From Rhodococcus sp. HM1 (GTDB lineage Bacteria > Actinomycetota > Actinomycetes > Mycobacteriales > Mycobacteriaceae), in assembly GCF_023218075.1 (NCBI RefSeq), contig NZ_JALPTB010000024.1, forward strand, positions 20,253-84,252: 64,000 bases of DNA, written 5' to 3'. The notes below the pieces were generated by a model. That model was not told where the DNA came from and searched no databases. It was given only the letters and a program-made list of their open reading frames with translations. Both the position numbers and the translations under genes were made by a program. This document shows, piece after piece, positions 1-64,000 of this stretch. Position 1 is the first letter of the stretch. Each line of letters opens with the position of its first letter.

Positions 1-117
1 GGTCGCCGCCGCAGTTGCTGCCTGTTCTACCGCACCCCGTCCGGTGGGGTATGCGGCGATTGTCCTTTTCCCGCATCCCCTCTCGCGTAGGAATGCGCCC
101 CGGTCCGAACTTCGACG
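1..117. other. Window edge, no gene seen
   Basis: This is the stretch downstream of kdpE up to the window edge. I see no credible coding frame. A short inverted repeat (ACCCC at 34-38 and GGGGT at 46-50, 7-base loop) could be a weak terminator for the kdp operon, but it has no T-tract and the arms are only five bases. Confidence 0.3.
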
Positions 118-798
118 CTAGGCCTCGAACCGGTACCCGCGTCCCGATTCGGTGATCAAGTGTCGAGGGTGCGCGGGATCGGGTTCGAGTTTGTGGCGTA
201 GCTGAGCGAGATACACACGGAGGTAATGTGTTTGATCAAGATAGGTCGGACCCCACAACTCGGTGAGCAACTCGCGCTGACCGACCAGCTTGCCGCGATT
301 GCGCACGAGCATCTCGAGCATGCCCCACTCCGTAGGCGTCAGATGCACCTGTACACCGTCGCGTGTCACCTTCTTGGCTGCAAGATCGACGGTGAAATCC
401 CCTGTCTCGACGGTCGGTTCGTTCGCGTCCGGAGCCGCGGCCCCGCGGCGTGCCGCGGCGCGGATACGGGCGAGGAACTCCTCCATCCCGAACGGCTTCG
501 TCACGTAGTCGTCGGCGCCGGTGTCGAGAGCGGCGACCTTGTCGGCCGAGTCGGTGCGAGCGGACAGCACGATCACCGGCGCGGTGCACCATCCCCTCAA
601 CCCGGCGAGTACCTCGATACCGTCGAGGTCCGGCAGTCCCAGATCGAGCACAATGACATCGGGATGCCGTTGCGCGGCCGCGCGTAGTGCCCCGGCGCCG
701 TCGGCGGCGGTGACGACCTCGTAACCGCGGGCGGTGAGGTTGATACGCAACGCCCGCAGGATCTGGGGTTCATCGTCGACGACGAGAATGCGGGTCAC
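118..798 (-). CDS. kdpE: KdpE, response regulator of potassium transport
   Basis: OmpR/PhoB-type response regulator, 226 aa, partner of KdpD and activator of kdpFABC at low potassium. The receiver domain (about 1-120) starts MTRILVVDDEPQ, has the phospho-acceptor Asp in VIVLDLGLPDLDG and the conserved Lys in YVTKPFGMEE. The C-terminal winged helix (about 130-226) has the typical LTPTEWGMLEMLVRNRGKLV block and ends GRGYRFEA. The GTG start overlaps the kdpD stop (GTGA), so it is translationally coupled as the last gene of the operon. The length is normal for the family and the identity is secure from the complete kdp context. Confidence 0.96.
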   Translation of the reverse strand: MTRILVVDDEPQILRALRINLTARGYEVVTAADGAGALRAAAQRHPDVIVLDLGLPDLDGIEVLAGLRGWCTAPVIVLSARTDSADKVAALDTGADDYVTKPFGMEEFLARIRAAARRGAAAPDANEPTVETGDFTVDLAAKKVTRDGVQVHLTPTEWGMLEMLVRNRGKLVGQRELLTELWGPTYLDQTHYLRVYLAQLRHKLEPDPAHPRHLITESGRGYRFEA

Positions 799-3320
799 GG
801 GTGTTCCTTCGCGGGCGCGGCGAGTTCGACGATCACGGTGGTCCCGCCGCCGGGAGTATCGGTGGTGGTGATGCTACCGCCCATCGCCTCGACGAATCCG
901 CGGGCGACGGTCAACCCGAGACCCGCCCCGCCCCTGCTGTGCTGGTCGCCTGCCCGCGGAAACCGGGTGAAGACGTCGCCGGATCCGTCGCGGAGGGTGA
1001 GTCCCGGTCCATGGTCGGCGACAGTGATCGTGATCCGGTCACCGGATGGGCCGGCGCCGACGCGGACCGGTCCGGAGGGGGCGTAGCGCAAGGCATTGTC
1101 GAGCAGATTCGCGAGGACTCGTTCGAGCAGCGCAGCGTCGGCCTCGACGACGGTGTCGTCGATGTCGATGTCGATTCGCTCCCGGACGCCGGTGTCCGGC
1201 CCGCCGCCGGTCAGCGTCGTCACCGCACCGTGCACCACCTCGTCGAGGTAGACCGGCGCGAGGATCGGGGAGACGACGCCGGCGGCGAGCCGGGAGGAGT
1301 CGAGCAGGTTCGTCACCAGGCGGGTGAGCTGATCGGTGGATTCCTCGATCGTGGCGAGCAGCTCGGCGGTGTCCTCCGGGGAGAACTCGACGTCGGTGCT
1401 CCGCAGGCTCGACACGGCGGCCTTGACCGCGGCGAGCGGGGTACGCAGGTCGTGGCTGACGGCGGAGAGCAGCAGCCGCCGCATGCGGTCGGTCTCCGCC
1501 AGCGCCGACGCCCGTGCGGCTTCGGCGGCGAGTTCCTGCTGCCGGATCAGGGCAGCGGCCTGCCCGGCCACCGCCGTGAGGATCCGGCGGTCCCGCGCGC
1601 GCAGCCGAGGTCCGCCGAGGAGAAGCGCGTAGGGACTGTCCTCCACCACGCAGACGGTGTCCGCGGTCTCGACCGTCGCCGGGGGTGTCGATCCGGCCGA
1701 TCCGAGTACCGGTGGCGGATCGCTGTCCGTGCGGATCAGGCTCACCCCGTGCTGCGCGTACGTCTCCCGGACCTTCTCGAGCAGACGGGGCACATCGGCG
1801 CCGCGGAGGACCGCGCCGGCGAACACCGCGAGCAGTTCGGCTTCCTGGGAGGCCAGCCGCGCTTCGCGGGTGCGCGCGGCGGCGGCATCGACGAGCGCGG
1901 CAACCGCCACGGCGACGACGAGCAGCACGACGGTGGTGACGAAGTTGTCGGGTTCGGCGATGGTGAAGCTGTAGAGGGGCTCGGTGAAGAAGAAGTTGAG
2001 CAGCAGTCCGGACAACAGCGCCGCGACGATCGCCGGGCCGATGCCGCCGAACAGCGCGACGGCCAGGACGACGATGAAGTACAGGGCGTTCTGCCCGGCG
2101 ATGCCGGTGAACCGGTCGACACCGGCCAGCAGTCCGGTGACGCCCAGGGGGATGGCGAATGCAGCGATCCAGGATTGCAACCGCCGGCCGCGGCGGCCGG
2201 TGAACGCCACCCGCGCGATGGGGGCGGTGTGCTCGTGGGTGACCATGTGCACGTCGATCTTCCCGGATCGGCGCACCACCGCCGCACCGATTCCCTCGTC
2301 GACGATGCGCGCCCATCGCGAGTGCCGGGACGTGCCGATCACCAGTTGTGTCGCGTTGACCTCGCGTGCGAAGTCGAGCAGCGCGCCCGGCACGTCGTCG
2401 CCGACCACGCTGTGCACGCTCGCCCCCAGGCTCGTTGCCAGCCTTCGCACCGCTCCCATTCGCGGCGCGGCCACTCCGGCGAGCCCGTCACCGCGCACCA
2501 CGTGCACCACCATCAGTTCCGCGCTGGCCTTGGACGCGATCCGGCTCGCCCGCCGCACCAGGGTTTCCGATTCCGGACCGCCGGTCACCGCGACCACCAC
2601 CCGTTCGCGGGCCTCCCACGTCGCGGTGATCGCATGCTCGCCGCGATACTTGGCCAGCGCCACGTCGACCTGGTCGGCGAGCCACAGCAGAGCGATCTCC
2701 CGCAGCGCGGTCAGGTTCCCTTCCCGGAAGTAGTTGCGCAGCGCGGCGTCGACCTTGTCGAGGGCGTAGACGTTGCCGTGCGCGAGGCGACGCTGCAGGG
2801 CCTGTGGAGTGATGTCGACGAGTTCGACCTGTTCGGCGCGGCGCACCACCTCGTCCGGGATGGTTTCGCGTTGCACGATCCCGGTGATCTGTTCGACGAC
2901 GTCGTTGAGCGACTCCAGGTGCTGGATGTTGACGGTGGTGAGCACATCGATACCGGCGTCGAGCAGGTCCTCGACGTCCTGCCACCGCTTCTCGTGCCGG
3001 CTGCCCGGAACATTGGTGTGAGCGAGTTCGTCGACCAGTGCCACCGCCGGCCGACGCTCCAGCACCGCCTCGGGATCCAGTTCCTCGAACACCGTACCGT
3101 GGTATTCGATCCGTTGCGGCGGAACGATTTCCAGTCCTTCCAGTTGCTGAGCAGTTCGTGCGCGCCCGTGTGTGTCGACGATCGCGACCACGACGTCGGC
3201 GCCGCGTGCGATGCGCCGGTGGGCTTCTCCGAGCATCGCGTAGGTCTTTCCGGCGCCGGGGGCGGCACCGAGGTAGATCCGCAGCGTTCCGCGCCGGGAC
3301 GGCGAGCCGGTGGCGCCCAT
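795..3320 (-). CDS. kdpD: KdpD, potassium sensor histidine kinase
   Basis: Membrane sensor kinase, 841 aa. The N-terminal cytoplasmic KdpD domain carries a Walker-type loop (LGAAPGAGKTYAML), followed by a universal-stress-like domain, four closely spaced membrane segments (DUF4118 region, about 385-490), a GAF-like stretch, a HisKA domain with AVSHDLRTPLAA containing the phospho-accepting His, and a HATPase_c domain (NLLDNALRYAP, DHGPGL, GGAGLGLTVARGF). The ATG at 3320 was chosen because GAGGAGACAG precedes it and it avoids overlap with kdpC; an in-frame start 15 codons upstream is less likely. The family senses potassium limitation and phosphorylates KdpE. Confidence 0.96.
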   Translation of the reverse strand: MGATGSPSRRGTLRIYLGAAPGAGKTYAMLGEAHRRIARGADVVVAIVDTHGRARTAQQLEGLEIVPPQRIEYHGTVFEELDPEAVLERRPAVALVDELAHTNVPGSRHEKRWQDVEDLLDAGIDVLTTVNIQHLESLNDVVEQITGIVQRETIPDEVVRRAEQVELVDITPQALQRRLAHGNVYALDKVDAALRNYFREGNLTALREIALLWLADQVDVALAKYRGEHAITATWEARERVVVAVTGGPESETLVRRASRIASKASAELMVVHVVRGDGLAGVAAPRMGAVRRLATSLGASVHSVVGDDVPGALLDFAREVNATQLVIGTSRHSRWARIVDEGIGAAVVRRSGKIDVHMVTHEHTAPIARVAFTGRRGRRLQSWIAAFAIPLGVTGLLAGVDRFTGIAGQNALYFIVVLAVALFGGIGPAIVAALLSGLLLNFFFTEPLYSFTIAEPDNFVTTVVLLVVAVAVAALVDAAAARTREARLASQEAELLAVFAGAVLRGADVPRLLEKVRETYAQHGVSLIRTDSDPPPVLGSAGSTPPATVETADTVCVVEDSPYALLLGGPRLRARDRRILTAVAGQAAALIRQQELAAEAARASALAETDRMRRLLLSAVSHDLRTPLAAVKAAVSSLRSTDVEFSPEDTAELLATIEESTDQLTRLVTNLLDSSRLAAGVVSPILAPVYLDEVVHGAVTTLTGGGPDTGVRERIDIDIDDTVVEADAALLERVLANLLDNALRYAPSGPVRVGAGPSGDRITITVADHGPGLTLRDGSGDVFTRFPRAGDQHSRGGAGLGLTVARGFVEAMGGSITTTDTPGGGTTVIVELAAPAKEHP

Positions 3321-3328
3321 CTGTCTCC

Positions 3329-3985
3329 TCACGAGCCGGTCGGCCCGGCTGCGTCGCCCGAGCAACCGGGTGCTGTCAAGCCTAGTGCCACATTCAGTTC
3401 CGGCACGTCCACTCGCGCAGCGCCGAGGAAACCGAGCTGCCGTCCCTCGGTGTGCTCGGCAACCAGTTCCCGAACCCGGTACTCGCTCAGCCCGGTTTCG
3501 CGTGCGACCCGCGGCACCTGCAACTCCGCGTAGGCGGGGGAGATCTGCGGATCGATCCCCGAGCCGGAGCCGGTGACGGCATCGGCGGGTACCCGGTCCG
3601 GTGGGACCTGCTCGCGGGATGCGATCGCCGCCCGGCGCGCATCGACGAATCCGGCGAGCACGTCGCTGCTCGGCCCCAGGTTGGACGGCACAGCCGCCGC
3701 CGGATCACCCGGTGTGAACGGGTCGCCGTCGGCGACGGACCCCACCACGCGCGGATGGAAGTAGGGATCGGGCTGCCCCGGCGCGACCTGGGGGTCCACC
3801 CCGATCCAGCGGCTGCCGACGACGCAACCGTGTGCGTCCGAGAGCACCGAACCCTCGGCGCTCGGGGTGACGACCCGGCTCACCGCCCACACCGCCGCCG
3901 GATACACACCGCCGACGGCGATGGTGAGCGCGATCAGCACCAGGGCTCCCGCACGGAACTGGCGGAGGAAGTGCATCGAATACAT
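3329..3985 (-). CDS. kdpC: KdpC, potassium-transporting ATPase subunit C
   Basis: Small accessory subunit of the Kdp P-type potassium pump, 218 aa, which stabilises the KdpB-ATP interaction. One N-terminal membrane helix (FRAGALVLIALTIAVGGVYP) anchors a periplasmic domain with the family blocks GSRWIGVD, YFHPRV, PSNLGPSS, DAVTGSGSGIDPQISPAYA and RVARETGLS. It sits six bases behind kdpB. The start at 3985 has GGGGTG eight bases ahead; a second Met three codons later is possible. Confidence 0.95.
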   Translation of the reverse strand: MYSMHFLRQFRAGALVLIALTIAVGGVYPAAVWAVSRVVTPSAEGSVLSDAHGCVVGSRWIGVDPQVAPGQPDPYFHPRVVGSVADGDPFTPGDPAAAVPSNLGPSSDVLAGFVDARRAAIASREQVPPDRVPADAVTGSGSGIDPQISPAYAELQVPRVARETGLSEYRVRELVAEHTEGRQLGFLGAARVDVPELNVALGLTAPGCSGDAAGPTGS

Positions 3986-3991
3986 TGTGTG

Positions 3992-6091
3992 TCACCCCAT
4001 TCCAGGAACGATCCGGACGACGAGGTCGATCAGCCAGATGCCGACGAATGGCGTGACGACACCGCCGAGTCCGTACACGAGCAGGTTGCGTCCCAGCAGC
4101 GCCGACGCACCGGACGGGCGGTAGCGGACACCCTTCAGCGACAACGGGATCAGCGCCACGATCACCAGGGCGTTGAAGATCACCGCCGACAGGATCGCGG
4201 ACTGCGGGGTCGCCAGCCCCATGATGTTCAGCCTCGCGAGTTGCGGATAGATGCCGCTGAAGAGGGCAGGCAGGATCGCGAAGTACTTGGCCAGGTCGTT
4301 CGCGAGCGAGAACGTGGTCAGTGCACCGCGAGTGATCAGCAGTTGTTTGCCGATCTCGACGATCTCGATCAGCTTCGTCGGGTCGGAATCGAGGTCGACC
4401 ATGTTGCCGGCCTCCTTCGCCGCGGAGGTGCCGGTGTTCATCGCCACGCCGACGTCGGCCTGCGCGAGCGCGGGCGCGTCGTTGGTGCCGTCGCCGGTCA
4501 TCGCGACCAGTCGCCCGCCCTGCTGTTCGGAGCGGATCAGCGCCAGCTTGTCCTCCGGGGTGGCCTCGGCGAGGAAGTCGTCCACCCCGGCCTCGCCTGC
4601 GATCGCCTTCGCTGTCAGCGGGTTGTCACCGGTGATCATCACCGTACGGATGCCCATCGCCCGCAGCTGCGCGAACCGTTCTGCCATGCCGGGTTTGACG
4701 ACATCGGAGAGTTCCACGACACCGAGAACGGTCATGGCACCGCCCGCACTGCGAGCGACCACGAGGGGAGTCCCGCCGCGCTGGGCGATATCGGTGACGA
4801 GATCGGTTACGGCGAAGGGAATCTCGGCGTCGTGCTCGTGCATCCAGCGGGCCACCGCATCGCCGGCACCCTTGCGGATCCGGATCGGTGTGCCGTCGGC
4901 GGGATTGGTGGTGTCGAGGCCGCTCATCCTGGTGTGTGCCGTGAACGCGACGAACTCGGCGCCACGCTCGTCGTCGGACGGCACCGGATCGAGGTGATGG
5001 TGCTCGGCGCACAGGTCGACGATGCTGCGACCCTCAGGGGTGTGGTCGGCGAGACTCGACAGGCGTGCGGACGCCGCGAGTTCGTCGTCGGCGATGCCCG
5101 GGGCCGGATGCAGGGCGGTGGCACGACGATTCCCGAACGTGATGGTGCCGGTCTTGTCGAGCAGCAGGGTGTCGATGTCACCTGCGGCTTCGACGGCCCG
5201 CCCGGACTTCGCCAGCACATTGCGTTGAACCAGGCGGTCCATGCCGGCGATGCCGATCGCCGACAGCAGAGCGCCGATCGTCGTGGGGATCAGGCACACC
5301 AGCAGCGCGATCAGTTCCACCGGACGCTGTTCGGCACCGGCGTACGCGCTCATGGGCGCGATCGCGACCACCGCGAGCACGAAGACGATCGTGAGCGCGG
5401 CGAGCAGGATGTTCAAGGCTATCTCGTTGGGGGTCTTGCGGCGGGCCGCGCCTTCGACGAGTGCGATCATCCTGTCCACGAACGTCTTTCCGGGTGGCGC
5501 GGTGATGCGCACGATGATCCGGTCGGAGAGCACTGTGGTGCCGCCGGTCACCGCGCAACGATCGCCGCCCGATTCGCGGATCACGGGCGCGGATTCGCCG
5601 GTGATGGCGGATTCGTCGATCGTCGCGACTCCGTCGACCACGTCGCCGTCGCCGGGAACGATCTGCCCGGCCTCGACGACCACGAGATCACCGACCCGCA
5701 GTTCCGTTGCCGGAACCAGATTTTCGAACCCGGACTCGGTCGTTCGGCGGGCGACAGCGTCTTGCTTGGCCTGCCGCAGGCTCGCCGCCTGCGCCTTGCC
5801 TCGACCTTCGGCGACGGATTCGGCGAGATTGGCGAACAACACCGTGAACCACAGCCACACCGCGATCGACCAGGCGAAGAGGGTGGGTTCGACGATCGCC
5901 GCGACGGTGGCGATCACCGACCCGACGAGCACGACGAACATCACCGGGTTCCGCGCCACGTGCCGCGGGTCGAGTTTGCGGAGCGCGTCGGGCAGCGCGC
6001 CCACGAGCTGGCGAGTGCCGAACGCTCCTCCCTGGATCCGCTCGAGACGGGTGGGCGTGACCTCGCGGTCGCGTCGAAGTTCGAGGGTCAC
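3992..6091 (-). CDS. kdpB: KdpB, catalytic P-type ATPase subunit
   Basis: Energising P-type ATPase subunit of the Kdp potassium uptake complex, 699 aa. Visible motifs: the TGES-type actuator loop (ITGESAPVI), the phosphorylation motif [14 protein letters not shown] with the acceptor Asp, KGAGDAV in the nucleotide-binding domain, and the hinge [22 protein letters not shown]. Membrane helices flank the cytoplasmic domains, with a cluster near the C-terminus. The GTG start overlaps the kdpA stop by four bases (GTGA). Length matches the family. Confidence 0.97.
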
Positions 6092-7788
6092 TGCAGTGCC
6101 TCCGCGATCGGTCCCAGCGCCAGTGCCGGGAAGAAGGTCAGTGCCGCCACGAGAACGGTGGTGCCGATCAGCAGACCGGCGAACGCGAATCCCGTGGTGG
6201 GCAGTGTTCCCGCACCGGTCGGGGTGCGGCGTTGGGTGGCGAGCGACCCGGCGAGCGCCAGGACGAACACGATGGGCAGGAAGCGGCCCAGGAGCATGCA
6301 GATGCCGAGCGACGCCTGGAACCAGTTGCCGGTGGCGGTCAGCCCGCCGAATGCGCTGCCGTTGTTGTTGGATGCCGACGCGAACGCATACAGCATCTCG
6401 GTGAAGCCGTGGATCGCTTCCGGCGTTCCCGGATCGCCGGAACTACCCAGATATGTGGTGATCGACGGCAGGATCACCGTGATCGCGGTACCGATCAACA
6501 CGAGCGCAGGCATCACCAACACGGTGAGGGCCGCGAGGGTGATCTCCCGTCTGCGGAGCTTCTTGCCCAGGAACTCGGGGGTACGTCCGACGAGGAGACC
6601 GCCGACGAACACCGCGATCATCGCGAGCACGAGCATCCCGTACAGGCCGGTACCCACCCCGCCCGGCGCGATCTCGCCGAGCAGCATGTTCAGCAGGACG
6701 GCGCCGCCGCCCAGCGGGGACATGCTGTCGTGTGCGGCGTTCACAGCGCCGGTGCTCGTGCCCGTGGTCGCGACGGCGAACAGGGCCGAACCCGGGATCC
6801 CGAACCGGACCTCCTTGCCTTCCATCATCGCGCCGGCGGCGGTCGCCGCGACGCCCCGGGTTCTCGACTCGGCGGCCAGCGTCACCGCCAGCACGGTGCC
6901 GAAGAGGAAGGTCATCACGGCAAGAACAGTCAGGCCCTGCCTGCGGTTCCCGATCATGGTGCCGAACGTGCGGGTGAGCGCGACCGGGATGAGCAGGATC
7001 GCGATGACCTCGACGATGTTGCTGATCGGGGTGGGGTTCTCGAACGGGTGCGCGGAGTTCGCGGCGAGGATGCCGCCACCGTTGGTACCGAGTTCCTTGA
7101 TCGCCTCCTGCGACGCGACCGGAGCCAGCGCCGTCGTGAAGACGTGCCCGTCGAGCCCGGTGGCGGTGAAGCCGCTGTGGTACGACTGGATCACGCCCTG
7201 GCTGAGCAGGATCAGCGCGATGAGGAAGGCCAGGGGAAGCAGGATGCGCAGTGTGCCGCGGATGAGATCGACCCAGAAGTTGCCGAGTTCTCCACCCCGG
7301 CCGATCCGCACCAGGCCGCGGATCAGGGCCACCGCCACCGCCATGCCGACCGCGGCGGACGCGAAGTTCTGCACCGCAAGCCCCGCCGACTGGGTGAGGT
7401 GGCCCATCGTCGTCTCCGGGATGTAGGACTGCCAGTCGGTGTTGGAGACGAACGAGATCGCGGTGTTGAACGCGACCGCCGGGCTGACCGCTCCGAGGCC
7501 GTTGCCGAGGGGGAGCACACCCTGGATGCGTTGCAGCCCGTACAGGAACAGCGCGCCGGCCAGCGAGAAGCCGAGCACACTCGCGGCGTACCCGAACCAG
7601 GTCTGCTCGGCCAGGGGATCGATCCGGCACACCCGGTAGATCAGCGACTCGAGCCGCAGATCCTTCCACCGCGTGTCCGAGTCGTTGGTGTACACCCGCG
7701 CCATGTAGTCGCCGAGTGGTACGTATGTCAACGCGAGGACCGCAACGACCAGAACGATCTGCAGACCTGCGGCAACAGCAGGATTCAT
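6088..7788 (-). CDS. kdpA: KdpA, potassium channel-like subunit
   Basis: Potassium-binding and translocating subunit of KdpFABC, 566 aa, a polytopic inner-membrane protein of the Trk/KcsA-like superfamily. Repeated pore segments can be seen, for example [37 protein letters not shown], and [15 protein letters not shown]. The ATG has GAGGG just upstream and lies eight bases after the kdpF stop. Order F-A-B-C-D-E is canonical for actinobacteria. Confidence 0.97.
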
Positions 7789-7795
7789 TCGACCC

Positions 7796-7894
7796 TCAGA
7801 ACCTCTCCGGATCGAGCAGGGCGACCAGCAGGTACGCCACCAGCCCGACTGCGATCACCACGAGCGCGACGCTCGTACCCCCGGCCCACGTCAT
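7796..7894 (-). CDS. kdpF: KdpF, small subunit of Kdp potassium pump
   Basis: A 32-residue single-helix membrane peptide starting MTWAGGTSVALVVIAVG and ending LLVALLDPERF. KdpF peptides of about 30 residues stabilise the KdpABC complex, and this one has the usual Y-L-x-x-A-L-L-x-P-E-R-F end. GGAGGTG precedes the ATG by eight bases. Its start codon overlaps the stop of the 31-residue ORF upstream (ATGA), so the two are likely translationally coupled. Confidence 0.92.
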   Translation of the reverse strand: MTWAGGTSVALVVIAVGLVAYLLVALLDPERF

Positions 7895-7986
7895 CGCTGT
7901 TCACCTCCGGAGTGCAGCGCGCGCAAGGTCAGCATGCACAGTCCGAACCCCGCGAGGATCAGCAACACGAATGCGGTGTCCGCCAT
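7891..7986 (-). CDS. Membrane micro-protein preceding kdpF
   Basis: A 31-residue ORF beginning MADTAFVLLILAGFGLCML and ending in a short charged tail GGEQR. It has one predicted membrane helix, a good Shine-Dalgarno (AAGGGAA) and an ATGA overlap with kdpF, all of which support real translation. As first gene of the kdp operon it may be a further small subunit or a regulatory leader; I know of similar short ORFs before actinobacterial kdpF but of no tested function. Confidence 0.75.
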   Translation of the reverse strand: MADTAFVLLILAGFGLCMLTLRALHSGGEQR

Positions 7987-8028
7987 CTCGTATTCCCTTG
8001 CCGTAGAAACGAAACGGCGCCGGTCGAC

Positions 8029-8044
8029 ACCGTCACCACACGGT
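8029..8044 (-). promoter_or_regulatory. Candidate kdp operator dyad
   Basis: Inverted repeat ACCGT-CACCAC-ACGGT about 43 bases before the first ORF of the kdp operon, in a 152-base intergenic region that should carry the kdp promoter. KdpE activates from such a position in other bacteria, but the motif is not a recognised KdpE box, so this is only a candidate. Confidence 0.3.
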
Positions 8045-8138
8045 GGCACCGTTCAGGGCACGGACCCTCGATCCATGCGAAATCTTGACGCCCGGGACCG
8101 AGGTCTTTACGGATTCCTTGCGCGTGCGGATCCGCCGG

Positions 8139-8426
8139 TCACCCGCCGGGACTGTGCGTCGCGACGAAGACGAGGAAGACGACGAACAGCGCCGCGGTGC
8201 CCAGGGCGATACCGGTCAGCGCCTCGCGGTGGTTCGACGCCAGCCCCTTCTCGACGCGGGTGAACCCGAACCAACCGCATATCACCGCCACGATCCCCGT
8301 GGGAATCGTCACGAGATCCCCGACGATCGGCACGAACGCGAACACGAGCGCGACGATGCCCGTGACCAGGGCGACGCTGCCGACGCCGTTGCGGTACGAC
8401 GACTGCGGGGGATGCTTCGGTGGCAT
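8139..8426 (-). CDS. DUF4190-like small membrane protein
   Basis: A 95-aa protein with a short polar N-terminus (MPPKHPPQSSYRNG), then three hydrophobic segments: VALVTGIVALVFAFVPIVGDL, PTGIVAVICGWFGF and ALTGIALGTAALFVVFLVFVA. A G-x-x-R-x-x-K-G-L motif (GFTRVEKGLASNHREAL) lies between helices 2 and 3. This layout resembles DUF4190 proteins, whose function is unknown. It is monocistronic, between the kdp operon and a gene of unrelated function. Confidence 0.65.
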   Translation of the reverse strand: MPPKHPPQSSYRNGVGSVALVTGIVALVFAFVPIVGDLVTIPTGIVAVICGWFGFTRVEKGLASNHREALTGIALGTAALFVVFLVFVATHSPGG

Positions 8427-8510
8427 CGGGGCTCCCGGGTGCGGACGGATACGCGTATCCGTCCATGGTGCCCTGCTGCGGTGGTGATGTCGCCCGAGCG
8501 CTCGAACCCG

Positions 8511-10106
8511 CTAGTCGGCGAGCGCGTGCGCGATCATGCCCCGAACCCGTCCGCGCAGACGTCCCGTGATGCCGTGGTCGGCCAGCGCTGCCGCGGCGGC
8601 ATGCGCGCCGCACATGCCGTGCACACCGCCACCGGGGTGCGCGGCCGCGCCGGCGAGATAGACCCGGTCGACCGTCGTGCGGGGCCCGGCCAGACCGGGG
8701 ATCGGCCGGAACACCAGCTGCTGGTGCAGCTGTGCCGTGCCCCCGTTGACCGCGCCACCGACGAGATTGGCGTCGGCGAGTTCGAGGTCGCAGGGTAGCT
8801 GCACACTGCGATGGACGACGTTGGCGAGCGCGCCGGGGGCGTACTCCTCGAGTGTCTCGTCCATGCGCTGCGCGAGTAGGGTGCCGGCCTCGTCGTCCGA
8901 CATTCCACGCGGGAGATGACTGTACGCCCAAGCGCTTTCGGTGCCCACGGGTGATCTGGTGGGATCTGCGGTGGTCATCTGACCGATGATCACGAACGGT
9001 GAGCGCGGCACCGTGCCCGTGCTGAGATCCGCACCCCAGCGGACCAGCCCGTTGCTGTCGGCGCCGATGTGCACGGTGCCGGCGCTGCGCAGACTCGGCG
9101 ACCGCCACGGAATAGGTTGGGACATTGCGTAGTTCACCTTCACCACGGGGGTGTCCCATTCGAACCGCAGCACGTCGTGCCGTACGCGGTCCGGAAGAGA
9201 TTCCTGCGGCAGCAGCTTCCCGTACAGCGAGGTCGCCGAGACGTCGGCCAGCACGGCCCGCCGCGCGGTGATGCGCTCGCCGCCGGTGGTGTGCACGATC
9301 GTCGCATCGCCCGTCGGTTCGATACGCTCCACCTCACGGGCGCAACGTAATTGGGCTCCGGCGCTCGTCGCGCGTCGTACGAGTGCGGTTGTCAGTTCGC
9401 CCGCGCCGCCTCGCGGAACGGGATACCCGACGTCCTGGCCGATCATGGTGAGCAGATAGCCCATCAGGCCGCTGCCGGCGGCGTCGACGGGAATGTCCGC
9501 GTGCGCGGCATTGCCGTGGAAGAGCAGCCCCGCACTCTCGCCCTCGAATAGCTCCTGTGCCATCCGGCGCACCGGCAACGCCAGCATTCGGGCGAAGCGG
9601 AGCGTCTCGCCGGCGCCGAGGCGGCGCAGGGCCGTGAGTGGGCTCCGGATCGGCGGGAACGGACCGAGCAGGGTGCGCAGGAAGGGCTCGCGGACCATCG
9701 TCCACTGCTCGTACAGGCGCATCCACGCGTCCCCGTCACCGGCGCACCGCCGCTCGAGGTCCTCCGCCGTTTCCTGCGCCGTGGGCCGTAGCGTCACCGC
9801 GTCCTCGTCTTCCGGCGCACGCGGATGTCCGAACGCCGCGGGCGCCCTGGACCACGCCAGTCCGTGGGCGGGCAGGTCGAGTTCGGTGAAGACGGGGGAG
9901 ACGGCAGCCAGCGGGTAGAACGCGCTGAAGAGGTCGGCGCGGTAGCCCGGGTGCAGTTCGGCGGTACGGACCGCTCCGCCGGGCTCGGGCTGGGCTTCGA
10001 GGATCAGCACGTCCCATCCCGCGTCGGCGAGCAGCGCGGCGGCGGTCAGTCCGTTCGGGCCTGCTCCGACGACGACCGCGTCGACCTGTTCGGCGATCGC
10101 ACTCAC
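8511..10106 (-). CDS. Phytoene-dehydrogenase-related FAD oxidoreductase
   Basis: A 531-aa flavoprotein of the CrtI/PYROXD2 superfamily. The N-terminal Rossmann motif is VVVGAGPNGLTAAALLADAGWDVLILEAQPEPGG, and the C-terminal FAD motif is VYLAGAAAHPGGGVHGMCGAHAA. The GPNGL dinucleotide loop and the HPGGG(V/I)HG signature are typical of PYROXD2-like enzymes rather than true carotenoid desaturases, and no other carotenoid gene is adjacent. The ATG overlaps the stop of the SRPBCC gene (ATGA), so it belongs to a three-gene operon with that gene and the epimerase. Substrate unknown. Confidence 0.8.
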   Translation of the reverse strand: MSAIAEQVDAVVVGAGPNGLTAAALLADAGWDVLILEAQPEPGGAVRTAELHPGYRADLFSAFYPLAAVSPVFTELDLPAHGLAWSRAPAAFGHPRAPEDEDAVTLRPTAQETAEDLERRCAGDGDAWMRLYEQWTMVREPFLRTLLGPFPPIRSPLTALRRLGAGETLRFARMLALPVRRMAQELFEGESAGLLFHGNAAHADIPVDAAGSGLMGYLLTMIGQDVGYPVPRGGAGELTTALVRRATSAGAQLRCAREVERIEPTGDATIVHTTGGERITARRAVLADVSATSLYGKLLPQESLPDRVRHDVLRFEWDTPVVKVNYAMSQPIPWRSPSLRSAGTVHIGADSNGLVRWGADLSTGTVPRSPFVIIGQMTTADPTRSPVGTESAWAYSHLPRGMSDDEAGTLLAQRMDETLEEYAPGALANVVHRSVQLPCDLELADANLVGGAVNGGTAQLHQQLVFRPIPGLAGPRTTVDRVYLAGAAAHPGGGVHGMCGAHAAAAALADHGITGRLRGRVRGMIAHALAD

Positions 10107-10570
10107 ACCTCACCTGCCGTACCCGCCGTCGGATCGGTCGCGTGCTCGGCGATCAACGACAGTCGGCGCAGGCATTCCCGGTTACGCGGGTATACGGACC
10201 AATCCTGGACGAGGTCGGGAAGCCACTTCCACGGCGGGGTGATCGCGTGCTCGCGCATCTCGATCTCGCATCCACCGTCGCGTTCGGTGAGGCGCAGCAG
10301 GATCTCGGCGACACCGAACGGCCAGGCACGCGCGTGCAGGACCAGTTCGGACCGCGGGACGGATCGGACGACTTCGGTCGAGTCGTGCAGGAGCCCCGGC
10401 CACAACCCCACCGAATGGTGGATGCGTGTACCCGGGTCCGGCCAGTCGGCGTCGACCGCCCGCACCCGCGCGGCGCCCACCACCCAACCGGGGAAGGTCC
10501 ACCCGTCGGAGAGCACCTCCCACACCCGGTCACAGTCCGCCCGGGTCTTCCACACCGCTGCTCGTGCCAC
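10103..10570 (-). CDS. SRPBCC family protein
   Basis: A 155-aa START/Bet v1-fold protein of the polyketide cyclase/dehydrase type. It starts VARAAVWKTRADCDRVWEVLSD and shows the family pattern W-x-x-F-P-G-W followed by hydrophobic strands and the final helix (PDLVQDWSVYPRNRECLRRLSLIAEHA). I chose the GTG at 10570 because AGAGG lies seven bases ahead and because an upstream in-frame start would run into the epimerase gene. Middle gene of the operon epimerase, SRPBCC, flavoprotein, which suggests binding of a hydrophobic ligand in the same pathway. Confidence 0.72.
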   Translation of the reverse strand: MARAAVWKTRADCDRVWEVLSDGWTFPGWVVGAARVRAVDADWPDPGTRIHHSVGLWPGLLHDSTEVVRSVPRSELVLHARAWPFGVAEILLRLTERDGGCEIEMREHAITPPWKWLPDLVQDWSVYPRNRECLRRLSLIAEHATDPTAGTAGEV

Positions 10571-10604
10571 CGTCCCACCTCTTCCGACGATTGCTCTGCC
10601 CTGG

Positions 10605-11684
10605 TCACGGCACCCGTCGTATGCCGACCGTACCGCCGGCGACCAGGTCGGCGACCATCTCTCGTGGGCTTCGGGCCCCGAGGACCGGTCCCGTTCCGCT
10701 CGCACCCGAGCGCATACCCGCGATCGTCTCCCGCCACACCTCCCGGCCGGAGACGGCCGGGGACCAGCCGAGCACGCGTTGCGCGCGGCTGCAGTCGAGC
10801 AGGGGAGTGTCGTATGCGAGATCGATCCAGCCGCCGTGCACCGGTTGCAGATGTGCCCGCCAGGTGACCTGTGCGAGGGTGCGCAGGGTCCGACGCGAGA
10901 CTCGCCACGGCCGGACCCCGAGAGATTCGACGACGTCCTCCGTGCGGACCGGGTCGGCGGCGGACAGGTTCACCACTCCGGCGCCGGGCGCGGCGAGGGC
11001 GAGTTCGACGGCCGCGGCCACGTCCGCCGCGTGCACGGCGGGGAGTGCGACGGACGGGTCGAGCGGCAGGACCGGGAGTGCGCGCATGGCCACTGCCGGC
11101 ATCCAAGCGGGCATCGCGTACCGGCGCAGCGCCGCTCCGGCAGCGGCCTGACCGATCAGCCCCGGCCTCAGCACCGTGACCTCGGGTGCCCCCGTCTTTC
11201 GTGCGGCTTCGGCGACGATCTTTTCCGCTTCGACCTTGTCGGTGCTGTACTGCGATGTGGGAATGCCTGTCGCCGGCCATGATTCGTCGACCGTCCGGCC
11301 GTATGCGCCGGGGGCATAGGCGGCAGCGGACGACATGTGCACCACCTGGGCGACACTTGCCCTGGCCGCGGCTGCCATGACCGCGCGGGTGCCGTCGACC
11401 GCAGTGCGCCGCAAGAGGTCCGGACGATGCGAGGGCTGGAATGACCACGCGAGGTGGACGACGGCGTCGGCGCCGTCGAAGGCTCGGCACAACATTTCCT
11501 CCGCATCCGGGTCGCCGACGTCGATCGCGTGCCAGCACGCGTGTCGATACGGCCCGATCGCGGGCGGGACCCGACGCGCAACGGCGACGACCTCGTACGC
11601 GTCCGACTGCGCCGACAGGCGTGCGAGGAGGGCGGTCCCGACGTTGCCGGTGGCGCCGGTGACGACGATTCGGAGCGGTGGCAT
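10605..11684 (-). CDS. NAD-dependent epimerase/dehydratase family protein
   Basis: A 359-aa extended short-chain dehydrogenase. The protein begins MPPLRIVVTGATGNVGTALLARL, with the NAD-binding TGATGNVG loop, and carries the catalytic-type sequences HMSSAAAYAPG and SQYSTDKVEAE (Y-x-x-x-K analogue displaced, YSTDK). I use the internal Met at 11684 rather than the longer frame since the extra 49 residues have no family character. It opens a minus-strand unit with the SRPBCC and CrtI-like genes. Substrate could be a sugar nucleotide or sterol-like ketone; not decidable here. Confidence 0.75.
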   Translation of the reverse strand: MPPLRIVVTGATGNVGTALLARLSAQSDAYEVVAVARRVPPAIGPYRHACWHAIDVGDPDAEEMLCRAFDGADAVVHLAWSFQPSHRPDLLRRTAVDGTRAVMAAAARASVAQVVHMSSAAAYAPGAYGRTVDESWPATGIPTSQYSTDKVEAEKIVAEAARKTGAPEVTVLRPGLIGQAAAGAALRRYAMPAWMPAVAMRALPVLPLDPSVALPAVHAADVAAAVELALAAPGAGVVNLSAADPVRTEDVVESLGVRPWRVSRRTLRTLAQVTWRAHLQPVHGGWIDLAYDTPLLDCSRAQRVLGWSPAVSGREVWRETIAGMRSGASGTGPVLGARSPREMVADLVAGGTVGIRRVP

Positions 11685-11787
11685 TGCACAGAGGTACCCG
11701 TGACGGCGTCGGCCCACACCCGATTTCGTATCCGGACCGGTGGGAACTCGTCCGCAATCATCAAGAGCGGGAAGGTCGTCAGGAAAT

Positions 11788-12354
11788 CTATTCTCCCGCT
11801 GCCGAATCGGCGTCTCCGCCTTCGAGCCCACCGACCGGCATGATGATCCGGCTGAACAGTCGACGGCGACGCCCTTCCCCGGGACCGAGTTCCTGATAGC
11901 GCGTCAGCAGTTGCGCCATCTCCGTGACAAGGGACAACGCCTCGTCGTCGGTCAGGTCGAGAGCCACCTGCCGGTAGCCGACGACGTCCTCGGCCAGTCC
12001 TCGGCGGTGAGGGTCGTCGAGGTAGGCATCGAAGTCCGCGAGCAGTTGCGCGACGAAGACGAGGAATGCGCGCCGGTGGTCGTCGCTGCTCATCGCCTCG
12101 GCTTCGTCCCGGGTCACCTGCGCGCGTTCGACGACGAGACGGAAAGTGCGTTCGACCGTTCCCCGGACGCGACGCTCGGACACGACCTCGAGCACTCCCG
12201 CGTCGGCGAGTGTCGAGATCTGCCGGTACAGGGTTGCGGGGGAGACGTCGTCGAGAAGGGTGCGCAGCTGGGCGGTGGTCGCGGTGCGGCCGTCGAGCAG
12301 CGCCTGGACGATCCGCAGCCGTATCGGATGCAACAGCAGTTCTGCGGTGCTCAT
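11788..12354 (-). CDS. Winged-helix transcriptional regulator
   Basis: A 188-aa regulator with an N-terminal ArsR/PadR-like winged helix-turn-helix (MSTAELLLHPIRLRIVQALLDG, then TTAQLRTLLDDVSPATLYRQISTLADAGVLEVVSER). The C-terminal half is helical and may be a ligand-binding or dimerisation domain. It is divergent from a 117-aa gene across 66 bases that contain two overlapping perfect dyads, the expected place for autoregulation. Effector unknown. Confidence 0.82.
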   Translation of the reverse strand: MSTAELLLHPIRLRIVQALLDGRTATTAQLRTLLDDVSPATLYRQISTLADAGVLEVVSERRVRGTVERTFRLVVERAQVTRDEAEAMSSDDHRRAFLVFVAQLLADFDAYLDDPHRRGLAEDVVGYRQVALDLTDDEALSLVTEMAQLLTRYQELGPGEGRRRRLFSRIIMPVGGLEGGDADSAAGE

Positions 12355-12384
12355 GTATTCCCTCCGGCGACGATCTTCTCACGG

Positions 12385-12415
12385 TTGACATTGTTCTCAA
12401 CAATGAGAATAATAC
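12385..12415 (+). promoter_or_regulatory. Divergent promoter with overlapping operator dyads
   Basis: A -35 TTGACA at 12385-12390 and a -10-like TAATAC at 12410-12415 (or AATAAT at 12408-12413, 17-base spacing) point to transcription starting at or next to the ATG at 12421, so the plus-strand mRNA is probably leaderless. Between the hexamers lie two interlocked perfect dyads: ATTGTTCTCAACAAT (12390-12404) and TTCTCAACAATGAGAA (12394-12409). They are the likely operator of the divergent winged-helix regulator, placed to block this promoter. Confidence 0.6.
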
Positions 12416-12420
12416 CGGGT

Positions 12421-12774
12421 ATGACAACAATGACGATCGCAAACGGAACCCTGCAGGTGCGCTTCACGACCCTCGAGAAGATCGCCGGTCTCATCGGCGA
12501 CGTCGACGTGCCACTGAGCGCGATCCGCAACGTCGAGGTCCACGCCGACGGTCTCGCCGCGGCCCGGGGAGTTCGCGCCCCCGGACTCGGACTGCCGGGA
12601 ATGCGCAAGATCGGTACCTGGCGGGCTCCCGGGCGCAACACGCTCGTCTCCGTCCGGCGGGATCAGCCCGCCGTGCGCATCGAACTCGCAGGTCACAAGC
12701 GCGATGCCCTCGTCCTCGGCGTGGACGACGCCGAGCAATGGGCGCAGCGACTGGGTACCGTGGAGCGTTCCTGA
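12421..12774 (+). CDS. Hypothetical protein, PH-like fold possible
   Basis: A 117-aa soluble protein starting MTTMTIANGTLQVRFTTLEKIAGL, with alternating short strands (LQVRFT, IRNVEVHA, LVSVRR, AVRIELAG, ALVLGVDD) and a final helix (AEQWAQRLGTV). The pattern resembles small bacterial PH-like domain proteins. It is divergent from the winged-helix regulator and probably controlled by it. No Shine-Dalgarno is visible before the ATG, consistent with a leaderless transcript. Function unknown. Confidence 0.65.
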   Translation: MTTMTIANGTLQVRFTTLEKIAGLIGDVDVPLSAIRNVEVHADGLAAARGVRAPGLGLPGMRKIGTWRAPGRNTLVSVRRDQPAVRIELAGHKRDALVLGVDDAEQWAQRLGTVERS

Positions 12775-12827
12775 CCGACCGGGCACTGTTTCTGTCCGGA
12801 CACGAGTGACACGAACGGAGTCTTCCC

Positions 12828-13898
12828 TTGGCTCGGCTCATGAGAAACGCGCGACGGTGGATCGGCGCCGCAGCTGTGCCCGTGATGGTGCTCGGCGGAG
12901 GAGTACTCCTCGCCGGAACGGCGACGGCACTGCCGGTCACAGGGTCGGTTGTCGAAGCTGCCGGCATCGACAGCCCGCTGACCTTCGAGGCCGACGGGAC
13001 CGTCTTCCACGGCAGTCTCCGCACTCCTGACGGCGCGACCGCCGGGGCCGCGCTGCTACTGCCCGGAAGCGGCCCCACCGATCGCAACGGCAACCAGCCC
13101 GGCGCCGCGTCCGGCACGCTGACCCGCACCGCGGATGTCCTTGCCGCCCATGGCATCACCAGCTACCGATTCGACAAGATCGGTAGTGGGGAGACAGGTC
13201 TCGGGGCCTACACTCTCGAAACCGTCGGCGAGTACGGCTTCACCGAACAGGTCGATCACGCCGAGGCGGCGGCCCGCGCGCTCGCGGATCGCACCGGGAT
13301 CCCCACCGACGAGATCCTCGTGGTCGGGCACAGCGAAGGTGCGCTGACGGCCCTCGCCCTCGCCGACCGCGGCATCGGCAACGGTTTCGCTCTGCTGCAG
13401 CCCCTGCCGATGCGCTACCTGGACCTGCTGACCGCGCAGATCACCGCCGTCGCCGACTCCGGACAGCTCGGTGCCGACGGTGACGCGGTCCGCGCCGGCC
13501 TCCCCCGCACCGTCGAATCGCTGCGGACCACAGGGACCGTCCCCGCCGACCAGCACCCGCTCCTGGCTCAGCTCGGCCTCAACCCGGCCAACGCCAAGTT
13601 CCTCGCCGAGGCGGACGCATTCGATCCGCCCGTACTCGCAGCGCAACTCGCCACCGGCACCCCGGTGCTGCTCACCTGCTCGGACAAGGACACGAACGTC
13701 AGCTGCGCGCAGGTCGAGCCGCTCCGGTCGGCTCTCGCGCACACCGACCTGCAGTTCGAGCACTTCGCCACCGCGAACCACGGTCTCGAGGAACTCGGCC
13801 CGCTGCCGCCCGGTCCGGCGGATCTGGTGGCGCTCCTGCCCGTCTCCGGGGAGTTCGTCGCCGCGATGGACGGATGGGCCGCCGCGCGCGGTCGCTGA
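12828..13898 (+). CDS. Secreted alpha/beta hydrolase
   Basis: A 356-aa exported hydrolase. The signal peptide has a basic start (MARLMRNARRW), a hydrophobic core and a likely signal-peptidase I site after ATALP. The mature part has an oxyanion region LLLPGSGPTDRNGNQPG, the nucleophile elbow VVGHSEGALTALALAD (GHSEG), an acidic residue candidate in LLTCSDKDTNVSC, and a late His in ATANHGLEEL. The TTG at 12828 has GGAG seven bases upstream; the next ATG (12840) is 19 bases away from it, so TTG is preferred. Followed by a strong hairpin terminator. Confidence 0.82.
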   Translation: MARLMRNARRWIGAAAVPVMVLGGGVLLAGTATALPVTGSVVEAAGIDSPLTFEADGTVFHGSLRTPDGATAGAALLLPGSGPTDRNGNQPGAASGTLTRTADVLAAHGITSYRFDKIGSGETGLGAYTLETVGEYGFTEQVDHAEAAARALADRTGIPTDEILVVGHSEGALTALALADRGIGNGFALLQPLPMRYLDLLTAQITAVADSGQLGADGDAVRAGLPRTVESLRTTGTVPADQHPLLAQLGLNPANAKFLAEADAFDPPVLAAQLATGTPVLLTCSDKDTNVSCAQVEPLRSALAHTDLQFEHFATANHGLEELGPLPPGPADLVALLPVSGEFVAAMDGWAAARGR

Positions 13899-13914
13899 CC
13901 GACCCCCGACAGAA

Positions 13915-13956
13915 ACGGGTGATCCCCGGCCGGACATCCGGCCGGGGATCACCCGT
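13915..13956. terminator. Bidirectional terminator hairpin
   Basis: Perfect 19-base arms ACGGGTGATCCCCGGCCGG (13915-13933) and its complement (13938-13956) around an ACAT loop, between the convergent hydrolase and aldolase genes. Short T-runs flank it on the outside in both directions (GTTTCG on plus, TTTCTG on minus). Confidence 0.85.
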
Positions 13957-13976
13957 GTTTCGACGCGATCGAGCGC

Positions 13977-15011
13977 TCAGCTCGCGGCGCCGACCGTCTC
14001 TGCCTTGCCGGCGGCGACGATGTCGAGCGCGATGTCGACGATCATGTCCTCCTGACCGCCGACGAGCTGGCGGCGGCCGACCTCGAGCAGAATCGTGCGG
14101 ACGTCCACGCCGTACTGCTTGGACGCGGCCTCGGCGTGACGCAGGAAGCTCGAGTACACACCGGCGTAGCCGAGCGTGAGCGTCTCGCGGTCCACGCGGA
14201 CCGGGCGGTCCTGCAGCGGACGGACGATGTCGTCGGCGGCGTCCTGCAGCGCGAACAGGTCGGCGCCGTGCTCCCAGCCGTTGATGTTCGCGACCGCGAT
14301 GAACGGTTCGATCGGGCAGTTGCCTGCTCCCGCACCGTGTCCCGCGAGGGACGCGTCCACGCGGTAGACGCCCTCCTCGACGGCGACGACCGAGTTGGCC
14401 ACCGACAGCGACAGGTTCTCGTGGGCGTGGATGCCGATCTCGGTGCCCTCGTCGAGAACGTCCTTGTAGGCGCGGATGCGGTCGCGGACACCGTTCATGG
14501 TGAGCCGGCCGCCCGAGTCGGTGACGTAGACACAGTGTGCGCCATAGGATTCCATGAGCTTGGCCTGCTCCGCGAGCTTCGCCGGCTCGGCGAGGTGGCT
14601 CATCATGAGGAAGCCGGAGACGTCCATGCCCAGTTCACGCGCGGTCGCGATGTGCTGGGCGGAGACGTCGGCCTCGGTGCAGTGCGTCGCGATACGGACG
14701 GACCGGACACCCAGGTCGTAGGCCTTCCGCAGTTCGGCGATCGTGCCGACGCCCGGCAGCAGCAGGGTCGTCAGGCGCGCGTTCTCGATGTGCGCTGCCG
14801 CGGCCTCGATCCACTCCCAGTCGGTGTTGCTGCCCGGGCCGTAGTTCACCGAACCGCCGGCGAGACCGTCGCCGTGGGCGACCTCGATGGCGTCGACACC
14901 GGCCGCATCGAGGGCGGCGACGATCCGTCCGACATCCTCGGGGGAGATGCGGTGACGGATGGCGTGCATACCGTCACGGAGGGTGACGTCCTGGACGAAG
15001 ATCTTGGTCAT
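13977..15011 (-). CDS. 4-hydroxy-2-oxovalerate aldolase
   Basis: A 344-aa DRE-TIM aldolase that cleaves 4-hydroxy-2-oxoacids to pyruvate and an aldehyde and channels the aldehyde to the partner dehydrogenase. It begins [21 protein letters not shown], with the metal-binding TLRDG segment, and has the later His motif [16 protein letters not shown] and [21 protein letters not shown] precedes the ATG, which overlaps the stop of the dehydrogenase gene. Equivalents include DmpG, BphI and HsaF; the pathway cannot be assigned from this window because no ring-cleavage genes are adjacent. Confidence 0.92.
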
Positions 15012-15982
15012 GCGGACACCTCCGAGGTGGTACGGATTGCCATGCGCTCGGCGGCGCGCAGTGCCGCCGACGTCATGATGTCGAGATTGCCTGCGTACGC
15101 GGGCAGGTAGTGGGCCGCGCCCTCGACCTCCAGGAACACCGAAACCTGGTGCGTCACAGCGGCATCGCCGACGAGGGTGTGCACCGGCCGGTCCTCGGGA
15201 ACCGGGGTGATCTGCACTTCCTGCTTGAGGCGGTAGCCCGGGACGTAGGTCGCGACCTCGGCGACCATGTCCTTCACGGAGGCGCGGATGCGCTCGTGCG
15301 TCTCCTCGGACGGATCGCCGATGAGGCAGAACACGGTGTCGCGCATGATCAGCGGCGGCTCGGCCGGGTTGAGGATGATGATCGCCTTGCCGCGTCCGGC
15401 GCCGCCGACCTTCTCGATCGCGTGGGACGTGGTCTCGGTGAACTCGTCGATGTTCGCGCGCGTGCCCGGGCCGGCCGACTTCGACGAGATCGACGCGACG
15501 ATCTCGGCGTACGGGACCGGGGTGACACTCGAAACCGCGGAGACGATCGGGATGGTGGCCTGGCCGCCGCACGTGACCATGTTGACGTTGTGCGCCGACA
15601 GGTGCTCGTCGAGGTTCACCGCGGGCACCACGAACGGGCCGATGGCGGCGGGGGTCAGGTCGACGAGGAGCTTGCCGAGCGGAGCGAGCTTCTCGGCGTT
15701 CGCGATGTGTGCCTTGGCGCTCGTGGCGTCGAAGACGATGTCGATCTCGTCGAAGTTGTCCATGGCGATGAGGCCGTCGACGCCCTCGTGGGTGGTGGGC
15801 ACGCCGAGGCGCTTCGCGCGGGCGAGGCCGTCGGATTCGGGGTCGATGCCGACCATCGCGCCCATCTCCAGGACGTTGCTCAGGCGGATCACCTTGATCA
15901 TCAGGTCGGTGCCGATGTTGCCCGAGCCGATGATGGCGACCTTGGTCTTCTTGCCGGCGGGTGCCGGAGTCGTGTCTGTCAC
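15008..15982 (-). CDS. Acylating acetaldehyde dehydrogenase
   Basis: A 324-aa CoA-dependent aldehyde dehydrogenase (DmpF/BphJ/HsaG type) converting acetaldehyde or propionaldehyde to the acyl-CoA. The N-terminal Rossmann motif is [17 protein letters not shown], and the catalytic Cys lies in [18 protein letters not shown] chose the GTG at 15982, preceded by GGAGGAA, giving the usual family length; it overlaps the hydratase stop (GTGA). It forms a complex with the downstream aldolase in characterised systems. Confidence 0.93.
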
Positions 15983-16791
15983 TGTTCCTCCTTCGAGAAC
16001 GTCGCGGTCACCGAGCCGAGGCCGGTGATGTCGGCGCGGACGACGTCGCCTCCGGTGAGCGGCGCCATCGGGCCGAGAGCACCGGAGAGGACGACCTGTC
16101 CGGCGCGCAGGGGTTCGCCGAACTCGCGTGCGGTGCGCGCGAGCCAGGACAGGGCGTTGAGGGGGTCGCCGAGGCATGCCGCGCCGTTGCCGGTGGACAC
16201 GGTCTCGCCGTTGATCGACATGGTCATCTCGGCGGCGATGGGTTCGAACTCGTCGAGTGTGACCTGTCGGCCGCCGAGAACGTACACGCCGCTCGACGCG
16301 TTGTCGGCGACGGTGTCGGCGAACTTGATGTCCCAGTCGGCGACGCGGCTGTCGACGATCTCGAGGGCGGCGACCGCGTAGGCGACCGCGCCGCGGACCT
16401 GCTCGACGTCGAGGGGACCGTCGGCCAGATCCTCGGCGAGCACGAACGCGACCTCGGCCTCGGCCTTCGGCTGCAGCAGCCGCGAGATCGGAATGACGGT
16501 GTCCTCGTCGTAGACCATGTCGTCGAACAGCACACCGAAGTCGGGGCGGTCGACACCCAGCTGTGCCTGTACTGCGGGCGACGTCAGGCCGATCTTGCGG
16601 CCGACGATCGTCGCGCCCGCGGCGAGCTTCGCCTCGGTGAGGTGTTTCTGCACTTCGTAGGCGACCGCGATGTCGGTCGCTCCGATGAGGTCACGGATGG
16701 GTGCGCACGGCACTCCGCTGGCCGCGGCGGTGAGCAGGCGCTCCGCGGCCTCGCCGATCGCGGCGGTGTCGGTATCGATTTTCTGCGACAT
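15979..16791 (-). CDS. 2-keto-4-pentenoate hydratase
   Basis: A 270-aa hydratase of the MhpD/HsaE family, which adds water to 2-hydroxypenta-2,4-dienoates to give 4-hydroxy-2-oxoacids for the aldolase. Conserved blocks include [38 protein letters not shown], the metal-site region [15 protein letters not shown], and [14 protein letters not shown]. First gene of the three-gene unit hydratase, dehydrogenase, aldolase. Divergent from doxX across an intergenic region holding two matching dyad operators. Confidence 0.92.
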
Positions 16792-16866
16792 GTCTCTCAG
16801 CCTGAGGGGTGTACGGGCTGGGGAACAGCGCGGCGTACCGCTGAGTGGAACGGTCCGGTGAACTTG

Positions 16867-16913
16867 GTTGACACGTCAACTTCAGCTCCGTACCTTCTAG
16901 TTGAAGCATCAAC
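16867..16913. promoter_or_regulatory. Twin dyad operators and promoter of doxX
   Basis: Two copies of GTTGA-N4-TCAAC stand 33 bases apart (three helical turns): GTTGACACGTCAAC at 16867-16880 and GTTGAAGCATCAAC at 16900-16913. The first covers a -35 TTGACA (16868-16873) whose -10 would be TACCTT (16891-16896, 17-base spacing); the second covers the expected start site. This is a repressor arrangement typical of MarR- or TetR-size dimers. No cognate regulator gene is next to it. Confidence 0.7.
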
Positions 16914-16965
16914 CATCAGGGTGTCTGCGCGAGCGCCGGCGTCCGTCCGTCTCGAAGGGTTCGCA

Positions 16966-17415
16966 ATGAACAATCCCGCTGTCCGCGACACCGGAATCCT
17001 CCTCGCCCGCATCGCGCTGGGCGTCATCTTCCTCGCGCACGGCCTGCAGAAGGTCAACTCCTGGGGCTTCGCAGGCACCAAGGCCGGATTCGAAGCCATG
17101 GGCGCCCCGGTGCCCGCGGTGTCCGCCTTCCTCGCGACCTGGATCGAGGTCCTCGGCGGCCTCGCGCTGATCGTCGGCGTGCTCACCCCGATCGTCGGCG
17201 GCCTCCTGTTCCTCAACATGATCGGCGCGCTGTTCATCACCCACATCGGCAACGGCCTGTGGGTGTCCGACGGCGGATACGAACTGGTCCTCGCGCTCGG
17301 CGCGGGTGCGCTGCTGCTCGCGGTCGTCGGTGCCGGCAAGTTCAGCGTCGACGCACTGCTCGCCGGCAAGCTGCCCTGGCTCGCCACCGAATCGGAGCCC
17401 GCACTCACCCGATAG
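16966..17415 (+). CDS. DoxX family membrane protein
   Basis: A 149-aa DoxX/SURF4-type protein with four membrane segments: GILLARIALGVIFLAHGLQKV, FLATWIEVLGGLALIVGVL, IVGGLLFLNMIGALFITHI and YELVLALGAGALLLAVVGAG. The N-terminal motif A-R-x-x-L-G-x-x-F-x-x-H-G-x-x-K is diagnostic. DoxX proteins are linked to thiol and redox homeostasis and are often induced by quinones or electrophiles. GAAGGG precedes the ATG; the paired dyads upstream suggest tight repression. Confidence 0.88.
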   Translation: MNNPAVRDTGILLARIALGVIFLAHGLQKVNSWGFAGTKAGFEAMGAPVPAVSAFLATWIEVLGGLALIVGVLTPIVGGLLFLNMIGALFITHIGNGLWVSDGGYELVLALGAGALLLAVVGAGKFSVDALLAGKLPWLATESEPALTR

Positions 17416-17482
17416 ATCGCACGAGTCCGCTCGTCACCGTTAAGGTGATGCGACAGTTCGCAATCCGAGGTCGGGGAGAAAA

Positions 17483-17905
17483 GTGGGCACGAACATGCGC
17501 AGAGTTGCTCGACGTGCTGCCCGTCTCGTCGCGATCGTGGTGGGCGCCGGCCTCGTCGGCGTCGGTGGTGCGGGCATCGCTGCCGCCGACGAATGGCCGC
17601 CGGTGCCCGACGGACCCAGCGCCATCGGTCCGTACGAGACGAGCGGATTCCTCACCCCGGACAACCCCGACTTCTGGAACCCGCTCGTCGCCCGGGATCG
17701 GCTGACGTCGCCGTTCGGCAACAGCACCCGCATCGTGTGCACCGCCTTCCACGGCGTGCTGATGGACTGCTGGCAGGCCGATCGGGACGGCAACCCGCAC
17801 AAGCTCGTGAGGTTGCCGTTCAACTTCCCGGCCGTCACCGGGTCGACGCTGCCGGGTGGCGGTCCCGGACACTACGTCTACCCGGGATTCATCCCCGGCA
17901 TCTGA
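17483..17905 (+). CDS. Secreted protein of unknown function
   Basis: A 140-aa protein with an actinobacterial signal peptide: Arg-rich start (MRRVARRAARL), hydrophobic core (VAIVVGAGLVGVGGAGIA) and probable cleavage after AAADE. The mature part has two Cys (IVCTAF and LMDCWQ) that could form one disulfide, is Pro/Gly rich, and ends GGPGHYVYPGFIPGI. GGGGAG lies close to the GTG at 17483; the ATG at 17495 is an alternative. No family recognised. It converges with the flavohemoglobin gene with only seven bases between. Confidence 0.68.
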   Translation: MGTNMRRVARRAARLVAIVVGAGLVGVGGAGIAAADEWPPVPDGPSAIGPYETSGFLTPDNPDFWNPLVARDRLTSPFGNSTRIVCTAFHGVLMDCWQADRDGNPHKLVRLPFNFPAVTGSTLPGGGPGHYVYPGFIPGI

Positions 17906-17912
17906 GCGGGCG

Positions 17913-19082
17913 TCAGGGCTGCGGGTCGTGGTGGATGCGCGCGACCGGCACGCCCGCGGCGCGCAGGCGGAACGTGGTGGCCCGCACCATCGACGGTGAT
18001 CCGCAGATCTGCACGTCGTGGTCGGTCCACGTGCCGTGCTCCGCGACGACCTGCCCCACGACGCCCTCGCGCACAGCAGTGCCGGGGCCGGACGAACCGG
18101 TGTGCCAGAGCGGGGTCTCCGTGTTCTCGACGACCGGGACCACCGTGAGCCACGGGGAGATCCGGGCCAGGGACTCGAGCGTCGGCAGGTCGTAGAGGTC
18201 GTAGGGGAAACGCCCGGAGTAGAACACGTGCGTGGGCAGGTTGTCGGTCCGTTGCGCCATCGCCATGAGTTGCGCGCGGATCGGTGCGATACCGGTGCCG
18301 GACGCGATCATCAGGCGGGGGCGGCCCGCGCGGTCGCCGTCGTCGCGAGCGCCGAGGGAGCCCAGGGGTGAACCGAGCACCCACGTTTCCCCGACCTGGG
18401 TGTGCCGGACGATGGACGGGCTGACCCAGCCGCCGGACACGCGCCGGACGTGGAACTCGATCAGCCCCGTACGGTCGGCCGGTATCGCCGGGGACAGGTA
18501 CCGCCACATACGCAGCCGCCCCGGCACCTGGACACTGACGTACTGCCCGGCGGCGTAATCCATGGGTTTGTCGAGCTGCAATCGGATCACGGCGATGTCG
18601 TCGGTGACCAGGCGATGCTCGATGACGGTGCCGACCCACGCGGCCGGTCCCTCGTCGGCCTCGGCCGCCTCCGACATCGCGGTGGTAATGAGATCGAGTG
18701 CAGTACACCATGATTCGGCGAGATCCCGCGTCCAGTTCTCGCCGTTCGCCTGTTCGACCGCAAGTGCGAGTGCCTCGGTGAGACAGGCGAATCGGGAGGG
18801 GTCGAGACCGTGCTTGCGGTGCTCGCGCCCGAGCTGCCGGACGAGCGGCAGGACCGATTCCGGCCGGTCCAGCCCGTCGACGATGTGTGCCAGGCCGCGC
18901 ACGATCCGATCACGCTGGCCGGCCATCGTCGCGGGAAAGAACTCGCGTGTCTCGGGATGGCGCGCGAAGAGGATCGAGTAGAACGAGTTGGACAGGGCGT
19001 GTGTCCGGTCGGGGCTGTCGGTCAGCGACTCGAAGTTGGTCCGGATCAGCGAGCACTGCCTCGAATCCACTGCGTTCGTCAC
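17913..19082 (-). CDS. Flavohemoglobin-type oxidoreductase
   Basis: A 389-aa fusion of a globin and a ferredoxin-reductase module. In the globin (about 1-135) I see a B10-type Tyr in SFYSILFARHPETREFF, a Gln in MAGQRDRIVRGL at the expected distal position, and a proximal-His candidate in REHRKHGL. The reductase has WRYLSPA for FAD binding, an NAD-binding GTGIAPI, and a final CGSPSMV block. The Trp-Arg-Tyr-Leu-Ser form matches the mycobacterial type II flavohemoglobins rather than classical NO dioxygenases, so the substrate is uncertain (NO detoxification or D-lactate-type electron transfer have been discussed for the group). Confidence 0.83.
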   Translation of the reverse strand: MTNAVDSRQCSLIRTNFESLTDSPDRTHALSNSFYSILFARHPETREFFPATMAGQRDRIVRGLAHIVDGLDRPESVLPLVRQLGREHRKHGLDPSRFACLTEALALAVEQANGENWTRDLAESWCTALDLITTAMSEAAEADEGPAAWVGTVIEHRLVTDDIAVIRLQLDKPMDYAAGQYVSVQVPGRLRMWRYLSPAIPADRTGLIEFHVRRVSGGWVSPSIVRHTQVGETWVLGSPLGSLGARDDGDRAGRPRLMIASGTGIAPIRAQLMAMAQRTDNLPTHVFYSGRFPYDLYDLPTLESLARISPWLTVVPVVENTETPLWHTGSSGPGTAVREGVVGQVVAEHGTWTDHDVQICGSPSMVRATTFRLRAAGVPVARIHHDPQP

Positions 19083-19333
19083 CTCCGTCGCGTGTCCTCT
19101 CCCGATCGGTACGGGGGGGACGACCGGGATTCGACTCTAGGCGTCACGCGTGATGCGGCGACGACCTCCGGCTTTCGGAAACGGCTCGGCTGCAACCTGT
19201 TCCAGGACCATGGATACAGGTCCGAGGTCCCGGGCCGATGGGGCCTCCCGGCCATCGTTCGACGTCGGCGCCACCGACGTCGACGCCTCCCGATCGTGAC
19301 GAACGTCTCGCGCGTGGTCCGCGCCGCGGCGGG

Positions 19334-19777
19334 TCACGCGGCGGCCACCGAACACCAGTCGACGGTGACCGACCGCGCGCCGGAAAAACACAGCAGGCAC
19401 CGCAACGGCCCGTCGCAGCACAGCTGCCGGTCCAGTTCGCGCTGCTCGGCGGCCTCGTCGAGGTCGCCGGTGCCGACGAGGATCTCCGCGGGCAGTCCGC
19501 TGCGCCCACCTTCCAGCAGCAGGCGTTCCTCGCCGACCGCGCGGACCGGCACGTCCTCGCCGCCCTCCACGTCCCCGACCATCAGGGCCACGTAGTCGTG
19601 ATCCTCTTCGGCGTCGTGGTACGCGACCAGACGTCCCCGCACCGTCTCCGTGACCACCCGCCGGTCCATCGTCAGCCCCGACTGCGACGCGGGGTCCGTG
19701 ACCACCGCCGTCAGTGTCCGCGGAAGCATCACCCGTCGCGATGTCCAACTGAAGTACGTCCCGCGCCCGGTGTTCAT
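19334..19777 (-). CDS. GTP cyclohydrolase II-like protein, zinc site absent
   Basis: A 147-aa protein whose middle part, RGRLVAYHDAEEDHDYVALMVGDVEGG followed by VPVRAV, follows the start of GTP cyclohydrolase II (RibA: F-x-x-x-Y, H-D/E-H-V-A-L, G-D-I-x-G, V-x-x-R-V-H). After this the hallmark Cys ligands and the G-D-x-F-G-S-x-R-C-D-C-G segment are missing, and the sequence ends with its own Cys cluster LCCDGPLRCLLC. It is shorter than RibA (about 200 aa). Either a divergent non-catalytic derivative or an unrelated protein with chance similarity. GGGAGG precedes the ATG, which overlaps a small upstream repeat-coded ORF. Confidence 0.55.
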   Translation of the reverse strand: MNTGRGTYFSWTSRRVMLPRTLTAVVTDPASQSGLTMDRRVVTETVRGRLVAYHDAEEDHDYVALMVGDVEGGEDVPVRAVGEERLLLEGGRSGLPAEILVGTGDLDEAAEQRELDRQLCCDGPLRCLLCFSGARSVTVDWCSVAAA

Positions 19778-19791
19778 GGCGCTCGCCTCCC

Positions 19792-19836
19792 GTGTCGAAC
19801 CATCAGGTGTCGAACCATCAGGTGTCGAACCATCTC
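19792..19836 (-). repeat. 15-base tandem repeat, three copies
   Basis: Three head-to-tail copies of GTGTCGAACCATCAG (plus strand; the third ends in CTC) lie just before the RibA-like gene. Read on the minus strand they encode MVRHL twice and MVRH once, in a mini-ORF that continues into GRRAP and ends in a TGA overlapping the ATG of the RibA-like gene. The mini-ORF could couple its translation to the permease gene upstream. Confidence 0.8.
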
Positions 19837-19879
19837 TTCGAACACCAGTGTGAACCGGGGGTACGACACGTTTGCCGGC

Positions 19880-20542
19880 TCAGCGCAGGCCCGGGGACAC
19901 CAGCAGCCGCCGCAGCCCCGCGAAGATCGCAAGTACCACGAGCGAGCACACCGCGGCCAGCGCCGCCCCACCCACGACGAGCGTGTAGTCGTTGCGGGCG
20001 AGCCCGTCGACGATCGGGCGGCCCACCCCGCCGAAGCTGACGGCCGCGGCGATGGTCGCGGTCGCGACGATCTGCACCGCCGCGGTCCGCGTTCCCACCA
20101 GGATCAGCGGCAGTGCGACGGGCAGCTGCGCCCCGAACAGCACCTGCCGTCGCGTCATCCCCATCCCGCGCGCGGCGTCGGTGAGGGCGGGATCGACACC
20201 GCGGATCCCCTCGTACGTGTTGAGCAGGATCGGCGGGATCGCGAGCGCGAGCAGCGGGATCAGCACCGGCACCAGACCGATCCCGGACAGCACGACGAGC
20301 AGCACGAGCAGACCGTAGGTGGGCAGGGCGCGCGCCGAGTTCGCGATCAGCGTGACCACGGCACCGCCCCGGCCGGTGTGTCCCGTCCACAGGCCGAGGG
20401 GGAACGCGATCCCGAACGCGAGACCCAGCGCGAGCAGCGTGTACCCGAAGTGCTCGCGCAGCCGGGTCGGGATGCCGCCCGGTCCGGTCCAGTTCGCGGA
20501 CGTGCCGAAGTACTCGCCCAGGTAGTGCAGCAGTGTGTTCAT
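19880..20542 (-). CDS. OpuC/ProW-type ABC permease, second
   Basis: A 220-aa inner-membrane permease of the osmoprotectant/betaine ABC importer family. It begins MNTLLHYLGEYFGTSANW, has five to six hydrophobic segments and the family EAA-type loop (LTDAARGMGMTRRQVLFGAQLPVALPLILVG). The start at 20542 is preceded by GGAGCGG and is the last of a series of ATG codons repeated every 23 bases. It pairs with the permease gene upstream, as usual for four-component OpuC systems. Confidence 0.88.
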   Translation of the reverse strand: MNTLLHYLGEYFGTSANWTGPGGIPTRLREHFGYTLLALGLAFGIAFPLGLWTGHTGRGGAVVTLIANSARALPTYGLLVLLVVLSGIGLVPVLIPLLALAIPPILLNTYEGIRGVDPALTDAARGMGMTRRQVLFGAQLPVALPLILVGTRTAAVQIVATATIAAAVSFGGVGRPIVDGLARNDYTLVVGGAALAAVCSLVVLAIFAGLRRLLVSPGLR

Positions 20543-20611
20543 GGCGCACCGCTCCGTGTATTCATGGCGCACCGCTCCGTGTGTTCATGGCGCACCGCTC
20601 CGTGTGTTCAT
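20533..20611 (-). repeat. 23-base tandem repeat spanning the permease start
   Basis: Three adjacent 23-base copies at 20533-20555, 20556-20578 (one base different) and 20579-20601, plus a partial fourth from 20602. Each copy carries a Shine-Dalgarno-like GGAGCGG and an ATG on the minus strand. ATG codons therefore occur at 20611, 20588, 20565 and 20542. The first three open 8-codon ORFs coding MNTRSGAP, each stopping at a TGA that overlaps the next ATG; the first ATG overlaps the stop of the upstream permease. Confidence 0.9.
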
Positions 20612-21288
20612 CGGGCACTCCTGCGCGTCCGCCCCCGTGTCCGTGTTCGCCCCTGTGTCCGTGTTCGCCGCAGCCACGGCGTCGCGAGCCACTGCACCCC
20701 CAGCAGCGCGGCGTCCACGACGAGCGCCATGACCACGGTGACCACGATGCCGGTGATCGCCAGACCCAGCCGGTCGAGCTGGACCGCGGCCGTGAACAGC
20801 GACCCGAACGCCCCCATCCCGATGAGCGCGCCGACGCTGACCATGCTGATGTTCGCGACCGTCGCGACCCGCAGGCCCGCCAGCACCGTGGGCAACGCGA
20901 TCGGCAGATCCACCGTCAGCAGCCGGCGGGTCTCCGAGTAGCCCATCGCGGTGGCCGACTGGCGCACGCTCTCGGGCACCGCCCGCAGACCGTCGACCAC
21001 GTTGGGGATCAGCACGGCGAGCGTGTAGACGGCGAGGGGGATCACCACGGTCGTGCGGCTGATCCCGGTGAACGCGATGAGCAGCACGAAGAACGCAAGG
21101 GACGGAATCGAATACAGCACGCTCGCGCCCGCCAGCACCGGGGGATACCACCGCGGACGGCGCACACACAGCAACCCCAGCGGCAGCGCGACGACCAGCC
21201 CCAGCAGCGACGCCCCCAGCGCCATCGCCAGGTGGTCGACGAGCAGTTCCGTGAAACTGCCCAGATAGGACGGTATTCCGAGGTTCAC
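20608..21288 (-). CDS. OpuC/ProW-type ABC permease, first
   Basis: A 226-aa permease, start VNLGIPSYLGSFTELLVDHLAMALG. It has the binding-protein-dependent transport loop VRQSATAMGYSETRRLLTVDLPIALPTVLAG and six hydrophobic segments. The GTG overlaps the ATPase stop (GTGA), and its own stop overlaps the first of the tandem ATG codons before the second permease. The C-terminal tail is unusually Arg/Thr rich (TRTQGRTRTRGRTRR). Confidence 0.88.
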   Translation of the reverse strand: MNLGIPSYLGSFTELLVDHLAMALGASLLGLVVALPLGLLCVRRPRWYPPVLAGASVLYSIPSLAFFVLLIAFTGISRTTVVIPLAVYTLAVLIPNVVDGLRAVPESVRQSATAMGYSETRRLLTVDLPIALPTVLAGLRVATVANISMVSVGALIGMGAFGSLFTAAVQLDRLGLAITGIVVTVVMALVVDAALLGVQWLATPWLRRTRTQGRTRTRGRTRRSAR

Positions 21289-22376
21289 GCGTCGGTCCGT
21301 TCGGTGACGTCGACGGAGCGGGCGGCATGGTGCGCGCGGATCGTCGCGGCCAGTTCCTCCTGGCTGATCACCCCGAGCACTCGGCCGTCCGAATCGACGG
21401 CCACGGCGTGCCCGGAGGGGGAGAGCACCGCCGCGTCCAGCGCGACCCGCACCGAATCCCGGCCGGGGACGAATCCGCGGCTCGCGGGGACCGGTCCACC
21501 GGTGGCGTCGCGCCAGCCGACCGGACGCCGATCGTCGTCGACGACCAGCAGCCACTGTTCGCCGCCGGGGATGCGGTCGTCTCCGGCGGTGACGACCGGG
21601 TCGGTGCGCAGCGGCAGGTCGTCGGACGGGAAGAACGACAGCAGCCGGACGCCGCGGTCCGTGCCGAGGAAGTCGGCGACGAAGTCGTCGGCCGGTGCGG
21701 TCAGCAGATCCTCCGGCGGTCCGTAGTGCGCGAGGGTCCCGCCCGGCCGCATCACCGCGACCCGGTCGCCGAGGGTGATCGCCTCGTCGATGTCGTGGGT
21801 TACGAGCACGATCGTCTTGGCGAGTACCGACTGCAGGCGCAACAGTTCCTGCTGAAGTTCCTTGCGCACCACCGGGTCGACGGCCGAGAACGGCTCGTCC
21901 ATCAGCAGCACCGGGGGATCGGCGGCGAGCGCACGGGCCACGCCGACGCGCTGCTGCTGGCCGCCGGACAGCTGGGCCGGATAGCGCCGCGCGAACTCGG
22001 CTCCGAGCCCGACCCGTTCGAGCACCTCGAGGGCGGTCGCCCGGGCCTGCCTGCGGGTCGCCCCGAGCAGCCGCGGCACCGTCGCCACGTTGTCGACGAC
22101 GGTGCGGTGCGGGAACAGGCCGGCGTGCTGGATGACGTATCCGATGCCGCGCCGCAGCGTCTGCGGGTCCTGTTCGCGAACGTCCTTGCCGTCGAGCAGC
22201 ACCCGCCCGGCGGTCGGATCGACCATCCGGTTGATCATGCGCAGCGACGTCGTCTTCCCGCAGCCGGACGGTCCGACGAGGACCGTGAGGGTGCCGGTCG
22301 GCACCTCCAGGCTCAGTCCGTCGACCGCGACCGTGCCGTCCGGATAGCGCTTCTCGACGTTGTCGAACGTGATCAC
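21285..22376 (-). CDS. OpuC/ProV-type ABC ATPase with CBS region
   Basis: A 363-aa ATPase of a betaine-type importer. Walker A GPSGCGKTT, Q-loop YVIQHAGLFPHRTV, signature LSGGQQQRVGVARAL, Walker B VLLMDEPFSAVDP and H-loop VTHDIDEA are intact. The segment after about residue 240 has two CBS-like units (QWLLVVDDDRRPVGW and GHAVAVDSDGRVLGVISQEELAATI), which in the family sense ionic strength or nucleotides. It is the second gene of the transporter operon, nine bases behind the binding protein. Confidence 0.92.
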   Translation of the reverse strand: MITFDNVEKRYPDGTVAVDGLSLEVPTGTLTVLVGPSGCGKTTSLRMINRMVDPTAGRVLLDGKDVREQDPQTLRRGIGYVIQHAGLFPHRTVVDNVATVPRLLGATRRQARATALEVLERVGLGAEFARRYPAQLSGGQQQRVGVARALAADPPVLLMDEPFSAVDPVVRKELQQELLRLQSVLAKTIVLVTHDIDEAITLGDRVAVMRPGGTLAHYGPPEDLLTAPADDFVADFLGTDRGVRLLSFFPSDDLPLRTDPVVTAGDDRIPGGEQWLLVVDDDRRPVGWRDATGGPVPASRGFVPGRDSVRVALDAAVLSPSGHAVAVDSDGRVLGVISQEELAATIRAHHAARSVDVTERTDA

Positions 22377-22385
22377 CGTCGTGTC

Positions 22386-23294
22386 CTACCCGATGCCGGC
22401 GGACTGCAACCATTCCGCGGCAACCACGTCGATGTCGCCGCCCTCGGTCACGACCTGCCCGACCAGGACGATCAGATCCTCGGTGCTCAACTGCGCGGAC
22501 ACCTTGTTCAGGGTCTCGACGGCCTCGTCGGACAGGTCGGCGCGGTGCACGAGCGGAGTGACGTTCTGTGCTCCGAAGAGGGTCTGCGGATCATCGAGCG
22601 CGACAAACGGTTTCGTCGACAGCGACGGATCCGTGGTGTAGATGTTCGCGGCCTGGACGGTGCCGTCCTCGAGCGCGGCGATCGTGATCGGCCCGCCGGT
22701 GTCGGTGGGGACGAACTGCCGGAACTCGACGCCGTACACGTCCTTCAGCCCGACCAGACCCTGCTGCCGCGTCTCGAATTCCGGGGCCGCGCCGATCGCG
22801 AGTTCGCCGGCGACCGGCGCCAGATCGGCGATGCTCTCCAGGTTGTAGCGGTCCGCCGTCTCCCGCGTGACGACCACCGCGTCCTTGTTTTCGGCGCTCG
22901 CCGAGTCCAGGATCTCCACGCCGTCCGGAAGGGACTCGCGCAGTGCGGCATTCACGTCGTCGGTGGTGGTCGCGGTGCTGTCCGGGTTCACGCGGGCGAG
23001 CAGCGCACCGTTGTACTCGGGCAGCACGGTGATGCCGCCGGAAACGACCTGGTCGTAGTAGATCTCGCGGCTTCCGATGTTGAACCGGCGTGTGACGTCG
23101 GCGCCGGTGCTCTCGAGGGCCTGCGCGTAGATCTCGGCGAGCAGGACGTTCTCGGGGAAGTTGGCGGATCCGACGACGACGCTGCCGTTCCCGTCTCCGG
23201 ATGCCAGCGGATCGTCGGTGTCCCCGCCGGAACACGCGGTGAGGACCACGGCTGCGGCGGCCACGGCGGCGAACGTACGCACGAGACTCTTCAT
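22386..23294 (-). CDS. OpuC/ProX-type substrate-binding lipoprotein
   Basis: A 302-aa lipoprotein with signal peptide and lipobox VVLTACSGG (lipidated Cys about residue 21). The mature part has the family opening VVVGSANFPENVLLAEIYAQALES, then YYDQVVSGGITVLPEYNGALL and a late NKVSAQLSTEDLIVLVGQV. It binds quaternary-amine-type ligands in known OpuC systems; ergothioneine and carnitine are other ligands of the same fold, so the substrate stays open. It lies 68 bases after cysteine dioxygenase on the same strand. Confidence 0.9.
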   Translation of the reverse strand: MKSLVRTFAAVAAAAVVLTACSGGDTDDPLASGDGNGSVVVGSANFPENVLLAEIYAQALESTGADVTRRFNIGSREIYYDQVVSGGITVLPEYNGALLARVNPDSTATTTDDVNAALRESLPDGVEILDSASAENKDAVVVTRETADRYNLESIADLAPVAGELAIGAAPEFETRQQGLVGLKDVYGVEFRQFVPTDTGGPITIAALEDGTVQAANIYTTDPSLSTKPFVALDDPQTLFGAQNVTPLVHRADLSDEAVETLNKVSAQLSTEDLIVLVGQVVTEGGDIDVVAAEWLQSAGIG

Positions 23295-23362
23295 CGAGGG
23301 ATCTCCAATGCAGTCGGCGACCGACCGACTCTAACCCGACACCCCGACTCGTGCCGGATTTG

Positions 23363-23860
23363 TCACCAATCGGCCCCGGCGCGTTCGGAACTCGTCAGAC
23401 GCAGGATCCCGTCCTCGATCCGGTAGCGGTGCATGCTGCTCAGGGCCGGGGCATAGACGTGCACGGACACGGCGGGACGGTCGCCGGCGTTGACGATCTC
23501 GTGGACGTGATGTCTGTCGAACTCGCGGGCCTGTCCCGCGTCGTACTCCGCGGTGGACAGGGTCGGCTCCAACCCTTCGAGCAGGCCGTCGCGTGGATTT
23601 TCGACGACGATCTCGCGCAGCGAGCCGTCCGCGACCGCGAACACCCCGGCGCTACCGCCGTGGTCGTGGACGCCGGTTCGTTGCCCGGGCAGCCAGCTGA
23701 GCAACCACACCTCGTACTCGTCGGTGAACGTGAGCCGCGTGTACCAGCGTTCCTGCGCGTCGTACCGGACGATCGGCAGCCACCGGTCCGGGTCGTCGGC
23801 GATGGAGCGGGCGACGGCGGCGAGATCGACGGACGTACGGGAGAGAACGGAGGCGGGCAT
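23363..23860 (-). CDS. Cysteine dioxygenase family protein
   Basis: A 165-aa cupin iron enzyme oxidising L-cysteine to cysteine sulfinate. Metal His residues appear as HDHGGSAGVF and, later, HHVHEIVN; the C-terminal strand VSVHVYAPALSSMHRY is also typical. An Arg that binds the substrate carboxylate is likely in RWYTRL. The Shine-Dalgarno GAGGAA lies inside a hairpin, and 60 bases upstream ends a leader ORF with six consecutive Cys codons. Both suggest control by cysteine supply. Length is slightly shorter than mammalian enzymes and usual for bacteria. Confidence 0.92.
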   Translation of the reverse strand: MPASVLSRTSVDLAAVARSIADDPDRWLPIVRYDAQERWYTRLTFTDEYEVWLLSWLPGQRTGVHDHGGSAGVFAVADGSLREIVVENPRDGLLEGLEPTLSTAEYDAGQAREFDRHHVHEIVNAGDRPAVSVHVYAPALSSMHRYRIEDGILRLTSSERAGADW

Positions 23861-23864
23861 CGTG

Positions 23865-23897
23865 GTTCCTCGAAGAACTGCGGGCGCGTTCGCACCC
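23865..23897 (-). promoter_or_regulatory. Hairpins before cysteine dioxygenase start
   Basis: Two stem-loops follow the leader peptide in the minus-strand RNA. The first pairs GGGTGC with GCGCCC (23897-23892 with 23887-23882, loop GAAC, one G-U). The second pairs GTTCT with GGAAC (23878-23874 with 23869-23865, loop TCGA, one G-U) and includes the Shine-Dalgarno of the dioxygenase. Suited to attenuation or translational masking. Confidence 0.55.
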
Positions 23898-23920
23898 GAA
23901 AGACAGGCAGGGTTGCTGGG

Positions 23921-24022
23921 TCAGTCGTGACAACAACAGCAACAACAGCCACAGGAACCACCGGCGACGTGGACGAGGTCCACATGATGCCCGCGGAGTC
24001 GCGGGGTCGCCGAAGGATGCAT
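23921..24022 (-). CDS. Poly-cysteine leader peptide
   Basis: A 33-codon ORF starting MHPSATPRLRGHHVDL and ending GGSCGCCCCCCHD: eight Cys in the last thirteen residues, six in a row. It stops 60 bases before cysteine dioxygenase. A promoter is placed so that the transcript would begin at or within a base of its ATG (leaderless). Leaderless poly-Cys short ORFs are known in mycobacteria as cysteine-responsive attenuators of downstream operons; ribosomes stalling on Cys codons when Cys-tRNA is scarce change access to the next gene. A second in-frame ATG at 24031 is possible. Confidence 0.85.
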   Translation of the reverse strand: MHPSATPRLRGHHVDLVHVAGGSCGCCCCCCHD

Positions 24023-24029
24023 GCCGACC

Positions 24030-24058
24030 ATGTCATCTGTGATCGTTCGCTTTGTCAA
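24030..24058 (-). promoter_or_regulatory. Promoter of the poly-Cys leader
   Basis: Minus-strand -35 TTGACA (24058-24053) and -10-like TGACAT (24035-24030) with 17-base spacing. The ATG of the leader ORF is eight bases past the -10, so initiation would be leaderless. The promoter lies over the last codons and stop of the upstream amidohydrolase gene. Confidence 0.6.
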
Positions 24059-24951
24059 GGGTTTTGTGTGAGGGATCTCGGCCACAGCAGCCTCGCAGGA
24101 TTGTCGATCCGCAGCCGCCGGTCCCCGGCGCCGACGCTCAGCGGCGGCGCGTAGGGGCGGTCCGAGCCGAGCACGATCCGGTCGGCACCGAGCTGCGCGG
24201 CCACCGCGTCGACGGTCCCGGACCCGTACGACGACGTCTCCACGAACACGCCGGTCCCGGGGTGTCCGTCCGGCCCGCCACGCGCGGCGATCCGGTCGGT
24301 GTGCAACGGCGCGAGCCCGGCGAGCATCGCGAACACCACCCGCAGCCGCGGATACCGGGGCGCGCCGTACTCGTGCCACGCGAACCAGGCCGCGTGCATC
24401 TGCCCGACGTACCCGACGATCGCAGCCCACCACGCAGGCCCGCCCGGGGCCACCGGACCCGGGTGCACGAACAGCGGCTTGTCCTGCCGTTCGAGTTCGG
24501 CCAGCAGCGGGCCGCACCGGTCGTACCCGGCCTCGTCGGCGATCGCATTCGCGGGAAGTTGCAGACCCACACACCCGGCGCCGAGGACGTCACGCAGCGT
24601 CGTCGGGTCGGGGTCGTCGAGTCCGGCTGCCGCCCACGCCCCGAACGGGCGGGGCAGCGCCAGCACCCCTTCGTGATAGGCGTCGAGCAGCGGGCGGGCC
24701 TGATCCGCGCGCAGCGACTCGATACCGAGCGGACTCGACAACGACACGAGCGCAAGATCGATTCCGTCGGCTGCGGCGAGTTCGGCACGCGCCGAGACGG
24801 AATGGTCGCCGGGCTGCACCCGGTAGGGCGGCTCCCCGATGGTGTGCAGGGTCCAGCCGTCGAGCCGCGGCGCGGCCTCACGGGCCCGCAGGGCGGCCAG
24901 GAACGGTTCCGGCCACACGTGCTGGTGGACATCGATCCGCGGGGCGCTCAT
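24055..24951 (-). CDS. Amidohydrolase family protein
   Basis: A 298-aa TIM-barrel hydrolase/decarboxylase of the amidohydrolase-2 type. It begins MSAPRIDVHQHVWPEPFLAAL with the metal-binding H-x-H, has PLFVHPGPVAPGGPAWW and a late Asp in IVLGSDRPYAPP. Related enzymes include aminocarboxymuconate-type decarboxylases and lactonases; substrate not assignable. Its 3' end contains the promoter of the Cys leader, so transcription may read through into cysteine dioxygenase. Confidence 0.78.
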   Translation of the reverse strand: MSAPRIDVHQHVWPEPFLAALRAREAAPRLDGWTLHTIGEPPYRVQPGDHSVSARAELAAADGIDLALVSLSSPLGIESLRADQARPLLDAYHEGVLALPRPFGAWAAAGLDDPDPTTLRDVLGAGCVGLQLPANAIADEAGYDRCGPLLAELERQDKPLFVHPGPVAPGGPAWWAAIVGYVGQMHAAWFAWHEYGAPRYPRLRVVFAMLAGLAPLHTDRIAARGGPDGHPGTGVFVETSSYGSGTVDAVAAQLGADRIVLGSDRPYAPPLSVGAGDRRLRIDNPARLLWPRSLTQNP

Positions 24952-24983
24952 GGTTCCACGGTCGCAGACGTGTCAACGAGACG

Positions 24984-25033
24984 GTGTCACCGAGGCCTGC
25001 GAGGCAGTGTCACCGAGGCAGTGTCACCGCGGC
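24984..25033. repeat. Direct repeats GTGTCACCGAGGC
   Basis: Three copies of a 13-base unit at 24984-24996, 25007-25019 and 25021-25033 (two mismatches in the last), with a degenerate relative near 24970. They fill the gap between the sensor kinase stop and the amidohydrolase start and run into the last codons of the kinase. May be binding sites or replication slippage. Confidence 0.6.
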
Positions 25034-27129
25034 GGTGTCCACGGCTGGGTGTCGGGACCTTGCGCCTGCCACGGCTCCGCCGGCCACTGGTCGGACGGAG
25101 CGCGGTACTGCGCACCGGTTGCCGCACCGACGGTCTGCCACTGCTGCGTGGTCGCCGACGAATCCACGTCCGGCTCCTGCATCACCCCCTGGTAAGGCTC
25201 GACAGCACCGGCGTAGGACTCGGGGTCGTAGCCCTCGCCCGGCAGCCTCCGCGGCTCGACGTGATAGGGGTCGACGAAATGGCTTGTGCCGCTGAGGATC
25301 TTCGTCGGCAGGTACACGCTGGCCGTGATGCCACCGTTCGTTGCCGAATCGAAGGTCGGGCGCAGCCGGACGGTGATGCCGTGGCGCTCGGCGAGCCGGC
25401 CCACCACGAACAGACCCATGCGCCGGGTCGCGCCGGTGGCGTGCTCACTGCTGGAGGCGAGTCGTGCGTTGATCTCCGCGAGGTCGTCCGGCGGAATCCC
25501 GATGCCCTGGTCGGCGATCTCGAGCAGCATCCCGCCGTCGACGGCGCCGGAGAACGCGAACCTGACCGTGCTGTTCGGCGGGGAGGCGCGCAGCGCGTTG
25601 TCGAGCAGCTCGGCGACGAGATGGACGACGTCGGCGACGGCGCTGCCGACGAGATTCCCGGCCGGCACCGACCCGATGTGCACGCGCTCGTAGTTCTCGA
25701 CCTGGGAGGCGGCGCCGCGCAGCACATCGCCGAGCGGGGTGTCGGGCATGCGCCCGAGACGCTGCCGGGTTCCGGCGAGCACGAGCAGGGAATCACCCGT
25801 GCGCCGCATGCGTGCGGCGAGGTGGTCCAGGGTGAACAGGCTGTGCAACCGATTCGGGTCCTTCTCCTCGAACTCGAGAGACTCGATCAGCGAAAGCTGT
25901 TGTTCGACGAGCGTCTTGTTGCGGCGAGCGAGAGTTTCGAGCATCTCGTTGACCTGCCGCCGCAGCTGCGCCTGCTCGCCGGCGAGGCGCAGGGCCTCGG
26001 ACTTCATGGAGTCGACGGCGCGGGCCACCTGACCGACCTCTTCGCGGGTGTGCACCCCGACGGGCGGCAGGTCGACGGTCTCGATATCGGCTCCGTCGCG
26101 GATGCCGGCGATCGCTTCGGGGAGATCGTGTTCGGCAGCGCGGAGCGTGTCGTCGCGCAGACGCCGCAGCGGCCGGACCAGTGAGATCGACATGGCGATG
26201 GCGAGGACGACAGCGAGGACGAGCACCGTCCCGACGGCGATGCCGTCACGCCACGATTCGGTGCGGGTGCTCGACGCGAGCTCGTCGAGCGTGGTGACGA
26301 TCTTCTGGGCGGAGGAGTCGACGAACTCGTTGTACGACATCAGTGCACCGAACAGGGAGTTGCGCAGCGCGCCGACATCGGCGGTCTCGTCGTCGAGGTT
26401 CGCGGTGAGTGCACGCCGGTTCTCGACCTCGGCGATCAGCGCGTCGACGGGTGCGCGGTCGGGAACCGTGTCGGCGAGCACCCGCAGCTGGGCGAGCTCC
26501 GTGCCCATCGCGTTGTTCCACATGAGCAGCGCCGAGCCGGGTTCGTCGCGCATCGACGAGAACGCCACGACCTGATCGAGCAGCACCCACTGGATCGTCC
26601 AGCTGTCGAGGAGGATGTCGCCTTCGGTCAGCACCGTGGGGTTCGCCGACGAGTTGATGATCGTGCGGTACGCGTGGGTCATTCGGGAGACGAATTCACG
26701 GACGCGTTCACTCGCCTCGAGCGGAGCCATCTGCCGCGACATTGCGCTGCCCAGCAGCTGTTTACCGTCTTCGAGGACCCGCGCCAGCGGTGCCGCGATC
26801 GCGGGATCGAGGTCGCCGCTGCGCAGCAACTCGATGATCGCGTCGTCGGCCTCGTCGGCGATCTGTGCGCCGTTCTCCGGTGGCAGGCCCAGGATCGTCG
26901 CGGCCCCGGCACCCGCGATGGCGGTGCCGTACTCGGTCAGGGCGGGGAGGACGGCCACCTGCTCGGACTGCGTCGAGTAGTGCGAGGACTCCTCCACCAG
27001 CCGGTTGACGCGGGACGCGCCGAACAGGCTTGCCGCGATCACCGGCAGGCACAGCACCACCGTGACTTTGCGCCACAGGCGCCAGTTCTGCGGTGAATAG
27101 GACGGGAACGGTCGCGATGCGCGGCTCAT
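25024..27129 (-). CDS. Orphan sensor histidine kinase, nitrate-sensor-like
   Basis: A 701-aa membrane kinase. One helix near residue 25-40, a long extracellular helical domain (about 45-300; nitrate/nitrite-sensing-like layout), a second helix (VGTVLVLAVVLAIAMSISLV), a HAMP stretch, and the kinase core with LFTLDHLAARMRRTGDSLLVLAG (His phospho-acceptor type seen in this family) and an ATPase domain (ELLDNALRASPPN, DQGIGIPPDDL, GLFVVGRLAERHGI). The C-terminal 90 residues are Pro/Gln-rich and disordered. No response regulator or conservon genes (CvnB-D) are beside it. Confidence 0.85.
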   Translation of the reverse strand: MSRASRPFPSYSPQNWRLWRKVTVVLCLPVIAASLFGASRVNRLVEESSHYSTQSEQVAVLPALTEYGTAIAGAGAATILGLPPENGAQIADEADDAIIELLRSGDLDPAIAAPLARVLEDGKQLLGSAMSRQMAPLEASERVREFVSRMTHAYRTIINSSANPTVLTEGDILLDSWTIQWVLLDQVVAFSSMRDEPGSALLMWNNAMGTELAQLRVLADTVPDRAPVDALIAEVENRRALTANLDDETADVGALRNSLFGALMSYNEFVDSSAQKIVTTLDELASSTRTESWRDGIAVGTVLVLAVVLAIAMSISLVRPLRRLRDDTLRAAEHDLPEAIAGIRDGADIETVDLPPVGVHTREEVGQVARAVDSMKSEALRLAGEQAQLRRQVNEMLETLARRNKTLVEQQLSLIESLEFEEKDPNRLHSLFTLDHLAARMRRTGDSLLVLAGTRQRLGRMPDTPLGDVLRGAASQVENYERVHIGSVPAGNLVGSAVADVVHLVAELLDNALRASPPNSTVRFAFSGAVDGGMLLEIADQGIGIPPDDLAEINARLASSSEHATGATRRMGLFVVGRLAERHGITVRLRPTFDSATNGGITASVYLPTKILSGTSHFVDPYHVEPRRLPGEGYDPESYAGAVEPYQGVMQEPDVDSSATTQQWQTVGAATGAQYRAPSDQWPAEPWQAQGPDTQPWTPPR

Positions 27130-27380
27130 GGAAGGACCGTTCCTTTCGAGCTTCTGGCACCGCCGAGCCGGCCGAATCGGCGGTATACACGAAAATGGCG
27201 ATGTCGAAACAGTTTTCGGGGGGATTCAGGCTGTCAGAGTAAGAACGGTGCAGGCCGTGCACAAGGTCGCGGGCACATTCGAATAGCACCTATATCGCTG
27301 GGCGTATGAGTACGAGTGGGGTCGGACCGAGCGCGGGTTAGGATCCGGTGGAATTTCACAGTGGGGCGTGCGGGGGAGGC

Positions 27381-28307
27381 ATGGTGGATTTGCGGCGGGT
27401 CGATCTCAATTTGCTCGTTGTACTCGACGCGTTGCTCGCCGAGTGCAACGTGACCCGGGCCGCGCAGCGACTGCACATGTCCCAACCGGCCACGAGCACC
27501 GCCTTGGCGCGGCTGCGCAAGCAACTCGAAGACCCGATCCTCGTGAAGGACGGTCGCTCCCTGCGCCCGACGCCGCGCGCGCTGGCGTTGGTCGAGCCGC
27601 TGCGCAGCGTGCTGGCCACCGTCGAACGCTCGATTCTCAGCCCCCCGGACTTCGACCCGGCCCGGGACTCGCGGGTGTTCACCGTGCTGGCAGGGGATTA
27701 CGCCGAAGTCGCGTTGCTCCGCGTCCTTATGAAGTCGGACCGGTACCGCACGACCGCGGTGCAGTTCGACCTGCGGCCGGTCACCGGGCGGAGCCTCGCC
27801 GCGTTCCACCGGCACGACGTGGATCTGGCCATCCTGCCCGACCATCTGCTCGAACAACCGCAGTTCGACCGTTGCGGCCGCGCGCTCGTGCTCACCGACC
27901 GGTTCGTCGGTGCGGTGTGGACCGCGCATCCGCACCGGGGAACCGAGCTCACCCCGGAGGTGCTGGCCCGGTACCCGCTGTTGTCGTATGCCGCCCACGA
28001 CGGCAGCAGCCAGATCGACCGGTCGCTCGCGCGCGTCGGTGTATACGCCCGGGTCGGCGCGACCACCGCGAACGTCGCGGTGATGCCGTACGCCCTGGAG
28101 GAAACCCACCTGGTCACCCTGATCCCGGAGCGGTTGGCGTCCCGCCTCGTCGGCAGTGCGGACATCCGAATCCTCGAACCGACGTTTCCGCTGGCCCCGG
28201 TGCGGCAGTACGCGGTATGGCACGAGGTGCACGAGTCCGACCCCGCACACACCTGGCTGCGCGGGCAGATCATGGAGATGTCCGCTCGCGTGGCCCGTGT
28301 CGGCTGA
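27381..28307 (+). CDS. LysR family transcriptional regulator
   Basis: A 308-aa LysR regulator, starting MVDLRRVDLNLLVVLDALL, with the N-terminal helix-turn-helix (NVTRAAQRLHMSQPATSTALARLRKQLEDPIL) and a periplasmic-binding-like effector domain. GGGGGAGGC precedes the ATG; an upstream in-frame GTG is less likely. It reads toward uraD-uraH-uox 140 bases downstream, so it may regulate that operon, but LysR genes usually control a divergent target, here the orphan kinase. Confidence 0.88.
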   Translation: MVDLRRVDLNLLVVLDALLAECNVTRAAQRLHMSQPATSTALARLRKQLEDPILVKDGRSLRPTPRALALVEPLRSVLATVERSILSPPDFDPARDSRVFTVLAGDYAEVALLRVLMKSDRYRTTAVQFDLRPVTGRSLAAFHRHDVDLAILPDHLLEQPQFDRCGRALVLTDRFVGAVWTAHPHRGTELTPEVLARYPLLSYAAHDGSSQIDRSLARVGVYARVGATTANVAVMPYALEETHLVTLIPERLASRLVGSADIRILEPTFPLAPVRQYAVWHEVHESDPAHTWLRGQIMEMSARVARVG

Positions 28308-28447
28308 TCTCCCGAGCTCGATCGATCCTCGCGGTGTTGGTCGATCCTCCAAAGCCTGCCGTGCGCAGCCGGTGAACGTTGTCGCGATGTTCCCGGCGCC
28401 GCGAGCGCCGATCCGTCAAGGTGGAGACGGAACAGATCGGAGGAATC

Positions 28448-28990
28448 GTGGACTGTGCGACATTCGATGCGCTGCCCGAGGCCGACGCCGTCGCGCTGCT
28501 GCTGACCTGCTGCAGCAGTCCGGCGTGGGCACGCCGGGTGGCCGCCGCCCGTCCGTACGGCAATCGAGACGCTCTGTTGCGGAACGCAACTGAACAGGCG
28601 CTGGCGCTGAGCGACGACGAACTCGACGATGCCCTCGCCGGGCATCCGCGGATCGGGGAGCGCAGCGAAAGCGCGGCGTCGCAGCGGGAGCAGTCGTCGG
28701 TGGCGACCGCGGCCGACGGGGTGCGCGCGGCGCTCGCCGCCGGAAACCGGGCCTACGAGGAGAAGTTCGGGCACGTGTATCTCGTGCGGGCAGCGGGCCG
28801 TTCGGCCGATGAGCTGCTCGAGATCCTGAACCGGCGGCTCGGCAACGACGCGGCGATCGAACGCGGCGAAGTTCGTGCCGCGCTCGCCGACATCAACCGC
28901 CTCCGGCTGGAACTGCTGATCGACGATGCAGTCGCCGTCCCTGGCACCGACGGCGGAGTCGTCACTCAGGACACAGGAGATACCGAGTGA
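28448..28990 (+). CDS. uraD: OHCU decarboxylase
   Basis: A 180-aa enzyme that decarboxylates 2-oxo-4-hydroxy-4-carboxy-5-ureidoimidazoline to S-allantoin, third step of urate breakdown. Conserved blocks: DALPEADAVALLLTCCSSPAWARRV, LAGHPRIGERSESAASQREQSS (catalytic His in GHPRIG), and NRAYEEKFGHVYLVRAAGRS. GTG start with GGAGGAATC just ahead; longer in-frame starts have no such signal. First gene of the uraD-uraH-uox operon, overlapping uraH by four bases. Confidence 0.93.
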   Translation: MDCATFDALPEADAVALLLTCCSSPAWARRVAAARPYGNRDALLRNATEQALALSDDELDDALAGHPRIGERSESAASQREQSSVATAADGVRAALAAGNRAYEEKFGHVYLVRAAGRSADELLEILNRRLGNDAAIERGEVRAALADINRLRLELLIDDAVAVPGTDGGVVTQDTGDTE

Positions 28991-29310
28991 ACACTGTGAG
29001 CACGCACATCCTCGACGCCACCTCCGGCGCCCCCGCAACCGGAGTGGCGGTGACCCTTTCGGCCGACGGCACCCCGCTCGCGTCCGGGGTCACCGACGCC
29101 GACGGCCGCATCGGATCGTTCGGCGACGGACCGCTCGAGCCCAGCACCTACACGCTGACGTTCGCCACCGGCGAGTACTTCGACGCGCGCGGTGTCGAGT
29201 CGTTCTATCCGGAGGTCGTCGTGACCTTCCGCATTCCGGACGGCGACAGGCACTTCCACGTGCCGCTGCTGCTGTCGCCGTACGCGTACTCCACCTACCG
29301 AGGGAGCTGA
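28987..29310 (+). CDS. uraH: 5-hydroxyisourate hydrolase
   Basis: A 107-aa transthyretin-related protein, second step of urate degradation. N-terminal signature STHILDATSGAPATGVAV, central R-I-G-S-F, and the C-terminal YRGS tetrapeptide are all present (the family requires Y-R-G-S). Start GTG overlaps the uraD stop. Confidence 0.95.
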   Translation: MNTVSTHILDATSGAPATGVAVTLSADGTPLASGVTDADGRIGSFGDGPLEPSTYTLTFATGEYFDARGVESFYPEVVVTFRIPDGDRHFHVPLLLSPYAYSTYRGS

Positions 29311-29313
29311 CCC

Positions 29314-30222
29314 ATGGACCCGCTCACCGGCCGGATCGTCCTCGGTTCCAATCGCTACGGCAAGGCCGAGAACCGGGTCGTGCGCATCTTTCGCGACACC
29401 GTCCGGCACAAGATCCGTGACCTGAACGTCACGTCGAGTCTGCGCGGCGACTTCGATGCGGCTCACGTGACGGGCGACCAGCACAACGTCCTGCCCACCG
29501 ACAGTCAGAAGCAGACGATCTTCGCCTACGCCGCCACGCACTCGAACGGGTCCGTGGAGGACTACGGGCTGGCGCTGGCCCGGCACTTCGTCGACGACAT
29601 CGGCCCGGTGTCCTCCGCGCGCATCGAGATCGAGAACTTCCCGTGGGAGCGGGTGGGCGATCATCCGCACACGTGGACCCGGAAGGGCTCGGAGGTACGC
29701 ACCGCCGCGATCACCGTCACCGGTTCCGGCGACACCCGCCGGGAATGGGTCGTCGCGGGGCTGAAGGATCTGGTGGTCCTCAAGTCCACCGGTTCCGAGT
29801 TCGCCGGTTTCCTCGAAGATTCGTTCACGGTGCTCGAGCCCACCGACGACCGGGTTCTTGCGACCAGCCTCGTCGCGCGGTGGCGATACACGGACCTCGC
29901 AGTCGACTGGGATCGGACCTACGCGGGTGTGCGCGCGGTGATGCTCGACCGGTTCGCGAACCTGCAGTCGAAAGCCCTGCAGCAGACGCTGTTCGAGATG
30001 GGCCGCGCGGTGCTCGAGGCGTTCCCCTATCTCGCGGAGATCCGTCTGCAGGCACCGAACAAGCACCATTTCCTGTACGACCTCGACCGCTTCGGCATCG
30101 CGAACCGCGGCGAGGTGTTCCACGCCGACGACCGCCCCTACGGACTCATGCACGTGACCGTGCAGCGCGAGGACGCCCCCGACGCCGGCAGCGCCTGGGA
30201 CGAGTACACCGGACGTGCGTGA
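29314..30222 (+). CDS. uox: Urate oxidase (uricase)
   Basis: A 302-aa cofactor-free uricase converting urate to 5-hydroxyisourate. Motifs: YGKAENRVVRI (catalytic Lys), VTGDQHNVLPTDSQKQTIFAYA with the N-V-L-P-T-D-S-Q-K block, ALARHFV, and the C-terminal NKHHFLYDLDRFG. It follows uraH by three bases. No peroxisomal-type signal; cytoplasmic. Family length 290-310. Confidence 0.96.
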   Translation: MDPLTGRIVLGSNRYGKAENRVVRIFRDTVRHKIRDLNVTSSLRGDFDAAHVTGDQHNVLPTDSQKQTIFAYAATHSNGSVEDYGLALARHFVDDIGPVSSARIEIENFPWERVGDHPHTWTRKGSEVRTAAITVTGSGDTRREWVVAGLKDLVVLKSTGSEFAGFLEDSFTVLEPTDDRVLATSLVARWRYTDLAVDWDRTYAGVRAVMLDRFANLQSKALQQTLFEMGRAVLEAFPYLAEIRLQAPNKHHFLYDLDRFGIANRGEVFHADDRPYGLMHVTVQREDAPDAGSAWDEYTGRA

Positions 30223-30243
30223 ATCCTCGGCCGGGACAGTCGG

Positions 30244-31737
30244 TCAGGCCAGAGCCCGCACCGCCAGGAACACGTCGAGACGGTCGCCGATATGCGCGAG
30301 GTTGCGGCCGGTGAGTGCCTCGACCCGCCCGATCCGGTAGCGCACGGTGTTGGGATGCAGGTGCAACCGATCGGCGGTGCGACGCCAGGAGCCGTCGCAG
30401 TCCAGGAACGCCTCCAGCGTCGTCATCAGGCCCGCCCGGGTCCGTCGGTCGTAGTCGAGGACCTGCCCCAGGGTGCGGTCGGCGAAGGCGCGGCGCACCC
30501 GGTCCGGCACCGCGGACAGCAGGCCCACCGCCGAATCCAGGTCCGCGGCGCGCACCGACACCGGACCCGTGTCCCCACGGGCGATGGCCGCCGCCGACTC
30601 GGCCGAGCGGATGCCGCCGTCGATCGACTCTCCGGCACACGTGCCGGAGACCCCCACCGCGATCCGGGTACCGGCCAGTACCGGTGCGAGACGCCCGAGC
30701 CGGCGCTGCAGCACGGCGACGACGTCGGATTCGGTGCCCGCCACCACCGCGACCGTGCGCCCGGCCGCGTCGATACCGGTCACGCACGACGGCAGCGCGT
30801 CGCTCACCACCGCGCGCAGGGCGACGTGCTGCTCGGGCGTCGCGGCAGGTGTCCGCTCGACGACGACCGCGACGAGCGGTGTGCCGGCCGGGTGGGCCGC
30901 ACCCGCGGCGTCCGCGACGCCGCGCGCGTCGGCCGTGTCCCACGCCGCGCGCAGCCGGTCCTCGCGCCGCACCCGCTCGAGCGCGGCGACCGTGGCGAGT
31001 TCGGTGAACGCGTCGAGGCAGTCCTCGCTGCGGGCGGCGGCCGATCCGAGCACGAGGAACCAGGCGGTCGTGCGGTCGCGCAGCGCCGAGCCGACCGGCA
31101 GCACCGTGTATCCGTTCGGGATCTCGGCGGGGAAACGCGGCGCCGACAGCGCGACGTCGCAGCACGCGTCGATCACCGATTCCCCGAGCTCGTCGTTGCC
31201 GGCGACGAGCGTGCCGGTAGCACTGAACACCCATGCCGGAACGTCGAATTCGCGGCACACACGGGCGAGCAGCTCACCGAGCGCGTGACCGTCGGCGAAC
31301 GCGGCGAGCAACCGACGCTGGCGGGCCAGGCCGGTCTGCAGCCGGTCCATGCGGGCGCTGGACCACTGCCGGGTGAGGTGCTCGAGGACGGTGCTGAACG
31401 GCACGTCGTCGGGCACCGCGAGCAGCGGCAGCCCGTGCCGGGCGCAGGCGTCGACGACATCCGCGGGCACCTCGCCGAGCAGGGCCTCGCCGGCGGCGAC
31501 GGCCGCGACCCCGGCGCGCGCGAGGTGCGCGACGAACACCTCCGAGTCCTCCGGCGCGCGGCGCCACACCAGACCCGTGAACACCAGCGATCCGGCGCTG
31601 ACGTAGCGCGTCGGGTCGGGCATGTCGGTGGTGCACGCGCGGTGCACCGGGCGGGCGAGCGCGGCCGCGTCGCCGTGCAGCAGCCGGATGCCGAGTCCGG
31701 GTGTGTCGAGGACGTCCTGCAGCAGCACGATCGTCAC
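30244..31737 (-). CDS. pucR: PucR family transcriptional regulator
   Basis: A 497-aa purine-catabolism regulator. N-terminal PucR domain (MTIVLLQDVLDTPGLGIRLLHG, YVSAGSLVFTGLVWR), a central GGDEF-like fold, and a C-terminal helix-turn-helix (GSWRRTADRLHLHPNTVRYRIGRVEALTGRNL). PucR in Bacillus induces purine genes in response to allantoin. It converges on uox and is divergent from 8-oxoguanine deaminase across 164 bases, so it can act on both sides. Confidence 0.92.
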   Translation of the reverse strand: MTIVLLQDVLDTPGLGIRLLHGDAAALARPVHRACTTDMPDPTRYVSAGSLVFTGLVWRRAPEDSEVFVAHLARAGVAAVAAGEALLGEVPADVVDACARHGLPLLAVPDDVPFSTVLEHLTRQWSSARMDRLQTGLARQRRLLAAFADGHALGELLARVCREFDVPAWVFSATGTLVAGNDELGESVIDACCDVALSAPRFPAEIPNGYTVLPVGSALRDRTTAWFLVLGSAAARSEDCLDAFTELATVAALERVRREDRLRAAWDTADARGVADAAGAAHPAGTPLVAVVVERTPAATPEQHVALRAVVSDALPSCVTGIDAAGRTVAVVAGTESDVVAVLQRRLGRLAPVLAGTRIAVGVSGTCAGESIDGGIRSAESAAAIARGDTGPVSVRAADLDSAVGLLSAVPDRVRRAFADRTLGQVLDYDRRTRAGLMTTLEAFLDCDGSWRRTADRLHLHPNTVRYRIGRVEALTGRNLAHIGDRLDVFLAVRALA

Positions 31738-31803
31738 CCCTTCCGGGCGAGGTCCGGCGGGTCACCGCCGCCGGATCCACGGGTTTGGACGATCGCACAA
31801 TAG

Positions 31804-31817
31804 GAAACCGCCGTTTC
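31804..31817. promoter_or_regulatory. Dyad between pucR and the deaminase
   Basis: GAAAC-CGCC-GTTTC, a perfect inverted repeat about 66 bases before the pucR start and 85 before the deaminase start. It is the only clear symmetric site in the divergent region and is the obvious candidate PucR operator; a second half-site (GGTTTCG) follows. Confidence 0.4.
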
Positions 31818-31901
31818 GATTCGGTTTCGTCGATGGTGCCCGGGATATTGCGACGAATCGGGAGTTCACTGGAACTGTTCACGAGGTGAGGAGCAGCGCC
31901 C

Positions 31902-33275
31902 ATGGATCCGCAACAGCCGACGGCACCGATCGTGATCCGCGATGCCTACCTGGTCACGATGGATTCCGCCCGCACCGAGCACCCGCGCGGCTATGTCGTC
32001 GTGGAAGGCAACCGCATCACCCGGATCGGTGCGGGTGAACCGGCCGGATACGACCACGCCACGATCGTCGACGGCAGCGGATGCGTGCTGACGCCGGGGC
32101 TGATCAACACCCACCACCACCTGTACCAGTGGATCACCCGCGGGCTCGCCGTGGACCACACCCTGTTCGAATGGCTCACCACGCTCTATCCCGTGTGGGC
32201 GGGGATCGACGCCGACGCCGTGCACGTCGCCGCGAAGGGCGCGCTCGCGCATCTTGCGAAGACCGGGTGCACCACCAGCACCGACCACCACTACGTCGTG
32301 CCGCGCGAGGGCGGTGACGTGTTCGGGGCGGAGATCGCCGCGGCCGCCGAGGTGGGCATCCGGTTCCATCCGTGCCGCGGCTCGATGGACCTGGGCACCA
32401 GCGCCGGTGGGCTTCCGCCGGATCACATCGTCGAGGATCTCGATGCGATCCTCGAGGGCAGCCGGCGCGCGGTCGAGCAGTGGCACGATCCGTCGTTCGA
32501 TTCGATGCTGAGGATCGCGCTGGCGCCGTGCTCTCCGTTCTCCGTCACCACCGAGCTGCTGCGGCAGTCCGCGGTGCTCGCCCGCGACCTCGGGGTGCGG
32601 CTGCACACGCACCTCGCCGAGACCCTCGACGAGCAGGACTTCTGCCTCGAGCGATTCGGATGCAATCCCGTGCAGTACATGGAGTCGCTCGGCTGGACCG
32701 GCCCGGACGTCTGGTACGCGCACGCGGTGCACCTCGACGACCGCGACATCGGGGTGCTCGCCGCGTCCGGCACCGGCGCCGCGCACTGCCCGACGTCGAA
32801 CGGCCGGCTCGGCGCGGGCATCGCGCGCGCCGCCGACCTGTATGCCGCCGGGGTTCCGCTCGGCCTCGGGGTCGACGGGGCCGCGAGCAACGAATCGTGC
32901 TGCATGCTCGAGGAAGCCCACCACGCGGCCCTGTTCGCGCGGGCCCGCAGCGGTCCCCGCGCGATGACGGTGCGCCAGAGCCTCGAACTCGCCACGATCG
33001 GCGGTGCCCGGGTGCTGGGTCGCGAGGACGAGATCGGGTCCGTCGAGATCGGCAAGCTCGCCGATCTCGCGCTGTGGCGGATCGACACCCTCGCCCATTC
33101 CGGGATCACCGATCCGGTCGCGGCGATCGTGCTCGGCTCGCAGCCGCCTCTCGAACTGTTGCTCGTCAACGGCCGTGAGGTGGTGCGCCGCGACGAGGTC
33201 CTCACCGTGGACGAGGACACCGTCGCGTGTGAGGTTGCCGCCGCCCACCGGGCGCTCGTCGCGAAGGCGGGGTGA
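31902..33275 (+). CDS. 8-oxoguanine deaminase
   Basis: A 457-aa amidohydrolase. Metal and active-site motifs: TPGLINTHHHLYQWITRGLA, GCTTSTDHHYVVP, RFHPCRGSMDLGTSAGGLPPD, HTHLAETLDEQDFCLERFG, GAAHCPTSNGRLGAGIA and VDGAASNE. The C-R-G-S-M-D-x-G-x-x-x-G-G-L-P-P segment is characteristic of 8-oxoguanine deaminases rather than guanine deaminase. It turns 8-oxoguanine to urate, which feeds the nearby uricase. First gene of an operon with the xanthine dehydrogenase subunits (GTGA overlap). Confidence 0.9.
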   Translation: MDPQQPTAPIVIRDAYLVTMDSARTEHPRGYVVVEGNRITRIGAGEPAGYDHATIVDGSGCVLTPGLINTHHHLYQWITRGLAVDHTLFEWLTTLYPVWAGIDADAVHVAAKGALAHLAKTGCTTSTDHHYVVPREGGDVFGAEIAAAAEVGIRFHPCRGSMDLGTSAGGLPPDHIVEDLDAILEGSRRAVEQWHDPSFDSMLRIALAPCSPFSVTTELLRQSAVLARDLGVRLHTHLAETLDEQDFCLERFGCNPVQYMESLGWTGPDVWYAHAVHLDDRDIGVLAASGTGAAHCPTSNGRLGAGIARAADLYAAGVPLGLGVDGAASNESCCMLEEAHHAALFARARSGPRAMTVRQSLELATIGGARVLGREDEIGSVEIGKLADLALWRIDTLAHSGITDPVAAIVLGSQPPLELLLVNGREVVRRDEVLTVDEDTVACEVAAAHRALVAKAG

Positions 33276-34090
33276 GTACCGTGGATCTGCACACCGTCAC
33301 CGACTACCGGGTGGCCCGCGATCGCCACGATCTCGCGGCAGGACCGGCCACCGCCTACGTCGGCGGCGGCACGTGGTTGTTCTCCGAGCCGCAGCCGCAC
33401 CTGAACCGGCTGGTGGACCTCACCGGACTGGAATGGCCGGCGCTCACCGTCACCGAGGACGGCCTCGAGATCGCCGCGACCTGCACGGTGGAACGGATCG
33501 CGAACCTGTCCGGATCCGAAACATGGCCTGCTGCACCACTGTTCCGGCAGTGCGCCTCCGCGCTGCTGGCGTCGTGGAAGATCTGGAAACGCGCGACCGT
33601 CGGCGGCAACCTGTGCCTGTCGTTCCCCGCGGGCGCGATGATCTCCCTCGTCTCCGCCCTGGACGGGACGGTGCTGATCTGGTCGGCGGACGGCTCCGAT
33701 CGACGGATCCCGGTGGTGGACTTCGTGACCGGAATCGCCACCAATGTCCTCGGCGCCGGAGACGTGGTGCGAAGTATCCACATCCCTGCACCGATGTTGC
33801 AGGCGCGCACCGCGTTCCGGAAGATCGCATTGTCCCCGCTCGGTCGCTCGGGTGCGGTCGTGATCGGACGGCGGGACCCGGACGGGGCGGTCGCGCTGTC
33901 CGTGACCGCAGCCACCGACCGGCCGTACGTGCTGACCTTCGACTGGGCCCCGGATTCGCGCGAGCTGGAAGAAGCTCTGGCAGAGCGTATTCCCGATTCC
34001 GCCTACTACACCGATGCCCACGGGGCCGCGGACTGGCGGCGCGCGGTCACCGCCGTGCTCGCCGGGGAGATCTGTGAGGAGCTGTCGTGA
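33272..34090 (+). CDS. Xanthine dehydrogenase, FAD-binding subunit
   Basis: A 272-aa CoxM/XdhB-type FAD subunit. It has the flavin-binding motif YVGGGTWLFSE and KRATVGGNLCLSFPAG (T-V-G-G-N-L). It transfers electrons from the Fe-S cluster to NAD. The GTG start overlaps the deaminase stop and the gene overlaps the molybdenum subunit stop-start by four bases, giving a tight operon. Slightly short for the family, mostly in the C-terminal domain. Confidence 0.9.
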   Translation: MSTVDLHTVTDYRVARDRHDLAAGPATAYVGGGTWLFSEPQPHLNRLVDLTGLEWPALTVTEDGLEIAATCTVERIANLSGSETWPAAPLFRQCASALLASWKIWKRATVGGNLCLSFPAGAMISLVSALDGTVLIWSADGSDRRIPVVDFVTGIATNVLGAGDVVRSIHIPAPMLQARTAFRKIALSPLGRSGAVVIGRRDPDGAVALSVTAATDRPYVLTFDWAPDSRELEEALAERIPDSAYYTDAHGAADWRRAVTAVLAGEICEELS

Positions 34091-36789
34091 AGTTCACCGT
34101 GAACGGCCGCGAGATCGACACCCCGGCACGGCCCGGGCAGTGCCTGCGCACCCTGCTGCGCGAGAACACCCACTTCGAGGTGAAGAAGGGATGCGACGCC
34201 GGCGACTGCGGCGCCTGTTCGGTCCTCGTCGACGGGGAAGCGGTGCACTCGTGCATCTACCCCGCACAGCGAATCGAAGGCCACGAGGTCACCACCGTCT
34301 CCGGGCTCGGCACCCCCGAGAACCTGCACCCGCTGCAGCGTCGGTTCGTCGACGCCGCGGGATTCCAGTGCGGGTTCTGCACCGCCGGAATGATCGTCAC
34401 CGCCTCGACATTCACCGACGTCGACCTCGACGACCTGCCGAACCGGCTCAAGGGCAACCTGTGCCGGTGCACCGGGTACCGGTCCATCGACGATTCCCTG
34501 CGTGGCGTCACCAACGTCGAATATGCCGGGGCCGAGCCGTCGTTGGGGCGGTCGCAGGCCGCACCGGCCGGTCCGCGCGTGGTCACCGGAACCGAGCCGT
34601 ACACGTTCGACACCGTCGTGGAAGGGGCCCTGCATATCGCGGTGCTCGGCAGCCCGCACGCGCACGCCCGCATCACGGCGATCGACACCTCGGCGGCCGA
34701 AGCGCTGCCGGGAGTGCACGCGGTGCTGTGCTACCGGGACGCCCCGGACATCGCGTATTCTACTGCCCGCCACGAGAACCGGGAGGAAGATCCCGACGAC
34801 ACCCTCCTGTTCGACCGGGTGCTGCGCTTCCACGGGCAGCGCGTCGCCGCGGTCGTCGCCGAGTCCCCGGCGATCGCGCAGGAGGGGTGCCGCCTGATCG
34901 AGGTCGAGTACGAGGTGCTGCCGTTCGTCCTCGACCCGGACGAGGCACGGTCACCCGGGGCGCCGCTGTTGCACGCCGGCAAGGGATCCGAGTCGCGCAT
35001 CGGCGATCCGTCCCGCAACATCATCGGCGAGGTGCACGGCGGGGTCGGCGACATCGACGCCGGAATCGCCGCGGCTACCGCCGTCGTGCGTGGCCGGTGG
35101 CAGACCCAGCGCGTGCAGCACACGCACCTCGAAACCCACGGGGCCATCGGCTGGATCGACGACGACGGACGCCTGGTGATCCGCAGTTCCACGCAGGTGC
35201 CGTTCCTCGTCCGCGACGAACTGTGCCACGTGTTCGGGCTCGAGTGCGACCGGGTGCGGGTGTTCACGGCGCGGCTCGGCGGCGGGTTCGGCGGGAAGCA
35301 GGAGATGCTGGTCGAGGACGTCGTCGCCGCGGCCGTGCTGCGGACCGGACGTCCGGTGCAGTGGGAGTTCACCCGCAGCGACCAGTTGACGGTCGCACCG
35401 TGCCGGCATCCGATGCGGGTCGACGTCACCGTCGCCGCGGACGCCGACGGGATCCTCACCACGCTGGCGATCGACGTGCTCAACGACGGTGGCGCGTACG
35501 GAAACCATTCGGCGAGCGTCATGTTCCACGGATGCGGCGAATCGATCGAGGTGTACCGCTGCCCGAACAAGCGCGTCGACGCCCAGTCGGTGTACACGAA
35601 CAACCGGCCGTCCGGGGCGTTCCGCGGCTACGGCCTCGGGCAGGTGATCTTCGCCGTCGAATCCGCGATGGACGAGCTGGCTTTGGAACTCGGGATCGAC
35701 CCCTTCGAGCTGCGTCGGCGCAACGTGGTGGTGCCGGGCGACGATCTGATCGGAGCGCACCCGGAGGGCGCGGACCTGGTGTTCGGCAGTTACGGGCTGG
35801 ACCAGTGTCTCGACGTCGTGCAGGAGGCCCTGTCGCGGGGCAACGATGTGGTGGCGCCGGTGGGGGAGCAGTGGCGGATCGGCGAGGGCATGGCGCTGTC
35901 GATGATCGCGTCCAACCCGCCCGGCGGCCACTACGCCGACACGTCGATCGAATTGCAGCCCGACGGAACGTATCTCGCCCGGGTCGGCACCGCCGAGTTC
36001 GGGAACGGCACCACCACGGTGCACACCCAGATCGCCGCGACCGAACTGGGCACCAGCCCCGACCGGATCCAGGTCCGGCAATCCGACACCGACGTCACCA
36101 CCCACGACACCGGTGCCTACGGATCCTCCGGCACGGTGGTCGCGGCCAAGGCCCTGCTGGCGGCGGCGCGGGAACTGCACGGCCGCATCCGCAAACTCGC
36201 CGCCGAACTGACCGGCACCGACGCCGACGCGGTCGTCCTCGAACCGGACGGTGCCCGGGCCGGGGATGTGCTGGTCACCCCCGCGGAACTGCTCGAGGCG
36301 GCCGGTGAGCCGCTGCGCGCCGAGGGCAACCACGGCGGTCTGCCACGGTCGCTGTCGTTCAACGTGCACGGCTTCCGGGTCGCGGTGGACGTGCGGACCG
36401 GTGAGGTCCGGATTCTGCAGTCGGTGCAGGCCGCCGACGCCGGCACGGTCGTCAACCCCGAACAGTGCCGTGGCCAGGTGGAAGGCGGCGTCGCACAGGC
36501 CATCGGCACGGCCCTCTACGAGGAACTGATCACCGACAACCTCGGCCGGGTGACGACGAATGTGCTGCGCAACTACCACATTCCGCAGTACGCGGACGTG
36601 CCGCGCACGGAGGTGCACTTCGTCGAAACGTTCGACACCATCGGTCCGATGGGCGCGAAGTCGATGAGCGAGGCACCGTACAACCCCGTCGCGCCCGCAC
36701 TGGCGAACGCGGTGCGTCGCGCGATCGGGGTGCGGCCGTACGAACTGCCGATCTCCCGCGACCGGGTCTGGAGGGCGCTCGGGCGCTGA
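34087..36789 (+). CDS. Xanthine dehydrogenase, fused Fe-S and Mo subunit
   Basis: A 900-aa fusion. Residues 1-150 form a two-cluster 2Fe-2S subunit (CDAGDCGACSVLVDG, FQCGFCTAGMI, LCRCTGYR); the rest is the molybdopterin subunit with LGGGFGGKQEMLVEDVV, NNRPSGAFRGYGLGQ and the catalytic Glu in GAKSMSEAPYNP. Bacterial enzymes usually have separate or differently ordered chains; the Fe-S to Mo fusion with a separate FAD gene is the notable feature. Substrate xanthine or hypoxanthine is inferred from the neighbours. The gene ends just before a palindromic element acting as terminator. Confidence 0.9.
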   Translation: MKFTVNGREIDTPARPGQCLRTLLRENTHFEVKKGCDAGDCGACSVLVDGEAVHSCIYPAQRIEGHEVTTVSGLGTPENLHPLQRRFVDAAGFQCGFCTAGMIVTASTFTDVDLDDLPNRLKGNLCRCTGYRSIDDSLRGVTNVEYAGAEPSLGRSQAAPAGPRVVTGTEPYTFDTVVEGALHIAVLGSPHAHARITAIDTSAAEALPGVHAVLCYRDAPDIAYSTARHENREEDPDDTLLFDRVLRFHGQRVAAVVAESPAIAQEGCRLIEVEYEVLPFVLDPDEARSPGAPLLHAGKGSESRIGDPSRNIIGEVHGGVGDIDAGIAAATAVVRGRWQTQRVQHTHLETHGAIGWIDDDGRLVIRSSTQVPFLVRDELCHVFGLECDRVRVFTARLGGGFGGKQEMLVEDVVAAAVLRTGRPVQWEFTRSDQLTVAPCRHPMRVDVTVAADADGILTTLAIDVLNDGGAYGNHSASVMFHGCGESIEVYRCPNKRVDAQSVYTNNRPSGAFRGYGLGQVIFAVESAMDELALELGIDPFELRRRNVVVPGDDLIGAHPEGADLVFGSYGLDQCLDVVQEALSRGNDVVAPVGEQWRIGEGMALSMIASNPPGGHYADTSIELQPDGTYLARVGTAEFGNGTTTVHTQIAATELGTSPDRIQVRQSDTDVTTHDTGAYGSSGTVVAAKALLAAARELHGRIRKLAAELTGTDADAVVLEPDGARAGDVLVTPAELLEAAGEPLRAEGNHGGLPRSLSFNVHGFRVAVDVRTGEVRILQSVQAADAGTVVNPEQCRGQVEGGVAQAIGTALYEELITDNLGRVTTNVLRNYHIPQYADVPRTEVHFVETFDTIGPMGAKSMSEAPYNPVAPALANAVRRAIGVRPYELPISRDRVWRALGR

Positions 36790-36796
36790 CGCGCCC

Positions 36797-36836
36797 GTGT
36801 GCCTTTGTGGCGGCTGGGACCGCCACAAAGGCACAC
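36797..36836. repeat. Dispersed palindrome, copy A
   Basis: Perfect 17-base arms starting GTGTGCCTTTGTGGCGG around a six-base loop (CTGGGA), between convergent xdh and ABC ATPase genes. Two relatives occur at 38942-38981 and 51693-51766. This copy probably also serves as a two-way terminator. Confidence 0.85.
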
Positions 36837-36842
36837 CGGCCG

Positions 36843-37655
36843 CTAGGCCGCCTCTGCCCCCTGGAACAGCAGCGCGGACAGCATGTCGACGTAGGCGTGG
36901 AATTCCGGGCTGCGCATCGTCTCTGCGGCGCGGGGACGCGGCAGGTCGATCGGGACGACATCGAGCACCCGGCCCGGCCGTGCGCTCATCACCGCGACCG
37001 CGTCCGACAGCAGCACGGCCTCGGCGATACCGTGCGTGACCATCAGGGTGGTCGCGGGCTTCTCGGTCCAGATCCGCTGCAGCTCGAGGTTGAGGCGCTG
37101 GCGCGTCATGTCGTCGAGCGCACCGAAGGGTTCGTCGAGCAGCAGCACCGACGGGCGTAGCACCAGCGCTCGCGCAATCGAAACACGCTGCCGCATACCG
37201 CCCGACAGTTGCGCGGGTTTCGATTTCTCGAAGCCGCGCAGTCCCACGAGTTCGATGAGTTCGCGCACCAACTCGGGTTCGGCGGGAAGTCCGGCTACCT
37301 GCCGGGGCAGGGCGATGTTCGCCTCGACGGTCCGCCAGGGCAGCAGTGCCGAATCCTGGAAGGCCACACCGAGTTGGTGGGCGTTGCGGAGTTCCTCGGG
37401 GCTCATGCCGTTGACGAGCACCGTGCCGGCGTCCGGGTGGTCGAGGCCCGCGAGGATCCGCAGCACCGTCGACTTACCGCAACCGGACGGCCCCAGGAGG
37501 GAGAGGAACTGTCCCTCGGAGGTGCGCAGATCCACGTTGTCGAGCGCCGTGACCGTGGCGCGGCCGGACTTGAACCGGCGCGACAGGCCGGTGATGTCGA
37601 GGCCGGTGCCGAGGGGCCGCAGACCGTCGGCAGCGGGTGAAGAGGTAGCAGTCAC
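36843..37655 (-). CDS. ABC transporter ATPase, SsuB/TauB-type
   Basis: A 270-aa ATPase. Walker A GPSGCGKSTVLRIL, Q-loop VAFQDSALLPWRTV, signature LSGGMRQRVSIARAL, Walker B VLLLDEPFGALDD, H-loop VTHGIAEA. The W-R-T-V after the Q loop and H-G-I-A-E-A are typical of nitrate/taurine/pyrimidine-precursor importers. The GTG at 37655 was chosen for length and its GGAG. No permease or binding protein gene lies beside it in this window, so its partners must be elsewhere. Its location in a purine region hints at a nucleobase-related substrate. Confidence 0.85.
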   Translation of the reverse strand: MTATSSPAADGLRPLGTGLDITGLSRRFKSGRATVTALDNVDLRTSEGQFLSLLGPSGCGKSTVLRILAGLDHPDAGTVLVNGMSPEELRNAHQLGVAFQDSALLPWRTVEANIALPRQVAGLPAEPELVRELIELVGLRGFEKSKPAQLSGGMRQRVSIARALVLRPSVLLLDEPFGALDDMTRQRLNLELQRIWTEKPATTLMVTHGIAEAVLLSDAVAVMSARPGRVLDVVPIDLPRPRAAETMRSPEFHAYVDMLSALLFQGAEAA

Positions 37656-37772
37656 GATGGCGCAACTCCGATCCGTGGGCGATTCCGGGACGACCGGAAG
37701 CGGACACGGCCGGGACGACGGCGCGGGTCCGGGACCGGTGCGAATTCTCACCGTGCCGCTCGCGCCGGGCCC

Positions 37773-37807
37773 TGTCAAGCCGGTGGTCCGCGTTACGCAT
37801 CCTTAAC
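37773..37807 (-). promoter_or_regulatory. ABC ATPase promoter with GlnR-like box
   Basis: A minus-strand -35 TTGACA (37778-37773) is preceded by GTTAC-GCATCC-TTAAC (plus strand 37792-37807), one base off the actinobacterial GlnR pattern GTNAC-N6-GNNAC. The box lies about 14 bases upstream of the -35, an activator position. No good -10 is seen. A further near-palindrome CGTAACATGTTGCG stands at 37838-37851. Confidence 0.4.
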
Positions 37808-37876
37808 CGACCGGCAAACAGATTGTTCGAAGATATCCGTAACATGTTGCGTCGTAATGCTATCCAAGACGACGGA

Positions 37877-38836
37877 TCACGCCGCGCCGGACCGCGCCTT
37901 CAGGTAGGCGTGCGTCGCGTCGAAGCGGGACAGCATGTACTCACCGGCGGTGATCGATGGGTACAGCGGCTCGGCTCCCGGCTCCACACACGTCGGTATC
38001 GCCTCGACGAGCGCGTGGAAATCGGGTGCCACGAAGAACGGCAGCGAGTACCGGTCGCGTCCGACCGGAGCCAGGACACGGTGGCGGGTGGAAACATAGC
38101 GGTGGTTCGTCCACCGCGCGATCATGTCGCCCAGATTGACGACGAGAGCGTCCGGCGGAGTCGTCACGTCGATCCAGCCGCCGCGCGCCGCGACCTGAAG
38201 TCCACCGACGTCGTCCTGCGCCAGCAGCGTCAGCGAGCCGTAGTCGGTGTGGGCGCCCGCGCCCGGGGCTGTCTCGTTCGCGGGGACCGGTGGGTAGTGC
38301 AGCATCCGCAGGGTCACAAGGGGATCCCGGAACATCGGTGCGAACCAATCCGCGTCGAGTCCGAGCGCGAGCGCGAGGCCTCGCATCAGGTGTGCATTGA
38401 TGTCCAAACACGCCGCCGCGTAGGCGTCGGCCACCTCCCGGAACCCGGGCATCAGTGCCGCCGGCCACTGGGTCGCGCCGTGCAGTGGGGTCCCGGCGAT
38501 CACGTCGGGGTGGTCCGGGCCGCGGTCGGTGGGGATGTCGAGCGCCTCCTTGGTGTCGGCACCGACGGCGTCGTCGAGAGTTTCGGCTCTCGCGGGCACA
38601 TATCCGCTGTGGCAGTCGGACTTCGCGATGGCGATCTCCATCTTCGTCTCCGTGGGAAGGGAGAAGAATCGCTTCGCCTGGTCCATGGTCGCGGCCCGCA
38701 GCGCGGGATCCAGACCGTGCCCGGTGATGGTGAAGAAGCCGAGATCGGTGCATGCGGCGTCGAGCGCGGCGGCGACCGCTCCAGGATCGGTGCCGTCGCG
38801 CAGCGGTCGTAGGTCGATGACGGGGAGTGTCTCCAT
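37877..38836 (-). CDS. Isopenicillin N synthase-type oxygenase
   Basis: A 319-aa 2-oxoglutarate/Fe(II) dioxygenase of the IPNS/thymine-hydroxylase group. The DIOX_N part has TLPVIDLRPL; the iron site is H-x-D in GAHTDYGSLTLLAQD and a distal His in STRHRVL; the R-x-S for 2-oxoglutarate is RYSLPFF. GGAGG precedes the ATG. It neighbours xanthine dehydrogenase and a nucleoside-like importer and has a distant paralogue at 55066-56124 in the allantoin cluster. That context suggests a purine or pyrimidine base substrate, not an antibiotic precursor. Confidence 0.85.
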   Translation of the reverse strand: METLPVIDLRPLRDGTDPGAVAAALDAACTDLGFFTITGHGLDPALRAATMDQAKRFFSLPTETKMEIAIAKSDCHSGYVPARAETLDDAVGADTKEALDIPTDRGPDHPDVIAGTPLHGATQWPAALMPGFREVADAYAAACLDINAHLMRGLALALGLDADWFAPMFRDPLVTLRMLHYPPVPANETAPGAGAHTDYGSLTLLAQDDVGGLQVAARGGWIDVTTPPDALVVNLGDMIARWTNHRYVSTRHRVLAPVGRDRYSLPFFVAPDFHALVEAIPTCVEPGAEPLYPSITAGEYMLSRFDATHAYLKARSGAA

Positions 38837-38941
38837 GGGGCCTCCGCAGATGGACGGATGGTGGTCGTTCCCAGTTAATTCCGGTGATGATGCCGTCCCG
38901 TCTCGGAGCCGTGAGATCGGCGTTACGTGCGCTTCGCGCCC

Positions 38942-38981
38942 GTGTGCCGTTGTGGCGGTCAGGGCCGCCACAACGGCACAC
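38942..38981. repeat. Dispersed palindrome, copy B
   Basis: Perfect 17-base arms starting GTGTGCCGTTGTGGCGG with a six-base loop (TCAGGG). It differs from copy A by a compensated base pair in the stem. It lies in a divergent intergenic region where a terminator would not be expected. Confidence 0.85.
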
Positions 38982-39098
38982 CGGGGGCGCAGCCCCACCC
39001 TGAAACACAAACGTCACGGATCGGACATTCCCGATCAATCAACCACCGGCATCGTCTGCCGACAACGAACAACGACTGCGCGGAAGGTCGTACACCGC

Positions 39099-40667
39099 AT
39101 GATGACTGCCCAAGCTCTGCGCCGCACGGCATCGAAGGCAGAGGCCGTGTCCGACGCGGACCCCGCTGCACCGGGCGTCGTGATGCGCAACATCCGGCGC
39201 GCGTTCGACGACAACGTGGTCCTGCGCGACGTCTCGTTGCACGTGCGCCTGGGCGAGGTCCACGCGTTGCTCGGCGAGAACGGCGCCGGCAAATCCACTC
39301 TTATGCGGATTCTCACCGGACTGCTGCCTGCCGACGAGGGCACCGTCACGCTCGACGGTGTGGAACTCACCGCGGGGAACCGGAATCGGATCGCGATGGT
39401 GCACCAGCATTTCATGCTCGTGCCCAACATGACCGTCGCGGAGAACTTCCTGCTCGGCCGGTCCCGCGGCATCGTCGGACGCAACCGTCTCCGCGCGATG
39501 TCACGCGAAATCGAATCGCTCGCAGAGGAAACCGGCCTGCAGTGCGATCCCCGGGCGCGCATCGACTCGCTGTCGGTCGGCGAGCAGCAGCGCGTCGAGA
39601 TCCTGCGGGCCCTGCACCAGGGCGCGCACTATCTGCTTCTCGACGAACCCACCGCGAACCTCGCTCCCCCCGAAGTTGACGCCCTTCTGTCCCGGATCCG
39701 CGACCTCGCAGCCGATCTGAACGTCGGCATCGTGCTGATCACCCACCACCTCGAGGAAGTGCTCGAGGCCTGCGACAGGGTCAGCGTCCTGCGGGGCGGC
39801 CGTCTGGTCGCCGAGAAGGCGGTCGCCGACGTCACCACCGCCGAACTGGCCCGCCACATGGTGGGCCGTGAGGTCGGGCTGGGCGTGCGACGGGCGGCCA
39901 CCTCGCCGCCCGGCGCCACGGCACTCGAACTCGCCGGCGTGTCCGTGCCGGGGCAGCTGCACGACGTGGATCTCGCCGTGAAGGCAGGGGAACTCGTCGC
40001 GGTCGCCGGTGTGGAGGGCAACGGCCAAGCGACGCTCGAGGACGTCGTGTCCGGGCTCGCCCCGGCCACCGCCGGGGTCGTCCGGATCGGAGGTGAGGTC
40101 GTCGAGCGGCTCACCCCCGGTACGGTCCGCGCCGCAGGGGTCGGGATCGTCCCGTCCGACCGCTACACCCGCGGTCTCGCCAAGGCACTCGGGATCGACG
40201 TGAACCTGTCCGTCGACTCGTCCGCTCGCCCTCCGGTCGCTCGGCGCTGGGGAACACTGTCGCGCAGAGCGATCCGCGACCGCGCCGTCCGGATCATCGA
40301 GGCGCTGTCCGTCAAGGCCGCGAGCCCGTCCATCCCGGCGGGCACCCTCTCCGGCGGGCACGCGCAGCGCGTGGTGCTGGGCCGCGTGCTCGACGGTAAG
40401 CCGGACGTCCTGCTCGTCGCTCAGCCCACCCGAGGGCTCGACGTGGGGGCAACCGAATTCGTCTGGGCCACACTGGAACAACACCGCAGTCGCGGAGCGG
40501 CGATCATGCTGATCTCCTCGGACCTCGACGAGATCTGCAGTCTCGCCGACCGGGTCGTCGTCCTCTACCGCGGCCGGATCGTCGCCGAGTTCGCCGAAGG
40601 CCCGTTCGACCGCGAGGCCATCGGCTCCGCGATGGGCGGTCGGCAGATCCAGGAGAACGCCGCGTGA
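39099..40667 (+). CDS. BMP-type ABC importer ATPase (nucleoside-like)
   Basis: A 522-aa protein with two ATPase domains, like the RbsA/YufO family. The first has GENGAGKSTLMRIL and LSVGEQQRVEILRAL with Walker B LLLDEPTANLAPPE; the second has the degenerate P-loop GVEGNGQATLEDVV and signature LSGGHAQRVVLGRVL, with DVLLVAQPTRGLDVGA. With two permeases and a BMP lipoprotein it forms a full importer, which in this family usually carries nucleosides. Start ATG at 39099 (a second ATG follows directly); Shine-Dalgarno is weak (GGAAGG, distant). Confidence 0.9.
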   Translation: MMTAQALRRTASKAEAVSDADPAAPGVVMRNIRRAFDDNVVLRDVSLHVRLGEVHALLGENGAGKSTLMRILTGLLPADEGTVTLDGVELTAGNRNRIAMVHQHFMLVPNMTVAENFLLGRSRGIVGRNRLRAMSREIESLAEETGLQCDPRARIDSLSVGEQQRVEILRALHQGAHYLLLDEPTANLAPPEVDALLSRIRDLAADLNVGIVLITHHLEEVLEACDRVSVLRGGRLVAEKAVADVTTAELARHMVGREVGLGVRRAATSPPGATALELAGVSVPGQLHDVDLAVKAGELVAVAGVEGNGQATLEDVVSGLAPATAGVVRIGGEVVERLTPGTVRAAGVGIVPSDRYTRGLAKALGIDVNLSVDSSARPPVARRWGTLSRRAIRDRAVRIIEALSVKAASPSIPAGTLSGGHAQRVVLGRVLDGKPDVLLVAQPTRGLDVGATEFVWATLEQHRSRGAAIMLISSDLDEICSLADRVVVLYRGRIVAEFAEGPFDREAIGSAMGGRQIQENAA

Positions 40668-41746
40668 GCGCGGGCACGCTCACTGCCCCGCCCGCCCCAC
40701 CGGCACCGTCGGACGGCTCCGGCACGTCCCGGGTACGAGCCGCCGCGACCGCGGCCGCGGTGCCGCTGCTCGCCGTGATGGTCGGCCTGGCGGTCGGCGC
40801 GGTGCTGATCGTCCTGGCCGGCGGTTCACCTCTCGAGGCCTATGGCACCATGCTCGACGCCGCGCTCGGCGGGGACACCCAGCTCGGGCGGCTGCTGACC
40901 GGCATGACCCCGCTCGTGCTCATGGGACTCGGTTATGCCGTCGCCTACCGCACCGGTTTCGTCACCATCGGGGCGCAGGGCCACTACGACGTCGGTGCGA
41001 TCACCGCCACCGCGGTGGTGCTCGGCCTGCCGCTCGGGAGCAGCTGGGTGGCGATCCCGGTCGTCGCGGTCACGTCCGCGGCGGCAGGTGCGCTCGTCGG
41101 CGCGGTCGCGGGGGTGCTGAAGGCCCGGCTCGGCGTCAACGAGATCATCTCCTCGCTCATGCTCAACTACCTGGTCTTCTACGGCCTGGCGTGGGCGGTG
41201 CGCAAACCGCTGGCGAACCCCAACGGTTTCACCCCCGAGTCGGAACGGATCCCGGAGTGGGCGCAGCTGGCGACCTTCCCCGGGACCAAGATTCACCTCG
41301 GTGTGCTCGTCGCCGTGCTCGCCGTCCCCGCGGTGTGGTGGCTGATGCGTTCCACCCGTTTCGGTTTCGCGTCGCAGGTGGTGGGGGAGAGCCCGACCGT
41401 GGCCGCCGCCAACGGTATCGATGTGGCCCGCACGGTGATCACCGCATCGTTGATCAGCGGCGCCCTCGGCGGAATTGCGGGCGCAATCATGTTGCTCGGC
41501 AGCGAGTTCCGTCTCTCCCTGGCGATCTCGTCGGGAATCGGCTTCACCGCGATCGTCGTCGCGCTGCTCGGCCGGCGCAACCCCTTCGGGATCGTCCTCG
41601 CTGCGGCGCTGGTGTCCGGGCTGACACTCGGCGGACAGGCGGTGCAGCGGACGCAGGAGATCCCGGCGTCCATCGGGACGGTGGTACAGGCGGTGATGAT
41701 CCTGACCGTGCTGGTGGCGAATCGAATTGTGGAGCGTGCCCGATGA
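40664..41746 (+). CDS. BMP-type ABC importer permease 1
   Basis: A 360-aa permease of the BPD_transp_2 family with about nine hydrophobic segments. It starts with a Pro-rich cytoplasmic tail (TAPPAPPAPSDGSG), and carries the family loops FVTIGAQGHYDVGAI and GFASQVVGESPTVAAANGIDVART. The GTG overlaps the ATPase stop (GTGA). Confidence 0.9.
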   Translation: MSAGTLTAPPAPPAPSDGSGTSRVRAAATAAAVPLLAVMVGLAVGAVLIVLAGGSPLEAYGTMLDAALGGDTQLGRLLTGMTPLVLMGLGYAVAYRTGFVTIGAQGHYDVGAITATAVVLGLPLGSSWVAIPVVAVTSAAAGALVGAVAGVLKARLGVNEIISSLMLNYLVFYGLAWAVRKPLANPNGFTPESERIPEWAQLATFPGTKIHLGVLVAVLAVPAVWWLMRSTRFGFASQVVGESPTVAAANGIDVARTVITASLISGALGGIAGAIMLLGSEFRLSLAISSGIGFTAIVVALLGRRNPFGIVLAAALVSGLTLGGQAVQRTQEIPASIGTVVQAVMILTVLVANRIVERAR

Positions 41747-42705
41747 ACTGGTCCGATGTCCTGGGCGCCGGTGCCATCGTGCCGTTGCTCACCGCGGCGC
41801 TGCGCCTGGCGATGCCGATCATTGTCGCGGCGGCCGGCGCGTGCCTCGCCGAACGCTCCGGGGTGCTGAACCTGGGCATCGAGGGGCAGATGATGATGGG
41901 CGCGGTCGCCGCGTTCATCACGACCTACTACAGCGGCAGCCCGCTGCTCGGTGCCGCGGTCGGGGCGACCGCCGGCCTGGCCGTCGCCGCGGTCGTGGGC
42001 GCCGCCACCATCACGCTGGGCATCGACCAGATCATCACCGGCATCTCGGTGGTGATTCTCGGGACCGGTCTCGCATCGTTCCTGTACCTGCAGACATTCG
42101 GGATCAGCGGCACGCCGCCGCGCACGCAGGGCACCGCGCCGGTCGAGATCCCCGTCCTGTCGGACATCCCGCTGCTCGGGCCGGTGCTGTTCTCGCAGTC
42201 CCCCCTCGTCTACCTGTCGATCGCGATCGTCGTCGCCCTCTGGTGGGTGCTGGGGCGCACCGCATTCGGCCTGTCGGTGCGCGCATCCGGGGAGAATCCG
42301 AACGCCGCGGACTCGGTCGGGGTCTCCGTGCCTGGCACACGATGGGCCGCACTGCTCGTGTCCGGAGCCACCGCCGGTCTGGCCGGTGCGCTGGTCGTCG
42401 ACGGCCTCGGCTTCTTCCAGGACGGCATCACCGGTGGTCGAGGCTGGGTCGCGCTCGGGGTGGTGATCCTGGCCCGATGGAACCCGCTGGGCGCCATGGC
42501 CGGCGGTTTCATGTTCGGTCTCGTCGACGCGTTCCAGCTCCGCGTCCAGTCCGCGTCGGGCGGGCAGGCCACGGTCGTGCCCTACGAGCTGTTCCAGGCC
42601 TTACCGTACGCGGTCACCCTGATCGCGGTCGTCGTCACCACCGTGTGGTTCCGCCGAACCAATGCCCCCTCTGCGCTGGGAAGCCCCTTCGTTCCCGCGA
42701 AATGA
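41743..42705 (+). CDS. BMP-type ABC importer permease 2
   Basis: A 320-aa permease starting MNWSDVLGAGAIVPLLTAALR, with LAERSGVLNLGIEGQMMMGAVAAF, the strongly conserved first loop of the family, and GLSVRASGENPNAADSVGVSV. It pairs with permease 1 (ATGA overlap). A small hairpin follows before the binding-protein gene. Confidence 0.9.
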   Translation: MNWSDVLGAGAIVPLLTAALRLAMPIIVAAAGACLAERSGVLNLGIEGQMMMGAVAAFITTYYSGSPLLGAAVGATAGLAVAAVVGAATITLGIDQIITGISVVILGTGLASFLYLQTFGISGTPPRTQGTAPVEIPVLSDIPLLGPVLFSQSPLVYLSIAIVVALWWVLGRTAFGLSVRASGENPNAADSVGVSVPGTRWAALLVSGATAGLAGALVVDGLGFFQDGITGGRGWVALGVVILARWNPLGAMAGGFMFGLVDAFQLRVQSASGGQATVVPYELFQALPYAVTLIAVVVTTVWFRRTNAPSALGSPFVPAK

Positions 42706-42733
42706 CAGCCCCCGCGAAATGGCAGTACACGTA

Positions 42734-42747
42734 ACGGGTTTCCCCGT
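42734..42747 (+). other. Small hairpin before the lipoprotein gene
   Basis: ACGGG-TTTC-CCCGT in the 57-base gap between permease 2 and the lipoprotein gene. Such hairpins often protect the more abundant binding-protein mRNA; too short to be a clear terminator. Confidence 0.4.
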
Positions 42748-42762
42748 GGTTAGGAGAGTTCT

Positions 42763-43785
42763 GTGAAGAAGTTGGGTACCGCCGTCGCGGCCGCGGCCGC
42801 CGTGGTCGTCACCGTCGCCGGATGTTCGAGTTCGGATTCGGGCGGCGACGCCTCCGGCGACGGCGCGATCAAGGTTGCCGTCATCACCTCCGGCCCGGTC
42901 AACGACCTGGGCTGGAACCAGGGCATGGTGGAAGGCGCACAGAAACTCGACGACGAAGGGCTCATCGATCTGACTGTGGTACAGCAGGATTCGGGTGCGA
43001 CTTCCGATCAGATCGCCCAGATCGCGACCGATCTCGCCGAGGACGGCAACCAGCTCATCGTCGGCCACTCCTTCAACTACGGCGAACCGATCAAGAACAT
43101 CCTCGCCGACTACCCCGATGTGCTGTTCGCCTACGCCGGTGGGTTCGGTGACATCACCGAGAACATGGCCGACTACAGCCAGCCGTTCTACGAGGCCTCG
43201 TTCCTGACCGGCATCCTCGCCGGATCGCTGACCGAGACCGGAATCCTCTCCGGTACAGCGGGATTCGAGATTCCCGTGTGCAAGGCGCAGATCGAGTCGT
43301 TCGCGGACGGCGCGAAGCTCACCTACAAGGGTCCGGGTGAGATCACCCTGAAGCCGGCCTACATCGGCGGGTGGTCCGACGCGGCCGCGCAGACGCTCGA
43401 GGCCGTCAACGCCCTCGTCGACCAGGGTGCCGACCAGTTCACCAGCTGCGGTGTCGACGCCGCCACGGTCGAGGGCGCCGAGCAGCGCGGCGTCCAGGTC
43501 GTCGGATACGCCATGGACCAGACGCCCCTCGCGCCCGACAACGTCGTCTCGTCGATCGTGTGGAACCTCGACGAGGTGCTGCGCACCATGGTCGCCGACG
43601 TCGAGGCCGGCAACGTGAATCCGGCCAGGTACTACGACGTGAGCTTCGCGGAGGGTGGTGTCGACGTCGTGATCAACCCGGCGTTCGCCGACAAGATCTC
43701 GCCCGAGGCGATGGCGCTGTTCGAGGAGTACCGGGAGAAGATCATGTCCGGTGAGTACGTCGTCGAATACAAGGGCGGGGACTGA
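42763..43785 (+). CDS. BMP family substrate-binding lipoprotein
   Basis: A 340-aa lipoprotein of the BMP/PnrA family. It begins MKKLGTAVAAAAAVVVTVAGCSSSDSGG with lipobox VAGC, then VAVITSGPVNDLGWNQGMVEGAQ (the D-x-x-W/F-N-Q ligand region), YADQ-like VGYAMDQTPLAPDNVVSSIVWN. PnrA-type proteins bind purine nucleosides, which suits the xanthine dehydrogenase and 8-oxoguanine deaminase nearby. The GTG has AGGAGAG just before it. Ends at a strong terminator. Confidence 0.9.
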   Translation: MKKLGTAVAAAAAVVVTVAGCSSSDSGGDASGDGAIKVAVITSGPVNDLGWNQGMVEGAQKLDDEGLIDLTVVQQDSGATSDQIAQIATDLAEDGNQLIVGHSFNYGEPIKNILADYPDVLFAYAGGFGDITENMADYSQPFYEASFLTGILAGSLTETGILSGTAGFEIPVCKAQIESFADGAKLTYKGPGEITLKPAYIGGWSDAAAQTLEAVNALVDQGADQFTSCGVDAATVEGAEQRGVQVVGYAMDQTPLAPDNVVSSIVWNLDEVLRTMVADVEAGNVNPARYYDVSFAEGGVDVVINPAFADKISPEAMALFEEYREKIMSGEYVVEYKGGD

Positions 43786-43823
43786 CCCGACGGTGATCGT
43801 CGAGGTATGAACGAACCGGCGCT

Positions 43824-43852
43824 CCGGCCGCCACCGGGCAGGTGGCGGCCGG
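43824..43852. terminator. Bidirectional terminator hairpin
   Basis: Perfect 12-base arms CCGGCCGCCACC and GGTGGCGGCCGG around GGGCA, between the convergent BMP lipoprotein and coxG genes. GC-rich with no T-tract, as usual for actinobacteria. Confidence 0.8.
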
Positions 43853-43857
43853 ACGCG

Positions 43858-44616
43858 TCAGTCGCGGGAGCCGAGCAGGCGCCGCAGCACCAGGAGGACG
43901 ATCACCAGCAGCGCGGCCGCGCCCACGGCGGGTCCGATGCGTTTGATCGCCGAGCCCCGCGCGTACTGCATGAGGTCGAGCGGTTCGGCCTCGGCAACCG
44001 GCGCCACCGGAGCCTGGGCAGCCGCGGGTGCGGGTGCGGCGGCCTCGGGCGTCGCCACCGGTGCCGCGGCCTCGGAAGCGGCGGCCTCGGCGGTAGCGGC
44101 CGCGGCGGCGGTGCTCCCCGGCACAGCTGCCTCGGGTGCGGCGGCCTCGGTTGCAGGAGCCGGCTCCTCGGCGGCCGGGCCGAGCTTCTTGGACAGGCAC
44201 TCTGCGAACTGCTCGATGATCTTGCCGCCGACGTCGGAGATCATGCCGCGCCCGAACTGGGCCGGCTTACCGGTGATGGACAGATCCGTGTTCACGGTGC
44301 CGTCGGTGTTCTCGCCGTTCTCGGTGAGGGTGATGGTGATGGTCGCGTCCACCGTGCCGTTGCCGCGGGAGTCCTTGGCCTTGGCCAGCAGCACCACCTT
44401 TCGCGCGGCCTCGTCCTTCTCCACGAACTCGCCGGTGCCCTTGTAGGTCAGGGCGACGGGCCCGATCTTCACCTTCACGGTGCCGGTGAAGGTGTCACCG
44501 TCGACGCCGGTGAGGGTCGCGCCCGGCATGCACGGCGCGACCTTCTCCGGATCGAGCACCGCCGACCACACCTCGTCGATCGGTGCGGGCACGGACAGTT
44601 GATGTTCCAGTTGCAT
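43858..44616 (-). CDS. coxG: CoxG family protein with membrane tail
   Basis: A 252-aa protein. Residues 1-150 form an SRPBCC/CoxG domain (MQLEHQLSVPAPIDEVWSAVLDPEKVAPCMPGATL; YKGTGEFVEKDEA). A long Ala/Pro/Glu-rich linker (about 155-220) follows and then one membrane helix (VGAAALLVIVLLVLRRLLG) at the very C-terminus. CoxG recruits CO dehydrogenase to the membrane in Oligotropha, and the linker-plus-anchor suits this role. Last gene of the cox operon, 18 bases after coxM. Confidence 0.86.
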   Translation of the reverse strand: MQLEHQLSVPAPIDEVWSAVLDPEKVAPCMPGATLTGVDGDTFTGTVKVKIGPVALTYKGTGEFVEKDEAARKVVLLAKAKDSRGNGTVDATITITLTENGENTDGTVNTDLSITGKPAQFGRGMISDVGGKIIEQFAECLSKKLGPAAEEPAPATEAAAPEAAVPGSTAAAAATAEAAASEAAAPVATPEAAAPAPAAAQAPVAPVAEAEPLDLMQYARGSAIKRIGPAVGAAALLVIVLLVLRRLLGSRD

Positions 44617-44634
44617 GGTCGATCCCCTCAGATG

Positions 44635-45489
44635 TCAGAGCCCGGCTGCTGTCGTCACGGCTCGGCGCGTGAGGACCCGGGCGAGATGCGTGCGGTACTC
44701 GACGTCCGCGTTGCCGTCACCGATGGGACTGGTGCCCTCGGCGGCGTGCTCGGCGGCCTCCCGGATCGTATCCGCGTTCGCCGGGCGACCGGTGAGTAGC
44801 TCCTCGACTGCCCGCGCCCGGACCGGCACCGACGCCATGTTCGTCAACGCGACCCGTGCCTGCGCGATAGTGCCGCTCTCGACGGCGACGGTCGCCGCGA
44901 CACCGACGATCGACCACGCGTGCGCGACCCGGTTGAACTTCTCGTAGTGCGCGGCCCAGCCGGTGTGCCTCGGGATCCGGATCTCGGCGAGGATCTCGTC
45001 GGCGCCGAGCGCCGTGGTGAAGTAGTCCTCGAAGAAATCGGCGGCCGGGATGCTGCGCCGCCCGGCCGGACCGACGGCGACGAACGTGCCGTCCAGTGCC
45101 AGCACCGGCGCGCCCATGTCCCCGGCCGGATCGGCATGCGCGAGAGCGCCACCCAGCGTGCCGCGATGCCGGATCTGCGGATCGGCGACCGTGCTCGCGG
45201 CTTCGGCGAGCAGGCGGGCGTGCTCGCGGACCAACGGGTCGTGCGCCACGTCGTGATGGGTGGTCATCGCACCGATCACCAGTTCGTCGCCGTCCTCGCG
45301 CACCCCGCTCAACTCGGGGACACGACCGATGTCGACGAGCACCGTCGGCGCGGCCATCCGCAGCCGCAGCACCGGCATCAGGCTCTGGCCACCGGCGATG
45401 ACCTTCGCATCCTCACCGGCGGAGACCAGCGCGTCGACGGCCTCGTCGAGACTCGTCGGGGCGATGTAGTCGAACGCGGACGGAATCAT
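44635..45489 (-). CDS. coxM: CO dehydrogenase-type FAD subunit
   Basis: A 284-aa FAD-binding medium subunit of a molybdenum hydroxylase. It starts [21 protein letters not shown], with the flavin motifs VIAGGQSLMP and IRHRGTLGGALAHADPAGDMG (T-L-G-G). The ATG overlaps the coxL stop. Order S-L-M is that of form II CO dehydrogenase-like clusters. Confidence 0.92.
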   Translation of the reverse strand: MIPSAFDYIAPTSLDEAVDALVSAGEDAKVIAGGQSLMPVLRLRMAAPTVLVDIGRVPELSGVREDGDELVIGAMTTHHDVAHDPLVREHARLLAEAASTVADPQIRHRGTLGGALAHADPAGDMGAPVLALDGTFVAVGPAGRRSIPAADFFEDYFTTALGADEILAEIRIPRHTGWAAHYEKFNRVAHAWSIVGVAATVAVESGTIAQARVALTNMASVPVRARAVEELLTGRPANADTIREAAEHAAEGTSPIGDGNADVEYRTHLARVLTRRAVTTAAGL

Positions 45490-47882
45490 CGGGCCCCTCC
45501 CTGAGCGGATTCGATCGCGTGCCACACCCGCATCGGCGTGCACGGCATTTCGATGTCGCGGACACCGAAATGGCGCACCGCGTCGAGCACCGAATTGACC
45601 ACCGCCGGTGTCGAGGCGATCGTGCCGGCCTCGCCGACGCCCTTGACGCCCAGCGGGTTCCCCGTCGCGGGGGTTTCGGTGCGGTCGGTGGTGAACTCCG
45701 GCAGATCCGCCGACGACGGCAGCAGGTACTCGGCGAACGATCCGCTCAGCAGCGTGCCCGACTCGTCGTGCACCGCCTCCTCGTACAGTGCCTGCGCGAT
45801 GCCCTGCGCGAGTCCGCCGTGCACCTGGCCGTCGACGATCAGCGGATTCACCACGTGCCCGATGTCGTCGACGCACACGTACTTCCGGATATTCACCCAG
45901 CCGGTCTCGGTGTCGACCTCGACCGCGCACAGATGTGTGCCGTGGGGATACGAGAAGTTGTCCGGGTCGTAGGTGGCCTCCGAATCCAGGTTCGGTTCGA
46001 TCCCGTCGGGCAGGTTGTGCGCGGCGAACACCGCCAGAGCCACGTCGGTCAACGCGACCGCTTTCTGCGTGCCCGCCACCTGGAACCGGCCGCCGGTGAA
46101 TTCGAGGTCCTCCTCGGCGCATTCGAGCAGGTGCGCGGCGATGGGCCGGGCCTTGGCGACGACCTTCTCGGCGGCCGCGACGATCGCGATACCGCCCACC
46201 GCCAGCGACCGCGACCCGTAGGTGTCCAGGCCGCGCGGCGACGTCTGGGTGTCGCCGTGCAGCACCTCGATGTCCTCGAACGGGATGCCGAGCCGGTCCG
46301 CGACGATCTGAGAGAACGCCGTCTCGTGCCCCTGACCGTGCGCGGACGCCCCGGTGACCACCTCGACCTTGCCGGTCGGCAGCATCCGGATCGACGCGTG
46401 CTCCCAGCCGCCCGCACCGTACGCGAGGGACCCGAGCACCCGCGACGGCGCGAGCCCGCACATCTCGGTGAACGTCGAGACCCCGATCCCGAGCTGCACC
46501 GGATCGTTGCGTTCGCGTCGCTCCGCCTGTTCGCGCCGCAACCCGTCGTAGTCGAACAACTCCTTTGCGCGGGCGGTCGCGGCCTCGTAGTTCCCCGAGT
46601 CGTACGTCAAACCGGCGATCGTCGCGAACGGGAACTCCTCGTGGCGGATCCAGTTCTTCTCGCGCAGCTCGAGCGGATCCATGGACAGTTCGGCGGCCAA
46701 TTCGTCCATCATCCGTTCGATCGCGAAGGTCGCCTCCGGCCGGCCCGCACCGCGATAGGCATCGGTCGGCACTTTGTTGGTGAACACGTTGGTGCACGAG
46801 AAGTGGTACGCGCCGAACTTGTAGATCCCGTTGAACATGAACGCGCCCAGGATCGGCACACCCGAGGTCACCAGGCGCAGGTAGGCGCCCATGTCGGCGA
46901 GCAGTTCCACCTTCAGCCCGGTGACGGTGCCGTCGCGGCGCGCGGCGAGGGTGAGCTTCTGGATCTGGTCGCGGCCGTGATGCGCGGCCGCCATCGACTC
47001 GCTGCGCGTCTCGGTGTACTTGGCGGGCTTGCCGAGCCGCCGCGCCACCAGCAGGGTCACGACCTCCTCCGGGGTGACCTGCAGCTTGCCGCCGAACCCG
47101 CCGCCCACGTCCGGTGCGATCACCCGCAGCTTGTGCTCGGGGATGCCCAGACTCATCGCGAGCATCAGTTTGAGCACGTGCGGCACCTGGGTCGCCGACC
47201 ACATGGTGATCTGCGGGCCCGTCGGATCCACCACCGTCGAGCGCGGTTCCATGAACGCGGGAATGAGCCGCTGCTGCCGGAACGTGCGCTCGACGACGAC
47301 CTCGGCGTCGCGGATCGCGTCCTCCACGTTGCCGCCGGTGCCGGCCTCGGCCGAATCGAAGATCCACGTGGCACTGACGTTCGTGCCCAGATCCGGATGC
47401 ACGAGGTCGCTGCCCTCGCGCGCGGCCGCAGCCAGATCGAGCACCACGGGCAGTTCGTCGTAGTCGACGTCGATGCCCTCGAGCGCGTCGTGCGCCTCGT
47501 ACGCGCTGCGCGCGGCGACCACCGCGACCGCTTCACCCGCGAAGTTCACCGTGTCCACCGCCAGTGCCGGTGCGGGGGGCGCCTTCATGTCCGGGGTGAT
47601 CTGCCAGGCGCACGGCAGGCTGCCCTGTTCCTCGGCCAGATCGGCGCCGGTGTAGACGGCGATCACGCCGGGCATCTTCCGGGCCTCGGTGACGTCGATG
47701 TTGGTGATGCGGGCGTGTGCGAGCGGGCTGCGCAGAATCGCCAGGTGCACCATGCCGGGCAGCACCAGGTTGTCGGTCCACTTGGTGCGGCCGGTGAGCA
47801 GGTGCTCGTCCTCCTTGCGGACCCGGGCCTTGCCGATCTCCGGTTCCGGAGTGGTGGCGCCGGCGTCGACGGTGCTGGTCAT
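45486..47882 (-). CDS. coxL: CO dehydrogenase-type Mo subunit, form II
   Basis: A 798-aa molybdopterin-containing large subunit. It has the form II active-site loop [12 protein letters not shown] (form I enzymes have AYXCSFR), the cofactor loop [15 protein letters not shown], and the catalytic Glu in [10 protein letters not shown]. Form II proteins do oxidise CO poorly or not at all in many bacteria, so the true substrate may be another small carbonyl or heterocycle; location between purine gene groups adds doubt about CO. Overlaps coxS and coxM by ATGA. Confidence 0.9.
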
Positions 47883-48370
47883 CGGGCGCCTCCCGTGGTC
47901 GCGTCGGCCTCACGCAGGCGCCGCGCGGCGTCCTGCGCGGCGGCGACGATGTTCTGATATCCCGTGCAGCGGCACAGGTTTCCCTCGAGCCCGAGCCGGA
48001 CCTGCCGGTCGTCGGGGTCCGGGTTCTCGCTGAGCAGGTCGAGTGTCGACATGATCATGCCGGGCGTGCAGTAGCCGCACTGCAGGGCGTGGTTGTCGTG
48101 GAACGCCTGCTGCACGGGGTGCAGCGCGCCGTCGGTCGCGAGACCTTCGACGGTGGTGACCTCGGCGCCGTCGGCCTGCACCGCCAGCACCGAGCAGGAT
48201 TTGACGCTGCGGCCGTTCAGGTGAACGGTGCAGGCGCCGCAGTTGCTGGTGTCGCAACCGACGACCGTGCCGACCTTGCCGAGGCGGTCGCGGAGATAGT
48301 GGACAAGCAACAGACGCGGTTCGACATCGTCCGTGTAGCTGGTGCCGTCGACGGTGACAGTTATGCGCAT
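47879..48370 (-). CDS. coxS: CO dehydrogenase-type 2Fe-2S subunit
   Basis: A 163-aa subunit with two 2Fe-2S clusters: [15 protein letters not shown] with upstream Cys, and [13 protein letters not shown] plus [11 protein letters not shown]. Start at 48370 (GGGAGG ahead) in preference to a Met seven codons upstream. First structural gene of the SLM set; its 154-base upstream region carries direct repeats and a dyad and probably a promoter. Confidence 0.93.
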
Positions 48371-48389
48371 CGAGCCTCCCGTGCCGTGC

Positions 48390-48506
48390 ATCCGAATCCG
48401 GATGACTTCAGATGACTGACACTGTGCCCTCCGAGGGCTGTCCGAACGGCCGGAATCGCAGAAACGGCAGTTGTCTTTCCGACGGTTCTGCCCGTTTCCG
48501 ACGGTT
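48390..48506 (-). promoter_or_regulatory. coxS upstream region with repeats
   Basis: Holds a direct repeat of TTTCCGACGGTT (48476-48487 and 48495-48506, 19-base period) and, nearer coxS, the dyad ATCCG-AATC-CGGAT (48390-48403). I could not place clear -35/-10 hexamers. These suggest separate regulation of coxSLMG from coxDE-xdhC. Confidence 0.45.
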
Positions 48507-48524
48507 TCTTCGCGCGGCGGATCC

Positions 48525-49667
48525 TCAGTCGTGGTGGCCGGCCGGCGCGCCCTCGTGACCGTGGATCGGGCCCTCGGTCCGGGTGAGGCGTTCTCCGCGG
48601 CCTCCCCACCGCAGCGCGATGATCTCCGCGGCGATGGACACCGCCGTCTCCTCGGGGGTGCGGGCCCCCAGATCCAGGCCGATCGGCGACGAGAGACGAG
48701 CGATTTCGTCGTCGCCGACCCCCGCCTCCCGCAGCCGGGCGAGCCGGTCGTCGTGGGTGCGACGCGACCCCATCGCCCCGACGTACGCCAGGTCCATGCG
48801 CAACGCGACCTCGAGCAGCGGCACGTCGAACTTCGGATCGTGGGTGAGCACCGCGACGACCGTGCGGCTGTCGACCCGTCCGGCCTCGGCTTCGGCGGCG
48901 AGATAGCGGTGCGGCCAGTCCACGACCACCTCGTCGGCGGCGGGGAAGCGGGCGGTGGTCGCGAACACGCCGCGGGCGTCGCACACCGTCACCCGGTATC
49001 CGAGGAACGACCCGAGCTTCGCCATCGCCGCGGCGAAGTCGATCGCGCCGAACACCAGCATCCGCGGGGGCGGCTGGAAGACGTTGACGAACACCGACAT
49101 TCCCTCACCGCGACGTTGCCCGTCCGGTCCGTAGTGCAGCGTGCCGGAGCGGCCGACGTCGAGCAGGCCGCGGGCGTCGTCGGTGACGGCCTCGTTCATG
49201 CGGTCGGATCCGAGCTCTCCGTCCGCGCGGTCCGGCCACACGACCAGGCGGCGGCCGACGGTCGCGGCGTCGGGATGCTCGGTGACGGTTGCGACGGCGA
49301 CCGGTTCCCCCGCACGCACCGAGTCCACGAGCGCGGGGAACGCGGGGAAGCTCGGTTCGTCGATGCGTTCGACGAACACGTCGATGATGCCGCCGCAGGT
49401 CAGCCCGACGGAGAACGCGTCGTCGTCGGACACCCCGTACCGCTGCAGCACCGGGACACCGTCGCCGATGACGTCCTGTGCCAGTTCGTACACGGCTCCC
49501 TCGACGCACCCGCCGGACACGCTGCCGGTGACGGTGCCGTCCGCGGCCACCAGCATCGACGCTCCCGGCCCGCGCGGCGCCGACCGGAACGTCGACACCA
49601 CGGTGCCGAGCGCCACCGGCTCCCCGTCCCGGTAGCGGCGGTCGAGCTCGTCGAGAACCTCACGCAC
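48525..49667 (-). CDS. XdhC/CoxI family maturation factor
   Basis: A 380-aa protein involved in inserting or sulfurating the Mo cofactor of molybdenum hydroxylases. It shows [17 protein letters not shown] (Cys motif) and a Rossmann domain near [16 protein letters not shown], then the block [18 protein letters not shown] and [24 protein letters not shown]. The GTG at 49667 has GAGGAGG just ahead and overlaps the VWA gene end by eight bases. It can serve both CoxL and the xanthine dehydrogenase. Confidence 0.9.
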
Positions 49668-50778
49668 GGTGAACCTCCTCCAGCAGTGCCTGCAGCGTGG
49701 CCAGGCTGTGGCCCGCGAGCAGACGGTCGATGTGGGGCAGCGCCGCCGAGATGCCCGACTGCACGGGCTGATAGCCGTCGACGCCTGCATGCGGATTAAC
49801 CCACAGTACGGCGTGGGCGAGGCGCCGCAGCTGCGCCATCTGTTCGGCCAGCAGCGACGGGTCGCCGCGCTCCCAGCCGTCCGAGAACACCACGACGACG
49901 GCGCCGCGCGCCAGACCGCGCCGGCCCCACCGGTCCAGGAATGCGCGCAGCGTTTCGCCGAGCCGGGTGCCGCCGGCCCAGTCGGGGACGGCGCGACCGG
50001 CCCCGGCGAGGGCGATCTCGGGGTCGCGTGCCCGCAGCGCGCGCGAGAGTCGCGTGAGCCGGGTGCCGAGGGAGAACACCTCGGTGCCGGACGGGTTCGC
50101 GCGGGTGACGACGTGCGCGAACCGCAGCAGCGCATCGGCGTACGGGCTCATCGATCCGGACACGTCGACGAGCAGGACGACGCGGCGCGGGCGGGTGGCC
50201 TTGCGGTGGTGGCTCGGCCGCACCGGTTCCCCGCCGGCGGAGAGCATCGCCCGGAGGGTGCGGCGCGGATCGACGGGTCCGCGCCGCGACGGGCGTACCC
50301 GCAGTGCCGCGCGCATCGGCGGCCGCGGACGCAGCGTGGCGATGAGCTCGTCGAGGTGAGCCCGTTCGGCGGGGGTGAGTTCGGCGATGTCGCGGTGCCG
50401 CAGCACCTCGGTCTCGTCGGCGGCGACCTGCAGGTCGGGTGCGGCTTCGTCCGAGCCCGCGGTCGCGGCTTCGGCGAGGGCGGCGATGTGCGAGAGCTTC
50501 GGTTGCGGTTCCGCCGTCACTGCGGGATGGGTGGGAACCGTTCCACCGAACCAGCTTTCGAAGGCCAGGTCGTAGCGGGCGAGGTCGTCGGGGTTGTGGC
50601 ACAGGGTCGCGCGGCCCGCCCAGTACAGGTGGCCGGGGTCGGCGAGATCGAGTTCGGTCACGGCTGTGACGAACGCGGCGGTGGCGTCCGGTGCGACGGG
50701 CAGGCCCGCCGCGGCGAGCGCGCGGGTGAATCCGATGAGCCCGACGAGAGCACCGCCGGAGGGTGATGCGGTGTGCAC
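49660..50778 (-). CDS. coxE: VWA domain protein, CoxE-type
   Basis: A 372-aa protein with a C-terminal von Willebrand A domain containing the MIDAS motif VLLVDVSGSMSPYADAL. CoxE works with the AAA+ protein CoxD in building the copper or Mo active site of CO dehydrogenase. Eight bases after the ATPase gene. Identity rests on the domain and on the cox order. Confidence 0.86.
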   Translation of the reverse strand: MHTASPSGGALVGLIGFTRALAAAGLPVAPDATAAFVTAVTELDLADPGHLYWAGRATLCHNPDDLARYDLAFESWFGGTVPTHPAVTAEPQPKLSHIAALAEAATAGSDEAAPDLQVAADETEVLRHRDIAELTPAERAHLDELIATLRPRPPMRAALRVRPSRRGPVDPRRTLRAMLSAGGEPVRPSHHRKATRPRRVVLLVDVSGSMSPYADALLRFAHVVTRANPSGTEVFSLGTRLTRLSRALRARDPEIALAGAGRAVPDWAGGTRLGETLRAFLDRWGRRGLARGAVVVVFSDGWERGDPSLLAEQMAQLRRLAHAVLWVNPHAGVDGYQPVQSGISAALPHIDRLLAGHSLATLQALLEEVHRA

Positions 50779-50785
50779 GGCCCGG

Positions 50786-51679
50786 TCACCCCGCTACCAG
50801 CCGGTCCAGACCGGCGCGGGCGACGCGCGCGAGGTCCTCCCGGTACTTGAGCACGGCGCCGAGCGTCGCCGACGCGGTCGCCGCGTCCAGCACGGTGCGG
50901 TCGAGTTCGAGCAGGGCCCGCGCCCAGTCGAGGGTTTCGGCGACGCCCGGCGGTTTGAGCAGTTCCATCTCGCGCAGGACGTGCACAGCGCGGGTGACCT
51001 GCCGGGCGAGGGTCTCGTCGATGCCCGGGAGGCGCCGGCGCAGGATCGCGACCTCGCGTTCCAGGTCCGGGTGGTCGACCCACAGGTACAGGCAGCGTCG
51101 TTTCAGGGCGTCGTGGACCTCGCGGGTCCGGTTGGACGTGAGCACCACGAGAGGGGGCACGGCCGCGCGGATCTCGCCGAGTTCGGGGATCGTGACGGCG
51201 TTCTCGTCGAGCAGCTGCAGCAGGAACGCCTCGAACTCGTCGTCGGCGCGGTCGATCTCGTCGACGAGGAGCACGCACGGGGATTCGGTGAGGGCCCGCA
51301 GCAGCGGTCGGGTGAGCAGGAACCGTTCGGTGTAGAGCGAGCGTTCCGCGGCGTCCGGGTCGAGGGTGCCGGCCGACGCCGCCTCGAGGGTGCGCAGGTG
51401 CAGGAGCTGGCGCGGGAAGTCCCAGTCGTAGAGGGCCTGCGCGGCGTCGATGCCTTCGTGGCACTGCAGCCGGACCAGGGGCAGGTCGAGCGCTTCGGCG
51501 AGCGCGACGGCGAGGGACGTCTTGCCGGTGCCGGGTTCACCCTCGCAGAACAGCGGCCGACCCATCCGCAGCGCGAGGTACGCCGAGACGGCGAGCCCCT
51601 CGTCGGCGAGGTAGCCGGTGCTGTCCAGCTGCCGTGCGAGGTCCTCGGGGGAGGCGACTTTCTCTGCCGGTGCGCGCAT
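50786..51679 (-). CDS. coxD: MoxR-type AAA+ ATPase, CoxD-type
   Basis: A 297-aa AAA+ ATPase. Walker A EGEPGTGKTSLAVAL, Walker B VLLVDEIDRADDEFEAFLLQLL, and sensor VLTSNRTREVHDALKRRCLY with Arg finger. CoxD is a chaperone for CO dehydrogenase maturation. First gene of a seven-gene minus-strand cluster that ends with coxG. Confidence 0.88.
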   Translation of the reverse strand: MRAPAEKVASPEDLARQLDSTGYLADEGLAVSAYLALRMGRPLFCEGEPGTGKTSLAVALAEALDLPLVRLQCHEGIDAAQALYDWDFPRQLLHLRTLEAASAGTLDPDAAERSLYTERFLLTRPLLRALTESPCVLLVDEIDRADDEFEAFLLQLLDENAVTIPELGEIRAAVPPLVVLTSNRTREVHDALKRRCLYLWVDHPDLEREVAILRRRLPGIDETLARQVTRAVHVLREMELLKPPGVAETLDWARALLELDRTVLDAATASATLGAVLKYREDLARVARAGLDRLVAG

Positions 51680-51692
51680 GTCGCGAGCCTAG

Positions 51693-51766
51693 GTGCGGCT
51701 CCGCCGCTCGTGTGCCTTTCTGGCGTCCCCAGCCGCCAGAAAGGCACACGAGCGGCGCAGCCGCAC
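51693..51766. repeat. Dispersed palindrome, copy C
   Basis: Largest copy: 33-base arms (51693-51725 and 51734-51766, one mismatch) and an eight-base loop. The inner 16 bases GTGTGCCTTTCTGGCG match copies A and B with changes that keep the pairing. It lies in the divergent gap between coxD and ahpC. Confidence 0.85.
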
Positions 51767-51935
51767 TTTGTGTGTTCTGTCACATCGGATAAATCGGACA
51801 ATGCTCCTACCTGCGGTGATGCCTTGTTGATAGCCATTCTTTATCGAACTTCTAAGAACAATCGATTGGCACAATCAATAGGTGGACGTTAACGTCGATA
51901 ACCGTCAACCCCATCGAGACCGAGTGAGGCTCTAC

Positions 51936-52499
51936 ATGTCGCTGATCAACAAGCAGATCAAGCCCTTCAAGGCGGAGGCCTTCAAGGACGGTGCCTTCGT
52001 GACCGTGTCCGACGAGGACATCAAGGGCAAGTGGGCGATCTTCTTCTTCTACCCCGCCGACTTCACGTTCGTCTGCCCGACCGAGCTCGGTGACCTGGCG
52101 GATCACTACGAGGAGCTGCAGGGTCTCGGCGTCGAGGTCTTCTCCGTTTCCACCGACACGCACTTCACGCACAAGGCGTGGCACAGCTCGTCCGAGACCA
52201 TCGGCAAGATCAAGTACGCGATGATCGGCGACCCGACCCTGCAGATCAGCACCGACTTCGAGGTCCTCCGCGAGAACCAGGGCCTGGCCGACCGCGGCAC
52301 CTTCCTGGTCGACCCGGACGGCGTCGTCCAGTTCACCGAGGTCACCGCCGAGGGCATCGGCCGCAACGCTGCCGAGCTCGTCCGCAAGGTCAAGGCTGCG
52401 CAGTACGTCCGCAACCACCCGGGCGAGGTCTGCCCGGCCAAGTGGGAAGAGGGCGACGCCACCCTCGCCCCGTCGCTGGAGCTCGTCGGCAAGATCTGA
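51936..52499 (+). CDS. ahpC: AhpC peroxiredoxin
   Basis: A 187-aa 2-Cys peroxiredoxin reducing hydrogen peroxide and alkyl hydroperoxides. Peroxidatic Cys in [16 protein letters not shown], resolving Cys in [11 protein letters not shown]. The ATG was chosen for homology ([11 protein letters not shown] is the classic start) with GAGG ahead. Paired with ahpF behind a hairpin. No oxyR gene adjoins, unlike many ahpC genes in mycobacteria. Confidence 0.96.
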
Positions 52500-52518
52500 T
52501 TTCCCGACGGAATCCGTT

Positions 52519-52550
52519 CCGGTGGCGCGGGCCTCGTCCCGCGCCACCGG
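52519..52550 (+). terminator. Hairpin between ahpC and ahpF
   Basis: Perfect 13-base arms CCGGTGGCGCGGG and CCCGCGCCACCGG around CCTCGT, 19 bases after the ahpC stop. Probably a partial terminator that makes ahpC mRNA more abundant than ahpF. Confidence 0.75.
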
Positions 52551-52643
52551 GCGCCGTCCGGATCTCCTCGGCTCGAGCTGAGAAGTTCGCCGACTCCCCA
52601 TTCCCTACCGGTCACAGTTCTTCCACTTCTGGAGTTGATCCTC

Positions 52644-54239
52644 ATGCTCGATGCCTCCCTCGCCGCCCAGCTCAAGTCGCTCCTCGAAAAGGTCACCCAG
52701 CCGATCGAGCTCGTGTCGTCCCTCGACGACCGGCCGAAGTCGAAGGAACTCGCCGACCTCCTCGACCAGATCGCCGGCATGTCCGACCTGGTCACCCACG
52801 TGCGCGACGGTGAAGCCACCCGTCGCCCCTCATTCCTGATCCGCCGGGTCGGCACCGACATCGAGGTCGAGTTCGCCGGTATCCCGCTCGGCCACGAGTT
52901 CACCTCCCTCGTGCTCGCCCTGCTGCAGGTCGGCGGCCACCCCTCGAAGGAAGCCGCGGAACTGCTCGAGCAGGTTCGCGATCTCGACGGCGACTACCAC
53001 TTCGAGACCTACTTCTCGCTGTCGTGCCAGAACTGCCCCGACGTGGTGCAGGCACTCAACACCATGTGCGTGATCAACCCGCGCATCAAGCACACCGCGA
53101 TCGAAGGCTCCCTCTTCCAGGACGAGGTCGACGCCCGTCAGGTCATGGCCGTTCCCACCGTCTTCCTCAACGGTGAACTGTTCGGCTCCGGACGCATGAA
53201 CCTCGAGCAGATCGTCGGCAAGCTCGACAGCGGATCCGCCGAGCGCACCGCCGCCGCGATCAGCGAGAAGGACCCCTTCGACGTCCTCGTCGTCGGTGGT
53301 GGCCCGGCCGGTGCGACCGCCGCGATCTACGCCTCCCGCAAGGGAATCCGCACCGGCGTTCTTGCCGAGCGGTTCGGCGGCCAGGTGCTCGACACCATGG
53401 CCATCGAGAACTTCTCGTCGGTCCCCTACACCGAGGGCCCGAAGTTCGCCGCCGAGCTCGAGAACCACGTGCGCCAGTACGACGTCGACATCATGAACGT
53501 GCAGAAGGCCGCGAAGCTGACGCCCGCCGCCACCGAGGGCGGTCTGGTCGAGGTCGAACTCGAGAACGGCGCCCGGTTGCTCTCGCGCAGCGTCGTTCTC
53601 GCGACCGGCGCCCGCTGGCGCGCGATGAACGTGCCCGGCGAGCAGGAGTACCGCAACAAGGGCGTCACCTACTGCCCGCACTGCGACGGCCCGCTGTTCA
53701 AGGGCAAGCGCGTCGCGGTGATCGGCGGCGGCAACTCCGGCGTCGAAGCGGCCATCGACCTCGCCGGCGTCGTCGCCCACGTGACGCTCATCGAGTTCGA
53801 CTCGGTGCTGCGCGCCGACGAGGTGCTGCAGCGCAAGCTCCGCAGCCTGCCCAACGTCGATATCGTCACCAGCGCGCTGACCACCGAGGTTCTCGGCGAC
53901 GGTTCCAAGGTCACCGGCCTGGTCTACACCGACCGCACCACCGACGAGTCGAAGACCGTCGACCTGGACGGCGTGTTCGTGCAGATCGGCCTGCTGCCCA
54001 ACACCGACTGGCTCTCCGGCACCGTCGATCTCAGCCCGCGCGGCGAGATCGTCGTCGACGCCCACGGCCGCACCTCGGTGCCGGGCGTGTTCGCCGCCGG
54101 TGACTGCACGACCGTCCCGTTCAAGCAGATCATCGTCGCCGCCGGGGCGGGTGCGACCGCCGCGCTCAGCGCGTTCGACCACCTGATCCGCACGAGCTCC
54201 CCGGCCGAGGCCGAAGAGACCGTCGCGGCGACCGTCTGA
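52644..54239 (+). CDS. ahpF: AhpF, alkyl hydroperoxide reductase flavoprotein
   Basis: A 531-aa disulfide reductase for AhpC. N-terminal thioredoxin-like tandem with CQNCPD (residue about 130), FAD motif [19 protein letters not shown], redox-active CPHCDG and NAD motif [17 protein letters not shown], ending with [15 protein letters not shown]. The ATG at 52644 has GGAG nine bases ahead; an in-frame TTG upstream is less likely. AhpF in place of AhpD is less common in this order and worth noting. Confidence 0.95.
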
Positions 54240-54257
54240 CGGTAACCAGCACAGACC

Positions 54258-54296
54258 CACAGTGGCCGTTGCCCTCACGGGGTGGCGGCCACTGTG
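54258..54296. terminator. Bidirectional terminator hairpin
   Basis: Perfect 11-base arms CACAGTGGCCG and CGGCCACTGTG with a 17-base loop, between convergent ahpF and the hydrolase gene. Confidence 0.8.
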
Positions 54297-54316
54297 CTGT
54301 CCGGCAAGCGATCTCG

Positions 54317-55069
54317 CTACAGAGCCGCCCCGGTCTCGGCGGCCACCCGGGTGGCGAACTCGGCGAGCACCGACGCGAGCTCGTCGCGCGCCGACAACTG
54401 CGGCGCATGATCGCTGTCCAGCGTGACGACCCGCGCGCCCGGCACCAGCCGCTGCATCTCGCGTTGCGTCACGATCGGCACCGAACGGTCCAGTGTCGCT
54501 TCGACATACAGGCGTGGAACGGACCCGAAGCGCTCGGGGGTCCACGTCGGGGCCATGAGCCGCGCCGTCTCGAGTTGCGGCACGAGGCGGCGCGCGGCGC
54601 CGATCGCATCGGCGACCGCGGCCTCGTGAAAGAACACCGCCGCGCCCGCTTCCGGCGGCACCACCGTGCCGCGACCGTCCGCGGTCGGCTGCAGCCATGC
54701 CGAGATCCCGACCGGTGGTACGAGATCGAGACTGTCGCACAGCATCCCGAAGTCCATGCCGGAGGGCAGCATCATGCCCGCGACGTAGGCGACGCCCGCG
54801 ACCCTTTCGGGCAGCATCTCGGCGACCTGGGTGACGACGATGCCGCCACCGGAATGCCCGACGAGCACGACCGGCTCGTCGATTCCACGAACCCGGTCGG
54901 CGATGTGGGCCGCGACGTCGTCGAGCGTGACGTCGTCGTCGCCCCAGGTGCCGACGCCGGGCAGCGCGAGCGGGTGCGGAGTGTGCCCGGCTGCCCGCAG
55001 CGGCCCGAGCATCGTGTCCCACACCCACGGCCCGGCCCAGGCGCCGTGCACCAGGACGACATGGCTCAC
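54317..55069 (-). CDS. Alpha/beta hydrolase
   Basis: A 250-aa cytoplasmic hydrolase of the methylesterase/hydroxynitrile lyase-like group: VSHVVLVHGAWAGPWVWD, nucleophile elbow VLVGHSGGGIVVTQVA, acid candidate in EATLDRSVPI and a late His in LDSDHAPQLS. The GTG overlaps the stop of the oxygenase gene. Last gene of the minus-strand allantoin operon; substrate unknown, perhaps an opened ring or ester product. Confidence 0.8.
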   Translation of the reverse strand: MSHVVLVHGAWAGPWVWDTMLGPLRAAGHTPHPLALPGVGTWGDDDVTLDDVAAHIADRVRGIDEPVVLVGHSGGGIVVTQVAEMLPERVAGVAYVAGMMLPSGMDFGMLCDSLDLVPPVGISAWLQPTADGRGTVVPPEAGAAVFFHEAAVADAIGAARRLVPQLETARLMAPTWTPERFGSVPRLYVEATLDRSVPIVTQREMQRLVPGARVVTLDSDHAPQLSARDELASVLAEFATRVAAETGAAL

Positions 55070-56124
55070 GGCGTCGCCGTGTTTCCCGCGGCGGCCAGCA
55101 CGCGCGCGGCCTCGCGGACCGCGGCGGTGTTCGGCTTGCCGTGCCGGGAGCCTGCCAGCTTCGCCTTGATGTGGTCGCGGACGACGATGGGCTCGTAGGG
55201 TTCCTCGCCCTCGTCCACGAAGCCGGGGAGGGTCGCGATCACCGCGTCGACGTTGCCGTCGTGGAAGAACGCGGCCGAGCGACGGCGCGTGATGGTGCCG
55301 TCGACGATCGGCGGCTTGACGCGGTGCAGGGTCGAGCGCCACCGGTCGTTGGTGAGACGGGCGGTGAGGTCGCCGAGGTTGATCAGGAGCGCACCGTCGC
55401 GCGGTGCCACGTCGTGCCACACCCCGTCGCTGCCGAGTACCTGCAGCCCGGCGACGTTGTCGGCCCACAGCACCGTGACGATGCCGAAGTCGGTGTGCTC
55501 GCCCATGCCGGTGAGGTCGCCGTCGAGGGTGACGGTGCCTTCCGGCAGCGCGTAGTTGTTCAGGCGCAGCACGTCGATGGAGTGGTCGGTGAGGGCGTCG
55601 AAGAAGTCCGGGGCCTGGCCGAGGGCGTCGGCGAAGATGCGGGTGAGCGTGCGCGCGACGCGGGACGCCTCCCCGAAGTACCGCTGCACGCGGGGCTCGA
55701 AACCGTCGATGTCGGGCCAGAGATTGATGCCGTAGTCGGATTCGGACAACCCCAGTCCGGGGAACGAACGGGCTTCGACACCGATGTTGTAGGCCTCGAA
55801 GAAGTCGTTCATGCGGCCGGCGGATTCGACACCGAGGCTCAGGGACAGCGATTCGCTCTTCGGCGGGCTGTATCCGCGGTTCGCTCCCTCCACCCGGTAG
55901 GCCTTCTTGTCGTCGAGCGGAAGCCCGAAGAACTCGTCCATGGCACCGGTGAGTCCGTCGACGACGTCATCGGAAATCCCGTGCCCCACGATCTGGACGA
56001 AACCGACACTGCTGCAGGCTTCGTCGATCAGGCGGGCCACCCGGGCGCGTTCGTTGTCCGGGCCCGCGGTCACGTAGGGGGAGATGTCGATGGTCGGGAC
56101 CTCGAACGGGTCAGACGGTTGCAT
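55066..56124 (-). CDS. Isopenicillin N synthase-type oxygenase, second
   Basis: A 352-aa 2-oxoglutarate/Fe(II) dioxygenase. DIOX_N start FEVPTIDISPYV, iron site H-x-D in GEHTDFGIVTVLWAD, distal His in STLHRVKPP, 2-oxoglutarate Arg in RRSAAFF. The start overlaps the permease gene by 14 bases, which binds its expression to that of a nucleobase permease. Members of this group in fungi oxidise thymine. A hydroxylation of a free base is thus a reasonable guess. Confidence 0.85.
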   Translation of the reverse strand: MQPSDPFEVPTIDISPYVTAGPDNERARVARLIDEACSSVGFVQIVGHGISDDVVDGLTGAMDEFFGLPLDDKKAYRVEGANRGYSPPKSESLSLSLGVESAGRMNDFFEAYNIGVEARSFPGLGLSESDYGINLWPDIDGFEPRVQRYFGEASRVARTLTRIFADALGQAPDFFDALTDHSIDVLRLNNYALPEGTVTLDGDLTGMGEHTDFGIVTVLWADNVAGLQVLGSDGVWHDVAPRDGALLINLGDLTARLTNDRWRSTLHRVKPPIVDGTITRRRSAAFFHDGNVDAVIATLPGFVDEGEEPYEPIVVRDHIKAKLAGSRHGKPNTAAVREAARVLAAAGNTATP

Positions 56125-57520
56125 GAACGGCTCCTGGGGTGGAAGGGGTACCGGCCGAGGTGACGGGGGCCGGCGTGCCGGGCTCGGGAGCGTCGGGGCC
56201 GGCGACGGCCGCGCGGGCCATGCTCCCGAGCCGAGTGTGGTTGAACAGCAGGTTGAGTCCGAACGCGGTGAGGGCGGCGAGGGTGATGCCGCTGCCGAGC
56301 AGGATCTGCGCGGAGGACGGGAACTTCTCGAACATCCCCTCGGCGAGTTCCGGCACGAGGCCGACCCCGACGGCGACCGCGGCGATCGTGGTGTTGATGC
56401 GATCGGACAGGTCCACCCGGCGCAGGGTGTTGATGCCGACGACCGCGACGGTGGCGAACAGGATCAGGCCGACACCGCCGACCACCGGTTTCGGCAGGCC
56501 CGCCACGACCGCCCCGACCTTGGGGAGGGCGCCGAGCAGCACGAGGATCACGCCGCTGGTCGCGGTGACGTAGCGGCTGTACACGCGGGTGGTCGCGACC
56601 GCGCCGACGTTCTGGGTGAAGACGGTGTCGACGAACGCGTTGAAGATGCCACCGAGGACAGCGGACAGGCCGTCGCCGGCGAGACCGCGCGCGATGTCGC
56701 CCTTGCCGACCGGCTTGCCGGTGATCTCGCTGACCGCCAGCATGCTCGCGGTGGATTCGGCGAACACGACCGCGATGACGATGCTCATGGCCACCACCGC
56801 GGTGATCGGGAACTCGGGGGCGCCGAAGTGGAACGGGGTGGGGATTCCCACCCCGGCGCTTCCGGCGACGCCGCCGAGATCGATCAGGCCCATGGGCAGC
56901 GCGATGATCGTGCCGACGACCAGCGCGAGGAGCACACCGAGCTGCGACCAGATTCCGCGGCCGAGGCAGATGAAGCCGATCGCGACGGCCATGACGGCGA
57001 CGGCGAGCGCGATGTGCGACGGCGACGCGTAGGTGGGGGAGGTGGGGTCGTTGCCGATGATCAGGCCACCTGCGACGCCGATCAGCGAGATGCCGACGAC
57101 GGTGAGGACCGCGCCGGTGACGAGCGGCGGGAAGAACCGGATGACCTTGGCGAACGGATAGGCCAGGGCCAGGCCGACGATGCCGCCGACGAGCATCGAG
57201 CCGTACACGGCCTGCAGCCCGTATTCGTTGGCGATGAGGATCATCGGCGTCAGGCCGGCGAAGGTCGCACCGCACACGATCGGAAGCCGCACACCGGCGA
57301 GCTTGCCGACACCGAGGCTCTGGACGATCGTGATCACGCCGGCGATCAGCAGGTCCGCGCTGATGAGCATGGCGATGGTGTCACGGTCGAGACCGACTGC
57401 GGCGCCGAACACCAGGGGCACGGTGATGCACCCGGTGTACATGATCAGGACGTGCTGGATGCCGAACGCGAGCTGCCGGACGAACGGCAACCGGGTGTCG
57501 ACCGGATGTGCAGTGGCCAT
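56111..57520 (-). CDS. NCS2 family nucleobase permease
   Basis: A 469-aa membrane carrier of the uracil/xanthine (UraA/PbuX/UapA) family with about 12-14 helices. Typical segments: LAFGIQHVLIMYTGCITVPLVFG and the substrate site VFAESTASMLAVSEITGKPVGKGDIARGLAGDG with FVDTVFTQNVGAVATTRVYSRYV. The Q-N-V-G-A-V motif and the context favour xanthine or urate. The start at 57520 has GGAG six bases ahead. Its leader holds a long-spaced inverted repeat. Confidence 0.91.
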   Translation of the reverse strand: MATAHPVDTRLPFVRQLAFGIQHVLIMYTGCITVPLVFGAAVGLDRDTIAMLISADLLIAGVITIVQSLGVGKLAGVRLPIVCGATFAGLTPMILIANEYGLQAVYGSMLVGGIVGLALAYPFAKVIRFFPPLVTGAVLTVVGISLIGVAGGLIIGNDPTSPTYASPSHIALAVAVMAVAIGFICLGRGIWSQLGVLLALVVGTIIALPMGLIDLGGVAGSAGVGIPTPFHFGAPEFPITAVVAMSIVIAVVFAESTASMLAVSEITGKPVGKGDIARGLAGDGLSAVLGGIFNAFVDTVFTQNVGAVATTRVYSRYVTATSGVILVLLGALPKVGAVVAGLPKPVVGGVGLILFATVAVVGINTLRRVDLSDRINTTIAAVAVGVGLVPELAEGMFEKFPSSAQILLGSGITLAALTAFGLNLLFNHTRLGSMARAAVAGPDAPEPGTPAPVTSAGTPSTPGAVHATV

Positions 57521-57530
57521 GCGCAACTCC

Positions 57531-57589
57531 AACCGGGTGGGAATCCATGTCCCTGCAGTTCTATCCCCACCCGGTTACCGCCGCGCGAC
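57531..57589 (-). promoter_or_regulatory. Permease leader: long dyad and GlnR-like site
   Basis: Perfect 11-base arms AACCGGGTGGG (57531-57541) and CCCACCCGGTT (57566-57576) separated by 24 bases lie between allantoicase and the permease start; in RNA they would fold next to the Shine-Dalgarno. Overlapping its distal arm is GTTAC-CGCCGC-GCGAC (57574-57589), which fits GTNAC-N6-GNNAC. Confidence 0.45.
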
Positions 57590-57631
57590 CGAATGTTTCG
57601 TCCGGGTAATCGATGTCCCGATTGCGAAAAT

Positions 57632-58600
57632 TCAGACGAGCGTGCCGTGCACCCGCAGCCGCGCGATGCCACCGTCCGGGTAGACGTCCAGCCGGACGTA
57701 CCGCAACGGACGGTCCGCGTCGACCCGGAACCGGTGCCGGCAGTCCGGCAGCAGCTCGACGCGCGGAACCAGCGTCACCCACGCGGACTCGTCGGAAAGC
57801 GATGCCTCGTCGGCTGTTCCGCTCAACCGTGCCCAACCGGGCGCGTTGCCGACGAAGTACGACGTGTCGATCTCGACGTGTTCGATCATCCCCGCGCCGA
57901 CCAGCCGCACGACGACGTGGTCGTTCCCGTCGTCGCGGCGGCGGGCGTTCTCCCATCCCTCACCCATGTGCCGGGCGCGGCCGAGACCGAGGATGTTGCG
58001 CGGCGACGAGTAGAAGCGGTTCGAGCAGTCCACGACATCCCCGCCGTTCTCGAGCGCGGCGAGATCGATGGTGCCGCGCAGGAACGCCGGATCCGGTCGC
58101 GGTTCCCCGTGGATCCGCAGCCGAGCCACCCCACCGTCGGGAAAGATGTTGAGCCGCACATGGGTCCATCGCTTCTCGCTCTGCACCGGGAAACTGTTCG
58201 CGGTATCACCCTGCAACTCGACCTTGTCGAGGATCGGTTCCCACTCGGCTTCCTGCAACTGCGCCGCGTTCGGATATCCCTCGACGCAGATTCCGTCGAT
58301 CGAGGCGAACGGCGGATAGTTGCCGGTGAACCACGCGGTGTCGATCACGACGCCGCGCACCACGCCGGGCACCCCGAGTCGCACGATCGCGAAGTCGTGC
58401 CCGGGTTCGCGCCGGCGTCGCGTCTCCCACCCGTCGTACACCTTGCCCTTGTGCCCGAAGTCGCTCGTGTCGTGCGCCGCGGGTTCGGGATCGACGAGAT
58501 TCTCACGCTCCGCGAACAATTCGTCGTTCGCGTACATCACCGATCCGGCCAAGGCGCGTGACGCGAGATCGGGCAGTTGCAGGAAATCAGGCGAGCTCAT
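57632..58600 (-). CDS. alc: Allantoicase
   Basis: A 322-aa enzyme splitting allantoate into ureidoglycolate and urea. It has two repeated jelly-roll domains, each with the pattern G-W-E-T/N-x-R-R-R and D-T-x-x/F-x-G-N (KVYDGWETRRRREPGHD ... IDTAWFTGNYPP, and GEGWENARRRDDGNDH ... IDTSYFVGNAPG). Start at 58600 overlaps the allantoinase gene by 14 bases. Confidence 0.95.
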   Translation of the reverse strand: MSSPDFLQLPDLASRALAGSVMYANDELFAERENLVDPEPAAHDTSDFGHKGKVYDGWETRRRREPGHDFAIVRLGVPGVVRGVVIDTAWFTGNYPPFASIDGICVEGYPNAAQLQEAEWEPILDKVELQGDTANSFPVQSEKRWTHVRLNIFPDGGVARLRIHGEPRPDPAFLRGTIDLAALENGGDVVDCSNRFYSSPRNILGLGRARHMGEGWENARRRDDGNDHVVVRLVGAGMIEHVEIDTSYFVGNAPGWARLSGTADEASLSDESAWVTLVPRVELLPDCRHRFRVDADRPLRYVRLDVYPDGGIARLRVHGTLV

Positions 58601-59963
58601 GGGTTCCTTCCGAGGCGGGGACACGGGTGAGCAGGCATCCGCGCGGGGCGGGATCCCGATCCGGGTCGAGGGTGACGGTGAGCGGGGCGCCGGACAGCCA
58701 GGTCTGCCGGACCACCCCGGCCAGCGCGCGCTCAGCGTACGGTGTAACGGCATTGCGGTGGTGCAGACGCTCGGGGAACACCACGAACGCATCGTCGGGG
58801 GCGAACACGCACAGGTCGGCGGAATTGCCGACGGCGATCTCGCCGCGATCGGCGAGTCCCACCAGATCCCGTGTGTTGCGGCCCATCCAGCGGACCACGT
58901 CGACGAGGGTGTGCCCGCGCCGCCGTGCCTCCGACCATACGATCGGCAATCCCAGTTGCAGCGAGGAGATGCCACCCCACGCCTCCCCGAAATCACCGCT
59001 GGTGAACTTCTTCAGTTCCGGTGTGCACGGCGAATGGTCGGACACGACGCAGTCGATCGTGCCGTCCGCCAGCCCGCGCCACAGCGCTTCCCGGTTCCCT
59101 GCCTCACGGATCGGCGGGCAGCACTTGAAATGTGTTGATCCGTCGAGGATCTCCTCGCTGAACAACGACAGGTAGTGGGGGCAGGTCTCCGCGGTGATGC
59201 GCACCCCGGCGGCTTTCGCCTCGGCCAGCAGCGGAAGGCTCCCGGCGTCGGACAGGTGCAGAATGTGCACCCGGCAACCGGTTTCGCGGGCGCCGTCGAT
59301 CACCTGCGCGATCGCCCGCGACTCGGCGACGGGCGGTCGCGATTGCAGGAAGTCCGCGTACCGACGACCCGCGGCCGGGGGCTGTGCGTCGAGTGTCGGG
59401 CCGTCCTCGGCGTGGACGATGAGCAGCCCGTCGAACGAGGCGATCTCGCGCATCGCCGCGACCATCTGTTCGCGGTTCAGCGGCGGGTACTCGTCGAGAC
59501 CCGAGTACGCGAGGAAACACTTGAACCCGTACACGCCCGCGTCCCACAGCGGCCGCAGATCGGCGAGGTTGCCGGGGACGGCGCCGCCCCAGAATCCGAC
59601 GTCCACGGTGGTCTGCCCGGTTGCGGTCGCGCGCTTGACGTCCAGCGCAGCCACATCGATCGTCGAGGGAATCGAATTGAGCGGCATGTCGATCACGGTG
59701 GTGACCCCGCCGGCCGCCGCGGCCCGTGTGGCGCTGGCGAAGCCCTCCCATTCGGTGCGGCCGGGATCGTTGATGTGCACGTGCGTGTCGACGAGGCCGG
59801 GCAGCAGCACCTCGTCGCCGGCGAGGACGACCTCGTCGGCCCCGGCGGAGAGCGGGGCGTCGTAGTCGTCGACGGCGACGATGCGGCCGTCGTGCAGCGT
59901 CACGGCGCAGGCGCGTTCGCGGTCGCCGACGACCACGCGTCGGGCCCGGATCACGGTGGTCAT
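58587..59963 (-). CDS. allB: Allantoinase
   Basis: A 458-aa amidohydrolase opening the allantoin ring. Metal motifs LVDTHVHINDPGRTEWEGF, the carbamylated Lys region GVYGFKCFLAYSG, HAEDGP, HILHLSDAGSLPLL and VVSDHSPCTPELK. The N-D-P-G-R-T-E-W-E-G-F block is diagnostic for allantoinase over dihydropyrimidinase. Start overlaps the DUF6986 gene stop (ATGA). Confidence 0.95.
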   Translation of the reverse strand: MTTVIRARRVVVGDRERACAVTLHDGRIVAVDDYDAPLSAGADEVVLAGDEVLLPGLVDTHVHINDPGRTEWEGFASATRAAAAGGVTTVIDMPLNSIPSTIDVAALDVKRATATGQTTVDVGFWGGAVPGNLADLRPLWDAGVYGFKCFLAYSGLDEYPPLNREQMVAAMREIASFDGLLIVHAEDGPTLDAQPPAAGRRYADFLQSRPPVAESRAIAQVIDGARETGCRVHILHLSDAGSLPLLAEAKAAGVRITAETCPHYLSLFSEEILDGSTHFKCCPPIREAGNREALWRGLADGTIDCVVSDHSPCTPELKKFTSGDFGEAWGGISSLQLGLPIVWSEARRRGHTLVDVVRWMGRNTRDLVGLADRGEIAVGNSADLCVFAPDDAFVVFPERLHHRNAVTPYAERALAGVVRQTWLSGAPLTVTLDPDRDPAPRGCLLTRVPASEGTHELA

Positions 59964-61240
59964 CGGGTGGAGTGTCCTTTCTCTGTCCGGAAGCCCGCCA
60001 GGCGTTGCAGGTCCTCCGGGCCGGCGCCGGTGTGTTCGTGCACCTCGGCGGCGGACAGGGCACCGCAGCTGAGGCCGCGGTACACGAACGACGCCAGCGC
60101 TCGCGCGGTCGCGGGTTCGTCGAGGTAGCCGGATTCGGCGCGCCCGAGGTACGCGGCGATGCGTGCCGCGGCGGCCGGGAACGAGCGGCGGTAGAACGCG
60201 AAGGTCGCGGCGTACCGGGTGGGCAGTTGCGCCGGGTGCAGGTCCCAGCCCTGGTAGAAGCCGCGGCGCAGCGAACGGTCGACGAGCCGGGCGTGCAGCG
60301 CCCACGCGCTGCGGATCTCGTCGGCGGTGCCCACCGGGATGCGGTTGGTGGAGCCGTCCGACAGGAACACCCCGGTGCCGGCGGCCGCGACCTGCATCGT
60401 GGCTTTGGCGTGGTCGGCGACCGGATGGTCCATCGCCTGGTACTCGGCGGCGATTCCGCACGCCGCCGAGTAGTCGTAGGTACCGTAGTGCAGACCCGAG
60501 CACCGGCCGGCGGCGGCGTGGATCATCGCCGCGACCTGTGCGCTGCCGTCGGGTCCGCAGATCGCCTGGGGTGTCTCGATCTGGATCTCGAAACGCAGTG
60601 GCTTCGTAAGCGAATAGGCGGACTCCAGGTACTCGCACGCTGTCACCATCGCCGAAATCTGTTCGGGAGAAGTCACCTTCGGCAAGGTGAAGACGAATCC
60701 TTCGGGAAGTGAACCTTTCTCGGCGATCGCACCCACGAACGCGTCCAGCGTCCGGATCCCGCGGCGACGGGTCGGTGCCTCGAGGCACTTGAACCGGATA
60801 CCGCTGAACGGTGTGGCCGCGGTGTTCGCTCGCAGTGCTTCTGCGGCTCGTGCGACGTGTGCGTCCTCGTCGGCGTCCCGGTCGGCGAGCGGAACTCCGG
60901 CCTGGGGGAACCCGTCCTCGAAGTCGATGCGCAGATCCTCGATCGGCTCCGCCGCGAGTTTGGCCTGTACGAGCGGCAGGACCTCATGGGCGAGTCCCGG
61001 TTCCATCCCGGTGACCGCTGCGAGATCACCGGCGTCGGTGATGTTCTCGGACAGCACCTGCCGGGCCTGCTCGCCCCACGACCGGACGGTGTCCGCGTCG
61101 TACCGGTCGGCGGGCACGTAGACGGTGTGCACCGGTTGCCGGCCGGCGGACGGGCCCGGATAGGCGGCGGCGTACGCGTCGTCGACGGGGCGCAGCATCT
61201 CGTCGAGTGCCGTGTACAACCGTTCGAGCCCGTCAGCCAT
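59960..61240 (-). CDS. DUF6986 family, aldolase/lyase-like protein
   Basis: A 426-aa protein with a TIM-barrel aldolase pattern. Segments IEDLRIDFEDGF, FVFTLPKVTSPEQI, RFEIQIETPQAI and SGLHYGTYDYSAACGI resemble the HpcH/HpaI citrate-lyase-beta superfamily (acid residues E/D-x-D-G and I-E-T). GGAGGC precedes the ATG. It always lies in purine operons in the gene neighbourhoods I recall, but no reaction is established. Glyoxylate or ureidoglycolate use is a guess, since no ureidoglycolate lyase is present here. Confidence 0.82.
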   Translation of the reverse strand: MADGLERLYTALDEMLRPVDDAYAAAYPGPSAGRQPVHTVYVPADRYDADTVRSWGEQARQVLSENITDAGDLAAVTGMEPGLAHEVLPLVQAKLAAEPIEDLRIDFEDGFPQAGVPLADRDADEDAHVARAAEALRANTAATPFSGIRFKCLEAPTRRRGIRTLDAFVGAIAEKGSLPEGFVFTLPKVTSPEQISAMVTACEYLESAYSLTKPLRFEIQIETPQAICGPDGSAQVAAMIHAAAGRCSGLHYGTYDYSAACGIAAEYQAMDHPVADHAKATMQVAAAGTGVFLSDGSTNRIPVGTADEIRSAWALHARLVDRSLRRGFYQGWDLHPAQLPTRYAATFAFYRRSFPAAAARIAAYLGRAESGYLDEPATARALASFVYRGLSCGALSAAEVHEHTGAGPEDLQRLAGFRTEKGHSTR

Positions 61241-61305
61241 GCAGCCTCCAGCAGTGCGATCCACCATCGATGTAACCATTTCGACAGCAGACGGTAACGG
61301 CGTCT

Positions 61306-61345
61306 TGTCAATCGACTGATTACCCGGCGTAACGGCGGTGTTACG
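61306..61345 (-). promoter_or_regulatory. Allantoin operon promoter with GlnR-like box
   Basis: GTAAC-GGCGGT-GTTAC (61329-61344) fits the GlnR box GTNAC-N6-GNNAC on both strands and is extended to a perfect dyad by flanking C and G. A minus-strand -35 TTGACA (61311-61306) lies 17 bases downstream. No convincing -10. Upstream of DUF6986-allB-alc. Confidence 0.5.
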
Positions 61346-61359
61346 TCGTCGGGTGCGGC

Positions 61360-62133
61360 TCAGCGGCGATGGCCGTGCAGCAACTGGGTGAGGCGGTGCG
61401 CCTCGCGCAGCAGCAGCTCCCCGAGTTCCGGGCGCCGATCCTCCCGGAACCGGCTCTCCACGCCGGTCACGCTCAGCGCCCATGCCGGCGAATTCCGGTG
61501 ATCGAACACCGCCGCGCCCATGCCCCAGCTTCCCTCGACGAGCAGAGCCGGGTTGGTCGCGTATCCGGCCAGCCGGGTCTGCTCGATGCGTTCCTCGACG
61601 GCGGCGCGGCTGTGGGCCGGTCCCCACTCCGCGGTCAGGTCGGTCCGTGACAGGTATTCGTCGATGTCGTGGTCCGGCAGGTGCGAGAGGATCACCAGTC
61701 CCGCGGAGGCGACGCCCAGCGGCAGTCGCCTGCCCGCGTACAGCACGTGCGAGCGCAGCGGGAAACTGCCCTCCTCGCTCGCCAGGCACACGGTGCCGTC
61801 GCCCCGGCGCGCGGACAGGTGCGCGGTTTCGCCGGTCTCGCGCGCGATGCCGCGCAGGATCTCACCGGCGAGATCGGTGATGTCGTAGCGCTCGGCCGCG
61901 AGCGAGCCCAGCAGATACAGTTCCGGCCCCAGCGACCACCGCCCGGACTTGGGGTCGCGGTCGACGAGGCCTTCCTCGGCCAGCGACGTCAAGAGCCGAT
62001 GCGCGGTGGGTCGGGCCAGCCCGGTCGCCCGGGCCAGTTCGGTCGTCGAGGACCCGTGCGGCTCGTACCCGGCGACCGCCCGCAGCAGGGCGCTCACCCG
62101 GCCGATCACCTGCGGTCTCTGCTCGGTCTCCAC
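61360..62133 (-). CDS. IclR family transcriptional regulator
   Basis: A 257-aa IclR regulator. N-terminal wing-helix domain (VSALLRAVAGYEPHGSSTTELARATGLARPTAHRLLTSLAEEGLV) and an effector domain with GETAHLSARRGDGTVCLASEEG and GVASAGLVILSHLPD. It heads the minus-strand allantoin genes, so an AllR-like role responding to allantoate or glyoxylate is likely; it is also divergent from the CoA-transferase operon, an alternative target. Confidence 0.87.
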   Translation of the reverse strand: METEQRPQVIGRVSALLRAVAGYEPHGSSTTELARATGLARPTAHRLLTSLAEEGLVDRDPKSGRWSLGPELYLLGSLAAERYDITDLAGEILRGIARETGETAHLSARRGDGTVCLASEEGSFPLRSHVLYAGRRLPLGVASAGLVILSHLPDHDIDEYLSRTDLTAEWGPAHSRAAVEERIEQTRLAGYATNPALLVEGSWGMGAAVFDHRNSPAWALSVTGVESRFREDRRPELGELLLREAHRLTQLLHGHRR

Positions 62134-62145
62134 CCGGACAGCATA

Positions 62146-62162
62146 CGTTCATTGAGTGAACG
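62146..62162. promoter_or_regulatory. Dyad before the IclR gene
   Basis: CGTTCA-TTGAG-TGAACG, perfect six-base arms, centred about 20 bases before the IclR start codon. A matching half-site (GTGAACGC) occurs near 62280 before the CoA-transferase gene. Likely autoregulatory operator. Confidence 0.5.
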
Positions 62163-62338
62163 CGGCCGCGAGACGCGTTCCGGCGAGCGAGCAATCTCTG
62201 TACAGTTGACGGACACCCCTTGAAATGCGGGTCTTTGCCCTCTGTAGTGGGTAACGACTGATGCGAGCTCGTCCACCCAGTGAACGCATCCGAAGGGCCG
62301 GCACCACGCGGCCGAGGTTTTCCGAGAGAGGTCATGCA

Positions 62339-63106
62339 ATGGCAACGAAAGTGTTCGACACGGCCGCGGCGGCCGTCGCGGACGTAACCGACGGCGCGTC
62401 GCTCGCCGTCGGCGGATTCGGTCTGTGCGGCATCCCCGACGTCTTGATCCAGGCGCTCGTCGACTCCGGTGTCGGCGATCTCGAGGTGTTCTCCAACAAC
62501 TGCGGCGTCGACGACCACGGCCTCGGTCTGCTGCTGAACGAACACCGCGTCCGCCGCGTCGTCGCCTCGTACGTGGGTGAGAACAAGGAGTTCGCGCGGC
62601 AGTACCTCGCCGGTGAGCTCGAGGTCGAGCTGACTCCGCAGGGCACCCTCGCCGAGCGGCTGCGCGCCGGCGGTGCCGGTATCCCCGCCTTCTTCACCCC
62701 GGCCGGTGTCGGAACGCCCGTCTCGGACGGCGGCCTGCCCTGGCGCTACGCGTCCGACGGCTCGGTTGCGGTCGCGTCTCCGCCGAAGGAGATCCGTGTC
62801 TTCGGCGGCAAGCGGTACGTGATGGAGCTCGGGATCCACGCCGACTTCGCGCTCGTGCACGCCGTCAAGGGCGACACCGCGGGCAACCTGATCTTCGACA
62901 AGACCGCGATGAACTTCAATCCACTGGCCGCCATGGCCGGGAAGATCACGATCGCCCAGGTCGAAGAGCTCGTCGAGCCCGGCGAGATCGACCCCGCGCA
63001 GGTGCACCTGCCCGGCATCTTCGTCAAGCGGATCGTCCACACCGGCCCCCAGAAGAAGCGCATCGAGAAGCGCACCGTGACGGTATCGGAAGGAGCGGCA
63101 CAGTGA
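62339..63106 (+). CDS. 3-oxoacid CoA-transferase subunit A
   Basis: A 255-aa alpha subunit of a class I CoA-transferase: starts [40 protein letters not shown], with the G-G-F-G-L-C-G-I-P motif, [15 protein letters not shown] and YVGENKEF. With the B subunit it moves CoA from succinyl-CoA to an oxoacid such as acetoacetate or 3-oxoadipate. GAGAGAGG precedes the ATG. First gene of a unit continuing into a thiolase. Confidence 0.9.
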
Positions 63107-63795
63107 CCGCAGGTAACGCGACCGCAGACAAGACCACCGAGAAGAAGGGCTGGACCCGCAACGAGATGGCGGCCCGGGCCGCCGCCGAGATGGTCGACGG
63201 CGAATACGTCAACCTCGGCATCGGCCTGCCCACCCTCATCCCCGGCTTCCTGCCCTCCGATGTGCACGTCACGCTGCACTCCGAGAACGGCATCCTCGGC
63301 ACCGGACCGTACCCGACCGAGGACAAGATCGACCCCGATCTGATCAACGCGGGCAAGGAGACCGTCACCGTCAACCCGGGCGCCGCGTTCTTCGATTCGG
63401 CACTGTCGTTCGGGATGATCCGCGGCGGGCACATCGACACCGCGGTGCTCGGCGGCATGCAGGTCTCCCGCAACGGCGACCTCGCCAACTGGATGGTTCC
63501 CGGCAAGATGGTCAAGGGCATGGGCGGCGCCATGGACCTGGTGCACGGCGCGAGCCGGGTCATCGTGGTCATGGAGCACACCGATCGCGACGGCAATCCG
63601 AAGGTCGTCGAGACCTGCACCCTGCCGCTCACCGGGCAGGCCGTCGTCAACCGCATCATCACCGACCTGGCGGTCATCGACGTCGTCGACGGCGGCAAGC
63701 TGGTGCTGCGTGAACTCGCCCCCGGCGTCACCGTCGACGACGTGGTCGCCGCCACGGGCGCTCCGCTCGAGATCGCAGTCGGCGAACCCGCCTGA
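63103..63795 (+). CDS. 3-oxoacid CoA-transferase subunit B
   Basis: A 230-aa beta subunit with the catalytic Glu in [13 protein letters not shown], plus [15 protein letters not shown] and [14 protein letters not shown]. The GTG overlaps the A subunit stop (GTGA). The substrate (acetoacetate versus 3-oxoadipate) depends on the thiolase that follows. Confidence 0.91.
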
Positions 63796-63842
63796 TCAGC
63801 GTTTCGAAAGTTATTTCCCCACAACATAATCGGAGTCCAGCC

Positions 63843-64000
63843 ATGTCTACCTCTTCAGTCATCGTTGCCGGTGCCCGTACCCCGATGGGCCGTTTGCAGG
63901 GCGCGTTGAAGGATTTCTCGGGGTCGGATCTGGGTGGGGTCGCGATCAAGGGGGCACTGGCCAGGGCCGGGGTCGCCCCGGAGCAGGTGGAGTACGTGAT
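63843..64000 (+). CDS. Thiolase, N-terminal part (cut by window end)
   Basis: The first 52 codons of an acetyl-CoA acetyltransferase/3-oxoadipyl-CoA thiolase: [20 protein letters not shown], then [24 protein letters not shown]-x-G is the standard thiolase opening. The codon use drops slightly in GC compared with neighbours. The catalytic Cys and His lie beyond the edge. Confidence 0.85.

What the first reader, a model, noticed from the sequence alone, without database searches (positions are those of the whole stretch)
23921..24058. Leaderless poly-cysteine leader peptide upstream of cysteine dioxygenase
Seen: a 33-codon ORF ends with eight Cys in its last thirteen residues (six in a row), placed 60 bases before cysteine dioxygenase, with a -35/-10 pair set so that transcription would start at its ATG, and two hairpins after it, one containing the dioxygenase Shine-Dalgarno. 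Known: leaderless poly-Cys short ORFs control sulfur genes in mycobacteria. Inference: this one controls cysteine breakdown rather than synthesis, so high Cys-tRNA should favour expression, an opposite logic to biosynthetic attenuators.
Basis: partly seen in the sequence, partly recalled or inferred. Interest (0 to 1): 0.88.

Follow-up and report, generated by a model that had tools for sequence, protein, structure and literature searches.

The report
Cysteine-run leader gating cysteine breakdown
A tiny cysteine-rich reading frame sits just before a cysteine-breakdown gene in this bacterium and in many relatives, and its RNA is predicted to hide that gene's start signal until a ribosome pauses at the cysteine codons, which would, surprisingly, turn breakdown on when cysteine is scarce.

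Summary
The leader is real: 33 codons, six Cys in a row and seven (not eight) in the last thirteen, ending 60 nt before a Pfam cysteine dioxygenase (CDO). In the genus, 7 of 12 CDO-bearing genomes keep the whole leader; three have a divergent Cys-ending one, one has lost the stop codon, in one none was seen. In the wider family, 70 of 99 CDO loci examined carry a different short leader with Cys-Cys at its end (typically QECCRG). Six Streptomyces-like genomes carry two further, unrelated Cys-rich leaders before their two CDO genes. In the window, leader codons just before the first Cys pair with the CDO Shine-Dalgarno (9 bp), and the leader start pairs with the CDO start codon. A ribosome modelled on the first five Cys codons frees the Shine-Dalgarno; one at the stop codon does not. 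Covariation in the family-wide type supports a fold covering the CDO start. Regulation is untested; three divergent leaders and two other Cys leaders of this genome do not fit the model, and published CDO expression points both ways. Known kind, unexpected target and sign.

The parts
24053..24058 (-). -35 hexamer TTGACA (overlaps the stop codon of the upstream amidohydrolase-like gene)
   Evidence: TTGAC[AC] at the same place in the related loci read whose contig reaches that far (L006 does not)
24030..24035 (-). weak -10 hexamer TGACAT, 7 nt before the ATG; places transcription start at the leader ATG (inferred)
   Evidence: not listed by the consensus scan
23921..24022 (-). leader ORF MHPSATPRLRGHHVDLVHVAGGSCGCCCCCCHD, 33 codons plus TGA
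   Evidence: conserved in 7 of 12 CDO-bearing genomes of the genus
23930..23953 (-). Cys cluster: TGT GGC and then six Cys codons
23953..23961 (-). anti-Shine-Dalgarno GTGGTTCCT, directly before and touching the first Cys codon
23862..23870 (-). CDO ribosome-binding site AGGAACCAC, 9-bp complement of the anti-Shine-Dalgarno
24016..24020 (-). GCATC at the leader start, predicted to pair with the CDO start codon
23857..23861 (-). GATGC including the CDO ATG, predicted partner of 24016-24020
23969..23983 (-). hairpin GTGGACCTCGTCCAC made by the His-Val-Asp-Leu-Val-His codons
23881..23898 (-). spacer hairpin CGGGTGC-GAAC-GCGCCCG, inside the long-range helix
23363..23860 (-). cysteine dioxygenase type I, 165 aa
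   Evidence: (PF05995)
22386..23294 (-). OpuAC-type (glycine-betaine-like) ABC transporter binding protein, same strand, 68 nt after CDO; possible operon member
   Evidence: (PF04069)
21285..22376 (-). ABC transporter ATPase of the same cluster
   Evidence: (PF00005)
24055..24951 (-). upstream amidohydrolase-like gene (Pfam match below the curated cut-off)
   Evidence: PF04909, 22.7 bits against 26.4

Best explanation
The window carries a 33-codon poly-cysteine leader ORF 60 nt before a cysteine dioxygenase gene, and the leader RNA is predicted to fold over the dioxygenase's ribosome-binding site and start codon, so that a ribosome slowed at the cysteine codons would likely uncover them and let the enzyme be made. 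Shown: the ORF, the 9-bp complement between the codons before the first Cys and the CDO Shine-Dalgarno, the leaderless-type promoter spacing, conservation in relatives, and no intrinsic terminator found. Predicted: transcription starts at the ATG; with no ribosome, or one at the stop codon, the CDO start is closed; with a ribosome waiting at one of the first five Cys codons it is open. Inferred: the wait is longest when Cys-tRNA is scarce, so CDO would rise in cysteine shortage. The fold would also open for a ribosome waiting a few codons earlier, so the Cys specificity comes only from where ribosomes pause. Why a cysteine-destroying enzyme should be made then is unexplained; a role in sulfur scavenging is a guess, prompted by the neighbouring betaine-type transporter genes.
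For: Leader kept whole in 7 of 12 CDO-bearing genomes of the genus, with an in-frame 3-nt gap in the Cys tract between the window and R. phenolicus. In the window, freeing 5 nt of the Shine-Dalgarno costs 10.0 kcal/mol without a ribosome, 2.6-5.5 with the A site on Cys codons 1-5, and 10.0 at the stop codon; in the 7 whole leaders the cost falls from 4.9-10.5 to 2.4-5.5 at the first Cys codon. Shuffled leaders reach the native cost of freeing Shine-Dalgarno and start codon in 2 of 300 (window), 3 of 300 and 12 of 300 cases. In the wider family, 70 of 99 CDO loci have a Cys-Cys leader against 4 of 99 on the reverse strand and 14 of 99 further upstream (two hits set aside); 41 of 49 scored lose more than 1 kcal/mol of Shine-Dalgarno cost with a ribosome at the first of the two Cys. 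Base pairs over the CDO start covary: 4 pairs with changes on both sides, reached by 1 of 500 shuffles. Leaders fit their own start sites better than swapped ones, 0 of 5000 permutations for the 49. Unrelated Streptomyces-like type 2 leaders show the same contrast between early Cys codons and stop. No intrinsic terminator in 23250-24150. CDO rises under sulfate limitation in a Gordonia (PMC7661421, passages).
Against: No expression, start-site or ribosome data for this locus. The same model shows no such opening for the three divergent leaders of the genus, for the poly-Cys leader before the sulfite-reductase-type gene of this genome, or for a second Cys leader of this genome, so it has no positive control. 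In the family-wide type a ribosome at the stop codon opens the site as well (39 of 49), so sign is not decided there. The Shine-Dalgarno helix alone shows no significant matching of leader to its own site (328 of 5000), the swap test is not significant within the genus (787 of 5000, n = 7), and a 9-bp helix (G-U allowed) occurs in 23 of 300 shuffled leaders. For Streptomyces-like type 2, scoring the Shine-Dalgarno alone showed almost no change in the 2 of 6 loci scored; the start-codon region was chosen afterwards. CDO rises on Cys-rich feather medium in a Streptomyces (PMC7181669, passages). The sign makes little physiological sense for a purely catabolic enzyme.
Confidence: 0.5

Rival explanations
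1. One reading: high Cys-tRNA lets ribosomes finish the leader, and completion (termination close by, or re-initiation) favours CDO translation, so cysteine induces its own breakdown.
For: Physiologically sensible. In the family-wide type a ribosome at the stop codon opens the CDO start as well as one at the Cys codons, and likewise in 5 of 6 Streptomyces-like type 1 loci, L140 hardly changing. cdo1 and cdo2 rise 50.2-fold and 8.3-fold on feather medium in Streptomyces SCUT-3 (PMC7181669, passages).
Against: In the window a ribosome at the stop codon leaves the Shine-Dalgarno as closed as no ribosome at all (10.0 kcal/mol), and the stop codon is 60 nt from the CDO start. Streptomyces-like type 2 shows the same. 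CDO up under sulfate limitation in a Gordonia (PMC7661421).
Confidence: 0.17
2. The leader is translated and coupled to CDO, but insensitive to cysteine: any ribosome on its second half opens the CDO start, so the leader only ties CDO to general translation.
For: In the window, A-site positions 51-63, before the Cys codons, open the Shine-Dalgarno as well as Cys positions do (2.6-3.7 kcal/mol).
Against: Repeated presence of two or more Cys codons in leaders of unrelated sequence before CDO, and an in-frame Cys-tract length change, are hard to explain without a role for cysteine.
Confidence: 0.15
3. Cysteine-dependent transcription attenuation through Rho: the state of the leader ribosome decides whether Rho terminates transcription before CDO.
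For: Seliverstov et al. proposed Rho for mycobacterial cys leaders that lack terminators (PMC1262725, passages); no intrinsic terminator found here.
Against: The spacer is 60 nt, short for Rho loading (recalled), and the conserved pairing targets the Shine-Dalgarno and the start codon, which fits translational control better.
Confidence: 0.1

Closest known systems
Leaderless poly-cysteine short-ORF attenuators of mycobacteria (Canestrari et al. 2020, Mol Microbiol; paper not held, recalled and seen as cited in PMC9094748 and PMC13236596)
   Same: Short leaderless-type ORF with a Cys cluster at its end, before a sulfur-metabolism gene, no intrinsic terminator; stalled ribosome thought to unmask a hidden ribosome-binding site.
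   Different: The gene is a cysteine dioxygenase, which destroys cysteine. The targets I could read of (cysA2, Rv0485, nirA in PMC4633059) are not CDO. Here the CDO start codon is predicted to be paired as well. Whether Canestrari et al. list a CDO I could not check.
Candidate cys leader peptides of Actinobacteria (Seliverstov et al. 2005, PMC1262725, passages)
   Same: Cys codon runs near the leader stop, no terminator.
   Different: Described before cys and cbs operons; no hidden ribosome-binding site was proposed in the passages seen.
trp-type transcription attenuators
   Same: Leader peptide rich in the regulating amino acid.
   Different: No terminator/antiterminator pair found in 23250-24150.
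Poly-Cys leader before the sulfite-reductase-type gene of the same genome (L185; nirA-type, known kind)
   Same: HVD-type leader, Cys-rich end, -10-like CACAAT 7 nt before the ATG.
   Different: 136-nt spacer, and the footprint model predicts no opening at its Cys codons.

Membership tests
Leaderless poly-Cys attenuator | Short ORF with a Cys cluster at its 3' end | tested here: met
   7 Cys in the last 13 codons, six in a row
Leaderless poly-Cys attenuator | Transcription starts at the leader start codon | not testable with these tools
   Promoter spacing fits (TTGACA-17-TGACAT-7-ATG); no start-site data. In the family-wide type a -10-like hexamer [TC]ANN[AC]T lies 6-7 nt before an in-frame start in 50 of 70 leaders, background 29 of 3759 starts; this pattern was chosen after TANNNT had given 19 of 68 against 23 of 3687
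Leaderless poly-Cys attenuator | Lies upstream of a gene of sulfur or cysteine metabolism and is conserved there | tested here: met
   Before CDO in 7 of 12 CDO-bearing genomes of the genus in whole form; other Cys-Cys leaders before CDO in 70 of 99 family loci
Leaderless poly-Cys attenuator | Ribosome stalled at the Cys codons unmasks the downstream ribosome-binding site | tested here: inconclusive
   Predicted for this leader; model has no positive control and fails on the nirA-type leader of the genome
Leaderless poly-Cys attenuator | Downstream gene responds to cysteine limitation through the Cys codons | not testable with these tools
   Needs reporters or proteomics
trp-type transcription attenuator | Intrinsic terminator between leader and gene | tested here: not met
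   0 terminator-like sites in 23250-24150
Known Rfam RNA family | Match to a covariance model | tested here: not met
   No match with E up to 1 in 23300-24300
Cysteine dioxygenase type I | Profile match over the curated cut-off | tested here: met
   PF05995, 84.4 bits, cut-off 23; solved cysteine dioxygenases match at E down to 6e-17, 3-mercaptopropionate dioxygenases at 2e-4
Cysteine dioxygenase type I | Acts on cysteine rather than another thiol | not tested
   The Tyr-Thr-Arg motif (residues 40-42, invariant in the 10 sequences) resembles the human CDO Arg60 motif as I recall it; no assay

The most novel reading that the evidence does not exclude
In many Actinobacteria the enzyme that destroys cysteine is wired to switch on when charged Cys-tRNA runs short. 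Leaders of at least four unrelated sequences have come to hide the CDO start behind or beside their cysteine codons, so CDO belongs to the cysteine-starvation response and probably serves sulfur retrieval rather than disposal of excess cysteine.
Probability: 0.35. Interest if true: 0.82.

Novelty: new variant of a known kind. Interest (0 to 1): 0.62.

Why it matters
If the predicted sign is right, a catabolic enzyme is under starvation control by the ribosome itself, which would change the view of what bacterial cysteine dioxygenase is for. If the sign is the reverse, it would be a leader-peptide switch that reads amino-acid plenty through completed translation. Either way one reporter pair decides it, and the leader gives a simple sequence mark for finding cysteine-regulated operons in Actinobacteria.

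Tried and rejected
Ideas rejected: chance Cys run (none of six in 40 simulated windows); part of a toxin peptide (weak NCBIfam streptolysin S family match, E 0.0045, 16.9 bits against a cut-off of 35, taken as Cys-rich composition); known Rfam element (none); intrinsic terminator (none). The pairing that I saw by eye in the second Cys leader of this genome (L018) is not borne out by folding. TANNNT as a strict -10 for the family-wide leaders gave only 19 of 68, after which I relaxed the pattern.

Led nowhere: search of the named genome collection gave only 3 loci, R. phenolicus with the leader, S. himastatinicus and a Pseudomonas without one in 450 nt. Of 9 annotated plasmid records with a CDO match I fetched 4: Nocardia farcinica and Streptomyces sp. 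BHT-5-2 have a Cys leader, Tsukamurella and Embleya do not. Outside the family I read 47 CDO loci of the class search; 14 have a leader I accept, 12 of them from 6 genomes of one genus, and no statistical control was run for that count. Paper searches listed none that I recognised as describing a leader before CDO; the key paper of 2020 is not held.

Dropped rows: 2 of 72 hits (L103, L110) lie inside the CDO frame and were set aside; one search leaves out such rows too; 27 of the 49 scored leaders (13 codons, spacing 36-44 nt, distinct sequences) went into the covariation alignment.

Full report
What is there. On the minus strand a 33-codon ORF (24022-23921) ends in Cys-Gly-Cys6-His-Asp and stops 60 nt before a 165-aa cysteine dioxygenase (23860-23363; PF05995, 84.4 bits). 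Seven of the last thirteen residues are Cys, not eight. TTGACA, 17 nt, TGACAT and 7 nt precede the ATG, so transcription could start at the ATG itself (inferred); the -10 is weak and the consensus scan lists no promoter. The Cys run is the only one of four or more in the window, and simulated windows gave 0.05 on average, none of six.

Conservation in the genus. A search of 18 genomes of the genus found CDO in 12. The whole leader, of the form MHxxATxxxRxxHVD[LY]VxxAGG[SF]CGC..., stands before CDO in 7 of them, R. phenolicus among them. One (G017) has the same leader but no stop codon at its end; the frame runs 160 nt into CDO in another frame. Three (G001, G010, G011) have GTG-start leaders of different sequence ending RLHCCH or SCPGCRR. 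In one (G007), whose CDO match is weak (E 5.9e-6), none was seen. Between the window and R. phenolicus the Cys tract differs by an in-frame 3-nt gap (an alignment that by my choice of ends lacks the CDO start on one side).

Conservation in the family. A CDO profile from the genus matched 174 of 251 genomes of the family. I read the upstream DNA of 99 matches outside the genus (80 stretches search loci). A short ORF with Cys-Cys in its last six codons ends 20-400 nt before the match in 72 of 99; two of these lie inside the CDO frame and are set aside, leaving 70. The reverse strand of the same stretches gives 4 of 99, and the forward strand 620-1000 nt upstream 14 of 99. By my own tally of the genus column, leaders occur in 15 of the 23 genera represented. 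The typical leader has 13 codons, GTG ... CAG GAG TGT TGT CGA GGC TGA. Among 50 leaders with a -10-like hexamer 6-7 nt before the start, 42 have 13 codons and 40 end in GAG TGT TGT CGA GGC TGA. The hexamer pattern was relaxed after a stricter one gave 19 of 68; background rates are 0.6 and 0.8%. The CDO protein of this type is distant from that of the window (E near 1e-20 against 1e-90) and in some loci is followed by a rhodanese-like gene (by eye). A named example is Nocardia farcinica NCTC11134 (L191).

Further out. A class-wide search of 118 genomes found CDO in 56. Of 47 loci outside the family that I read, 14 have a leader I accept. Twelve come from six genomes of one genus, Streptomyces by the match with Streptomyces sp. 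BHT-5-2 (L192): one CDO gene follows VRLWRRVHMDL[VL]RYAGCVCRPS[CF], the other a leader ending in ARCSCC...C or a variant of it. The seventh genome of that genus (L153) shows none. So Cys leaders of unrelated sequence stand before different CDO genes, but far from everywhere.

The fold. The window's leader and CDO start fold into one structure, -78.9 kcal/mol, 3.94 SD below shuffles. GTGGTTCCT (23961-23953), the codons just before the first Cys, pairs with AGGAACCAC (23870-23862), the CDO Shine-Dalgarno; GCATC at the leader start pairs with GATGC around the CDO ATG. Shuffled leaders reach the native cost of freeing Shine-Dalgarno and start codon in 2 of 300 cases, though a 9-bp helix with G-U allowed occurs in 23 of 300. 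The family-wide type does the same with other letters: CCAGGAG before the Cys codons against (C)TTCCTGG, and GCATGAG against CTCATGC around the CDO start, with a hairpin GTCGAGGC/GCCTYGAC at the leader stop. On 27 of 49 such leaders the start-codon helix and the stop hairpin are 97.4% paired, with four pairs changed on both sides (1 of 500 shuffles; covariation score 0 of 500; related sequences can inflate this), for example ATG/GTG starts of CDO with T/C in the leader. Leaders suit their own start sites better than swapped ones: 12.2 against 10.7 kcal/mol, 0 of 5000 permutations, for the 49; not significant for the seven of the genus (787 of 5000). The window's start site with family-wide leaders costs 4.3 on average against 12.3 native. 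The Shine-Dalgarno helix alone is conserved rather than covarying (328 of 5000).

The sign. I modelled a ribosome as an unpaired footprint and asked what it costs to free the Shine-Dalgarno. In the window: 10.0 kcal/mol without ribosome, 5.5, 3.7, 3.5, 2.6 and 5.2 with the A site on Cys codons 1-5, 9.9 and 8.9 on codons 6 and 7, 10.0 at the stop codon. In the seven whole leaders the cost at the first Cys is 2.4-5.5 against 4.9-10.5 without ribosome; at the stop it is fully restored in the window and R. phenolicus and partly or wholly in the others (4.2-6.4). Positions up to six codons before the first Cys open the site as well, so cysteine specificity rests on where ribosomes wait. Streptomyces-like type 2 leaders repeat the contrast for the CDO start codon: 7.8-17.8 without ribosome, 3.6-5.8 at the first Cys, 8.0-18.1 at the stop, a measure chosen after the Shine-Dalgarno alone had shown almost no change in the two of six loci then scored. 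In the family-wide type Cys and stop positions open the site about equally (mean 7.3, 4.5 and 4.4; 41 and 39 of 49 lose more than 1 kcal/mol), and in Streptomyces-like type 1 likewise, L140 hardly changing.

What does not fit. The three divergent leaders of the genus, the poly-Cys leader before the sulfite-reductase-type gene of the same genome and a second HVDL Cys leader of that genome show no such opening in the model. The model thus has no positive control here. Published expression is split: CDO is higher in a Gordonia with organosulfonates instead of sulfate (PMC7661421, passages; whether that CDO has a leader is unknown); two cdo genes rise 50.2- and 8.3-fold on feather medium in Streptomyces SCUT-3 (PMC7181669, passages); in S. 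shaoguanensis two CDO genes rise at 96 h, as do cysD, cysNC, cysC and cysH (PMC12763843, passages). The passages seen of a proteome study of R. qingshengii IGTS8 do not mention CDO (PMC8557817, 12 of 42 places shown).

Known or new. Leaderless poly-Cys ORFs as cysteine-responsive attenuators are known in mycobacteria (Canestrari et al. 2020, not held; cited in PMC9094748 and PMC13236596; cysA2, Rv0485 and nirA leaders in PMC4633059), and Cys leader peptides were predicted in 2005 (PMC1262725). New here, as far as my ten paper searches show, are the CDO target, its spread in several unrelated leader forms, and the predicted starvation sign for a breakdown enzyme. Whether the 2020 paper lists a CDO among its loci I could not check.

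Noticed in passing
L018:1481-1564 (G000 contig C177): A second HVDL Cys leader of this genome, VTHRQLTRRLHVDLVRVAGAACCHIHR, before a small ORF (L018:1669-2184) and an acyl-CoA-dehydrogenase-like gene; the footprint model predicts no opening there.
   Followed up: partly
L185, leader ending 463 nt before the PF03460 match (G000 contig C192): Poly-Cys leader MTGLGVRLVARRHVDFKRVCASCCQPCAVCSCADCR before the sulfite-reductase-type gene, a known kind; 136-nt spacer; no opening predicted at its Cys codons.
   Followed up: partly
L006 (G017): The leader has CGA where its relatives have the stop codon; the frame goes on for 160 nt into CDO in another frame.
   Followed up: partly
window 19880-23294 and L193: CDO lies beside glycine-betaine-type ABC transporter genes in the window and, in another arrangement, on a Tsukamurella plasmid; a sulfur-containing betaine as substrate would link the two, which is a guess.
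   Followed up: no
L136-L141 and L165-L168, L175, L176: Six Streptomyces-like genomes have two CDO genes, each with its own unrelated Cys-rich leader.
   Followed up: partly
L140, spacer between leader and CDO: A long run of C (several tens of bases) lies in the leader-CDO spacer of one Streptomyces-like genome only.
   Followed up: no
window 23924-24022: The leader peptide gives a weak match to the NCBIfam streptolysin S family (E 0.0045, below cut-off), taken as an effect of Cys-rich composition.
   Followed up: no
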